The notes under the pieces: model-generated
The model's database searches: none
What the model was told of the DNA's origin: nothing
The model's input: only the letters and a program-made list of their open reading frames with translations
Position numbers and translations under genes: made by a program
Shown: in pieces, positions 1 through 40,133 of the stretch
How positions within the stretch are numbered: the stretch's first letter is position 1
Layout: every line of letters starts with the position of its first letter
Assembly: GCA_030018005.1 (NCBI GenBank)
Contig: JASEGT010000015.1
Location: 1 to 40,133, forward strand
Direction: 5' to 3'
DNA: 40,133 nucleotides
Source of the DNA: Actinomycetota bacterium
Lineage (GTDB): Bacteria; Actinomycetota; Aquicultoria; Aquicultorales; Aquicultoraceae

Positions 1-2
1 GC

Positions 3-383
3 CGAAGCCATAAGGCGCTTTGGCGCCTAGTCCAGGCTTATATGAGACGCTGGTCTATTGAGGAGAGCATTCGCTTTATCAAGCAGAGCTATGAGCTGGA
101 AGATGTTCGGGTCTTGGGCTACAGAAGCCTTCAAAATCTAATGCCCCTTGTACTTGCCGCCACTTACTTTGCAACGGTAGTGCTGGATACCCAGGCCAAG
201 CTTAAAGTGATGGCGGGATACGTGCTCAAGGCGGCAAAACGGCTGTTCGGGATACCAGATTTTCACTATTACGCTATCGCTGATGGCTTAACCAGTATTT
301 TTCAGCGTTGCCCAGGAAGAATTAGCGCAAGAATTTCTTCGGACAACAATGGACAACTAACCTTACTTGATTCTAGTCCGTGA
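3..383 (+). CDS. Transposase, C-terminal part (cut by window edge)
   Basis: The frame is open to the left edge of the window; the first internal ATG is at 42 but the similarity begins before it. The visible part reads like the end of a DDE (IS4-like) transposase: a W-LV-AY-RRW-IEE-IRF-KQ stretch carrying the late catalytic glutamate region, followed by a conserved L-RS-QNL motif and a hydrophobic segment. The last ~50 residues look less conserved, and the stop overlaps the start of the truncated ATPase downstream. The family assignment is from motif memory and is not certain. Its position next to a beheaded ATPase suggests a past insertion or recombination. Confidence 0.6.
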   Translation, partial: RSHKALWRLVQAYMRRWSIEESIRFIKQSYELEDVRVLGYRSLQNLMPLVLAATYFATVVLDTQAKLKVMAGYVLKAAKRLFGIPDFHYYAIADGLTSIFQRCPGRISARISSDNNGQLTLLDSSP

Positions 384-1116
384 GCCTAAAAAATTGGGGG
401 AAGTCCTGAAGATACGAGAACTAATCTTTGAGACCAGCTCAAGCATATTATTGGTGCATCATCATAGAAAATCGGGCGGCGAACATGGCGATGAGATGAG
501 GGGCTCAAGCGCAATATTAGGGGCCGTTGATGTAGCGCTAAATCTTCACAGAGAAACTGAGCAAGCCACTGCAACACTGAAAGTAACATCCCGTTTTGCG
601 AGCGTTGAGGACGAAGTGATTAAACTCGATGCTGATACTCTTTTTTGGAACGCGCTTGGAAGTTCAAACGAGTATAAAAAGACGAAGCGAGAGAATGACA
701 TACTAAAAGCTTTGGAGGATGAAGGCGAATGTGACAATCAAACCTTGTCAGAAATATTGGATCTCGACCCCAGGAACTTCCGAGGAGAACTAAAGCAGCT
801 TGTAACCCGAGGGTGGATAAGTGAACGTAAGCAAAGTACATCAGGTCGGCCTCGATATCTCTACTCACTGGCCGCTGAATACTTTTCGGCAGAGGGCATT
901 AAAGGTATCGTCGAAAAGTTTAACCCATCTGAACAGGTAGAACAGTCTAAGAATACCTTTTCGGCGAAGAATCAAAACCCAGGGGTAGAGAAAAACGCCG
1001 AAAAGTCCGTTACTTGCGATGTTTGCGGAAAGCCTACAACCACCAGGCACAACGTTGGCGGTACCTGGGCATGTGGGGACTGCAGGCAAGCGGCCTATAG
1101 TAACGTGCCATTTTAA
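367..1116 (+). pseudogene. N-terminally truncated RepA-like AAA ATPase with C-terminal zinc ribbon
   Basis: The 249-residue frame opens with a TTG at 367, just after an in-frame stop at 358-360. Residues ~27-62 match the segment that follows Walker B in AAA_25/RepA-type hexameric ATPases (a VHHHRK stretch, then RGSSAI, then VD-AL-L). No Walker A or Walker B motif is present, so roughly the first half of the domain is missing. Residues ~110-165 look like a winged-helix domain, and the C-terminus has a four-cysteine zinc ribbon (CDVCG...CGDC). Such ATPases serve replication or mobilisation of plasmids and integrative elements. The loss of the P-loop next to a transposase end indicates a broken gene. 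Confidence 0.65.
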
Positions 1117-1131
1117 GTGGTGAGGTAAATC

Positions 1132-1413
1132 ATGCCAGTGTGGAAAAACTTAGAGCGAAAAACAGCGAAGCTAACCGGTGGAGAACGTGCCCACTTTCAG
1201 CCGCTAGATGTAGAGCATGAGCATTTAGCTATTGAGTGCAAGCACAGAGAGAAATTAGCGGTATGGACATGGTTTAAAAAGTTAGAGAAAAAGGCTAAGG
1301 GTAAAATGCCGGTACTCGTACTTAAAGAAAAAGGCAAACATGGAGAGCTAGCAGTTGTAAGGTTAGAAAACCTTCTTTCACTACTAAAGGCAGGTGATGA
1401 GCATGGCATATAA
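1132..1413 (+). CDS. Small PD-(D/E)XK-like protein of a mobile element
   Basis: This is a 93-residue basic protein starting ATG at 1132, 15 bp after the truncated ATPase. The central DVEHEHLAIECKHRE stretch has the D...ExK spacing of PD-(D/E)XK nucleases and holds the only acidic-lysine signature in the protein. Proteins of this size and pattern occur in phage and integrative-element modules, where they are annotated as hypothetical or Holliday-junction-resolvase-like. The nuclease call is an inference from one motif. The stop overlaps the next gene, so the three genes from 1132 to 2394 look co-transcribed. Confidence 0.45.
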   Translation: MPVWKNLERKTAKLTGGERAHFQPLDVEHEHLAIECKHREKLAVWTWFKKLEKKAKGKMPVLVLKEKGKHGELAVVRLENLLSLLKAGDEHGI

Positions 1414-1717
1414 AGACCCGGAAAAACAGAGAGCATATCAGCGTGAATATAAGCGAATGAAACGGAGCGGATGTTGTCTAACCCCCAGTCAAACCCTAAT
1501 ACCCATGCCGTTTAGATTAAAGACGGCCCAGGATATCCTGGCACTTCTTGCCGAGCAGGTTCAGGCAGTAAGAGACGAAGAGGAAGCCGGCACGCTAGAG
1601 AAGGCGCGTTGCATCGGATACTTAGCCGGCATTGCACTCAAAGCTGTAGAGGCAGCCGATCTTTCTGCACGAGTTGAAGCACTAGAGGAAGTTCTGAAAG
1701 GAAGGAAAATGGCATGA
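1403..1717 (+). CDS. Mobile-element hypothetical protein
   Basis: I chose the ATG at 1403 because AGGTGA at 1392-1397 is a well-placed ribosome binding site; GTG 1394 and ATG 1397 are in-frame alternatives. The product is about 104 residues. A highly basic N-terminus (YKDPEKQRAYQREYKR) is a common opening of small phage or element proteins and resembles AP2/HNH-associated basic leaders. The remainder is helical and acidic with a likely C-terminal coiled coil. It overlaps the preceding stop by 11 nt and the following start by 4 nt. I do not recognise a function. Confidence 0.55.
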   Translation: MAYKDPEKQRAYQREYKRMKRSGCCLTPSQTLIPMPFRLKTAQDILALLAEQVQAVRDEEEAGTLEKARCIGYLAGIALKAVEAADLSARVEALEEVLKGRKMA

Positions 1718-2394
1718 AAGATAACCTAGCTAAGCTATATCCAGGTTTAACGCCAGATGAGCGCTTTAGATTAGTATTAGATGCAATGGCAAGAGATGAT
1801 GATAAAGAGCTCCTGCAACTTAAAGATACTTGCCCTAGAAAAGACTATACTATGCTGGATGCTGAGTTCTTAGACAAGCTTAAAGCAACTGAGATAATAG
1901 TGTTGATACTCGCATCTTTTCTTGAATTTGCACTGTCTGAAGTGGAGAAAGCAAAAGCTTCGTTCACAAATTATTTCCAGTTGATGGAATCCTGGATGAG
2001 AGGATACGTGAGAGGTTCTAATAACGCGTGGGCAAAGGCTGGCAAAAAGGATGTGCTCCTCGATATTGATGGACGAGAGCCTACCAATGAAGAAATAAGA
2101 GAGATTGCATTAAGTGCCTGTATTGAAGATATACCAGAAATCGTTGATCAGCTACTTATCGAAAGTGTGGTGCAGCTCAAATCTGTCTATCAAGGGTTTG
2201 AAAAGTTTTGGGGCGAGGCAATAAAGATTAAACCTGAGAAATTCCTATCGCTATATAACCCCGTTTTGGCTAATGTCGTAGAAAGTGCAAAGGATTGCAT
2301 AAATAGCAAAATATCTGCTGATGAGGCTGTGGTAGAAGATGTATATAGGGTATTTTGCAATCGATGGCCTGGTATTGAAAATAAAGCTGACTAG
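1714..2394 (+). CDS. Hypothetical protein of the left accessory region
   Basis: This 226-residue protein starts ATG at 1714, overlapping the upstream stop by 4 nt (ATGA), so it is translationally coupled. The N-terminus (a YPGLTPDERFRLVLDAMARDD stretch) resembles the opening of several element-encoded helical proteins. The rest is predicted mostly helical with no catalytic motif and no membrane segment. It belongs by spacing to the three-gene module that starts at 1132. Its function is unknown to me. Confidence 0.55.
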   Translation: MKDNLAKLYPGLTPDERFRLVLDAMARDDDKELLQLKDTCPRKDYTMLDAEFLDKLKATEIIVLILASFLEFALSEVEKAKASFTNYFQLMESWMRGYVRGSNNAWAKAGKKDVLLDIDGREPTNEEIREIALSACIEDIPEIVDQLLIESVVQLKSVYQGFEKFWGEAIKIKPEKFLSLYNPVLANVVESAKDCINSKISADEAVVEDVYRVFCNRWPGIENKAD

Positions 2395-2451
2395 ACTAGC
2401 TGGCTGTTTCAGTAGTTTTTGGCTGTAAACCATTGCTGATAAGCTTAAACC

Positions 2452-3024
2452 CTACTTTATAAATCTCAAGCTGTCTTTAGCATTTTTCCACCTGCCAAGG
2501 CCAATATGCTCAGCAATTAATCCTGACATAACTGTAATTAAAACAGGTGAAAGATGACCAGTCTTCTGTCCATCTATCTCAACCTCAAAGTTTTTTATCT
2601 GCTCACCTAGCCAGAGATATAGTAACCCTATTGAGACATATTCCAGTGGTGATTCAGGCCCGTCTAAGGCATCACTTATCGAGTTCGTATATACTTGCAT
2701 TACTTCGTGTGCATAATCTTTATATTCTTCTGATGTGCACATTTGTTCGATGCACTTCATGCTCTCATTTGCCAATCTTTCTGCTTGATCACGTGGGAAC
2801 AGGTTCCACAGTGCACTCAGCTCTAACGATGTTATTGCTAATGACAGGTTAAAGGTAGCAAAGTCGTCATTAGGTATAGCAACCTCGTTCTTAAAATAGC
2901 TTTCAAAATCATTCAATATATCCGGCCAAGCTTTCTCTACAGCTTGAAATATCGAGAGTACGAAAACTGCTGCTGCCTCATGCTCAGATATTTTCTTCTT
3001 AAGGAATGTCATGTCAGAAAACAC
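2452..3024 (-). CDS. Hypothetical helical protein
   Basis: This is a 190-residue protein on the minus strand, convergent with the upstream module; only 57 bp separate the stops. It is acidic, leucine-rich and predicted all-helical. It has no signal peptide and no motif that I recognise. AT-rich codon use matches the accessory region rather than the backbone to the right. The reading frame starts ATG at 3024 with nothing obviously better. Confidence 0.5.
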   Translation of the reverse strand: MFSDMTFLKKKISEHEAAAVFVLSIFQAVEKAWPDILNDFESYFKNEVAIPNDDFATFNLSLAITSLELSALWNLFPRDQAERLANESMKCIEQMCTSEEYKDYAHEVMQVYTNSISDALDGPESPLEYVSIGLLYLWLGEQIKNFEVEIDGQKTGHLSPVLITVMSGLIAEHIGLGRWKNAKDSLRFIK

Positions 3025-3360
3025 ACCCTCAGCTTTTATATCGACTGTTTTCCAGTTTATTGCTACATTTTAATACATGTACTATACTAGTATTATCTAT
3101 TATTCTATCTCTCTATACAATCATTTGTAGTTTTATTTCTTGTTAGAAAACCGTTAGAAGCCTATTTTAAACACCAGGTAAAAGCACATATGTATATAGT
3201 AAATAGAATAGATTATTCGAAGGTAATAAGTCGGGCCTTGCCATAAATGCAAGGCCCTAGCAGGTGGAAATAGAGGGCACCAGACAAGAATATCTAGTGT
3301 TCTTGTTTTCTGCTTTCCCGATGCTACCAAAATCTTTAAACTAATGAGAAAATCTTCAGT
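3025..3360. other. AT-rich intergenic region with hairpin
   Basis: This is a 336-bp gap between divergent genes. The left half is very AT-rich (runs of TATTATCTATTATTC type) and probably contains both promoters. The one clear structure is a perfect 9-bp stem at 3233-3257 (GGGCCTTGC / GCAAGGCCC with a 7-nt loop). It has no U-tract on the plus strand and only a weak one on the minus strand, so it may be a weak minus-strand terminator or a leader hairpin of the DUF3800 gene. Confidence 0.4.
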
Positions 3361-4047
3361 ATGACCAATGGTGATAACACACAAGATTGCCTCTATTTGT
3401 TCATTGATGAGGCAGGTACGTTTGATTTTTCGCATAATGGAACGAAGCACTTTACGCTCAGCGCTATGAGCGCAAAGCGACCTTTTCTCTGGGAATCTCC
3501 TTTGATTGCTCTCAAATATGACCTTATGGAGCGGGGGTTAGTACCAGAGATTAAATACTTTCATGCATCAGAAGACAGACAGGTAGTACGCAACGAGGTA
3601 TTCAACATAATCTCCGATAACCTGACGGACTTTCATATCGATTCCGTCATTATTGAGAAAAGAAAGACTGGTCCAGCGCTTCAAGCGGTAGAGAAGTTCT
3701 ACCCTAGAATGTTAAGCTACTTGCTAAGGTATGTGCTACAGCCACAGTTCCTTCAGGGCTGTGCCAATATAATCGTCATAACCGATAGGATTCCAATTAA
3801 TAGCAAGCGTAAGGCCGTGGAGAAATCTGTTAAGCAGACGCTTACAGCTATGCTTCCAAGTCACGTGAATTACAAAGTCCTACACCATGAATCAATGTCT
3901 TGTATTGGCCTACAGGTGGTCGATTATTGTAATTGGGCTATCTTCAGAAAATGGCGCGATAATGATCTACGTAGCTATAGCTTGATTAGCGGGGCTATAA
4001 GAACCGAATTCGACATATTTAGAAATGGCACTACCTATTACTACTAA
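3361..4047 (+). CDS. DUF3800 protein (RNase H-fold-like)
   Basis: This is a 228-residue protein with the DUF3800 pattern: an N-terminal LFIDEAGTF strand carrying the first conserved Asp-Glu, a middle segment with FHASEDRQ, an internal strand ending in IVITDRI, and a C-terminal GLQVVDYCNWAIFRKW motif with the last conserved Asp. The family is widespread in mobile elements and defence islands. An RNase H/Piwi-like nuclease fold has been suggested for it, but I know of no proven function. No strong Shine-Dalgarno sequence precedes the ATG. A hairpin terminator follows immediately. Confidence 0.75.
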   Translation: MTNGDNTQDCLYLFIDEAGTFDFSHNGTKHFTLSAMSAKRPFLWESPLIALKYDLMERGLVPEIKYFHASEDRQVVRNEVFNIISDNLTDFHIDSVIIEKRKTGPALQAVEKFYPRMLSYLLRYVLQPQFLQGCANIIVITDRIPINSKRKAVEKSVKQTLTAMLPSHVNYKVLHHESMSCIGLQVVDYCNWAIFRKWRDNDLRSYSLISGAIRTEFDIFRNGTTYYY

Positions 4048-4066
4048 AAGTAGGGCAAAAAAATGA

Positions 4067-4120
4067 CCGCCTCGACTACCCTTTTCGGGAGAACCCCATG
4101 GGTTCTTTTCATCAAGGCGG
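4067..4120 (+). terminator. Nested hairpin terminator after DUF3800 gene
   Basis: The inner stem AGAACCC/GGGTTCT (4090-4106, 3-nt loop) is followed by TTTTC. The outer stem CCGCCT/AGGCGG (4067-4072 with 4115-4120) encloses it. It starts 20 bp after the stop codon. The inner hairpin plus T-run fits an intrinsic terminator; the outer pairing could alternatively be the mark of a small inserted palindromic element. Confidence 0.5.
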
Positions 4121-4488
4121 GACCTTTACATTAGCTTGTATCTTTATATTATATAATTGCGTAAAGTAATGCAACTAAAATTACAACTATCCAGATTATC
4201 GACTATTTCTAGTGTGTACTATATACCCAAAACCCACACGAATAAAACTCTGCAGACATTAACACTTGCGGCTCAACGATCGTATTCCAAAAACAGGCGT
4301 TTAAGCCCCTTGATCAATTGTTTCTCCAGCGTCAGGTATCAGATGAGAGATAAGATATTTTCTAACGCTTTTCTAATAAAACTAGCACCTGAACCCGACA
4401 AAATCATAACGAACCATATAAAATGCCTGCATTCACCCAGCTACAGGAAGCAATAAAACCATAATATAAGCTATAAATTCCCAGCTAG

Positions 4489-4521
4489 AATGGTGGGTTC
4501 GATTCCCACGCACCTCCGCCA
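4489..4521 (+). repeat. tRNA-Sec-like 3' end, probable attachment site (att copy 1)
   Basis: The sequence folds as the 3' end of a tRNA: T-stem GTGGG/CCCAC around loop TTCGATT (4493-4509), then eight bases GCACCTCC (4510-4517), discriminator G (4518) and CCA (4519-4521). An 8-nt acceptor strand plus G73-CCA is the hallmark of bacterial tRNA-Sec (selC). No 5' part lies upstream, so this is a displaced 3' end, as integrases leave when they enter a tRNA gene. The first 18 bp (AATGGTGGGTTCGATTCC) recur at 5850. An ordinary tRNA-Ser end with one inserted base is the alternative reading. Confidence 0.55.
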
Positions 4522-4528
4522 AAGATAT

Positions 4529-4588
4529 CCTGCTCAAGCGAGCAGGGGACATGTGAAAACGCCAGGGCAAAATTCTGGCGTTCTTTCT
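4529..4588 (+). terminator. Two tandem hairpins after the att copy
   Basis: Stem one is CCTGCTC/GAGCAGG with a 4-nt loop (4529-4546). Stem two is AACGCCAG/CTGGCGTT with a 9-nt loop (4558-4582) followed by CTTTCT. The second resembles an intrinsic terminator and can act in either direction. It lies directly downstream of both tRNA-like ends in this segment, as tRNA terminators do. Confidence 0.4.
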
Positions 4589-4605
4589 CATTCCCTGCTT
4601 ATCCT

Positions 4606-4655
4606 TGGTGGCCGGGGACGGGCTTGAACCGCCGGCACGGGAATTTTCAGTTCTC
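4606..4655 (-). repeat. 3' half of a tRNA-Phe-like gene (remnant or att site)
   Basis: Read on the minus strand from 4655 to 4606 this gives an anticodon stem and loop CTGAAAA (anticodon GAA), a variable loop, T-stem GGCGG/CCGTC around TTCAAGC, a 7-nt acceptor strand CCCGGCC, then A and CCA. The anticodon stem has one mismatch, and upstream there is no D-arm or matching 5' acceptor strand. It is therefore only the half from the anticodon stem to CCA. That is exactly the identity block used by many tRNA-targeting integrases. Confidence 0.5.
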
Positions 4656-4707
4656 TTGGGTTCTACGTTTTGATGGATCAAAAGGCTAAATATGATAGAA
4701 TGCCCGC

Positions 4708-5319
4708 ATGATAATTTTTCTAGACGATTCAGGCGACCCCGGGTTTAAGGTAGGCAAGGGTTCTACTGCTTCCTTGGTTATAGCACTTGTTATCTTCGAT
4801 GATGAACTCGAGGGAGAAGAGACATCGTTAAAAATAAAGAGGCTAAAAAGAGAACTTGGCCTAAAGGATACGTTTGAGTTTAAGTTCCATAAATGCAGGT
4901 CTGAATATAGGCGGCGCTTTCTTGAGAGGGTTGCTAATTGTGATTTTAGGGTTAGGGCCATAGTAATGGATAAGGGTCGAATTTACGGACCTGAGCTTAG
5001 AAGTTCTAAAGAGTCTTTCTATAACTTCACAATTAAAACCGTCTTAAAGAACCATCAAGGGACCATATCAAATGCCAAATTAAGACTAGATGGGCATGGC
5101 GAAAAAGCGCTTCGGAGGCAGCTTCGAGTCTATCTGAGTCGTGAGCTTGGACCCGGAATAATTAAAGACCTAAAGTTTAAAGACTCTGGGCGAGATGTCT
5201 TAATCCAGCTTGCCGATATGGTTGCCGGAAGTATTAGGGTTGCCCATGATGATGGCAGCGAGGATCACCGTAAAATAATAGAGCCTCGGCTGGAAGACAT
5301 CTGGATATTTGGACGGTAA
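4708..5319 (+). CDS. DUF3800 protein, second and divergent copy
   Basis: This is a 203-residue protein starting with the IIFLDDSGDPGF strand typical of DUF3800 (two early aspartates). It continues with a FKFHKCR segment, a central LRLDGHGEK strand, and the C-terminal LIQLADMVAGSI motif carrying the last conserved Asp. It is only distantly related to the DUF3800 protein at 3361. It stands alone between the two tRNA-Sec-like repeats, so it is the only recognisable cargo of that 1.36-kb segment. Its role is unknown; an association with defence or mobile DNA is inferred from the family's distribution. Confidence 0.75.
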   Translation: MIIFLDDSGDPGFKVGKGSTASLVIALVIFDDELEGEETSLKIKRLKRELGLKDTFEFKFHKCRSEYRRRFLERVANCDFRVRAIVMDKGRIYGPELRSSKESFYNFTIKTVLKNHQGTISNAKLRLDGHGEKALRRQLRVYLSRELGPGIIKDLKFKDSGRDVLIQLADMVAGSIRVAHDDGSEDHRKIIEPRLEDIWIFGR

Positions 5320-5647
5320 AAAAATTCGACCTAGCCCCTAGACTGGAGATATTCCAGCCACGCACGCCACAGGCGACAATTCGGGAACCAGGTCTTTGCA
5401 AAACCATTCTACTACAAGCATTAGCTCATGACTAGTAGATTTCAGTTTTTATTAAAAACTATATTGGTAGATATTTCAAGCTTCTTCTCTTCGGTTTCTA
5501 TATCGACAAGTTTTGATCGTTCTAAACCTATTTTAGCATGATGTATTAGTTGATTATCTGGATATTTTATTGACTCACATGGCGACCCAATAAGGGATAT
5601 TATTGCCTTTAGTAGCTTTGATGATAGTCTTTTGCGTATTCCGGCCC

Positions 5648-5763
5648 ATTCCGTCCACCGATTTCGATTTAAATCGACCATTCTTTTGAGAGATCGGAAC
5701 CGGTGGACGGAATCAATCGGATCCATGCGAAAATTTGACTCTGGCTTGACTGATTCCGTCCAC
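5648..5763. repeat. Triple ATTCCGTCCAC repeat with central palindrome
   Basis: ATTCCGTCCACCG at 5648-5660 is matched by its exact inverted copy at 5701-5713. A third copy, ATTCCGTCCAC, lies at 5753-5763 in the first orientation. Between the first pair is a perfect 14-bp palindrome, TCGATTTAAATCGA (5664-5677). Multiple short repeats in both orientations are typical of transposase-binding ends, for example IS21-like elements. No transposase gene is next to it here, so a relic IS end is the likeliest explanation. Confidence 0.45.
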
Positions 5764-5849
5764 TCATGAATTAATTAAGTTGAATGCATAACGCCAAGTA
5801 GAGCTATAAATTGAGCTGGTAAGCGATTTGCCAAAGAGGCGCTGAACAT

Positions 5850-5882
5850 AATGGTGGGTTCGATTCCTACCCCATCACCTCC
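5850..5882 (+). repeat. Second tRNA-Sec-like repeat (att copy 2)
   Basis: AATGGTGGGTTCGATTCC (5850-5867) is an exact 18-bp copy of 4489-4506. It continues with TAC, five extra bases and CACCTCC, then AAA instead of GCCA, so it is a degenerate version of the same tRNA 3' end. The bases AGCTATAAATT also precede both copies at different distances. The two copies bracket 1.36 kb holding one DUF3800 gene and the relic IS end, as expected for tandem attachment sites at one locus. Confidence 0.5.
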
Positions 5883-5963
5883 AAAATACCGCGCGCTCTT
5901 TACAAACGGTTGCGTTTGCCGAAATATAGGTAGTAAGCAAACTTGTCGCACGGAGGGGATTCG

Positions 5964-7046
5964 ATGCGAGAGCTACCGTACAAGAAACTCGCCTTAATAT
6001 TCGCGGTCATCTGGATGGGGATAGGCTTCTTCGCCCTCGCATTTTACCTCTTTGGCTTCATCTCTAACATTGTCATATGGGTTGTGCTCGCGGGTATGCT
6101 CTCGTATATGCTCAATGGCCCGGCCCGGCGCCTGCACGAGAGGTTTCACCAGTTGCCGTGGGCCTTAGTGGTAGTATTGATATACCTTATAATCTTCCTT
6201 GCGATAGGCGCGGTTTCCACCGGGATTGGGGTCTCTCTTACAATTGAGACGCGGGGCCTCACGCAAGACTATGCGCGTTTTATCGACTCGACGAGCGATT
6301 CAATTCGTTCACTCCAGGCGTTGCTCGGGGGGTTTGGGATAAATGTCGATCTTATGGCGCTTGAGGAGCGAGGCATAGCGTTGCTAAGCGAGAACAGTGA
6401 TGTGGTCTTCGAAGCGTTTTTAGGCTTGCTGGATAAGCTCTCATCCGGTATCAGCCAGATATTTCTCATCCTAATCATCAGCCTCTACTTCTTGCTCGAG
6501 GCGCGTCAAATATCCGAATCGTTTACCAGCGCCGTCCCGGAGCGTTACCGCGATGAGATGAAACAGCTCGGTCTGGAAATAGGCAAGGTGGTCGGAGGGT
6601 ATACTAAAGGCCAGGTCATATTATCGTTAATCGTCGGTGTCTTCGCCGGTGTCGGCTCGTTTGCATTCGGCCTGCCCTATGCACTCGCCATCGGCGTCTT
6701 CGCCGCTATATTTAATCTGATACCGGTTGTCGGCTCTTTTATCGCCGGGGTTCCCGCGGTCGCGCTCGCAATTATCTTCCAGAGCTGGCCGATAGCATTG
6801 GCGGTGGCCGGATACTTCGTAGTTATCAACCAGGTCGAGTCGAACATCCTGCGGCCGCGCATCGTCTCGGAGTCGGTCGACTTGAGCCCACTTATGACGA
6901 TTATTGCGCTCTTAGTCGGCACGCAGCTCGCCGGGATAATCGGCGCGTTGCTCGCCGTCCCCGTTTTAAGCATCATCTTGATTTTCATCCGCTACATCGT
7001 CCGGTGGTACCGCTCATATACCCAGGAGACCGCGCCGGCTGAGTGA
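5964..7046 (+). CDS. AI-2E family transporter (PerM/YdiK type)
   Basis: I chose the ATG at 5964 for its strong GGAGGGG site 5 bp upstream (5951-5958); a TTG at 5943 is in frame. The ~360-residue integral membrane protein has about seven or eight hydrophobic segments. The family-typical C-terminal half contains PERYRDE, VVGGYTKGQ, FGLPYALAIGVFAAIFNLIPVVG and a QVESNILRPRIV block. Members export small molecules or exchange Na+/H+; the quorum-signal role in the name applies to few of them. First gene of the backbone, transcribed alone. Confidence 0.85.
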   Translation: MRELPYKKLALIFAVIWMGIGFFALAFYLFGFISNIVIWVVLAGMLSYMLNGPARRLHERFHQLPWALVVVLIYLIIFLAIGAVSTGIGVSLTIETRGLTQDYARFIDSTSDSIRSLQALLGGFGINVDLMALEERGIALLSENSDVVFEAFLGLLDKLSSGISQIFLILIISLYFLLEARQISESFTSAVPERYRDEMKQLGLEIGKVVGGYTKGQVILSLIVGVFAGVGSFAFGLPYALAIGVFAAIFNLIPVVGSFIAGVPAVALAIIFQSWPIALAVAGYFVVINQVESNILRPRIVSESVDLSPLMTIIALLVGTQLAGIIGALLAVPVLSIILIFIRYIVRWYRSYTQETAPAE

Positions 7047-7277
7047 TAGGGTGCCCATTTCTTCAGTGTTTCGTGCGCTTGTCTCGCCATCCTTCTAATT
7101 CCTAACTCGTCAAGCTGGCGGTCGATAAAATCTTAGCTATTCTGTCCATATAAGGCTTTTCTTAAAGGACTTTACGTCAGGGATATCCAATTAAACCAAG
7201 TATGGCTTGCGGGTGTACGCCGAACGGCGCACACTTAAGCTTAGACCTTCAATCGAGATTATGACGGTGAGTTCAGT

Positions 7278-8504
7278 ATGGAAAAAGTCGATGTAGTCGT
7301 CGTGGGGGCCGGACCTTCGGGGTCGGCTGCCGCATACTTTCTGGCGCGACGCGGCGTCGAAGTTTTGCTTATCGATAAGAGCAAGCTCCCCCGCGAGAAG
7401 ACCTGCGGCGATGGGTTGGGGCCGCGCAGCATCGAGGTTCTCGACAAGATGGGGCTGGGCGGCTGGCTCACCCGAAACGGTTCTTACCGGTGCGACCGGG
7501 TTCGTCTATTTTCGAACAACGGGGATTACTTTGAAGCGGGCATCCCGGGCGAGGACACCCCGCGCCCTCACTATTATATTACGTCGAGAAAGGATCTCGA
7601 TTTTAAGCTGGCCGAAACGGCTAAAGCCGCCGGGGTGCGGGTCGCGACCGCTACCAAGGCGATTGAGCCGGTGCGTGTTGGCGAGGCTGTAGAAGGTATT
7701 GTAGTCGAAGACGAGAACGGAACACGTCAAATCGAATGCCGCGTTATCGTCTGTGCGGATGGCACGCACGGCACTTTCGCCGCCAAGACCGGCATCGACT
7801 GTGTCAAGCCGCATGCGTTCGCGGTACGGGCATACTACGACGGAGTCAAGAACCTCGACGATTGCATCAACATATATCTCGACGACAAAATACGCGAGGG
7901 TTACGCGTGGATATTTCCGACCGGCGAGCAGGCGGCGAACATCGGTATCGGCTTAAGCACCCGCATGATGAAAGAGAGCAAAGTGGACGCGCGTAAGCTG
8001 TTGGGTTGGTTTATGTCGGAGAAGAAGACGCACCCGATTGACCTCAGCGAAGCGGTGGCGACGACCGCTGTCAAGGGTGCTTATCTTCGCATGGGGTACG
8101 GCCGCCATGATGTGGTCGCCGACGGGCTCGTCTTGACCGGTGACGCCGCCGGCCTTATCAGTCCTTTGAGCGGTGAGGGGATAGCATATGCCCTGGAGAG
8201 CGGTGAGATAGCGGCGGACGTGATAGAAAAAGCGCTCGATGGGGGCGATGTATCAGCCGGCGGGCTGGCCTCTTATAAAAAAGCGCTCGATAAAGCGTTC
8301 TTTATAGACCACCGAATCTACGAGTTCTTGCGCGAGTCTTTGGCGAGGACTTCGCTTATAAACCGGGCGGTCAGAAAAGCGAGATTGAACCCCGATTTCG
8401 CGGGCAAGTTCGTCAGCGTGATGATGAGCACCGCGCGGCCCTTCGACGTATTCACCCCGAAGATGCTCTGGCGCTTGTTCGGCCCCGATGTAAAACGCGG
8501 ATAG
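7278..8504 (+). CDS. Geranylgeranyl reductase family flavoprotein
   Basis: This is a 408-residue FAD-dependent oxidoreductase. It has an N-terminal Rossmann dinucleotide-binding motif VVVVGAGPSGSAAAYFLAR (residues ~5-23), a KTCGDGLGPRS segment typical of the geranylgeranyl reductase/FixC-like family, and a second FAD motif LTGDAAGLISPLSGEGI near residue 290. Family members saturate isoprenoid double bonds of quinones, (bacterio)chlorophyll or lipids. In a non-photosynthetic bacterium, menaquinone or polyprenyl reduction is the plausible role. The gene is solitary. The 231 bp upstream contain a small GC hairpin (around 7213-7232) and no other gene. Confidence 0.85.
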   Translation: MEKVDVVVVGAGPSGSAAAYFLARRGVEVLLIDKSKLPREKTCGDGLGPRSIEVLDKMGLGGWLTRNGSYRCDRVRLFSNNGDYFEAGIPGEDTPRPHYYITSRKDLDFKLAETAKAAGVRVATATKAIEPVRVGEAVEGIVVEDENGTRQIECRVIVCADGTHGTFAAKTGIDCVKPHAFAVRAYYDGVKNLDDCINIYLDDKIREGYAWIFPTGEQAANIGIGLSTRMMKESKVDARKLLGWFMSEKKTHPIDLSEAVATTAVKGAYLRMGYGRHDVVADGLVLTGDAAGLISPLSGEGIAYALESGEIAADVIEKALDGGDVSAGGLASYKKALDKAFFIDHRIYEFLRESLARTSLINRAVRKARLNPDFAGKFVSVMMSTARPFDVFTPKMLWRLFGPDVKRG

Positions 8505-8559
8505 AAGACTGGAGTCTCCGGCTATTTCCTCTCACGCGATATTGCTCTACAATGAAGAT

Positions 8560-8790
8560 ATGTCTGGATTAGTAGAGCTTACGGCAGTAGAAAATGAGGT
8601 AGAGGCGGAGATGGTCAGTTCGCTTCTCGCTTCGCACGGTATCCAAACGGTAATAAAAGCGGCGCCGCTCGAGTTTCCGATGTCGGCGTTGCTTAGAGTG
8701 GTCTACGTTCTCGACGAAGACTTAGAGCGCGCGCTGGAGCTGCTCGATTCGAGCAACTTCGTCGCCGACGACGAGGATGATGAAGACTAG
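8560..8790 (+). CDS. DUF2007-type putative signal-transducing protein
   Basis: This is a 76-residue protein with the DUF2007 pattern: VELTAVENEVEAEMVSSLLASHGI followed by a V-V----L--ALELL helix and an acidic tail. The fold is ferredoxin-like and the function is not established. I chose ATG 8560 over TTG 8542. A TACAAT -10-like box at 8548-8553 ends only 6 nt before this ATG, and there is no Shine-Dalgarno sequence, so the mRNA may be leaderless. The stop overlaps the convergent end of nrdJ by 4 bp. Confidence 0.75.
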   Translation: MSGLVELTAVENEVEAEMVSSLLASHGIQTVIKAAPLEFPMSALLRVVYVLDEDLERALELLDSSNFVADDEDDED

Positions 8791-11700
8791 AGCGGGCAAT
8801 ATCCCCACGGACAGCCGCCAGAGTACTCCGATGCCGCCGTCACCGGCTGGTCGATTATCTTTCTATCTTCGGGCGTTCCGATATAGAGTACCTGCTCCTT
8901 TTTGCTCCCATACCGGTAAACGGTGATTCCTTTGCAGCCAAGCTCGTAAGCGAGGACAAAGACCTCGCGCACATCTTCGAGAGTCGCGTTCTCCGGAAGG
9001 TTGACCGTCTTGGAGACCGCGTTGTCGACATGTTTCTGAAACGCCGCCTGTATTCGCACATGCCACGCCGATTCGATATCGAGCGCCGTCACAAAGACGC
9101 GCCGTATATCCTCGGGTATCTCTTCCATCACCTGAATCGTCCCGTGTTTGGCTATTTTCATCATCAGGTCTTGGCTGTGGAATCCGCGCGCCTGCGCGAC
9201 CTTCTCGAAAACCGGGTCGACCTCGAGGAGCGTCGTTCCCTCCATGACTTCGCGCGCGTAGGAGACGGCGAAAAGGGGCTCTATCCCGCTGCTGGTGTTG
9301 GCGATGATGCTTATGGTGCCCGTTGGCGCGACCGTGGTCAGGGTAGCGTTGCGCATCGCATCGTAACCCATTGTGTCCCACTTGCTCCCTTTGAAGTTGG
9401 GGAAGGAGCCGCGCGTGCGCGCCAGCTCGGCCGAGGCGGCAATCGCCTCCTCGTAGACGAACTTCATCACCCGCTCCGCGATATCGAGTGCATCCTCCGA
9501 GTCATACGCGACCGCCAGCTCAAGGAGCATCTCGGCGAAGCCCATGACCCCGAGGCCGATTTTGCGGTTGGCTTTGGCCATATAGTCTATCTGGGGCAGC
9601 GGGTACTTGCCCGCGTCTATAACGTTGTCGAGAAAGCGTACTGATAGCCGCACCGTCTCTTTGAGCTTGTCCCAGTCTACGGCACCGTCGCGCACCATCT
9701 TGTGGAGGTTTATCGAGCCGAGATTGCACGGCTCATTGGGCAACAGAGGTACTTCACCGCACTGGTGGGTTATGATGCCGTTATAGGCAACTGTATGCGT
9801 AAATGGCTGCGTCGTATCGTACACATCAGCAAAACCCGCAGCCTCAATCGATGTGATAGTCGTCGTGAATGTCTCCCGGTTGCTCCTCCGTTTCTTTGCT
9901 TTGATAAAGGCTTCAACCTTTGATTGTTTGGCTTGGGAGAGAAACCCGACCTCCGTGACGAATCGGTCACGATTTTCTTTATCTACCAAGAGTTCATATT
10001 GCGGGCGTGTTTTCGTCGGGGTGTAAATGCCCTGCGAATTTGGGAGATGCGCGATACCTTCGCTTCGGCGTGTATGGAAGCGCGAGATGATACCGAGGTT
10101 AAGAAGGAGGAGTTGTACCTCTTTTAAAAGTTTTTCAGAGCTGCTGGCAAGGCGAATGCTGCACGAACCTTTATTGGTTGAAAGATTCACTGTGCCGTCG
10201 GTTGTGAAGAGCCCCTGTAGAAATCCCACCACACCATCGCGAGGTGCGCTCCAAATGGTGTCCGGTACGGTTTTCTCGTGAGATTTTGCGTTATTGATGC
10301 CGAGATTCGCAAGAAACCGTGCTGGGAATCCTTTGTATCTGAGTTGCGTCGAACCACGCTGTTCGCGCAGGTGGCCTTGGGCTCCAAACCAATCAGCGAA
10401 TAACTCCTGAAAGTATGGCATTAAATCGCGCTCGTCGCTCCCGAAGATGAGGGCGACCATCGCGCTGCTATTGAGCGTTAAAAAGCCATCCCCGACTAGC
10501 CAGCCGAGCAGCCGGCCGAGCTTTTTCGACCAGGTTTGCGGTGGATTAAATTTGCCGCTGCTTTTACCAGCGGCGAAACGGCCTCGCGCCGTATGATACT
10601 CCGGCACAAAGGGTGGTAGCTGTCGATTCTCCGACCAGTTACCCTCGCCGGCTTGCAGCAAGAGGGCATCTCCTGACCGCAGGTCTTTTAGTTCAATAAA
10701 ACCGTCAGGGGTGAGGAACCGATGGTTTTCAGTGGCCGTAAGCTCATAGCCATGTTTAGTCGTGACCTTAAAGACGGGCTGACTACTGCCCGTTTTAAAC
10801 ACCGGCACTGCAGGGAAGAAGGTGTTCTTGTTCGCATAGCGTTCGCCCCGCGACCCGGAGACAATGGTCAGCGCATTGAACGCCTCTTGCGAGACGAACA
10901 ACTCCTCCATCGTTACCAGACCGGCATCTGTAGAGATTCGCGTGGAGCCGACTACACAGGGATTTGTGCTCTCGAATATCCCCACTTCGGGGGTGGGGTT
11001 GGCCGCATTGGCGCGGTCGATGAAGAAGAGGCCGGGGTCGCCGGTCGTCCAGGCCATCGCTATTATCAAGTCGAAAAGCTCTTTAGCCGCCGCCGTACCG
11101 GTGGTCTCGCCGGTTCGCGGGTTGATGAGGTCGATGTCGCCCCCGGCGGCGACCGCCTCCATGAACTCATCGGTGACTGCGACCGAGATGTTGAAGTTGT
11201 CGAGAAAGCCCTCTTTTTTCTTAGCGGTGATGAACTCTATAATATCGGGATGGTCGCAGCGCAAGATGCCCATGTTGGCGCCGCGCCGCCTGCCGCCCTG
11301 TTTGATGACATCGGTCGCGACATCGAATACCCGCATAAAAGAGACCGGGCCCGACGCGACGCCCTTGGTCGATTTGACCAGGTCGCCTTTGGGACGCAAC
11401 CGCGAAAACGAAAAACCCGTCCCACCCCCGCTCTGATGGATGATGGCCATGTGTTTTACGGAATCGAAAATGGCCGGTATCGAATCTTCGACGGGAATCA
11501 CAAAACACGCTGCGAGCTGGCCCATCGAGGTACCCGCGTTCATCAGGGTAGGGGAATTAGGTATGAACTCGAAACCGGCCATCAGCCCATAGAAGGCCTC
11601 TTCGAGCGCTTTGACGTCGGCGTCTGCGTCGTAGAGCGTCTCGGCTGCGGCGACCGCGATTGCGACCCGCCTGAATAGCCGGCTCGGGGTCTCGATGGTT

Positions 11701-12104
11701 TTTCCTTGGTCATCCTTGAGGAGATAGCGGTGGCTCAGTACTTTCGCGGCGTTTACGCTCACCTTTAGGTCGTTGACCGGCACCCCGACGAACTCGCGCG
11801 CCCGACGCACGTTCGCACGCATCTGCCGGTAGAGGATATAGGCTTTGGCGACTTCGTGCAGGCCTTCCTCGCTTAGGACTCGCTCGACCGCGTCTTGGAC
11901 CTCTTCGACAGAGAGCATCCGCGGACCGCCTGCTTTCGACTCGAGCAGCAAAACGACCTTCTTGGCCAGCTCAGCTGCGACTTTTCCGTCGTGTGTGCCC
12001 GTGGCGTTGAGCGCTTTCTGAATCGCGTTCGAGATTTTGCCTACTTCGAAATCTACGGTGCGCCCGTCTCGCTTGCTTATCTTGGAAATACGCTGTCGAC
12101 CCAT
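8787..12104 (-). CDS. nrdJ: B12-dependent (class II) ribonucleotide reductase with intein
   Basis: The product makes dNTPs from NTPs/NDPs using adenosylcobalamin. I chose ATG 12104 (SD GGAGGTG upstream); TTG 12125 is in frame. The unspliced protein is 1105 residues: an N-terminal ATP-cone-like domain (~1-95), the reductase barrel with first redox cysteine in QLAACFVIP, QSGGGTGFSF, and the active-site N-P-C-x-E motif. The C-terminus ends with a short GGCPWGYCPL cysteine pair rather than the longer zinc ribbon of many NrdJ. A 399-residue intein splits NP|CGE, so mature NrdJ (~706 residues) is only active after splicing. Confidence 0.93.
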   Translation of the reverse strand: MGRQRISKISKRDGRTVDFEVGKISNAIQKALNATGTHDGKVAAELAKKVVLLLESKAGGPRMLSVEEVQDAVERVLSEEGLHEVAKAYILYRQMRANVRRAREFVGVPVNDLKVSVNAAKVLSHRYLLKDDQGKTIETPSRLFRRVAIAVAAAETLYDADADVKALEEAFYGLMAGFEFIPNSPTLMNAGTSMGQLAACFVIPVEDSIPAIFDSVKHMAIIHQSGGGTGFSFSRLRPKGDLVKSTKGVASGPVSFMRVFDVATDVIKQGGRRRGANMGILRCDHPDIIEFITAKKKEGFLDNFNISVAVTDEFMEAVAAGGDIDLINPRTGETTGTAAAKELFDLIIAMAWTTGDPGLFFIDRANAANPTPEVGIFESTNPCVVGSTRISTDAGLVTMEELFVSQEAFNALTIVSGSRGERYANKNTFFPAVPVFKTGSSQPVFKVTTKHGYELTATENHRFLTPDGFIELKDLRSGDALLLQAGEGNWSENRQLPPFVPEYHTARGRFAAGKSSGKFNPPQTWSKKLGRLLGWLVGDGFLTLNSSAMVALIFGSDERDLMPYFQELFADWFGAQGHLREQRGSTQLRYKGFPARFLANLGINNAKSHEKTVPDTIWSAPRDGVVGFLQGLFTTDGTVNLSTNKGSCSIRLASSSEKLLKEVQLLLLNLGIISRFHTRRSEGIAHLPNSQGIYTPTKTRPQYELLVDKENRDRFVTEVGFLSQAKQSKVEAFIKAKKRRSNRETFTTTITSIEAAGFADVYDTTQPFTHTVAYNGIITHQCGEVPLLPNEPCNLGSINLHKMVRDGAVDWDKLKETVRLSVRFLDNVIDAGKYPLPQIDYMAKANRKIGLGVMGFAEMLLELAVAYDSEDALDIAERVMKFVYEEAIAASAELARTRGSFPNFKGSKWDTMGYDAMRNATLTTVAPTGTISIIANTSSGIEPLFAVSYAREVMEGTTLLEVDPVFEKVAQARGFHSQDLMMKIAKHGTIQVMEEIPEDIRRVFVTALDIESAWHVRIQAAFQKHVDNAVSKTVNLPENATLEDVREVFVLAYELGCKGITVYRYGSKKEQVLYIGTPEDRKIIDQPVTAASEYSGGCPWGYCPL
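9762..10958 (-). mobile_element. Intein with LAGLIDADG homing endonuclease in nrdJ
   Basis: This is a 399-residue in-frame insertion. It starts with Cys (CVVGSTRIST, block A). A block B TATENHRFLT motif with TxxH follows. Two dodecapeptide endonuclease motifs are present, LLGWLVGDGF and LQGLFTTDGT, spaced ~110 residues apart. Block F VYDTTQPFTHTV and block G GIITHQ close it. The terminal residue is Gln, not the usual Asn, followed by Cys+1. That Cys is the reductase's own thiyl-radical cysteine in NPCGE. Gln-ending inteins are known and can splice. All catalytic blocks and both acidic endonuclease residues are present, so this looks like a full, possibly still homing, element. Confidence 0.93.
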
Positions 12105-12204
12105 ACCGTACTCCACCTCCGCCAATACTATGCGAATCCGCCAATACTATGCGAAAACCAACTGTCGGCAATCGACGCTAGTTTAAAACTTGCAAAACAC
12201 CGGC

Positions 12205-13062
12205 TTAGCGGCCTTTATCGCGCGGAACCGGCGGCGTCCTGTAGGGGACGGGGACATATTCGACGGAAGGCCGCCGTTGCTGGGCTTGCGGATATAATTG
12301 CATGAGCTGGTGGAATTCTTTGGGCAAGTCCGCCCTTACCGGCAGGCCGAGCTCTTTAGCCTCAGCGACGGTTATGGGATAGTCGTGTGTCCAGCGTCCC
12401 TCGCTCATCGTGGTGGCCAGACGCAAGGCCTCGCCATCGTCCATGGTATCTTTTGTCAGCGCGTAAATAAAGCCCCTGACCTGATCGATGGCTTTCTTGG
12501 CGATGTCGGCCAGGATTATCGTGTGGTCGTCGCGGTTGGGATTGTCGATTGTCATGGCGGCGAGAATCGAGGCTGCCGGGTATGATCCGCCGCGCGTATC
12601 CCCGAGCTGCGGATCGACCGGGCCGAGCACCGCGTTCTCGTCCATGATTATCTCGTCGGCGCCGAGCGCGATGAGCGTCCCGCCCGACATCGCATAGTGC
12701 GGTACAAAAACGGTGACCTTCGCCGGATGGCGCTTAATTGCCCACGATATTTGCTCGGATGCCAAGACGAGCCCGCCCGGCGTATGGAGGACGATGTCGA
12801 TCGGCACGTTAGGGTCGGTCAGGCGAATCGCGCGCATTATCTGCTCGGAGTCCTCGATGTCGATGAAGCGCGCGAAGGCTATCCCTAAGAAGCTGAGCGC
12901 CTCTTGGCGATGGATGAGAGTGATAAGCCTGCTCTTGCGGCTGCCCTCGATGCTGTGAATCAGTTGCAGCCGGCGCGACTCCAGAAGTCTTTTTTGGACC
13001 ATGGGGACTATAAAGGAGATCATAAAGAGTATGAAGAAAAGATCGGTGATTCCAAAGTTCAT
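12205..13062 (-). CDS. Membrane-anchored ClpP-like serine protease (SDH_sah family)
   Basis: This is a 285-residue protein with one N-terminal transmembrane segment (residues ~5-22) and a ClpP/crotonase-fold domain. Signature segments are DIVLHTPGGLVLASEQI, VTVFVPHYAMSGGTLIALGADEI (putative nucleophile Ser in MSGG) and VLGPVDPQLG. This matches the SDH/SppA-related family (PF01972-like), thought to degrade membrane or misfolded proteins. It is transcribed in the same direction as nrdJ with ~100 bp between. The C-terminal tail is proline- and arginine-rich. Confidence 0.8.
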   Translation of the reverse strand: MNFGITDLFFILFMISFIVPMVQKRLLESRRLQLIHSIEGSRKSRLITLIHRQEALSFLGIAFARFIDIEDSEQIMRAIRLTDPNVPIDIVLHTPGGLVLASEQISWAIKRHPAKVTVFVPHYAMSGGTLIALGADEIIMDENAVLGPVDPQLGDTRGGSYPAASILAAMTIDNPNRDDHTIILADIAKKAIDQVRGFIYALTKDTMDDGEALRLATTMSEGRWTHDYPITVAEAKELGLPVRADLPKEFHQLMQLYPQAQQRRPSVEYVPVPYRTPPVPRDKGR

Positions 13063-13122
13063 AACGCGTCCTTCTTGTCCGATTTTAACTATCAGCTAAC
13101 CTGTGTTTACAGCGATTGCAGC

Positions 13123-13338
13123 CTAATCTTGGCTCGCGGCTTCCTTTTCTATCGCCGAATTCAGTTCCGCTACCAGTTTGTCGGGGTCGATTCCGTGGAG
13201 CGCCGCGCCTTGCTCGATGTTTTCCAATCTCGACACCGCGCAACCGAAGCAGGAGAGGCCGTGCTTGACAAATACCTCGATTGTCTCCGGGTAAAGCTCG
13301 ACACAGTCCGATATGGTCATATCTTTAGTAACCGCCAT
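13123..13338 (-). CDS. DUF1858 redox-disulfide domain protein
   Basis: This is a 71-residue protein with the DUF1858 pattern: TISDCVELYPETIEVFVKHGLSCFGC followed by E-IEQGA--HGID. The CxxC (CFGC) is the conserved pair of the 'hybrid-cluster-associated redox disulfide' family. It is a small cytosolic protein probably handling electrons or thiol chemistry in anaerobes. It lies between the serine protease and the multihaem cytochrome on the same strand. Confidence 0.85.
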   Translation of the reverse strand: MAVTKDMTISDCVELYPETIEVFVKHGLSCFGCAVSRLENIEQGAALHGIDPDKLVAELNSAIEKEAASQD

Positions 13339-13446
13339 CTTAACAGCCCCCTTATCAACAGCTCAAACACCGGTCGCCCAGCACCCGGCTTAACGCTTCT
13401 TACTAAGATTATAACAGCAGTTCAAGTCGATTTTTAATAGTATACC

Positions 13447-14193
13447 CTAGAAGTGGCACCCGCCACACTTATTATGTGATTCGTGGCAGGCAAGGCAGTT
13501 GCTCAGGCCATCCTTAACCGTGGTCACGCTCTTATTATAAGCGCTAATATTCTGGTGGGTGATGGTCAGGCCTCGCGTGTCGTAGTGGCACATCGCGCAA
13601 ATGTCGTTGCTCGGTTTCTCCTTAGACATCGCCGCTACTTTATCGATATCTACGAGCGGCCCACACGCGGTACAGGCCCATCCGTCACCGGCGGCTTCGA
13701 GTTTGCCGCCGCAATCACCGCAATCGGCATCCGTTGGCGAAAGTTGCTTTTTGCATTTCGGACAGAAGAGGGCGTTCGATATTTTCGTCTTGTCTTTAGA
13801 GCGTTTTTTCACCACGGTCTTGCCGTTTTTGTGGCAATCACCGCAGATAGTCTCGCTCTTTTTTCGCTCCTCAAGCGCCTGCTCGCTCGATGCGGGACGC
13901 TCCGGGTCCATCAGGTTTTCTTCCGAGGAGTGGCAGTTGCCGCAGTCTTCGCCGTCGAGCGCGTCGTGCATCTTTACCATCGCGGGCTTCTTGCTGTGGC
14001 AGACGCACGCGGGTATAGCGCCGGATGGCGCGGTTTTCTCAGTCGATGCGTTTTGCCCGCCCTTCGCCGCCAGTTCGGCGCCTGGTGCGAAGCCGGGGAT
14101 CACATCGTATTCGCTCAGGTAGGAGAAACCAACCAGCGTCATGACGGCTATTATCAAGACAATCGTTATGATTGAGGCGGTCTTGTCGCTCAT
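13447..14193 (-). CDS. Membrane-anchored multihaem cytochrome c with internal zinc ribbon
   Basis: This is a 248-residue protein with one N-terminal membrane anchor (residues ~7-27) and a secreted domain. Five CXXCH haem-binding motifs are visible (CGNCH, CGDCH, CAMCH, CLACH and a C-terminal CGGCH). A CVCH sequence near residue 64 is one residue short of a sixth. Between haems two and three lies a CPKC...CGDCGG...CTACG segment that looks like a double zinc ribbon, unusual inside a haem protein. The likely role is electron transfer outside the membrane. It may share a transcript with the Rrf2 gene (32 bp upstream). Confidence 0.85.
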   Translation of the reverse strand: MSDKTASIITIVLIIAVMTLVGFSYLSEYDVIPGFAPGAELAAKGGQNASTEKTAPSGAIPACVCHSKKPAMVKMHDALDGEDCGNCHSSEENLMDPERPASSEQALEERKKSETICGDCHKNGKTVVKKRSKDKTKISNALFCPKCKKQLSPTDADCGDCGGKLEAAGDGWACTACGPLVDIDKVAAMSKEKPSNDICAMCHYDTRGLTITHQNISAYNKSVTTVKDGLSNCLACHESHNKCGGCHF

Positions 14194-14225
14194 TCCCGTA
14201 TCCTCACGTCTCGGTGATACTTACT

Positions 14226-14711
14226 CTATACTTCCAACTCGACTTCGTTATTGATTTTGCTCGCAACATCGGCGGCCGCGCTTGTTTTGCCCGCTTTCTT
14301 GCCGGATTGTGACTGGTCTACGAGGCCGGCGAGGGTTGTAGCTTCGAGTACCGCGAGCATTTGCCGTTGCGCGAGCGCCCAGACCTCGTGGATGGGGCAC
14401 CTAGGCTGGCGCTCGCAGCTCGCATCACCGATAAGGCACTGGTTTAGCGCAATCGGCCCCTCGATGGCCTCGACGATGTAGCGGAGCGAGATTTCGGAAG
14501 GCTTTTTCGTCAGGTAGATGCCGCCGCCGCTCCCGCGCACGGTGTGTATTAGACCCGCCGAGCGCAACTCGGGGACTATCTGGATAAGAAAATTCAGCGG
14601 GATGTCTTGGCGCGCCGCAATCTCTTTAGACATCAGCGGCTGGTCATCGAGGTTGCTTGCGATATCGAGCATTGTGCGTATCGCGTACTCCGCTCTTCTG
14701 GTAAGCTGCAT
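14226..14711 (-). CDS. Rrf2-family Fe-S transcription regulator
   Basis: This is a 161-residue protein with an N-terminal winged helix (MQLTRRAEYAIRTMLDIA..., recognition helix near IPLNFLIQIVPELRSAGL, wing RGSGGGIYLTKKP). Its cysteine cluster C-x6-C-x5-C at ~93-106 is close to the C-x5-C-x5-C of IscR. It probably senses Fe-S status, NO or redox. It is divergent from the LysR gene and directly upstream of the cytochrome gene on the same strand, which is a likely target. Confidence 0.9.
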   Translation of the reverse strand: MQLTRRAEYAIRTMLDIASNLDDQPLMSKEIAARQDIPLNFLIQIVPELRSAGLIHTVRGSGGGIYLTKKPSEISLRYIVEAIEGPIALNQCLIGDASCERQPRCPIHEVWALAQRQMLAVLEATTLAGLVDQSQSGKKAGKTSAAADVASKINNEVELEV

Positions 14712-14732
14712 TTCGCCCTCCGGATATATCCC

Positions 14733-14757
14733 TAAACTTAAGTAAATTGGTAAACTT
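14733..14757 (-). promoter_or_regulatory. TAAACTT direct repeat, candidate Rrf2 operator
   Basis: TAAACTT occurs at 14733-14739 and again at 14751-14757, 18 bp start to start, in the AT-rich stretch just upstream of the Rrf2 start codon. Rrf2 genes are commonly autoregulated from such sites, so an operator is plausible. This rests on position and repetition only. Confidence 0.35.
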
Positions 14758-14957
14758 TATGATATAGGGCTTCGAACAAATAATCAAGCATTTGACTGGT
14801 GTGACGTTCATAAGAATTGCGGCGCAGCTTAAGGCGCTGTGAACATATGATGGGGGGTGCTTTATATTGACAAAACTGGCATCAAATATTAAAAATTGCT
14901 ATAATGATTAGAAATGATGAGTTCGATAACAATAATAAATAATTATTGGAGGATATC

Positions 14958-15863
14958 ATGAACATAAACCAGCTTAGAGCTTTCGTCAGTATAGTCGAGA
15001 AGGGCACGTTTTCGGCAGCCGCCAGGTCGATGGGTGTGTCCCAGCCTGCGGTAAGCCTCCAAATCCAAGCTCTCGAAGAGTTTGTGGGGGTCGAGCTTCT
15101 CGACCGGCGCACCAAGAAAGTCCAACTCACCGAGGCGGGCAAACTCTTCTACCCGAGCGCGCTGCAGATAGTGACTCAAATCGACAATGTCCAGCACCAG
15201 CTCGAGGAGTTAGGTGAATCCGTAAAAGGGCGCCTGGCGGTCGGCGGCAGCACGATTCCGGGCGAGTACGTTCTACCGAAACTTCTCGGCAGATTCAAAC
15301 GCGAGTTCCCGGATGTCTCGATAACGCTTAAGATAGGCGATACGAACGAGATAGCCGAGCAGGTGATCTCAGGCGAGCTGCAGGTGGGGCTCATCGGCGC
15401 CAAGTTCAGCTCCGGCCAATTGACGTCACGCGCCTTCCTCCACGACGAGCTGGTATTTATAACACCTTCCGACCATGAGCTGGCGAAACGGCGGGCGGTT
15501 ACCCTTGAGGACCTGCGTAGCGCGGACTTCATCATCAGGGAGCGGGGTTCCGGCACCAGGCAGACTATCGAGGGCTTTTTGACGACGCACGGCATGAGCT
15601 TCGACGATTTCAACGTGGTGATGGAGCTGGGCAGCACCGAAGCCGTGGTCAACGCGGTCAGCGCCGGGCTCGGCGTATCTATCGTCTCCAAGTGGGCCGC
15701 GGAGCGTTCGCTCAAACTCGGCGAACTCGTCACCGTCAAGATACCGGGCTTCTCATTCATGCGCGACCTCTATCTGGTCGTAAGCAAGCATGTTCCGACG
15801 AGGTCGGCAGCGGCGTTCTTGTCCTTCATCGACGCCCTCGATGTCGATGAGATAAAACCATAG
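14958..15863 (+). CDS. LysR-family regulator (selenium-metabolism-associated type)
   Basis: The start is ATG 14958 behind GGAGG (14948-14952); TTG 14946 is in frame. The 301-residue protein has the LysR winged helix (INQLRAFVSIVEKGTFSAAARSMGVSQPAVSLQIQALE, residues ~3-41) and a periplasmic-binding-like effector domain. Its sequence resembles the CysB/YeiE-type group that accompanies selenium-metabolism genes. That subtype call is from memory of the family and is less sure than LysR itself. It sits immediately upstream of tupABC, so control of W/Mo uptake or of Se-dependent enzymes is plausible. Confidence 0.85.
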   Translation: MNINQLRAFVSIVEKGTFSAAARSMGVSQPAVSLQIQALEEFVGVELLDRRTKKVQLTEAGKLFYPSALQIVTQIDNVQHQLEELGESVKGRLAVGGSTIPGEYVLPKLLGRFKREFPDVSITLKIGDTNEIAEQVISGELQVGLIGAKFSSGQLTSRAFLHDELVFITPSDHELAKRRAVTLEDLRSADFIIRERGSGTRQTIEGFLTTHGMSFDDFNVVMELGSTEAVVNAVSAGLGVSIVSKWAAERSLKLGELVTVKIPGFSFMRDLYLVVSKHVPTRSAAAFLSFIDALDVDEIKP

Positions 15864-15944
15864 AACCTCAATCCCGCAGCTACTTGCTACTGTTATCGAT
15901 TTGTTATATCGTATTCTATTAGATACATAAGCATATTTTTGACT

Positions 15945-16074
15945 CCGACCCGAAATCCCTAAGGCGTAGGCTATGGGATGAGGGCGCATGGGTGTGACAG
16001 CAAGTGAGCACCCAGCCAGGGTCAAGCTGGAAACGGCGTGGCCTCCCGTGTTTGGAAAGGAGCCTGTTTATTTA
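15945..16074 (+). promoter_or_regulatory. Structured leader element A upstream of tupA (riboswitch-like)
   Basis: After the LysR stop, a compact region contains ATCCC/GGGAT enclosing CCTA/TAGG (15956-15980), GGGTG/CACCC (15990-16013), CCAGC/GCTGG and GGCCTCC/GGAGCC pairings, and it ends against an intrinsic terminator. The 19-nt motif CCTAAGGCGTAGGCTATGG (15958-15976) recurs with one change in element B. Position before a tungstate transporter suggests a Mo/W-cofactor (Moco/Tuco-type) riboswitch. I could not match the consensus by eye, so the class is a hypothesis. Confidence 0.45.
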
Positions 16075-16114
16075 GGCACCAGTCTGTCCACGAGCGGAGA
16101 CGGGTGTCTTTTTT
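16075..16114 (+). terminator. Intrinsic terminator in the tupA leader
   Basis: The stem GGCACC-a-GTCT pairs with AGAC-g-GGTGTC (16075-16085 with 16098-16108), ten pairs including one G-U and one internal mismatch, followed directly by six T (16109-16114). It ends element A and precedes element B and tupA. It could terminate the lysR transcript or act as the expression platform of element A. Confidence 0.7.
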
Positions 16115-16133
16115 ATTTGCACATAACGTATCT

Positions 16134-16210
16134 CCGAGCCGGCAAGCCTACGGCGTAGGCTATGGCGAACCGGCCGATAGGGTTGCTGGGGAAACCCGGC
16201 CGATTTTGAT
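16134..16210 (+). promoter_or_regulatory. Structured leader element B next to the tupA ribosome site
   Basis: GCCGG (16138-16142) pairs with CCGGC (16170-16174) around a GCCTAC/GTAGGC hairpin, followed by a GGGTT/AACCC hairpin (16180-16197). The motif CCTACGGCGTAGGCTATGG (16147-16165) differs from the one in element A at one base. The structure ends about 20 nt before the GGAGGAG ribosome site of tupA, so control of translation is possible. Confidence 0.45.
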
Positions 16211-16232
16211 GATTATCAGAGGAGGAGCAGGA

Positions 16233-17093
16233 TTGAAAAGAATTATATTAGTATTGCTCGCAATAGTCCTTGCGGCGGCGGTTATGGCGATTGCCGGTTG
16301 CTCGACGCAGCCGGCCGCGAACAAGACTATTATCTTGGCCACCACCACCAGTACTAAAGACACCGGCCTCTTGGATGAGCTGCTGCCGGCGTTTACAAAG
16401 AAGACCGGGATAACGGTAAAACTGGTCGCGGTCGGCACTGGTGAGGCATTGAAGATGGGCGAGCGCGGCGACGCCGATGTGTTGCTTGTGCACGCCAGGG
16501 CGTCTGAGGATGAATTCATGGCCGCGGGTTTCGGCAAGGTCAGAAAAGATGTCATGCACAACGATTTCGTGCTCATCGGCCCGGCGGATGACCCGACTGG
16601 TGCCAAAGGTGCGGCTAGTGCGGCTGTAGCGTTCGAGAAGATCATGTCGTATTGGTCTTTTCAAAGCTTGATGCTGGTGCCTCACCCGTTCGTATCGCGC
16701 GGCGACGACTCGGGCACCTACAAGAAAGAGCTTAAGATTTGGGAGCAGGCCGGCATTAAACCTGAGGGAAACTGGTATGCCATTACCGGCCAGGGGATGG
16801 CGCAGACCATCATCATCGCCAACGAGAAGCAGGGCTACACGCTCGCCGATCGCGGTACCTACCTGGTGCTGAAAGACAACATCGACCTGGTCGTTTTGAC
16901 CGAGAAGAGCAAAGACCTCCTCAATCCATACGGCGTCATCGCGGTAAACCCGGATAAGTTCCCGAAGGTCAACTATGACGGCGCGATGGAGTTTATCGAT
17001 TTTCTCACCTCGGCCGAAGGGCAGAAACTTATCGGCGAGTTCGGCAAGGATGAATTCGGCCAGGCGCTCTTCGTGCCGGACGCGAAGGATTAG
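16233..17093 (+). CDS. tupA: Tungstate-binding lipoprotein TupA
   Basis: I chose TTG 16233, which follows GGAGGAG (16221-16227) and gives a lipoprotein signal peptide (KRIILVLLAIVLAAAVMAIAGC, lipobox Ala-Gly-Cys); the frame itself is open further upstream. The mature part begins with the ILATTTSTKDTGLLDELLPAF segment, whose TTTS motif binds the oxoanion in TupA. Further signatures are GTGEALKMGERGDADVLLVHA and RGDDSGTYKKE. TupA delivers tungstate (rather than molybdate or sulfate) to TupBC. The 286-residue length is normal. Confidence 0.9.
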   Translation: MKRIILVLLAIVLAAAVMAIAGCSTQPAANKTIILATTTSTKDTGLLDELLPAFTKKTGITVKLVAVGTGEALKMGERGDADVLLVHARASEDEFMAAGFGKVRKDVMHNDFVLIGPADDPTGAKGAASAAVAFEKIMSYWSFQSLMLVPHPFVSRGDDSGTYKKELKIWEQAGIKPEGNWYAITGQGMAQTIIIANEKQGYTLADRGTYLVLKDNIDLVVLTEKSKDLLNPYGVIAVNPDKFPKVNYDGAMEFIDFLTSAEGQKLIGEFGKDEFGQALFVPDAKD

Positions 17094-17188
17094 ACTTCGA
17101 CATGAAGACTTTAGCGATTCGTCGCTTCCTGTCGGCGGCAGGGTTCACTATGAAAGCACGCGGTCGATTGCCTTAGACCAAGGAAACC

Positions 17189-17908
17189 ATGGATTTGATT
17201 TTTGAGGGCCTCAAACAAGCCATCATATTAATACTCAGCGGTGACCCGCTGGTCGTCGAGGCGACCTTGCGCTCGCTCCAGACATCCGGGACGGCGGTAA
17301 TCATCTCCATCATCCTGGGGGTGCCGCTCGGATTTTTGCTCGCGCTCACCAGGTTTCCGGGGCGCAATCTAATGGTAAGCCTCGTCAACGCGGGCATGGG
17401 GCTACCGCCGGTAGTCGTCGGCCTCTTCGTTGCGATTTTCTTGTGGCGCTCGGGCGCGCTCGGCTTTTTGGGTCTGATGTATTCAATCCCGGCGATTATC
17501 ATCGCGCAGGTGATAATCGCGTTGCCGCTGGTAACCGGGGTCATTATCTCGGCTATCCAGCAGCTCAATCCGAAAATCAGGCTGCAGGCGCTCGCGCTCG
17601 GGGCGACTAAAGCACAGATGCTTATCACTCTTATTAAAGAGGCGCGGATTACCGCGCTCGTCGCCGTAATCGCCGGTTTTGGCGCGATAATATCCGAGGT
17701 GGGCGCGGTGATGATGGTCGGAGGCAACATCAGCGGGCAGACGCGGGTCTTGACGACCGCCATCGTCGAGCAGGTCGGCCGGGGCGATTTCAGCCGGGCG
17801 ATAGCGTTGAGCTTAATTCTTCTTACCATCACGTTTGCCGCGACCTACGCGCTAACGCACTACCAGCAGAGGGGGACGGCCTTGTGGGCGCAGCGTACCT
17901 CCAAATAG
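17189..17908 (+). CDS. tupB: Tungstate ABC transporter permease TupB
   Basis: This is a 239-residue integral membrane protein with about five or six transmembrane segments and the permease EAA-like loop (LQALALGATKAQMLITLIKEAR) that contacts the ATPase. The N-terminal VVEATLRSLQTSGTAVIIS region is characteristic of the TupB group. It lies 95 bp after tupA, and its 3' end overlaps tupC by 25 bp. Confidence 0.9.
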   Translation: MDLIFEGLKQAIILILSGDPLVVEATLRSLQTSGTAVIISIILGVPLGFLLALTRFPGRNLMVSLVNAGMGLPPVVVGLFVAIFLWRSGALGFLGLMYSIPAIIIAQVIIALPLVTGVIISAIQQLNPKIRLQALALGATKAQMLITLIKEARITALVAVIAGFGAIISEVGAVMMVGGNISGQTRVLTTAIVEQVGRGDFSRAIALSLILLTITFAATYALTHYQQRGTALWAQRTSK

Positions 17909-18963
17909 CCGATCTTCTGCAGCGCTATGGGGACAAAGTCGTCTCCGATATAGACGAACTCGTTATCGAGCGGGGCGAGGTGCTCGCTGTTATCGGCCCG
18001 AACGGGGCCGGCAAGAGCACGCTTTTGAAGCTTATCGCGCAGCTCGAGAAACCGGTATCGGGGACGTTCTCGTTTAACGGCGGGGTCCGCGATGAACTCG
18101 ATATCCGGCGGCGCCTGGCGATGGTCTTCCAGGAGCCGCTGCTTTTTAGCACGACCGTCTTTGATAATATCGCCTATGGACTGAAGGTCCGTAAAGTCGC
18201 AAAGGTAGAGATAGCGAGCAGGGTGCGCGGGGTCGCCGGGATGCTTGGCGTATCTCACTTGCTGGGGCGCGATGCCGGTAATCTCTCCGGCGGCGAAGCG
18301 CAACGAGTCTCTCTTGCGCGCGCGCTCGTGCTTAAACCGGAGCTTTTGCTCCTCGACGAACCGATGGCCTCGCTCGACCCGCCCACAAAAAAGGCGCTCA
18401 TCGAAGACTTGCAGGAGGTGCTCGATAGGCTCGACGTGACCGTGGTCTACGTCACCCACCAGCGCACAGAAGCGATTATGATTGCCGATAGAATCGCTGT
18501 GATGGACGAGGGGCGAATCGTGCAGGTCGGTGCCGCGCAAGAGGTGATGAACTGCCCGGTAAACGAGATGGTGGCCGACCTCGTCGGTGTCGAGAACATC
18601 CTTAAAGGCAGGGTCACCGGCGCGCGAGACGGCGGTACCGTCGTCGAGGTAGAGGGCAAAGAGATAGAGGTCGCCGGCGGGGAAAGCCTCTCCGGTAAGG
18701 TCTGGCTCTTTGTCCGTCCCGAGAACGTCTCTATCGTCGCCGACGACGGCGCCGAGCATCAGGCGGGCATGCGAAATCGTTTCGAGGGCGAGATAACCAA
18801 ATTGTACGATATGGGCCCGTTCTCTCGCGCCGTGGTCGAGTGCGGGTTTGTGCTGGTTGCCCTCGTCACCAAGCGCTCGGCCAATGAGATGGGCCTGCGG
18901 GTAGGCGTGCGCGTTTGGGCGTCGTTCGATTCGACGGGCGCACATGTGGTATCGAGAGAGTAG
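17884..18963 (+). CDS. tupC: Tungstate ABC transporter ATP-binding protein TupC
   Basis: This is a 359-residue ABC ATPase starting GTG 17884 inside the end of tupB. It has Walker A GPNGAGKST (residues 38-46), Q-loop VFQEPLLF, signature LSGGEAQR, Walker B LLLLDEP and the switch His in VTHQ. The C-terminal ~110 residues form a TOBE-like domain (VGVENILKGRV..., VRPENVSI) that in this family can bind oxoanions and regulate transport. With tupA and tupB it completes a high-affinity tungstate importer. Confidence 0.92.
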   Translation: MGAAYLQIADLLQRYGDKVVSDIDELVIERGEVLAVIGPNGAGKSTLLKLIAQLEKPVSGTFSFNGGVRDELDIRRRLAMVFQEPLLFSTTVFDNIAYGLKVRKVAKVEIASRVRGVAGMLGVSHLLGRDAGNLSGGEAQRVSLARALVLKPELLLLDEPMASLDPPTKKALIEDLQEVLDRLDVTVVYVTHQRTEAIMIADRIAVMDEGRIVQVGAAQEVMNCPVNEMVADLVGVENILKGRVTGARDGGTVVEVEGKEIEVAGGESLSGKVWLFVRPENVSIVADDGAEHQAGMRNRFEGEITKLYDMGPFSRAVVECGFVLVALVTKRSANEMGLRVGVRVWASFDSTGAHVVSRE

Positions 18964-19117
18964 CCGGGAGGCTTGCTCTTTAATGGGCAGACGATTGAAA
19001 AGTGGTACGGACAAATTCGTGGTCGTTCCGGTCAGCGGGCGGAGAAATTTTGCGGAATCGCCCCTTTTATGAGGCGCCTACTAGGATTTTAAAGCATGTT
19101 ATCAATATAATAATAGT
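18964..19117 (+). promoter_or_regulatory. Gap before mobA-fdhD with TATAAT 6 nt from the start codon
   Basis: This 154-bp gap holds no gene. A perfect TATAAT lies at 19106-19111, so transcription would begin at or next to the ATG at 19118. No good -35 (only AGGATT-like) and no Shine-Dalgarno sequence are visible. A leaderless mRNA is the simplest reading; ATG 19124 would give a 6-nt leader. Confidence 0.4.
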
Positions 19118-20467
19118 ATGGTTATGGAAGAGAGCGACGGAAAACTCAATATGGCCGCGATAATCCTTGCCGGCGGCAGAAGTAGCCGCATGGGACGGGA
19201 TAAAAACCTGGTCGAGTTCGATGGGGAGCCGTTGCTGCTGCGCGCCGTTAACAACTTGGCAGCGCTCTTCAGCGAGGTCATCGTCGTCGCGAACCAGCCT
19301 ATTCCGCTGGAGGTGACCGGCGCCAAGGTCGTGAGGGATGCCGTTGCGAATCGAGGTCCGCTCGGCGGCATCGGCACCGGCCTGAAGGAGTCGTCGCACG
19401 AGACAAATTTTGTTCTCGCCGTAGACATGCCCTTTGCCGACCCGCAGGTCATCCGGTATTTGGCCGGACTGACCGGCAAGGCGGATATTGTGGTTCCAAG
19501 GACCGCCGGCGGGCTTGAGCCGCTCTTCGCGTTCTACGGCAAGCGCTGTCTTCCGGCTATCGATGAGGTGCTCGCGCGCGGTGAGCGCAAGGTGGCGGCG
19601 ATTTTTCCGCGGCTTAACGTCTGGATTGTGGGCAGCTCGGAGCTTGCCCACCTGGAAGGGGCCGATGTTTCTTTTGTAAACATAAATACATCACACGACC
19701 TGGACAAGGCGGAGCAGGGGATTGCCGGATTGATGGCTAAGAATAAAAAAGACGACCGGCGCCCACCGGTAGAGCGCCCGGTGACTATCTACATAGACGA
19801 TGAAGAGCTGGTGACGCTGCAATGCAGTCTCGAGCACCTCGACGAGCTGGCTTGCGGTTTTATGGTCGCCGAAGGCATCTTAGCGTCGCGCGATGAAATA
19901 AAGGGCTTGCGGGTCGATACGTGCCTCGGCGAAGCGCGCATCGAGCTCAAAAAAGCAAGGCCACTAGCGAGCGTCACGGCCGGACGGCGTTTTGTGACAT
20001 CCGGTTGCGGCAAAGGGCTTTCCTTTACCGACCCCGGCGATACGCGCGGTATCGGCAAACTCGATTCGGTCTTTTCAGTCGAGGCGGCGAGAATCCCGGA
20101 ATTGATGAAAGAGTTTTTAAGCCAGAGCCACCGGCCCGGCATGCACTCCTCGGCATTGGTCAAGGATGACAAGGTGTGGATGTTGCGCCAGGATATCGGC
20201 CGTCACAACACGGTCGACATGATTCTCGGGCGCTTGTTTCTCGACGATGAAACCGACCGCGACGTCATGCTATTGACGACCGGGCGCATCTCGTACGAGG
20301 TGGTGGTCAAAGCGGCGAAAGCGGGTATCCCCATTATCCTTTCGCGGACGGCGGCGACCGATATGGCGATTGATTTAGCTTACGAACTCGGAGTCGAGCT
20401 GGTCGGATATGTTCGGGGCCAGAATTCGCAGGTCTATACGGGCGGGTTAAGAATCCGGGGGAAGTAA
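19118..20467 (+). CDS. MobA-FdhD fusion: molybdenum cofactor guanylyltransferase plus formate dehydrogenase maturation factor
   Basis: One 449-residue frame carries two enzymes. Residues ~12-205 are MobA: AIILAGGRSSRMGRDK nucleotide-binding loop, RGPLGGIGTGL, and VDMPFADP with the metal-binding Asp. Residues ~220-449 are FdhD, the sulfurtransferase that inserts sulfur into bis-MGD of formate dehydrogenase: VTIYIDDEELVTLQCSLEHLDELACGFMVAEGI, GCGKG, QDIGRHNTVD and TTGRISYEVV. The FdhD CxxC loop is reduced to a single cysteine (TSGCGKG), as in a subset of the family. The fusion joins bis-MGD synthesis to delivery. Confidence 0.9.
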   Translation: MVMEESDGKLNMAAIILAGGRSSRMGRDKNLVEFDGEPLLLRAVNNLAALFSEVIVVANQPIPLEVTGAKVVRDAVANRGPLGGIGTGLKESSHETNFVLAVDMPFADPQVIRYLAGLTGKADIVVPRTAGGLEPLFAFYGKRCLPAIDEVLARGERKVAAIFPRLNVWIVGSSELAHLEGADVSFVNINTSHDLDKAEQGIAGLMAKNKKDDRRPPVERPVTIYIDDEELVTLQCSLEHLDELACGFMVAEGILASRDEIKGLRVDTCLGEARIELKKARPLASVTAGRRFVTSGCGKGLSFTDPGDTRGIGKLDSVFSVEAARIPELMKEFLSQSHRPGMHSSALVKDDKVWMLRQDIGRHNTVDMILGRLFLDDETDRDVMLLTTGRISYEVVVKAAKAGIPIILSRTAATDMAIDLAYELGVELVGYVRGQNSQVYTGGLRIRGK

Positions 20468-20479
20468 CCAGCACGTAGC

Positions 20480-20528
20480 CGTAGCTCAGCCCTTTAGCTG
20501 ACGCTCAGGGCTAAAGCCCTGAGCTACG
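20480..20528. repeat. Palindromic repeat after mobA-fdhD
   Basis: This 49-bp element begins CGTAGCTCAG and ends with its complement CTGAGCTACG. Inside is a second perfect stem, GCTCAGGGCT/AGCCCTGAGC, separated by AA. The alternative foldings are of similar strength. It looks like a dispersed REP- or MITE-like unit and may also end the mobA-fdhD transcript, though it lacks a T-run. Confidence 0.5.
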
Positions 20529-20589
20529 ATGGGGAAAAGGGGTCTTTTTACTACTTGCCACCCTTATTTGGCAGGAGGTATCGACGTTA

Positions 20590-20799
20590 TTGATAGGTGT
20601 TGAGGAAGCGCGAAGCACGATTCTATCGAAAACAGAGCGTCTCGAAACCGAAGAGGTTTCCATTTTGGAATCGCTCGGGCGGGTACTAGATGAGGATGCG
20701 ATGGGATGGGCTAATGGTTTGACGGCGGTGGCCGAAGACATGGAGTTAAAACCCGGTGACACTGTTACGGTGCAGCTAATGGAGCCGAATACAGATTAG
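20590..20799 (+). pseudogene. Internally deleted MoeA (mini-MoeA)
   Basis: This is a 69-residue frame from TTG 20590 behind AGGAGG (20573-20578). Residues 1-35 match the N-terminus of MoeA (VEEARSTIL...VSILESLGRVLDED). Residues ~38-64 match the end of MoeA domain IV (WANGLTAV...LKPGDTVTVQLME). The ~330 residues that bind molybdopterin-AMP and molybdate are absent, and the two ends are joined in frame. It cannot insert metal; it is either a decayed gene or a retained small peptide. It lies in the cofactor cluster, 16 bp before the next start codon. Confidence 0.6.
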
Positions 20800-20815
20800 A
20801 TTGGAGATAGACATA

Positions 20816-20995
20816 ATGGACAAGCCAACCGCGGAGGTTTTGAACCGCGTCGAAGAGGCGTCGAAAGACAAGCGGATATCGTGTACGGTCGCGCGCAAAG
20901 TCGCCGAAGACCTCGGCGTGCCGGTGCGTATAGTCGGCGATGCCTGCAACGAACTCGGTGTGAAGATACACGCCTGTGAGCTGGGGTGCTTTTAG
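20816..20995 (+). CDS. Conserved small protein upstream of mobB
   Basis: This is a 59-residue protein. ATG 20816 follows GGAGAT (20803-20808); a TTG 20801 is in frame. It looks like a small helix-turn-helix-type domain (VARKVAEDLGVPVRIVGDACNELGVKI) with a C-terminal CELGCF cysteine pair. Its stop TAG overlaps the GTG start of mobB. Similar small proteins accompany molybdenum-cofactor genes in anaerobes in my recollection, but I know no function. Confidence 0.6.
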   Translation: MDKPTAEVLNRVEEASKDKRISCTVARKVAEDLGVPVRIVGDACNELGVKIHACELGCF

Positions 20996-21534
20996 TGATA
21001 CCGGTCGTCTCGGTCGTCGGCAAATCGAACGCCGGCAAGACGACCTTTCTGGTAAAACTCATAGAGGAGCTTAAGGGGCGCGGTTACCGGGTCGCTATCA
21101 TAAAACACAACGTCCACGACTTCGAGATGGACCATCCCGGAAAGGATACCCACCGCCACTTCGAGGCGGGAGCCGACACGGTCGTCATCGCCTCGGCGCA
21201 CAAGATGGCGATGGTCAAGAGGCTTGATGGAGAGCTAGCGGTCGACGAAATAATCGCGCTGGTGGGGCCGGGCTACGATCTGGTCCTCACCGAGGGGTAC
21301 AAGCGCGGCCGCTTCCCGAAGATAGAGGTCTCGCGCAAAGACCACGGCAGCGAACTCATTAGCGAGGCAGATGAGCTTATCGCGGTCGTGACCGACAACG
21401 AATTCGCGGTGGAGCGACCGCAGTTTGCTTTAGATGACGCCGCCGGGGTGGCGGATTTAATAGAGAAGTCATACCTGGCCGGCGCAGACCGTCCAGGCGA
21501 GATAGAGGGAAGTCCGAGTGGAGCTTTACGATAG
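20995..21534 (+). CDS. mobB: MobB, molybdopterin-guanine dinucleotide biosynthesis GTPase
   Basis: The product is a 179-residue P-loop protein. I chose GTG 20995, which overlaps the previous stop (TAGTG); GTG 20986 is possible. The Walker A motif GKSNAGKTT lies at residues ~9-17. The IIKHNVHDFEMDHPGKDTHRHFEAGADTV segment (longer motif at ~40-68) and the LTEGYKRGRFPKIEV strand are diagnostic of MobB. It assists MobA in attaching GMP to the cofactor. moaA starts within its last codons. Confidence 0.88.
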   Translation: MIPVVSVVGKSNAGKTTFLVKLIEELKGRGYRVAIIKHNVHDFEMDHPGKDTHRHFEAGADTVVIASAHKMAMVKRLDGELAVDEIIALVGPGYDLVLTEGYKRGRFPKIEVSRKDHGSELISEADELIAVVTDNEFAVERPQFALDDAAGVADLIEKSYLAGADRPGEIEGSPSGALR

Positions 21535-22486
21535 GCTCAACCGTAGAATAGACTATTTGAGAATATCAGTGACCGATCGGTGCAACCTGCGCTGCGCGTA
21601 TTGCATGCCCGAGGCGGGGGTTGAAGCCAAGGCGCACTGCGACATCCTAAGCTACGAGGAGATAGAGCGCTTTGCCGAAGCCGCTGTCGCCGCCGGAATC
21701 TCGAAAATTCGCCTTACCGGCGGCGAGCCCCTGGTGCGAAAAGACGCGGTCGCTCTCGTCAAGATGTTGGCGGCGATACCGGGTCTGCGCGACATGTCGC
21801 TTACGACCAACGGGCTGCTCCTGCCGGACTACGGAGATGACCTCAAAGCCGCGGGCTTGAAGCGGGTCAACATCAGCATCGACAGCCTCGATTCGGATAT
21901 TTACCGGCGACTGACGCGCGTGGGCGACCTCAATAAAGCGCTCGCCGGCCTTAAAAAAGCGCTCGAACTCGGCTTTGAGCCGGTCAAGGTAAACGCCGTC
22001 TTGATGCGCGGTATAAACGATGACCCCAAAGCATTCATCGAGCTTATACACGAGTATCCGGTACACGTCCGGTTCATCGAGTATATGCCGGTCGGAGCGT
22101 GGGACCCGGCGCTTTATGTCTCGATAGACGAGTTCAAAGCAAACCTTGCCCGTTACGGCGCGGGTGACCCCGTCGAGGGTCCTCCCGGTGCCGGCCCGGC
22201 GACATACTTCGCTTTTGCGGGCGCTCCCGGCACCATCGGCTTTATCAGTCCTATTAGCAACCATTTCTGCGGCTCGTGCAACCGGCTGCGGCTCACCCCC
22301 GACGGTAAAGTCCGGCCATGTCTCTTCTCCGACGACGAGTTTGACATTCGCCCCAAGGTTGGGGATAACGTAAACAAGGACGAGACAATCGAATTTATCC
22401 GGGAAATACTGGCCGCCAAACCCGAACGGCACGTCGCTCACGAGAAAGAGCATCTCAAGCGGCTGATGTACCAGATTGGAGGATAA
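21518..22486 (+). CDS. moaA: GTP 3',8-cyclase MoaA (radical SAM)
   Basis: This is a 322-residue radical-SAM enzyme that starts pterin synthesis by converting GTP to 3',8-cyclo-GTP. N-terminal cluster motif C-x3-C-x2-C in [10 protein letters not shown] (Cys 22, 26, 29). The SAM-binding [12 protein letters not shown] follows. The C-terminal second cluster motif is [21 protein letters not shown] with the C-x2-C...C ligands. The start is GTG 21518, overlapping mobB by 17 nt, so the genes are translationally coupled. Confidence 0.95.
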
Positions 22487-22487
22487 G

Positions 22488-22979
22488 ATGGTAGACCGCT
22501 GGAAGATAGTCGAGGAAGAACTCAAAGTGTTGACGCATTTCAACAAAGAAGGCCGGGCACAGATGGTCGACGTGAGCGCCAAAGAGATCACCGCGCGTCT
22601 CGCAATCGCGCGCGGAATGGTGGCGATGAGACCTGAGACGATGCAGCTCATAAAGGATGGGGCCATCGAAAAAGGGGATGTGCTTAACGTCGCGCAGGTC
22701 GCGGGAATCATGGCGGCCAAAAAGACGTGCGAAATCATCCCGATGTGCCACCCGCTCCGGATAACCGCGGTCGACATCAATTTTTCGGAGCTGAGCGAGA
22801 CGGAGCTCGGTATAATCGCGACGGTCAAGACGATGGACAGAACCGGTGTCGAGATGGAAGCCTTGACCGCAGTCTCGGCCGCTGCCCTCACCGTCTACGA
22901 TATGTGCAAAGCGGTCGACAAGGGGATGCTCATCGGCGACATCGAGCTGGTCGAAAAGACCGGCGGCAAGAGCGGATAG
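22488..22979 (+). CDS. moaC: Cyclic pyranopterin monophosphate synthase MoaC
   Basis: This is a 163-residue protein acting after MoaA. ATG 22488 follows GGAGG with a one-base gap to the moaA stop. Signatures include [18 protein letters not shown] near the start, [20 protein letters not shown] and [29 protein letters not shown] with the active-site Asp and Lys. The length is standard. Confidence 0.95.
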
Positions 22980-23042
22980 GGGAGTAGGGTAGGAGTAGGG
23001 GACGTTCCTCGGATATCTCGGATTTGAGCTGGGTGGATAAGA

Positions 23043-23540
23043 ATGGAAGCGACAGAAGTGAAAAATCGGCTAAATCCGATGAACGTCCCTATATATATGA
23101 ACAAAACAGCGAAAATCATATCTATTAACATAAGCGAGAAGAAAGGCATGCGAAAAAAGCCCGTTGCCGGGGCGACGGTCGTCGTCGACCACGGCCTTGA
23201 GGGCGACGCGCACGCCGCCGACTGGCACCGCCAGGTAAGCCTTCTCGCGCAGGAGAGTATTGACAAGATGGTCTCCATGGGTTTGTCCGTGGGGCCGGGT
23301 GATTTTGCCGAGAACCTGACGACGAGCGGCATCGACCTGCTGGCGCTGCCTATAGGAACAAGGCTGAAGGTCGGCGACAATATCGTTTTAGAGGTGACCC
23401 AAATCGGGAAGGAATGTCATACCAGGTGTGCCATCTACCGGCAAGCGGGCGATTGTGTCATGCCAAAAGAGGGCATCTTCACCCGGGTGATAGCGGGTGG
23501 GCCGCTCAAAACGGGCGACACGGTAACGGCTGAGGGATAA
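23043..23540 (+). CDS. MOSC domain protein
   Basis: This is a 165-residue MOSC-domain protein: AKIISINISEKKGMRKKPV, GLEGDAHAADWHRQVSLLAQESIDKM, PGDFAENLTTSGIDL, and a cysteine-bearing IGKECHTRCAIYRQAGDCVMPKEGIF end. MOSC proteins handle the sulfurated molybdenum cofactor or metal-sulfur chemistry. Alternative starts at 23079 and 23097 would leave a more standard N-terminus, but GGTGG before 23043 favours the first ATG. It lies between moaC and mog, 2 bp before mog. Confidence 0.88.
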   Translation: MEATEVKNRLNPMNVPIYMNKTAKIISINISEKKGMRKKPVAGATVVVDHGLEGDAHAADWHRQVSLLAQESIDKMVSMGLSVGPGDFAENLTTSGIDLLALPIGTRLKVGDNIVLEVTQIGKECHTRCAIYRQAGDCVMPKEGIFTRVIAGGPLKTGDTVTAEG

Positions 23541-23542
23541 CA

Positions 23543-24052
23543 ATGAGACTTAAAGACGTGAAAGTCGGCATTTTGACCATAAGCGACAAAGGGTCGCGGG
23601 GCGAGCGCGAGGACACCAGCGGTCCCGAGATACGGCGTATCGTCGAGGCGGAGGGCGCGCGGGTAATATCGTACCAGGTAATCGCCGATGAGCAGTACCT
23701 TATCGAAGAGCGGTTGGTCTATCTCGCCGACTTCGACGATGCGGAGCTTATCTTTACGACCGGCGGTACCGGGTTTTCACCGCGCGACGTGACACCCGAG
23801 GCGACGCTCGCCATCATCGAACGGCTCGTGCCCGGCTTTGCCGAGGCCATCCGCCACGCCAGCCTCAAGATTACTCCTCACGCGATGCTCTCGCGTGCCG
23901 TCAGCGGTATCCGGGGCACCGCTATCATCGTCAACCTGCCCGGCAGCCCGAAGGCGGTGCGCGAATCTATAGAGGTCATAATGCCTGCGCTCCCGCACGC
24001 CATAGACGTGCTCAAAGGCAAAACCGAAGATTGCGCCGGGCATGCGCATTAA
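23543..24052 (+). CDS. mog: Molybdopterin adenylyltransferase (MogA/MoaB type)
   Basis: This 169-residue protein adenylylates molybdopterin before metal insertion. Signatures are VGILTISDKGSRGEREDTSGP, IFTTGGTGFSPRDVTPEAT and VNLPGSPKAVRES. It is the last gene of the cofactor cluster, coupled to the MOSC gene with a 2-bp gap. MogA and MoaB are hard to separate by eye. Confidence 0.92.
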   Translation: MRLKDVKVGILTISDKGSRGEREDTSGPEIRRIVEAEGARVISYQVIADEQYLIEERLVYLADFDDAELIFTTGGTGFSPRDVTPEATLAIIERLVPGFAEAIRHASLKITPHAMLSRAVSGIRGTAIIVNLPGSPKAVRESIEVIMPALPHAIDVLKGKTEDCAGHAH

Positions 24053-24218
24053 ACTCCCCCTGAAATTGCCCGATATATAAAAAAGCTTGATTGCTATGGC
24101 GACGATCTATAGCGGCGTTCGCCTGGGGACGATTTTGCACACTTGCGCAAAGAGCGCTTTTTGTGTATGTTTCAGTCACACCGGTTTACTGCCGGTGACT
24201 AAAGCGTAAGAGCATGTG

Positions 24219-24247
24219 TTGCCTAAAAGGTGTCGACACCATATAAT
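24219..24247 (+). promoter_or_regulatory. topA promoter with palindromic operator in the spacer
   Basis: -35 TTGCCT (24219-24224), exactly 17 bp, and a perfect -10 TATAAT (24242-24247). The spacer contains a perfect 12-bp palindrome GGTGTCGACACC (24229-24240), where a repressor would block polymerase. About 45 nt separate the likely start point from the topA ATG. A further stem-loop (AGTC...ACCGG/CCGGTGACT, ~24172-24202) lies upstream. Confidence 0.65.
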
Positions 24248-24297
24248 GTTCACGCAAATCAATGCAAACCACGACCTAGAAGAGTTGGATGATTTAG

Positions 24298-26352
24298 ATG
24301 AAGCTGATTGTCACAGAGAAGAATATCTCCGCAGAAAAAATCGCCAAGATATTATCGGGTGGAAAAGCAAAGACTGAAAAGATCTATACGGTTCCGGTCT
24401 ACCGCTATACTATCAGGGGCAAAGAGACGGCCGTCATAGGTCTTAAGGGGAACATCCTCCAAGTCGATTTCCCGTCGGAGTATAGTAATTGGCAGAGCGT
24501 GGCGCCCGAGTCGCTAATCAATGCCGACATAATCAAGGTACCGATGCAGAAACAAATCATCAAGGCGATGCAGAAGCTGGCCAAAGACGCCGGCGATGTA
24601 ATCATCGCGACCGACTTCGACCGCGAAGGCGAGGTCATCGGACTCGACGCGACCAATCTCATCAAAGAGGTCAATCCGAAGGTAAAGGTCAAGCGGGCAC
24701 GCTTCTCCGCTATCACCAAGCAGGAGATAGAAAAATCCTTCAGCGAACTCGACGACCTCTATCTCAACCTGGCGAACGCGGGCCGGGCGAGGCAAGATAT
24801 CGATTTGATATGGGGGGCGACGCTCACCAGGTTCATCTCGCTGGCCTCGTTGAGGCTGGGCCGCCAATTCTTAGGTGTCGGACGCGTACAGAGCCCGACG
24901 CTGGCGCTGATCGTCCAGAGAGAGAAAGAGCGCGAAGCTTTTATAGTCGAGCCGTATTGGCAGATAAAAGCTGAGTTCGAGCACGACAAAGAAGCCTTTT
25001 TGGCGAGTCACAAGACCGAAAAGTTCTGGGATATGACTGAGGCGCAAGCAGTTATGGATACGTTAAAGGGCGCAAAGTCGGGGACGGTAACGGCGGTAAC
25101 GAGCACGCAGCGCGAAACCGCCCCGCCGGCACCGTTCAACACGACCGCATTTCTGACCGCGGCGGCGAGCATCGGGCTTTCCACGGCGAACTCAATGCGT
25201 ATCGCCGAGGGCCTCTATATGCGCGGATTTATCAGCTACCCGAGGGTAGACAATACCGTATACCCGCCGTCGATTAACTTGCGCGAGCTGCTCGAGATGC
25301 TGGCAGAGAGCCCGCAATTAGGCAAGCTCGCTACCGAGCTTTTGAAGCAAAAAGAACTGAAACCGACGCGCGGCAAGAAGTTCGCAACGGACCACCCGCC
25401 GATACACCCGACCGGTATCCCGGTCAAAGACCAGCTTGACGCGCAGGAGTGGAAGGTATACGAGCTTGTCGTGCGCAGGTTCTACGCGACGCTCGCTCCA
25501 ATCGCTATCTCGGAGAGTATGCGAATTGATATCGATGCCAAAGGCGAGCCGTTCTTCGTACGCGGAAGCCGCGTGCTGGATGCGGGGTGGCTAAAGTACT
25601 ATCATTACTCGCGCAAGAAGGACGAGGAAGTCCCGGCGGTAAAAGAAGGAGACACGGTCGCCCTAAACGATACCACGCTCGAAGCGAAAGAGACGCAGCC
25701 GCCCGCGCGCTACAGCCAGGGCAAGCTGATTCAGAAGATGGAAGACCTCGGTCTAGGTACCAAAGCCACGAGGCACGAGATAATAAAGAACCTCTACGAC
25801 CGGGGTTATGTCCACAGCGACCCCATTCAGCCGACCGAGACCGGGATGGCGGTAGCCGAAGCGCTTCTCAAATACGCGGAGCGCATCGCCAAGCCCGAGA
25901 TGACCTCGGAGCTTGAAGACGATATGGACGCCATCGCGAAAGGCGAGACCGATAAAGGTGAGGTAATCGATCGCTCGAGAAAGATGCTCTCCGACATCAT
26001 GGTTGCTCTAAACAGCAAGAAAGAGGAGTTGAGCGCCGAGATTCGCGCCGGGATCCGTGAAGATAAGATTCTCGGGGATTGCCCGCGGCCGGGTTGCGGC
26101 GGGCAGCTCAAGATAATCCGGGCTAAGAAGAGCCGCAAGCGCTTTGCGGGATGCTCGAACTACCCGGATTGCGACCGCTCGTTCCCGCTGCCGCAATTCG
26201 GTGAGATAGTCGCCCTCGGCGACACGTGTGCGCCGTGCGGCACGCCGAAGATAAAGGTGATGTCGGGTAAGGGCCGCCCTTGGACGCTCTGTCTCGACCC
26301 GAAGTGCGAGACCAAAGAGAAGAAGGAAAAGGTCGCGGCGGTCGCGGAGTAG
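24298..26352 (+). CDS. topA: Type IA DNA topoisomerase, archaeal-type TopA
   Basis: This 684-residue enzyme relaxes negative supercoils. The Toprim domain has IATDFDREGEVIG (residues 103-115). The catalytic tyrosine is Tyr314 in RGFISYPRVDNTVYPPSINL. That wording, the DREGEVIGLDA segment and the HPPIHPTG motif follow the archaeal topoisomerase I family rather than bacterial TopA (ITYMRTDS type). Two C-terminal zinc ribbons follow (CPRPGCGG...C...C at ~598-640, then CAPCG...CLDPKC). The gene has its own promoter and may come from archaea by transfer. Confidence 0.88.
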   Translation: MKLIVTEKNISAEKIAKILSGGKAKTEKIYTVPVYRYTIRGKETAVIGLKGNILQVDFPSEYSNWQSVAPESLINADIIKVPMQKQIIKAMQKLAKDAGDVIIATDFDREGEVIGLDATNLIKEVNPKVKVKRARFSAITKQEIEKSFSELDDLYLNLANAGRARQDIDLIWGATLTRFISLASLRLGRQFLGVGRVQSPTLALIVQREKEREAFIVEPYWQIKAEFEHDKEAFLASHKTEKFWDMTEAQAVMDTLKGAKSGTVTAVTSTQRETAPPAPFNTTAFLTAAASIGLSTANSMRIAEGLYMRGFISYPRVDNTVYPPSINLRELLEMLAESPQLGKLATELLKQKELKPTRGKKFATDHPPIHPTGIPVKDQLDAQEWKVYELVVRRFYATLAPIAISESMRIDIDAKGEPFFVRGSRVLDAGWLKYYHYSRKKDEEVPAVKEGDTVALNDTTLEAKETQPPARYSQGKLIQKMEDLGLGTKATRHEIIKNLYDRGYVHSDPIQPTETGMAVAEALLKYAERIAKPEMTSELEDDMDAIAKGETDKGEVIDRSRKMLSDIMVALNSKKEELSAEIRAGIREDKILGDCPRPGCGGQLKIIRAKKSRKRFAGCSNYPDCDRSFPLPQFGEIVALGDTCAPCGTPKIKVMSGKGRPWTLCLDPKCETKEKKEKVAAVAE

Positions 26353-26393
26353 CTTACCCCTGGTTGGCTAAAACCTTAGAAAACAAGAGTTTT

Positions 26394-26425
26394 GAGAGGC
26401 AGTAAACGCTGTCTCTCTTATTTTG
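26394..26425 (+). terminator. Intrinsic terminator after topA
   Basis: GAGAGGCAG (26394-26402) pairs with CTGTCTCTC (26409-26417) with one G-U and a 6-nt loop, followed by TTATTTTG. It lies 42 bp after the topA stop. Confidence 0.75.
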
Positions 26426-26454
26426 CCTTCATTTTGCCGTTATTTTGCTATAAT
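26420..26454 (+). promoter_or_regulatory. mdh promoter with three helically phased repeats
   Basis: ATTTTGCC, ATTTTGCC and ATTTTGCT start at 26420, 26431 and 26442, exactly 11 bp apart. A perfect TATAAT (26449-26454) overlaps the third unit. No good -35 is present at 17 bp. The phased repeats could bind an activator or bend the DNA and replace the -35 contact. Confidence 0.45.
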
Positions 26455-26508
26455 CTATGTGGTAACTTACTATAAACAACTGTGAATCGGATTGACTCGG
26501 AGGATTTG

Positions 26509-27450
26509 ATGGCAAAGGTCTCAATAGTGGGCGCGGGGCATGTCGGCGCAACCTGTGCGTACACGCTCGTAAAAAACGATGTCGCGGATGTCGTTCTCGT
26601 CGATATCGTCGATGGCCTGGCGAAAGGCAAAAGCCTCGACATGATGCAGGCGGGAGCCATCGAAGGCTACGATAGAAATATCATCGGCACTGCCGATTAT
26701 GCCGAAATCGAAGGTTCGGATATCGCGGTAGTCACCGCGGGGCTCGCCCGTCAGCCGGGTATGAGCCGGAGCGACCTGCTTTGCAAGAACGCGGATATCC
26801 TGAAGGTCGTCTTATCGAATATCACGCTCGTCGCACCCGAGGCGCTCATCATTATCGTCACCAACCCGGCCGACGCGATGACACAGCTCGCGCATAAAGC
26901 CACCGGATACGATACGCGCCGGGTGCTCGGTATGAGCGGCGTGCTCGACAGCGCCCGCTATAAGTTCTTCATATCCCAGGCGCTCGGAGCACCGATGTCG
27001 AGCATCGAAGGCATGGTCATCGGGGCGCATGGGGACACCATGCTTCCCGTCGTCAGCCAGACGACCGTCGAGGGAAAACCACTGGCCGAGCTTTTGCCCC
27101 AGGGCAAAATCGATGAAATAATCCACCAGACGAAGTTCGGCGGCGCCGAAATCGTCTCATATCTGAAGACCGGCAGCGCGTATTACGCGCCCGGTGCGGC
27201 TGCGGCCAAGATGGCCCGGGCGATTATAAACGATACCAAAGAGGTGCTCCCGTGCTCCGTTATGGCGCGGGGCGAATACGGCGTCGAAGGGCTCTATGTG
27301 GGCCTGCCGGTGCGATTGGGCAAGGACGGCGCCGAGGGAACGGTCGAGATACCGCTCTCGGCTGCGGAGACCGAGGCTATGCGCGATTCGGTCAAGGGCG
27401 CCAAGACGCTCCTGGCGGAGCTGCCGGAATTCAAATCGATTGCCATATAG
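26509..27450 (+). CDS. mdh: Malate dehydrogenase (LDH-like group)
   Basis: The product is a 313-residue NAD-dependent enzyme. ATG 26509 follows GGAGG; the GTG at 26482 is in frame but unlikely. It shows the Rossmann motif VSIVGAGHVGATCAY, a substrate loop GLARQPGMSRSDLL whose Arg indicates malate rather than lactate, VTNPADAMT, and the catalytic His in MVIGAHGDTMLP. It interconverts malate and oxaloacetate. The fumarase genes follow directly, so this is a C4-acid operon. Confidence 0.92.
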   Translation: MAKVSIVGAGHVGATCAYTLVKNDVADVVLVDIVDGLAKGKSLDMMQAGAIEGYDRNIIGTADYAEIEGSDIAVVTAGLARQPGMSRSDLLCKNADILKVVLSNITLVAPEALIIIVTNPADAMTQLAHKATGYDTRRVLGMSGVLDSARYKFFISQALGAPMSSIEGMVIGAHGDTMLPVVSQTTVEGKPLAELLPQGKIDEIIHQTKFGGAEIVSYLKTGSAYYAPGAAAAKMARAIINDTKEVLPCSVMARGEYGVEGLYVGLPVRLGKDGAEGTVEIPLSAAETEAMRDSVKGAKTLLAELPEFKSIAI

Positions 27451-27470
27451 TTGGAGTTTGTTGGATTTAG

Positions 27471-28322
27471 TTGGAGAAAGCGTTGCGAGAAATACCTGTT
27501 TTGATGATAACCGAAATCGTCGATAGTCTCTGCCGTAAGGCGAATACGGTTCTCAGGCCCGATGTGCTCGAGGCTATCCATGCGATGCTCGGAATGGAGG
27601 TCTCACCAACCGGCGTAGAAGTGATGGAGCAGATTATAAAAAACGCCGACCTGGCGGTGGTGGAGCAGCTTCCTATCTGCCAGGACACCGGCTACGTGAC
27701 AGTGTTTCTCGAAATCGGGCGCGAGGTCGTTCTTCAGGGCAACGTCTATCAAGCGGTAGATGAGGGTGTGCGGAGGGCGTATATCGATGGGTACCTGCGC
27801 AAATCCATCGTCTCATGCCCGCTTTTTGAGCGCGAGAACACCGGCGACAACACGCCGGCGTTTGTAAACATCGATATGGTCGCGGGGGACAAAGTGCGCA
27901 TAGTCGTCATGCCTAAAGGCGGCGGCACCGAAAACGCCTCGCAGCTGAGGATGCTATCGGTCGCCGGTGAGCTAGCCGCAGTCAAGGAATTCGTAATGGA
28001 GGCCGCCGAGAACGCGGCCAAAGCATGCCCGCCGGTCATCGTTGGCGTCGGCATTGGCGGCAGTTTTGACAAGGTGGGCCTGATGGCGAAAAAAGCGCTG
28101 CTGCGGCCGATTCCGGACCGCAATCCCGACCTGAGAATCGCGCAGCTCGAAGCCGAGCTGCTGACCGAGATAAATAAGCTCGGTATCGGCCCGGCCGGTT
28201 TGGGCGGCCGAATCACCGCGCTTACCGTTAAAATCGAGACTATGCCGACGCACATCGCGTGCCTGCCGGTCGCGGTCGCATTCAATTGCCACGCCGCACG
28301 TCAGGCGGAGGCGATTATTTAG
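27471..28322 (+). CDS. Fumarate hydratase, class I, alpha subunit
   Basis: This is a 283-residue subunit of the oxygen-sensitive Fe-S fumarase. Cluster and substrate motifs are LPICQDTGYVTVF, SCPLFERENTGDNTPAFVN, a KGGGTENASQLRML segment and ACPPVIVGVGIGGSFDKV. The start may be TTG 27471 or TTG 27483; GGAG at 27473 favours 27483. In this two-gene arrangement it forms a heteromer with the next gene and hydrates fumarate to malate, or runs in reverse. Confidence 0.92.
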   Translation: MEKALREIPVLMITEIVDSLCRKANTVLRPDVLEAIHAMLGMEVSPTGVEVMEQIIKNADLAVVEQLPICQDTGYVTVFLEIGREVVLQGNVYQAVDEGVRRAYIDGYLRKSIVSCPLFERENTGDNTPAFVNIDMVAGDKVRIVVMPKGGGTENASQLRMLSVAGELAAVKEFVMEAAENAAKACPPVIVGVGIGGSFDKVGLMAKKALLRPIPDRNPDLRIAQLEAELLTEINKLGIGPAGLGGRITALTVKIETMPTHIACLPVAVAFNCHAARQAEAII

Positions 28323-28338
28323 ATATGAGGTGTAGACA

Positions 28339-28890
28339 ATAACCAAGCAAATCCGTACCCCGCTCTTGGACGACGCCGTCGTCAACTTGAAAGCGGGGGA
28401 CAAGGTTGAGATAACCGGGATAATATATACAGCACGCGACCAGGCGCATAAGCGCCTCGTCGAGTCGATACAGCGAGGCGAGCAGCTGCCCTTCTACCTC
28501 AAAGGGCAGATAATCTACTACGCAGGACCAGCGCCCGCGCCGCCGGGAAAAGCGGTCGGCTCTATCGGTCCGACGACGAGCGCCCGCATGGATTCTTACG
28601 CTCCCATTCTCGTTTCGCACGGCTTGAAGGCGATGATAGGCAAAGGCCCGCGTTCGGGCGAGGTCAAGGACGCGCTCATCCGGTATAACGCGGTCTACCT
28701 GGCGGCGACCGGCGGCGTGGCGGCACTGCTCTCGAGTTACGTGCGCTCATCGGAGCTTATCGCATATCCCGAACTCGGACCCGAGGCCATATACAAGCTC
28801 GAGGTCGAGAACTTCCCGGCCATCGTAGCGATGGATGCCTGGGGCGGAGACCTTTATGAACAGAGCCGCCTTATCTACCGGGAGATATAG
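28339..28890 (+). CDS. Fumarate hydratase, class I, beta subunit, apparent ATA start
   Basis: The product is a beta subunit with KAGDKVEITGIIYTARDQAHKRL, YYAGPAPAPPGKAVGSIGPTTSARMD and PRSGEVKDALIRYN. The conserved N-terminal block KQIRTPLLDDAVVNL starts upstream of the first canonical start (TTG 28366) and downstream of a stop at 28333-28335, with no ATG, GTG or TTG in between. AGGTG (28328-28332) is ideally spaced to ATA 28339. I therefore propose an AUA initiation codon. TTG 28366 would delete the conserved TPL segment. Confidence 0.8.
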   Translation: MTKQIRTPLLDDAVVNLKAGDKVEITGIIYTARDQAHKRLVESIQRGEQLPFYLKGQIIYYAGPAPAPPGKAVGSIGPTTSARMDSYAPILVSHGLKAMIGKGPRSGEVKDALIRYNAVYLAATGGVAALLSSYVRSSELIAYPELGPEAIYKLEVENFPAIVAMDAWGGDLYEQSRLIYREI

Positions 28891-28933
28891 GGGAGAGACC
28901 GCAGGAGCGATATTTGGCTGGGGAGAGGGCAAA

Positions 28934-29563
28934 TTGAGTACGCAATCGAGTACAGGTCTCTTTATAACATTCGAGGGAATCGAGGGAAGCGGCAAAACGA
29001 CGCAGATCGTCCAACTCGCCGAGCATTTGAAGGCGTCGGGGCATGCGGTCACAGTCACGCGCGAACCCGGCGGCACCAAAGTCGGCACGGCAATCCGGGC
29101 CATCCTACTCGACCCCGGGTTCTCCGAGATGGACTACCACACCGAAGTTCTGCTCTATGCCGCCGACCGCGCGCAGCATGTCGCCCAGGTAATCCGACCG
29201 GCGCTCGCGCGCGGAGACATCGTCATAAGCGACCGCTACATCGACTCATCCATCGCGTACCAGCACTACGGGCGCGGCCTGCCGCTCGACCTAATCATCG
29301 ACGCTAACGAGCATGCCGTGCAGGGGCTAAGGCCGTCCCTCACCATATTAATCGATGTGCCGACCGCTGTCGGCCTTAAGCGCGCGACCGAGGTCGAGAC
29401 CGACCGCATCGAGCAAGAGTCGGCAGATTTTCACGACCGCGTAGCCGCCGGTTTCGCAGCGCTCGCCGCAGATCAGCCCGCACGCTGGCGTGTTGTCGAC
29501 GGCACCCGCTCGATAGATGAGGTGCACCGCGAAGTTGTCGCGGCGGTGTCGGAGCTGCTGTGA
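28934..29563 (+). CDS. tmk: Thymidylate kinase
   Basis: This is a 209-residue kinase that phosphorylates dTMP. TTG 28934 follows GGGAGAGGG and gives the normal length; the frame is open upstream to 28835 inside the fumarase gene. It shows the P-loop FEGIEGSGKTT, DR motif ISDRYIDSSIAYQHYGRGL, and lid region with R-TEVETDRIEQE. It is followed by holB, as in many bacteria. Confidence 0.93.
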   Translation: MSTQSSTGLFITFEGIEGSGKTTQIVQLAEHLKASGHAVTVTREPGGTKVGTAIRAILLDPGFSEMDYHTEVLLYAADRAQHVAQVIRPALARGDIVISDRYIDSSIAYQHYGRGLPLDLIIDANEHAVQGLRPSLTILIDVPTAVGLKRATEVETDRIEQESADFHDRVAAGFAALAADQPARWRVVDGTRSIDEVHREVVAAVSELL

Positions 29564-29601
29564 TATCCGCCATCGCACCCGCTATGATATAATCTCTGCT
29601 T

Positions 29602-30756
29602 GTGGATAATACGATTCTCTGGTCGGGAATTATCGGCCAGAAAGATGCGATAGATAGGATTTGCGCTTCGCTCGATGCGGGCGAGACCCACCATGCCTGG
29701 CTCTTTGTGGGGCCGCGCGGCGTCGGCAAGTGGACGAGCGCCAAGGTGATGGCCGCCGCCCTCAACTGCGAAGAGCAGGGCTGCGGGAGCTGTGCGTCTT
29801 GCGGCAAAGTCATGCGCGAAATCCACCCCGATGTTATCCTCATCGAACCGGAAGGCAACTTCATCACCATCGACCAGGTTCGTCAGTTGCAGCAGACCGT
29901 CTCGCTCAAGAACTTCGAGGGCAAAACCAAGGTCATCGTCATCGACGAGGCCGACAAGTTCACGCCCGAGGCCGCCAACGCACTCTTAAAGACGCTAGAG
30001 GAGCCGCCGCCCGCGGTCGTCTTTATCCTGGTAACGGCGAACATCGACGCGGTGCTGCCCACCATTATCTCGCGTTGCCGGCAGGTGCAATTCAGCCCCA
30101 TCCCCGCGCCGGAGATGGCGACCTTTCTCATGGAGCGCCACAGCTTAAGCTACGACGAGGCGATGCTGGCCACAAAGCTCAGCTCGGGGATACTGGGGAG
30201 CGCCGTCTCTTTTGCCGCATCTCCCTCCAAGCAAGAGCGCCGCAAAAAGGTACTCGCTATTGCGCGCGATATCGACCGCGTCGACCTGGCGCGTCTCAGC
30301 TTTGTCGCCGAGGAGCTGCTGGCCGAGATAAAAAAAGGTGTCGCCGAGGTACAAGAGCGGCAGAAAAAAGAGGTCGCCTGGCTCAAGGAGCAGTCGGGAC
30401 AGAAGGATTTGCCGGCGCATCTGAAGAAAAACATCGAGCAGAAACACAAGCGCGAAGCGAGCCGCGAGGAGCACCAGGGTTTCGAGGAGATTCTCACTAT
30501 CATGGTCTCGTGGTTTCGCGACATCATCTTCAGCAAAGAGACGGGAAGGGATGACCTCCTTGCCAACCAGGATCGCATTCTAGAGATAAAAGAGCACGTC
30601 GACCTGGTTACCGGCGCGGACATCCACCGGTGTTTACAAATAATTGAAGAAACTAAACAACTGGCACGGTTTAATGTTAATATGCAATTAGCTTTGGAAA
30701 CGATGTTGTTTAAGATACACGAGGTAGTGACGGTAAAAGACACGTCCTATTTCTAG
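29602..30756 (+). CDS. holB: DNA polymerase III delta' subunit
   Basis: This is a 384-residue clamp-loader protein. Signatures are IIGQKDAIDRICASL, Walker A-like GPRGVGKWTSAK, a zinc-binding CEEQGCGSCASCGK loop, VIDEADKFTPEAANALLKTLEEPP and the ISRCRQVQF sensor. TATAAT at 29588-29593 ends 8 nt before GTG 29602, and no ribosome site is present, suggesting a leaderless transcript from an internal promoter. The C-terminal half (~230-384) is charged and less conserved. Confidence 0.88.
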   Translation: MDNTILWSGIIGQKDAIDRICASLDAGETHHAWLFVGPRGVGKWTSAKVMAAALNCEEQGCGSCASCGKVMREIHPDVILIEPEGNFITIDQVRQLQQTVSLKNFEGKTKVIVIDEADKFTPEAANALLKTLEEPPPAVVFILVTANIDAVLPTIISRCRQVQFSPIPAPEMATFLMERHSLSYDEAMLATKLSSGILGSAVSFAASPSKQERRKKVLAIARDIDRVDLARLSFVAEELLAEIKKGVAEVQERQKKEVAWLKEQSGQKDLPAHLKKNIEQKHKREASREEHQGFEEILTIMVSWFRDIIFSKETGRDDLLANQDRILEIKEHVDLVTGADIHRCLQIIEETKQLARFNVNMQLALETMLFKIHEVVTVKDTSYF

Positions 30757-30794
30757 TAATATGAGCGATTGATGAGCAGGAGGCTTGGCAGTAT

Positions 30795-31730
30795 ATGCCG
30801 ATAGTAGTTGGAGTCGTATTTAAGAGAGCCGGCAAGGTCTACTACTTTGACCCGGACGGTATAGATTTGAAGAGTGGAGACAAAGCCATAGTCAAGACGT
30901 CGCGTGGAGTGGAGTTTGGCGAGGTCGTCTCGCCGCCCACCGAAGTCGCTGACGCAGAGATAACCGCGCCCCTCAAAAAGGTGGTGCGAAAAGCCACTGA
31001 CGAGGACAAGGAACAGCTCAGGAAGAACAAAGAAAAAGAAAAGGAAGCCTATCGCGTCGCGGATGAGAAAATCTCGAAACACCGGCTTCCGATGAAGCTT
31101 ATCGAGGTCGAGCACGTCTTCGACGGCAGTAAAATCATCTTCTATTTTACCTCCGATGGGCGCGTCGATTTCCGTGAGCTGGTCAAGGACCTGGCGTCGG
31201 TCTTTAGGACGAGAATAGAGCTTCGCCAGATCGGCGTGCGCGACGAGGCGAAGATGATAGGGGGCTTAGGGCCTTGCGGGCAACGCCTCTGCTGCACCGT
31301 CTTCTTGGGCGACTTCGACCCGGTCTCCATCCGCATGGCCAAAGAGCAAGACCTGCCGCTCAATCCCTTGAAGATATCGGGTATCTGCGGGCGTCTGATG
31401 TGCTGCCTAAAGTACGAGTACGATGCTTATCTGGACTTTAAAAAGCGCGCTCCGCGGAGGGGCACCAAGGTGGAAACCGAGTTCGGAACCGCCAAGATAG
31501 TCGATTTCAGCGTGCCCAAAGAGACCGTTATTCTACAGCTCGAGTCGGGCCAGCGCATAGAGATGAGCCTTGCCGACACGCAGAAGTGCGGCTGTGAGGG
31601 CAAATGTGCGCCCGCGGAGTGTTGCGGCCAAGGCGGCCATGGCGGTGACGTCGTTGCGCAGGAAGACCCCGAGGTTGAAGAACTCCTTGTCGTCGACGAG
31701 GACGTCGACGAGGACGTTACTTGCAAATAA
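30795..31730 (+). CDS. ricT: PSP1-domain protein RicT (YaaT)
   Basis: This is a 311-residue protein. The N-terminal FKRAGKVYYFDPDGIDLKSGDKAIVKTSRGVEFGEV region is the start of the PSP1 domain. The diagnostic cysteine-rich core GPCGQRLCCTVFL...ISGICGRLMCCLKYE (~160-220) may ligate Fe-S. RicT helps mature RNA with RNase Y in Bacillus and commonly follows holB. The C-terminal tail has extra cysteines (CGCEGKCAPAECCG) and an acidic end, which are unusual additions. SD AGGAGG lies upstream. Confidence 0.9.
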   Translation: MPIVVGVVFKRAGKVYYFDPDGIDLKSGDKAIVKTSRGVEFGEVVSPPTEVADAEITAPLKKVVRKATDEDKEQLRKNKEKEKEAYRVADEKISKHRLPMKLIEVEHVFDGSKIIFYFTSDGRVDFRELVKDLASVFRTRIELRQIGVRDEAKMIGGLGPCGQRLCCTVFLGDFDPVSIRMAKEQDLPLNPLKISGICGRLMCCLKYEYDAYLDFKKRAPRRGTKVETEFGTAKIVDFSVPKETVILQLESGQRIEMSLADTQKCGCEGKCAPAECCGQGGHGGDVVAQEDPEVEELLVVDEDVDEDVTCK

Positions 31731-31804
31731 CAAAAACTCATATAAGCACAAGCACAAAGACATAAATTATTGACAACCACCTAGCTAAGCGCTAGCCTAT
31801 ATCC

Positions 31805-34027
31805 ATGCCAAGGGACCAGAAATCGATCTACTGTTCAGCAGCAATTAACCAACCGGAGTGGCAAGTGCTAACGACTCTCAACAAATATTTCGGGTACACG
31901 ACCTTTCTGCCGTTGCAGCAGGATATCATCGAAGATGTTCTCAACAAAGACGATGTGCTCGCGCTCATGCCGACAGGTGGGGGAAAGTCGCTCTGCTACC
32001 AGCTGCCGGCCCTGCTTTTAGAGGGATTGACGATTGTCGTCTCGCCTTTGATAGCGCTGATGAAAGACCAGGTGGACGCGCTTGTCTCCAACGGGGTTCC
32101 GGCGGCATATATCAACAGCTCGCTCACCCCGGCCGAGATAGCCGAAACCAAAAACGCCTTGTTAAAAGGCGAGGTCAAGGTCGTCTACGTAGCCCCGGAG
32201 CGTTTGATGATGCCCGATTTTCTCGGCTTCATAAGAAGGCTCCCGGTAAATCTCATCGCCATCGATGAAGCCCATTGCATCTCCGAATGGGGGCACGATT
32301 TCAGGCCGGAATACAGGCAGCTGAGAGCGGTTAAAACTAATTTCCCCGGTGTCCCGGTCATTGCGCTTACGGCGACCGCCACGATTCAGGTTCAGGACGA
32401 CATCGTGGAGCAGCTAAATATCCCGCATTGTAAGCGCTACCGGGCGAGCTTCAACCGGGAGAACCTCCACTACCGAATCGAGCCCAAGGTCGATGCCTAC
32501 CGGCAGCTTCTCAAATACTTGAAAGAACATCGGCGCGATTCCGGGATTATCTATTGCCAGAGCCGGAAGATGGTCGATAGCCTCTCGTCCGGCCTGCGAA
32601 AGGACGGATACCGCGCGCTTGCCTATCACGCCGGGATGACGCCGGAGAATAGAAGCGAAAACCAGGAGCGCTTTATACGCGACGACGCCGAAATCATCGT
32701 CGCCACCATCGCCTTCGGGATGGGGATAGACAAGCCGAACGTGCGCTACGTCATTCACTACGACCTACCGAAAAACATCGAGGGATATTACCAGGAAACC
32801 GGGCGGGCCGGCAGGGATGGGCTCAAAAGCGACTGCATCCTCTTCTTCAGCTACGCGGACAAAGCCAAAATCGAGTATTTCATCCGGCAGAAAGACGACC
32901 CCAAGGAGAGGGACGCCGCCTATCGCATGCTCCAGGATATGGTCGGCTACTGTGAGACCAACGCCTGCCGGCGCACGCGGCTTCTCGCGTACTTCGATGA
33001 GGAGTTTACCGAGCCCAACTGCGGCGCCTGCGATATCTGTCTGGAGCCCCGGGAGACCTATGACGGCACGGCCGCCGCGCAGAAGGTTCTCTCCTGCGTC
33101 CACCGGGTCAACGGCGGTTTCGGGGCCAATCATATAATCGATGTGCTGCTCGGCTCTAACAATAAGAAGATAATCGAGCGCAACCACCACACGCTCTCGA
33201 CGCACGGTATCGGGAAAGAGTATTCGCGCAGCCAGTGGCAGGCGATTGTGAGAGAACTCGTCCACCTCGGATTTTTGCGCATGGAAGGGGACGGCTACTC
33301 CGTCCTCAAGCTCAGCGCCGAGAGCAGGCGCGTTCTTGTCGACGGCGAGAGCGTCACCCTCACGAAGCTACCCGATGTTTTGAAGGGGACGCGCCCGGGA
33401 GCCAAGGCCAAAGCGGACGACGATACGGCCTTCGACGGCGACCTCTTCGAAATCCTGCGCGATACCAGAAAAACAATCGCGGATGACGAAGGTTTGCCGC
33501 CTTACGTCATCTTTCATGACGCGACGCTCAAAGAGATGGCGACGTTTTATCCGGTAAGTCCCGAGCAACTGGCCGAGGTTAGCGGCGTCGGCGAGGTGAA
33601 ACTCAAGAAATATGGGGAGAGGTTTTTGAGGAGCATAACCGAGTATTGTGCCGCGAACGGGATAGAGGCGCAAGAAATCGCGCCACCGCGAGCCGCGCTG
33701 CCCGCGCCGAAAGCCACCAAACCCTCAGGGGTTGAGTCCTCCACTGTCCAAGAGACGTTTCAGCTATACAACCAAGGCCTATCCCTGGAGGAGATGGTAG
33801 AGCACCGGTCGCTAAGCCTCCAAACCATCATAACCCACCTCGAAAAACTGATACACGCCGGCGAGGAGGTCTCCATCGACCGGTTCGTCCTGGCCGAGAA
33901 GCAGGAGACGATTACCGCCGCTATCGAGGATGGCGGCCCCGAGATTCTCCGCTCCATCAAGGAAAGGCTCGGCTCCGAGTTTTCCTATGAGGAGATACGG
34001 CTGGTTAGGGCGAAGGTTGCAGAGTAG
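31805..34027 (+). CDS. recQ: ATP-dependent DNA helicase RecQ
   Basis: This is a 740-residue 3'-5' helicase. Motif I is MPTGGGKSLCYQLPAL (55-70), followed by DEAHC, ALTATA and the QETGRAGRDG motif. The zinc-binding RQC region has CRRTRLLAYFDEEF...CGACDIC. The HRDC domain is at ~525-610. A C-terminal helix-turn-helix follows (QLYNQGLSLEEMVEHRSLSLQTIITHLEKL). A GTG at 31865 with nearby GGAG is an alternative start that would drop 20 poorly conserved residues. Last gene before the toxin-antitoxin cluster. Confidence 0.93.
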   Translation: MPRDQKSIYCSAAINQPEWQVLTTLNKYFGYTTFLPLQQDIIEDVLNKDDVLALMPTGGGKSLCYQLPALLLEGLTIVVSPLIALMKDQVDALVSNGVPAAYINSSLTPAEIAETKNALLKGEVKVVYVAPERLMMPDFLGFIRRLPVNLIAIDEAHCISEWGHDFRPEYRQLRAVKTNFPGVPVIALTATATIQVQDDIVEQLNIPHCKRYRASFNRENLHYRIEPKVDAYRQLLKYLKEHRRDSGIIYCQSRKMVDSLSSGLRKDGYRALAYHAGMTPENRSENQERFIRDDAEIIVATIAFGMGIDKPNVRYVIHYDLPKNIEGYYQETGRAGRDGLKSDCILFFSYADKAKIEYFIRQKDDPKERDAAYRMLQDMVGYCETNACRRTRLLAYFDEEFTEPNCGACDICLEPRETYDGTAAAQKVLSCVHRVNGGFGANHIIDVLLGSNNKKIIERNHHTLSTHGIGKEYSRSQWQAIVRELVHLGFLRMEGDGYSVLKLSAESRRVLVDGESVTLTKLPDVLKGTRPGAKAKADDDTAFDGDLFEILRDTRKTIADDEGLPPYVIFHDATLKEMATFYPVSPEQLAEVSGVGEVKLKKYGERFLRSITEYCAANGIEAQEIAPPRAALPAPKATKPSGVESSTVQETFQLYNQGLSLEEMVEHRSLSLQTIITHLEKLIHAGEEVSIDRFVLAEKQETITAAIEDGGPEILRSIKERLGSEFSYEEIRLVRAKVAE

Positions 34028-34125
34028 CAAAGGGGACGTCAGACCGTGTAAAATCATTCTCAAAAATCTACTATTTACGTAGCATCGACAAAATGCTCTT
34101 TAAATTACCAGCGAGAAGATCTTTT

Positions 34126-34187
34126 ACGGCAACAATTGTCGTTTTTCTTTACATAACGGCAACAATTAGATTCTTTATTAAGAATCT
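34126..34187 (+). promoter_or_regulatory. Direct and inverted repeats before the DUF4258 gene
   Basis: ACGGCAACAATT occurs at 34126-34137 and 34156-34167, 30 bp apart. Immediately after it is a perfect inverted repeat AGATTCTT/AAGAATCT (34168-34187, 4-bp centre). Repeated and inverted sites upstream of a toxin-antitoxin pair are typical operators. Confidence 0.45.
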
Positions 34188-34221
34188 GTGGTGGTGTAAT
34201 AGCTTTGAGAAAAGGGGCACC

Positions 34222-34470
34222 ATGATTGAATATGAGTTTTCTGAGCATGCTTATGATATGCTAAAGGAGCGAAACATTTCTGAAACTTGGGTAAAACCGG
34301 CTATGGAAGAGCCCGAAATGAAGGAATCAAAGGATGACGGCACTGCTCATTATGTCAGGGCAATTGAGGAGCACGAGGGTCGACATTTACGTGTTGTTGT
34401 AAATGCATACGCCAATCCCTGGAGGGTTGTTACCGTCTTTTTTGATCGCAGATTAAGGAGGTTGTCGTGA
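34222..34470 (+). CDS. DUF4258 protein, putative toxin
   Basis: This is an 82-residue protein; ATG 34222 gives the family-typical start IEYEFSEHAYDMLKERNIS, and the upstream part of the frame is AT-rich and not protein-like. DUF4258 proteins are RelE/BrnT-like small toxins. The C-terminus HLRVVVNAYANPWRVVTVFFDRRLRR fits. Its stop overlaps the DUF2283 start by 4 nt, the usual pairing. Confidence 0.75.
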   Translation: MIEYEFSEHAYDMLKERNISETWVKPAMEEPEMKESKDDGTAHYVRAIEEHEGRHLRVVVNAYANPWRVVTVFFDRRLRRLS

Positions 34471-34667
34471 GACTAAAAATAGATCACAAGAACGACGCCC
34501 TGTATTTCCGGCTCGACGAATCGGAAATTGTCGATTCGGAGGAGGTTAGACCTGGCGTGGTTCTTGACTTCGATGCCAATGATAACGTGATCGGCATTGA
34601 GATACTTGGTTTGAGCAAGCGTGTTCCGGCAGAGACGTTAAAGAACCTGCAATTCGAAACGGCGTAA
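34467..34667 (+). CDS. DUF2283 protein, putative antitoxin
   Basis: This is a 66-residue protein starting GTG 34467, coupled to the DUF4258 gene. Pattern IDHKNDALYFRLDES...SEEVRPGVVLDFDANDNVIGIEILGLSKR is the DUF2283 signature. It presumably neutralises the DUF4258 toxin. Pairing is known from genome context; direct evidence is limited. Confidence 0.8.
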   Translation: MRLKIDHKNDALYFRLDESEIVDSEEVRPGVVLDFDANDNVIGIEILGLSKRVPAETLKNLQFETA

Positions 34668-34690
34668 ATCCTTAAGCTAATATCATTCTT

Positions 34691-35044
34691 ATGAACAGAC
34701 ACCCTGGCATACATGCGGACATGGAAGTTGATCGATTTACATACAGAGTAACGTGGTCGGAAGACGATAGCGAGTACGTAGGCTTGTGTGCCGAATTTCC
34801 AAGCTTAAGCTGGCTATCAAAAGAACCGGAAGCAGCTCTAAGGGGAATTCGAAAGCTTGTTGAAGAAGTGAGAAGTGATATGAGCAAAGAAGGTGAGGCC
34901 ATTCCCGAACCTTTAGCTTTGAGGCATTATAGCGGTAAGTTTATGGTATGCATTCCCCCGCAGGTTCATCAAAAACTAGCAATTGAAGCAGCGGAATCTG
35001 GTGTAAGCTTGAATCGCCTTGCCGGCTCGAAGCTGAGTCGATAG
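34691..35044 (+). CDS. HicB-family antitoxin, orphan
   Basis: This is a 117-residue protein, or 107 from ATG 34721, which is the usual HicB start (a DRFTYRVTWSEDDSEYVG opening). The partial RNase-H-like domain is followed by a C-terminal ribbon-helix-helix GKFMVCIPPQVHQKLAIEAAESGVSLNRLAGSKLS. No HicA toxin gene lies on either side, so it is a solitary antitoxin or regulator. Confidence 0.85.
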   Translation: MNRHPGIHADMEVDRFTYRVTWSEDDSEYVGLCAEFPSLSWLSKEPEAALRGIRKLVEEVRSDMSKEGEAIPEPLALRHYSGKFMVCIPPQVHQKLAIEAAESGVSLNRLAGSKLSR

Positions 35045-35152
35045 ATAATAGCCATAATAAATCACTACGGCGGACAGTCACCCGCGCCGCATTTGCCTTG
35101 CGCTCTATTACCGCAGATTAGCCGCCACGTTATCCAACATTTGAAATAGCAT

Positions 35153-35181
35153 TTGACAATAATAACGCAGAACGTTATTAT
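35153..35181 (+). promoter_or_regulatory. higA promoter with overlapping operator
   Basis: -35 TTGACA (35153-35158), exactly 17 bp, -10 TATTAT (35176-35181). A perfect inverted repeat TAATAACG/CGTTATTA (35160-35180, 5-bp centre) fills the spacer and overlaps the -10. This is the classic layout for autorepression by a HigA-type antitoxin. SD AGGAGG precedes GTG 35217. Confidence 0.75.
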
Positions 35182-35216
35182 CTAGCGAGATTACGGATTA
35201 TCATTAGGAGGAAATT

Positions 35217-35531
35217 GTGAGCAACGAAAAGATAGAACCTATTCACCCAGGCGAAATTCTGCTTGAGGAGTTTCTCAAGCCAATGGGAATCAGTCAATAT
35301 CGTTTGGCCAAGGATATCAATGTGCCGGCACGGCGCATCAATGAGATTGTTCACGGCAAGCGAGCGGTTAGCGTTGATACGGCACTGAGATTGTCTCGAT
35401 ATTTTAGTCTATCCGAACGTTTCTGGCTTAATCTCCAAACACGCTATGATATCGAGGTACAGAAGGATAAGCTAGACAAATGCATCGAGGAAGAGGTCAA
35501 AGTTCTCGCAACAGATAAACAGAGTGCCTAG
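35217..35531 (+). CDS. HigA-family antitoxin (XRE), orphan
   Basis: This is a 104-residue protein with the HigA opening IHPGEILLEEFLKPMGISQYRLAKDINVPARRINEIVHGKRAVSVDTALRLSRYF (a helix-turn-helix at ~23-62). HigB toxins normally lie directly upstream, but the 172 bp before this gene contain only the promoter and one flanking repeat. The toxin appears lost, or the regulator works alone. Confidence 0.88.
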   Translation: MSNEKIEPIHPGEILLEEFLKPMGISQYRLAKDINVPARRINEIVHGKRAVSVDTALRLSRYFSLSERFWLNLQTRYDIEVQKDKLDKCIEEEVKVLATDKQSA

Positions 35532-35731
35532 CAAATCACTTTAGCGGACGTGCTAACTTATGGAAGCATGTAGCTGCTATTTCAAGCGATCGTTTGTCGA
35601 TAGAGAAGCTTACTTCATCATCTAAACCCTAAAGCATACAGAAAAGCGCGTTTGACCCGATTAATTAAACAATGCAGCATTTATGATGTAAAATGATAGC
35701 TAGTATCTATTCTGAAAGCACAGGAACAGCG

Positions 35732-36049
35732 ATGAAGATCAAAGCGCGTATTAAAATACCCCGTAAAAAAGTAGCTGAGTTTTGCGGAAAATGGAACATC
35801 CAAGAACTCGCGCTGTTCGGTTCGGTTCTTCGAGAGGACTTCCGGCCCGATAGCGATGTCGATGTGCTGGTCGTCTTTACCCCTGAAGCTAGGCATAGCT
35901 TGTTTGATTTAGCGCGCATGCAAGAGGAACTCAAAGAGATATTTGAACGCGAGGTTGATCTTGTAGAAAAGAAGGCTGTGGAGCAAAGCGAAAACTATAT
36001 ACGCCGCAAGCATATTCTTGATTCAACTGAGGTATTATATGTGGCGTGA
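35732..36049 (+). CDS. mntA: MntA-type nucleotidyltransferase antitoxin
   Basis: This is a 105-residue protein from ATG 35732. It carries the minimal nucleotidyltransferase motif LFGSVLREDFRPDSDVDVLV with GS...DxD. In characterised pairs MntA adenylylates the HepT toxin to silence it. The preceding 200 bp are AT-rich and probably carry the promoter. The end overlaps the hepT start by 11 nt. Confidence 0.88.
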   Translation: MKIKARIKIPRKKVAEFCGKWNIQELALFGSVLREDFRPDSDVDVLVVFTPEARHSLFDLARMQEELKEIFEREVDLVEKKAVEQSENYIRRKHILDSTEVLYVA

Positions 36050-36383
36050 CGAAGCGTTTGTGCTGGACATTCTTATTGCCGCCAAGCGAGCCAGGAAGTT
36101 CATTGGTGGCCTAAGATGGGAGAACTTTCAACAAGACGAACTGCGTTCCGACGCCATTATGAGAAACCTCGAGATTATCGGCGAAGCGGCCAACAAGATA
36201 TCACCGGAATTCAAGAACGCACACCCCGAGATACCCTGGAACGATATGGTAGGTATGAGGAATCGATTGATTCACGAGTATTTTCGAGTCGATTTTGTCA
36301 AGGTTTGGGATACAGTCCACAAAGATATACCAGCCTTGATCGCTCTGGTTGAACCGCTTGTTCCGCCCGAGGAGGATGTGTAG
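36039..36383 (+). CDS. hepT: HepT-type HEPN ribonuclease toxin
   Basis: This is a 114-residue helical protein; ATG 36039 is in the end of mntA. It carries the HEPN motif RNRLIHEY (Rx4H) and the downstream Tyr that is AMPylated in known systems. With mntA it makes a complete toxin-antitoxin module. The upstream in-frame ATG (36018) would only add seven residues. Confidence 0.88.
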   Translation: MWRDEAFVLDILIAAKRARKFIGGLRWENFQQDELRSDAIMRNLEIIGEAANKISPEFKNAHPEIPWNDMVGMRNRLIHEYFRVDFVKVWDTVHKDIPALIALVEPLVPPEEDV

Positions 36384-36738
36384 GAAGGCTGGACAACTAC
36401 GAAATACTGGGCGCTCTATCCATGTTAAACTTGCGCTTTATCCAATGTCTTCAAGAGCACAATCTCACGTACCGCCTGGCAGTCACCCAGCAAACTCACC
36501 TCAACCGCCCAACAATTACAAAACATACGCCGCTGATTAAGCGCCATCCCTTTCACACTTACCGAACATAACCATATAATAAGTATAAAGAAATCAAATT
36601 TATTGGTGACTATTCTTCTGATTGCTGATATAATCGGCTCAACGCTATACACCAATTAAGTGCCAGTTAAGCTTTTCTGAGAAACGATTTACGGGGTGAT
36701 TCACCATCAAGGGTATATTTAAAGGTTATAAAGGAAAA
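36384..36738. other. Intergenic stretch without recognisable gene
   Basis: I see no convincing gene in these 355 bp. A minus-strand 76-codon frame (36425-36655) has no recognisable similarity. The right end holds a GGGGTGA ribosome-site-like sequence (36693-36699) followed after 6 nt by ATC, relevant to the start of the next gene. Confidence 0.4.
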
Positions 36739-37419
36739 TTGCTTGTATTACTAATAATTATACTACTCTATATGTTTGTGCCTTTTATTAAGGTAAATTT
36801 CAACCAGGCCGTTTTTATAATGAGCAATCTCGATGTCGAGCTGGTAAAAGGCTATATCTTGGGGTTTGGTATCTGGGCGCCGGTAGCCTCGTTCGTCCTC
36901 ATGGTCTTTCAGTCGGTGATAGCGCCGCTCCCGGCTTTTCTTATCACGTTTGCCAACGCCGGCCTCTTCGGATGGGTTAAGGGAGCCATTCTGTCATGGT
37001 CGAGCGCGATGGCAGGCGCGGTGCTATGCTTCTATATCGCCCAGTACTTCGGCCGGGAAGCGGTGGAGAGGCTTACATCACGCACCGCGCTCAAAAGCGT
37101 CGATGTTTTCTTTGAGAACTACGGCAAGTATGCGATTCTTATCGCGCGCTTGCTGCCGTTCGTCTCGTTCGACATCGTAAGCTACGCGGCCGGGTTGACA
37201 TCGATGAGCTTCTGGCCGTTTTTCATAGCGACGGGCGTAGGGCAGCTGCCCGCGACTATCGTCTATTCCTATATTGGGGGGATGCTGACCGGCACCACCA
37301 AGACGATGGTCACGGGATTACTAATGCTCTTTGCCCTAAGCGCATTAGCGGTGATGTTAAAGAAAGTTTGGACGGACAGGAAACAAAGGGAGGTTGGTAG
37401 TATTGAGAAAGCGGTTTAG
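36739..37419 (+). CDS. TVP38/TMEM64 (VTT-domain) membrane protein
   Basis: This is a 226-residue membrane protein with about five or six hydrophobic segments. It carries the VTT/DedA-like signature: FQSVIAPLPAFLITFANAGLFG, then GREAVERL, and RLLPFVSFDIVSYAAGLTSM. The TTG 36739 has AAGGA too close to it. The frame is open back to 36700 and includes a basic IKGIFKGYKGK leader expected in this family, so a non-canonical ATC start at 36706 is possible. It overlaps the rhodanese gene by 17 nt, so the two are one operon. Its role is unproven; lipid or small-ion handling is suggested for the family. Confidence 0.82.
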   Translation: MLVLLIIILLYMFVPFIKVNFNQAVFIMSNLDVELVKGYILGFGIWAPVASFVLMVFQSVIAPLPAFLITFANAGLFGWVKGAILSWSSAMAGAVLCFYIAQYFGREAVERLTSRTALKSVDVFFENYGKYAILIARLLPFVSFDIVSYAAGLTSMSFWPFFIATGVGQLPATIVYSYIGGMLTGTTKTMVTGLLMLFALSALAVMLKKVWTDRKQREVGSIEKAV

Positions 37420-38407
37420 TCTAACGCATGCGACGATACTTATTGCATGCTTTTTGCTCGCACTGTGGGTTGCCGGGTGCGCGCAAGAACCTTCGCCGAA
37501 GTCTTCTTCGACGGACAAAAACGCGGACGTAGCCGGCAAACCAGCAACGTCGGAGACAAAAGAAATCGATCTCGCGGTCTACAAAAACAATGAGTTCCTT
37601 ATTACACCGCAGGAGCTAAAAGGGATGCTCGGCAGCGAGGACCTGGCTCTGTTCGACTGCAACAAACCCGATATCTATGCGAAAGAGCACATACCGGGCG
37701 CTGTGGGCATCGGCCTTCATGCGTTCTCAGACAAGGTTGGAAAACCCGGAGACCCTGGGTGGGGAACCATAAAGAACAAAGCCGAGCTGAAAAAAGCACT
37801 GGAAGCGCTAGGTATTGACAACGATAAGACGGTTGTCTTTTACTCAGACGTCTTCCAAGGCCCGGGTGCTGACGGTAGAGCCGTGTGGCAGCTGAGACTT
37901 GCCGGCATGGACAACGTCAAGTTCTTAGCGGGCGGGCTTTCGTACTGGAAAGAGCTGGGCTATGATGTGACCGGCGAGCCCGCGCAGCCAAAGCCGACGA
38001 CCGGTGTCGAGCTCAAAGACTATGATGAGAGTAATATAGCCACTAAAGCCTACGTCTCAGATAACCTCGCCAAACAGGTCTTGCTCGACGTGCGGACCGA
38101 GGGTGAGTACAAGGGTTCGCAAAAAGCCGGAGAGCCGAGAGGCGGACACATCAAGGGCGCAAAATTGATGCTCTGGCTCGACCTACACAACGAAAACGGC
38201 ACTCCGAAGACGCCTGAAGAAATCACGAAAATCATGGCCTCTTACGGTGTCTCGCCCGAAGATGACTTTATACTCTACTGAACAATGGGTATCAGATCTG
38301 GATATGCATCCATGATCCTCAGAGCAGTTGGCTTTGAGAAAGTAAGAAACTACGAAGCGTCCGTCTATGAGTGGGGCGGCGATTCAAAAATGCCCATGGA
38401 GAAATAG
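37403..38407 (+). CDS. Extracytoplasmic rhodanese lipoprotein with in-frame TGA (selenocysteine candidate)
   Basis: TTG 37403 follows AGGGAGG (37387-37393). A lipoprotein signal ends in VAGC. Domain 1 (~50-180) is rhodanese-like, but its active loop reads VVFYSD, without cysteine. Domain 2 (~195-334) reaches FILY, then TGA at 38279-38281, then TMGIRSGYASMILRAVGF and VRNYEASVYEWGGDSKMP to the TAG at 38405. TGA replaces the catalytic cysteine of CxxGxR exactly. The full product would be 334 residues with Sec293. If TGA is a real stop, the protein ends just before its active site. Confidence 0.8.
38295..38317 (+). promoter_or_regulatory. Candidate bacterial SECIS stem-loop
   Basis: Beginning 13 nt after the TGA: GATC, a bulged T, GGAT, loop ATGC, ATCC, two unpaired bases, GATC. 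The bulged U below a short apical stem and a G in a 4-nt loop resemble the E. coli fdhF element in layout and distance. The stem is short, so this is a weak structural call that relies on the TGA context. Confidence 0.45.
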
Positions 38408-38454
38408 CGGGCAACTCTTTGAGATATGTGTACGGATTTCGAGAGCCGGGTGCG

Positions 38455-38496
38455 GATGCGCGTGGGGCAGCTTGCCGACACGCGCATCTTGTCATT
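38455..38496 (+). terminator. Terminator after the rhodanese gene
   Basis: A perfect 10-bp stem GATGCGCGTG/CACGCGCATC (38455-38464 with 38479-38488) is followed by TTGTCATTT. It lies 48 bp after the distal stop (38407), not the TGA, consistent with the longer reading frame being the gene. Confidence 0.6.
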
Positions 38497-38563
38497 TGGG
38501 CTGATTTTATAGATAATATATAAGTCGCAAGCATAGCCGACACGCTCGGACGTCGGTGTTTAT

Positions 38564-38639
38564 GCCACTGTAGCTCAGCAGGTAGAGCAGCTCACTCGTA
38601 ATGAGCAGGTCAGCGGTTCGAATCCGCTCAGTGGCTCCA
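38564..38639 (+). tRNA. tRNA-Thr (anticodon CGT)
   Basis: This is a complete 76-nt cloverleaf. Acceptor GCCACTG/CAGTGGC, D-stem GCTC/GAGC, anticodon stem GCTCA/TGAGC around loop CTCGTAA (anticodon CGT), T-stem GCGGT... with TTCGAAT loop, T73 and encoded CCA. It marks the left border of the downstream island; such tRNA 3' ends are usual integrase targets. Confidence 0.96.
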
Positions 38640-38647
38640 GGTTAGAG

Positions 38648-38682
38648 GCCTAGAATCAAAATAACCGGTTCTAGGCTTTTTT
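38648..38682 (+). terminator. Terminator after tRNA-Thr
   Basis: The 8-bp stem GCCTAGAA/TTCTAGGC (38648-38655 with 38669-38676) is followed by six T (38677-38682). It begins 9 bp after the tRNA CCA. Confidence 0.85.
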
Positions 38683-38684
38683 CG

Positions 38685-38706
38685 TAAGTGCAAACTAAGT
38701 GCAACA
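38685..38706 (+). repeat. Tandem TAAGTGCAA repeats beside tRNA-Thr
   Basis: TAAGTGCAAAC and TAAGTGCAACA are adjacent 11-bp units, one helical turn each, immediately after the tRNA terminator. Short phased repeats at this spot resemble integrase arm-binding sites of an integrated element. Confidence 0.4.
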
Positions 38707-38819
38707 CGTCAATTTTCACCCCTCATTCAACCCACATACTGTGAGCGTTTCCCACCTTATTTTCTTTAATTTTCCGGCTCTGTAAAAAGCTAATTTATGC
38801 CGGAAGAAGGGGGAATAAA

Positions 38820-38957
38820 ATGAGCTTATCTGAAGGCTTTGTATTCCGCTTAAAGCAAGCTGGCCTTTCGGCCTTATCCGCGATAATGGCCTGTATCCTG
38901 TTTGCGTACGAAGCACGTGCAAAGAAAAAGCAAAACGTTAAGCGAAGCCTGGTATGA
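38820..38957 (+). CDS. Small hypothetical protein, 45 residues
   Basis: ATG 38820 is preceded by a strong AAGGGGG ribosome site (38807-38813). The peptide has one weakly hydrophobic segment (LSALSAIMACILFAYEA) and a very basic tail (RAKKKQNVKR). It may be a small membrane-associated or phage-type peptide. There is no homology evidence; the ribosome site is the main support. Confidence 0.4.
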   Translation: MSLSEGFVFRLKQAGLSALSAIMACILFAYEARAKKKQNVKRSLV

Positions 38958-39082
38958 TAACCCTCCTTACACACAGGGTTAAGCAGGTGTTTCGTAATTT
39001 ACTCCACATCGATAACAGTTGTTGTCCTGGACTTATTCTATCTAATCATGTGGCCAACCTACGAGCTTCCCATAGTAGATAA

Positions 39083-39223
39083 TTAACCAATCTTAACTGG
39101 CCATGTTTCACAAAACGCCTGGTGTATGTAATTGAGTTGGATCATTGTATCACGATAGAGCTTCTCAAGCTCCAGGCGTCTGACCAGGTGCTGTTCTATA
39201 TCCAAGCTTGTCCATGAGTTCAT
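39083..39223 (-). CDS. Small phage-derived ORF, 46 residues
   Basis: The minus-strand ATG at 39223 is preceded by GGAGGAAG seven bases upstream. It overlaps the end of the packaging-like fragment by 59 bp, as adjacent phage genes do. The peptide (MNSWTSLDIEQHLVRRLELE..., charged and helical) ends at 39083. It may be the start of a lost larger gene. Function is unknown. Confidence 0.35.
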   Translation of the reverse strand: MNSWTSLDIEQHLVRRLELEKLYRDTMIQLNYIHQAFCETWPVKIG

Positions 39224-39404
39224 TAATCCGCTTCCTCCGCTCTATAGGAGTAAGGGTCGTTACATCCTCGGTTTGAATCGGCCCGCCATTTTCGCGGGTG
39301 AGCTGGTGCTGCGTCGCGTCTCTCCAGCCGAAGTTGTTCTTTAAATTAAATATGGCGCCTTTTACTGAATTGCGATCATAGAGTAGCTTTGTTTCGACAT
39401 ATTC
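39165..39404 (-). pseudogene. Phage DNA-packaging-like gene, 5'-truncated
   Basis: The minus-strand frame from 39404 to 39165 reads LLYDRNSVKGAIFNLKNNFGW, then RDATQHQLTRENGGPI and TLTPIERRKRINELMDKLGY. This is the pattern of the C-terminal part of phage small-terminase-like or DUF5681-type proteins. No start codon exists between the upstream stop (39405-39407) and the conserved block. The beginning is therefore missing and the gene is broken. Confidence 0.5.
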
Positions 39405-39461
39405 CTAAATGCCCACACATAGCAAGAATTCCAGGATGTTTTAACCATGTGACGGCCATAA

Positions 39462-39730
39462 ACTGTTCACCAGCATTGTTCATTTGCGGCCGTTCTTTCC
39501 AGATGGGCGGCTCGAAACTACTGGAAAGTTTTAAAAAACCGTTTAAAAAAAGAGGGCAGTGAGTCGGTGACAAATTGTAACCGACTGAAGCTGGAAGCCG
39601 CAGACGGAAAAGAATACCTGACCGATGTCGCTGACCCGGAAACATTGTTACTGCTTATTCAGTCCGTGCCTAGTCCCCCAAGGCAGAACCGATAAAAATT
39701 ATTAAACCTCGACACCTCCAGCACCCATAA
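39462..39730 (+). pseudogene. DinD/Bro-N-like phage antirepressor fragment, frameshifted
   Basis: The plus-strand frame through 39501-39692 reads ARNYWKVLKNRLKKEGSE, then CNRLKLEAADGKEYLTDVADPETLLLLIQSVPSP. This matches the middle of DinD/Bro-N-type antirepressors. The expected continuation KAEPIK appears only after a frame change at the C-run 39674-39679, and then runs to a stop at 39730. Upstream similarity is also broken by a stop at 39459. It is a decayed gene. Confidence 0.6.
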
Positions 39731-39865
39731 AAGCTTTAGACTAACTCTTGAAAGCAAACATGTGTTCGTATATTATTGATTAAATATGCGTGATTCTATC
39801 CGAAATGCGAACGGCACGTGATTATGTAAATAGTTAGATTAAGCCACGCAAGGGAAGATGTACTG

Positions 39866-40133
39866 ATGCTCTTAGCAAGCGATGGCCTTCCGGCAATAGC
39901 TGTTGGCAGGTGGGCCGAGGACAAGCATTATTATCTAGAGCGATATTGCAGGATGTTTGCCGTTGGCACTAAGAACAAATGGCCGCAACGATATTATATA
40001 GATCTATTTAGCGGACCAGGTATTGGCATCGATAGTGAAACGCGTCGGCAGCGGCCGGGTTCACCGCTTATAGCACTTGCGCAGCAGTTCACACATTTTA
40101 TTTTCGTTGAAGCAGATCCTGCGAACTTTGAAG
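39866..40133 (+). CDS. TcmP-family protein, start only (cut by window edge)
   Basis: ATG 39866 follows AGGGAAG (39851-39857). The 89 visible residues contain VGRWAEDKHYYLERYCRMF, RYYIDLFSGPGIG and RPGSPLIALAQQFTHFIFVE. These match the three-Cys-motif partner protein family (TcmP), which has a methyltransferase-like N-terminal region. TcmP genes sit in defence or mobile islands, often beside a Gp37/Gp68-like three-Cys protein. The rest of the gene and any partner lie beyond the window. Confidence 0.75.
   Translation, partial: MLLASDGLPAIAVGRWAEDKHYYLERYCRMFAVGTKNKWPQRYYIDLFSGPGIGIDSETRRQRPGSPLIALAQQFTHFIFVEADPANFE

Follow-up and report, generated by a model that had tools for sequence, protein, structure and literature searches.

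Conserved in-frame TGA almost certainly encodes selenocysteine in a predicted lipid-anchored rhodanese paired with a VTT membrane protein

The window, the whole stretch of 40,133 nucleotides analyzed here, is contig 35 of a 2.19-Mb Actinomycetota genome assembly that is 99% complete. Two genes stand together on its forward strand. The first (36739 to 37419) encodes a VTT (TVP38/DedA-like) membrane protein (PF09335, E value of 7e-29); a promoter-like site, TTCACA-17-TATAAT, lies upstream of it at 36552 to 36580 on the same strand (a consensus match only), and its end overlaps the start of the second gene, a rhodanese. Under translation table 11, the rhodanese open reading frame spans 37394 to 38281, with TTG at 37403 as its likely start, and terminates at a TGA codon (38279 to 38281). 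Reading through this TGA yields a coding sequence from 37403 to 38407 that ends at TAG (38405 to 38407) and specifies a 334-residue rhodanese with selenocysteine (Sec) at residue 293. The Pfam rhodanese model matched two stretches of this product. The original prediction, a gene reading through TGA with rhodanese similarity on both sides, stands with its coordinates. The prediction had also placed a terminator after the distal stop. There is a strong hairpin at 38455 to 38488 on the forward strand, a possible terminator, but its T-tract is weak and a terminator scan did not call it.

Several other features of the window deserve mention in their own right. At 35217 to 36383 on the forward strand, upstream of the VTT gene, are a HigA-like regulator and a nucleotidyltransferase/HepT-like pair of the MNT-HepT toxin-antitoxin type, a stretch common to the window and genome G002. 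A Moco/tungsten riboswitch (RF01055, 72 bits; 15931 to 16078, forward strand) precedes a gene at 16038 to 17093 whose product resembles a tungstate-binding ABC transporter protein; permease-like and ATPase-like genes come next. A run of molybdopterin-cofactor-like genes, named by eye, occupies 19118 to 24052 on the same strand, with a MobA-like/FdhD-like fusion at 19118 to 20467 and MobB-, MoaA-, MoaC-, MOSC-, and MogA-like proteins. On the reverse strand, a ribonucleotide reductase-like protein (8787 to 12125) has an apparent intein, judged by eye from a Cys start and an HQC junction, and a DUF3800-IX RNA (RF02968, 53 bits; 5324 to 5394) lies directly after a DUF3800-looking gene (4708 to 5319) on the opposite strand. 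The stop codons of the window's 30 main genes are 20 TAG, 7 TAA, and 3 TGA.

The rhodanese begins as a lipoprotein would. A hydrophobic signal helix, residues 4 to 23 in the structure model, leads into a V-A-G-C lipobox (residues 23 to 26, 37469 to 37480), with lipidation predicted at Cys26; the sequence thus has both an N-terminal signal helix and a lipobox Cys, and a lipobox-like Cys is retained in the aligned orthologues. Domain 1 (37604 to 37954; PF00581, residues 68 to 184) has the loop YSDVFQGPGADGR, and domain 2, the catalytic domain, corresponds to the second Pfam stretch, with approximate bounds of 38027 to 38401 drawn from the alignment and the model. In the alignment, the TGA of the UTMGIR loop coincides with the column that holds Cys in homologues; the sequence here reads U-T-M-G-I-R-S, and the TGA codon is, as predicted, the first position of a CxxGxR-type active loop. 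The TGA-encoded residue is the only reactive residue at an active-site column, and it belongs to domain 2. Domain 1 was said to have lost its cysteine; indeed none is found in this loop in any orthologue examined, but two-domain rhodaneses normally have no Cys in the first domain (PMC6856128), and this is their usual state rather than a special loss. With an inactive first domain and a catalytic Cys/Sec in the second, the protein has the domain layout of the two-domain TST/COG2897 type. Compared with the TST loop motif CRxGx(R/T) (PMC6856128), the G and the loop-end Arg agree, whereas position 2 of the loop has Thr in place of Arg. The AlphaFold model has a pLDDT of 84, and its best matches among named solved structures are CysA3, CysA2, and SseA of Mycobacterium tuberculosis.

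Orthologues were collected by searching relatives, a public genome set, and the order around locus L055. This gave 18 distinct orthologous genes besides that of the window, 52 to 91% identical, in relatives of Candidatus Aquicultor and in Pelotomaculum, Desulfoscipio, Desulfosporosinus, and other Peptococcaceae-type Bacillota. All 18 have TGA at this codon followed by an intact tail, UTMG(I/M)RSGY, which with the window's gene makes 19/19. Alignment of domain 2 with homologues outside this clade placed Cys in the column, as the proposal of Sec had anticipated: 29 more distant homologous loci have TGC or TGT, and a single distant homologue, L027, has TGA. The nearest Cys forms (CTKGIRSG and CTVGIRSG, encoded with TGC or TGT) are about 33 to 39% identical, and the remaining Cys homologues, about 26 to 38% identical, have TGC. 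An in-frame TGA opposite Cys in homologues, conservation of both flanks, and retention of the TGA in relatives are features expected of a bacterial selenoprotein, and chance is excluded because 18 other orthologous genes keep both the TGA and an intact, highly conserved tail. An error in sequencing, or a recent nonsense mutation in TGC or TGT, would take only one base change from a Cys codon, but the same TGA, not TGC or TGT, stands in the 18 other genes from other, independent assemblies, which leaves this reading with a negligible probability.

In a maximum-likelihood tree, the 19 Sec genes group as a single clade whose Cys sisters belong to the same order. Aquicultor is placed inside Bacillota branches, and this placement suggests that horizontal transfer produced the distribution of this Sec-rhodanese between Aquicultor and Bacillota. 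L027 (183 to 1093, reverse strand, genome G013) is a distantly related rhodanese that likewise has TGA at the catalytic position (UKIGFRS). It falls outside the 19-gene clade, on a long branch whose position is unsure, so that the tree requires two Cys/Sec switches, and L027 appears to be an independent switch from Cys to Sec. One genome of the Bacillota (G089; loci L093, L103, and L104) has one Sec-rhodanese together with two Cys paralogues. Two relatives have damaged copies: that of Desulfosporosinus sp. BG (L057, 3941 to 4711) is truncated before the TGA, though the genome has tRNA-Sec, and that of genome G086 (L097, 1495 to 2455) is frameshifted upstream of the TGA, with a tail that still has the TGA.

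The genome is equipped to insert selenocysteine. A single cluster on contig 48 contains selA (624 bits), selB (381 bits, above the cut-off), a tRNA-Sec(UCA), and selD (358 bits), so that selA, selB, and selC, whose absence would have counted against Sec, are all present, as is selD. The genome's selD itself has an in-frame TGA, at SGUAAKMGP, and encodes the Sec form of SelD, and the same is true of the relatives' selD genes (11/11 fetched); tRNA-Sec was found in 7/7 named genomes with orthologues that were checked. A general reassignment of TGA to Trp or Gly, which the rarity of TGA stops in the window (3/30 genes) might seem to favor, is ruled out to the point of being vanishingly improbable, since TGA still terminates some genes there, the column is Cys in homologues and never Trp or Gly, and the genome has tRNA-Sec(UCA), selA, selB, and a Sec-containing SelD.

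Behind the TGA, conservation reaches the RNA. When codons for the same residue were compared among ten orthologues, same-codon identity was 80% at residues 301 to 312 and 64% at residues 313 to 324, against a baseline of 42% at residues 60 to 270, and the twelve top 22-codon windows of the gene all begin at residues 292 to 306. For codons +13 to +20, the value was 0.81 in the 19 Sec genes versus 0.50 in near and 0.43 in far Cys genes. A hairpin, H1 (38295 to 38317, forward strand), consisting of a GAUC/GAUC lower stem, a single bulged U on the 3' side, and an upper stem, begins after exactly 13 nt (38282 to 38294), which bears out the predicted stem-loop with a bulged U. H1 is 23 nt long, and 22 nt separate the UGA from its apical loop. 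It folds in 19/19 Sec genes (-4.5 to -9.3 kcal/mol) versus 0/5 of the nearest Cys genes. Covariation is seen in three genes in which an upper-stem A-U pair becomes U-A and in three in which the Ser/Met codons TCT/ATG become TCG/ACG, giving a G-C pair; two Desulfosporosinus-type genes have a shifted GCU/AGC upper stem. None of 2,000 shuffles, which ignore relatedness, reached the H1 pairing score. The gene thus has, downstream of its TGA, an RNA hairpin under RNA-level selection. A second hairpin, H2 (38318 to 38338, forward strand), follows directly and may extend the selenocysteine insertion element (SECIS); seven of its pairs are standard in 19/19 Sec genes, and the synonymous conservation reaches across it. 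Relative to synonymous shuffles, the first 42 nt show no unusual stability, whereas the first 60 nt are modestly more stable (z of -1.2 to -2.8).

The strict rule for bacterial SECIS elements (bSECIS) specifies a loop of 3 to 9 nt, G in the first two positions, a spacing of 16 to 37, and a minimum free energy (MFE) of ≤ -7.5 (PMC13188914). Checked against it, H1 fits in spacing (22 nt) and loop size, but G position and energy are not attained together, and for that reason we call H1 non-canonical. The best rule-compliant fold in the window reaches -5.1, and that in one relative -7.2. Of 11 Sec genes scanned strictly, none but the distant L027 had a hairpin that complies with the standard rule and attains its energy (-9.5, loop GGU). 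Since some putative bSECIS are acknowledged to lie outside the published model (PMC13188914), this outcome lowers only the claim of a canonical bSECIS, and H1 looks like a well-supported but divergent SECIS candidate. In the selD genes of the relatives and of the window's genome, a hairpin GGUC-(C/U)GG...-GACC begins about 12 nt after the UGA; H1 (GAUC-UGG...-GAUC) starts one base further on, and a G(A/G)UC-N-GG stretch is common to both. The likeness is no more than suggestive, since codons of this kind are also favored by the rhodanese residues R-S-G.

These data also bear on whether the TGA is simply a true stop, which would yield a protein of 292 residues whose second domain is incomplete and would make the tail a fossil or pseudogene remnant. 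TGA does serve as an ordinary stop in 3/30 genes of the window, and damaged copies exist in two relatives (L057 and L097). However, no part of the protein is better conserved than the tail, TGA rather than TAA or TAG is retained in 19 genes over two phyla, and the RNA-level constraint is located just behind it. No relative has a genuine stop with decayed downstream sequence, and both damaged copies are broken before the TGA, not at it. We consider a true stop very unlikely. TGA with an intact tail in relatives rules out a pseudogene as it does a sequencing error. Taken as a whole, the locus is best explained, with a probability of roughly 95%, as a genuine selenoprotein gene whose product is a two-domain rhodanese of the CysA/SseA (thiosulfate sulfurtransferase) type, lipid-anchored and extracytoplasmic, encoded with a VTT protein.

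The likeness to CysA2 indicates the probable chemistry. CysA2 pairs an inactive N domain with an active C domain bearing CRIGER and shows TST and MST activity (thiosulfate and 3-mercaptopyruvate) (PMC6856128), and in RDL2 the loop-end Arg is required for taking sulfur from thiosulfate (PMC8533005). By analogy, we infer that the protein functions as an extracytoplasmic, lipid-anchored sulfane-sulfur transferase with an Se-S intermediate. SelA and SelD would make Sec-tRNA(Sec), which SelB would deliver to the UGA at 38279, guided by the hairpin at 38295 to 38317 and perhaps by a SECIS extended through the second hairpin (38318 to 38338). Sec293 in domain 2 would then attack a sulfane-sulfur donor, for example thiosulfate or a persulfide, with Arg298, at the end of the loop, activating the donor or aiding cleavage of its S-S bond; the sulfur would be carried on Sec293 as Se-S- and handed to an acceptor outside the membrane. 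The VTT protein may carry out a membrane step in the handling of sulfur, selenium, or arsenic.

The pairing with a TVP38 protein, part of the original prediction, is kept in all loci tested: a VTT orthologue, 74 to 96% identical, lies directly upstream at each, with only its tail visible at L053, where the contig ends. In Bacillota, the pair is found in arsenosugar/selenoprotein clusters, near varying sets drawn from ArsM, ArsS (rSAM/SeCys), TIGR04282/TIGR04283 arsenosugar glycosyltransferases, a BioB-like radical SAM protein, and a C_GCAxxG_C_C protein. Such neighbors would fit an enzyme in which Sec is real but which handles selenium or arsenic, for example in perselenide or organoarsenical transfer, rather than sulfane sulfur. 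Against this, the fold and loop are of the thiosulfate sulfurtransferase type, L069 instead has sulfur-type genes upstream (DsrE-like and TauE, along with an MBL hydrolase and an ArsR-type regulator), and in the window's genome no ArsS was found above the cut-off and the pair stands without an arsenosugar cluster. The link to arsenosugar genes thus breaks down in the window's genome. A selenium or arsenic role seems improbable, if the most serious competitor to sulfane-sulfur transfer. A broader proposal is tentative: the VTT-Sec-rhodanese pair may constitute a dedicated extracytoplasmic chalcogen-transfer module, horizontally shared between Aquicultoria and Peptococcaceae, linked to organoarsenical and selenoprotein clusters, and served by a two-hairpin SECIS outside the published bSECIS model.

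Sec-rhodaneses as such are not new. A prediction from Sargasso Sea data placed them among COG2897 proteins in 2005 (PMC1088965), a further count dates from 2008 (PMC2398784), and they are listed as COG2897/SseA (PMC9312934) and as five forms, two of them with UxxG (PMC13188914). To call this an unusual selenoenzyme, as had been done, was an overstatement given the several forms already catalogued (PMC1088965, PMC9312934, PMC13188914). The window's clade shares with the COG2897/SseA UxxG form (the Sargasso Sea family; "form 4" of PMC13188914) the COG2897 type and Sec in UxxG, and that form was likewise predicted from an in-frame TGA and Cys homologues. By description, the clade is set apart by its lipid anchor, its VTT pairing, its occurrence in Aquicultoria and Peptococcaceae-type Bacillota, and a SECIS candidate that fails the standard model. 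M. tuberculosis CysA2, CysA3, and SseA have the same inactive N domain, active C domain, and CxxGxR loop, but they have Cys (CRIGER) rather than Sec and are about 26 to 29% identical to the window's protein, and no lipid anchor or VTT pairing is reported for them in the literature searched. Escherichia coli YnjE matches the window's rhodanese in sequence and fold but is a larger, Cys enzyme. In E. coli K-12, ynjE shares a gene run with the DedA-family genes ydjX and ydjZ, and the VTT-rhodanese association thus recurs with a Cys enzyme; the run also includes a ferredoxin-type protein, an AhpD-like protein, and an ABC transporter. Two other families of rhodanese-domain selenoproteins, the TsoB rhodanese/DsbD fusion-like selenoprotein (NF045694, 24/805 bits) and the rhodanese-related (seleno)protein NF041203 (29/115 bits), score far below cut-off and differ in architecture and Sec motifs, and no NCBIfam model names this Sec-rhodanese subfamily at its cut-off. 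A literature search found no paper joining TVP38, rhodanese, and selenium. Within the literature searched, the traits that appear new are the non-canonical covarying SECIS hairpin, the lipid anchor, the partnership with VTT, and the neighborhood of arsenosugar clusters.

Because catalogues have included Sec-rhodaneses, SseA-like UxxG forms among them, since 2005, the clade adds to a known kind; it is a well-supported new branch that extends them to a coherent set of 19 genes in two phyla and now links them to VTT membrane proteins and arsenosugar-type gene clusters. Its conserved RNA element, with compensatory changes, escapes the standard bSECIS rule, and ordinary annotation stops these proteins just short of the catalytic residue. 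Sec and Cys paralogues together in one genome, as in G089, offer a natural comparison that can test what a rhodanese gains from Sec. Here, the TGA inside the gene is almost certainly read not as a stop but as selenocysteine, which would be the catalytic residue of a sulfurtransferase predicted to be anchored on the outside of the cell membrane.
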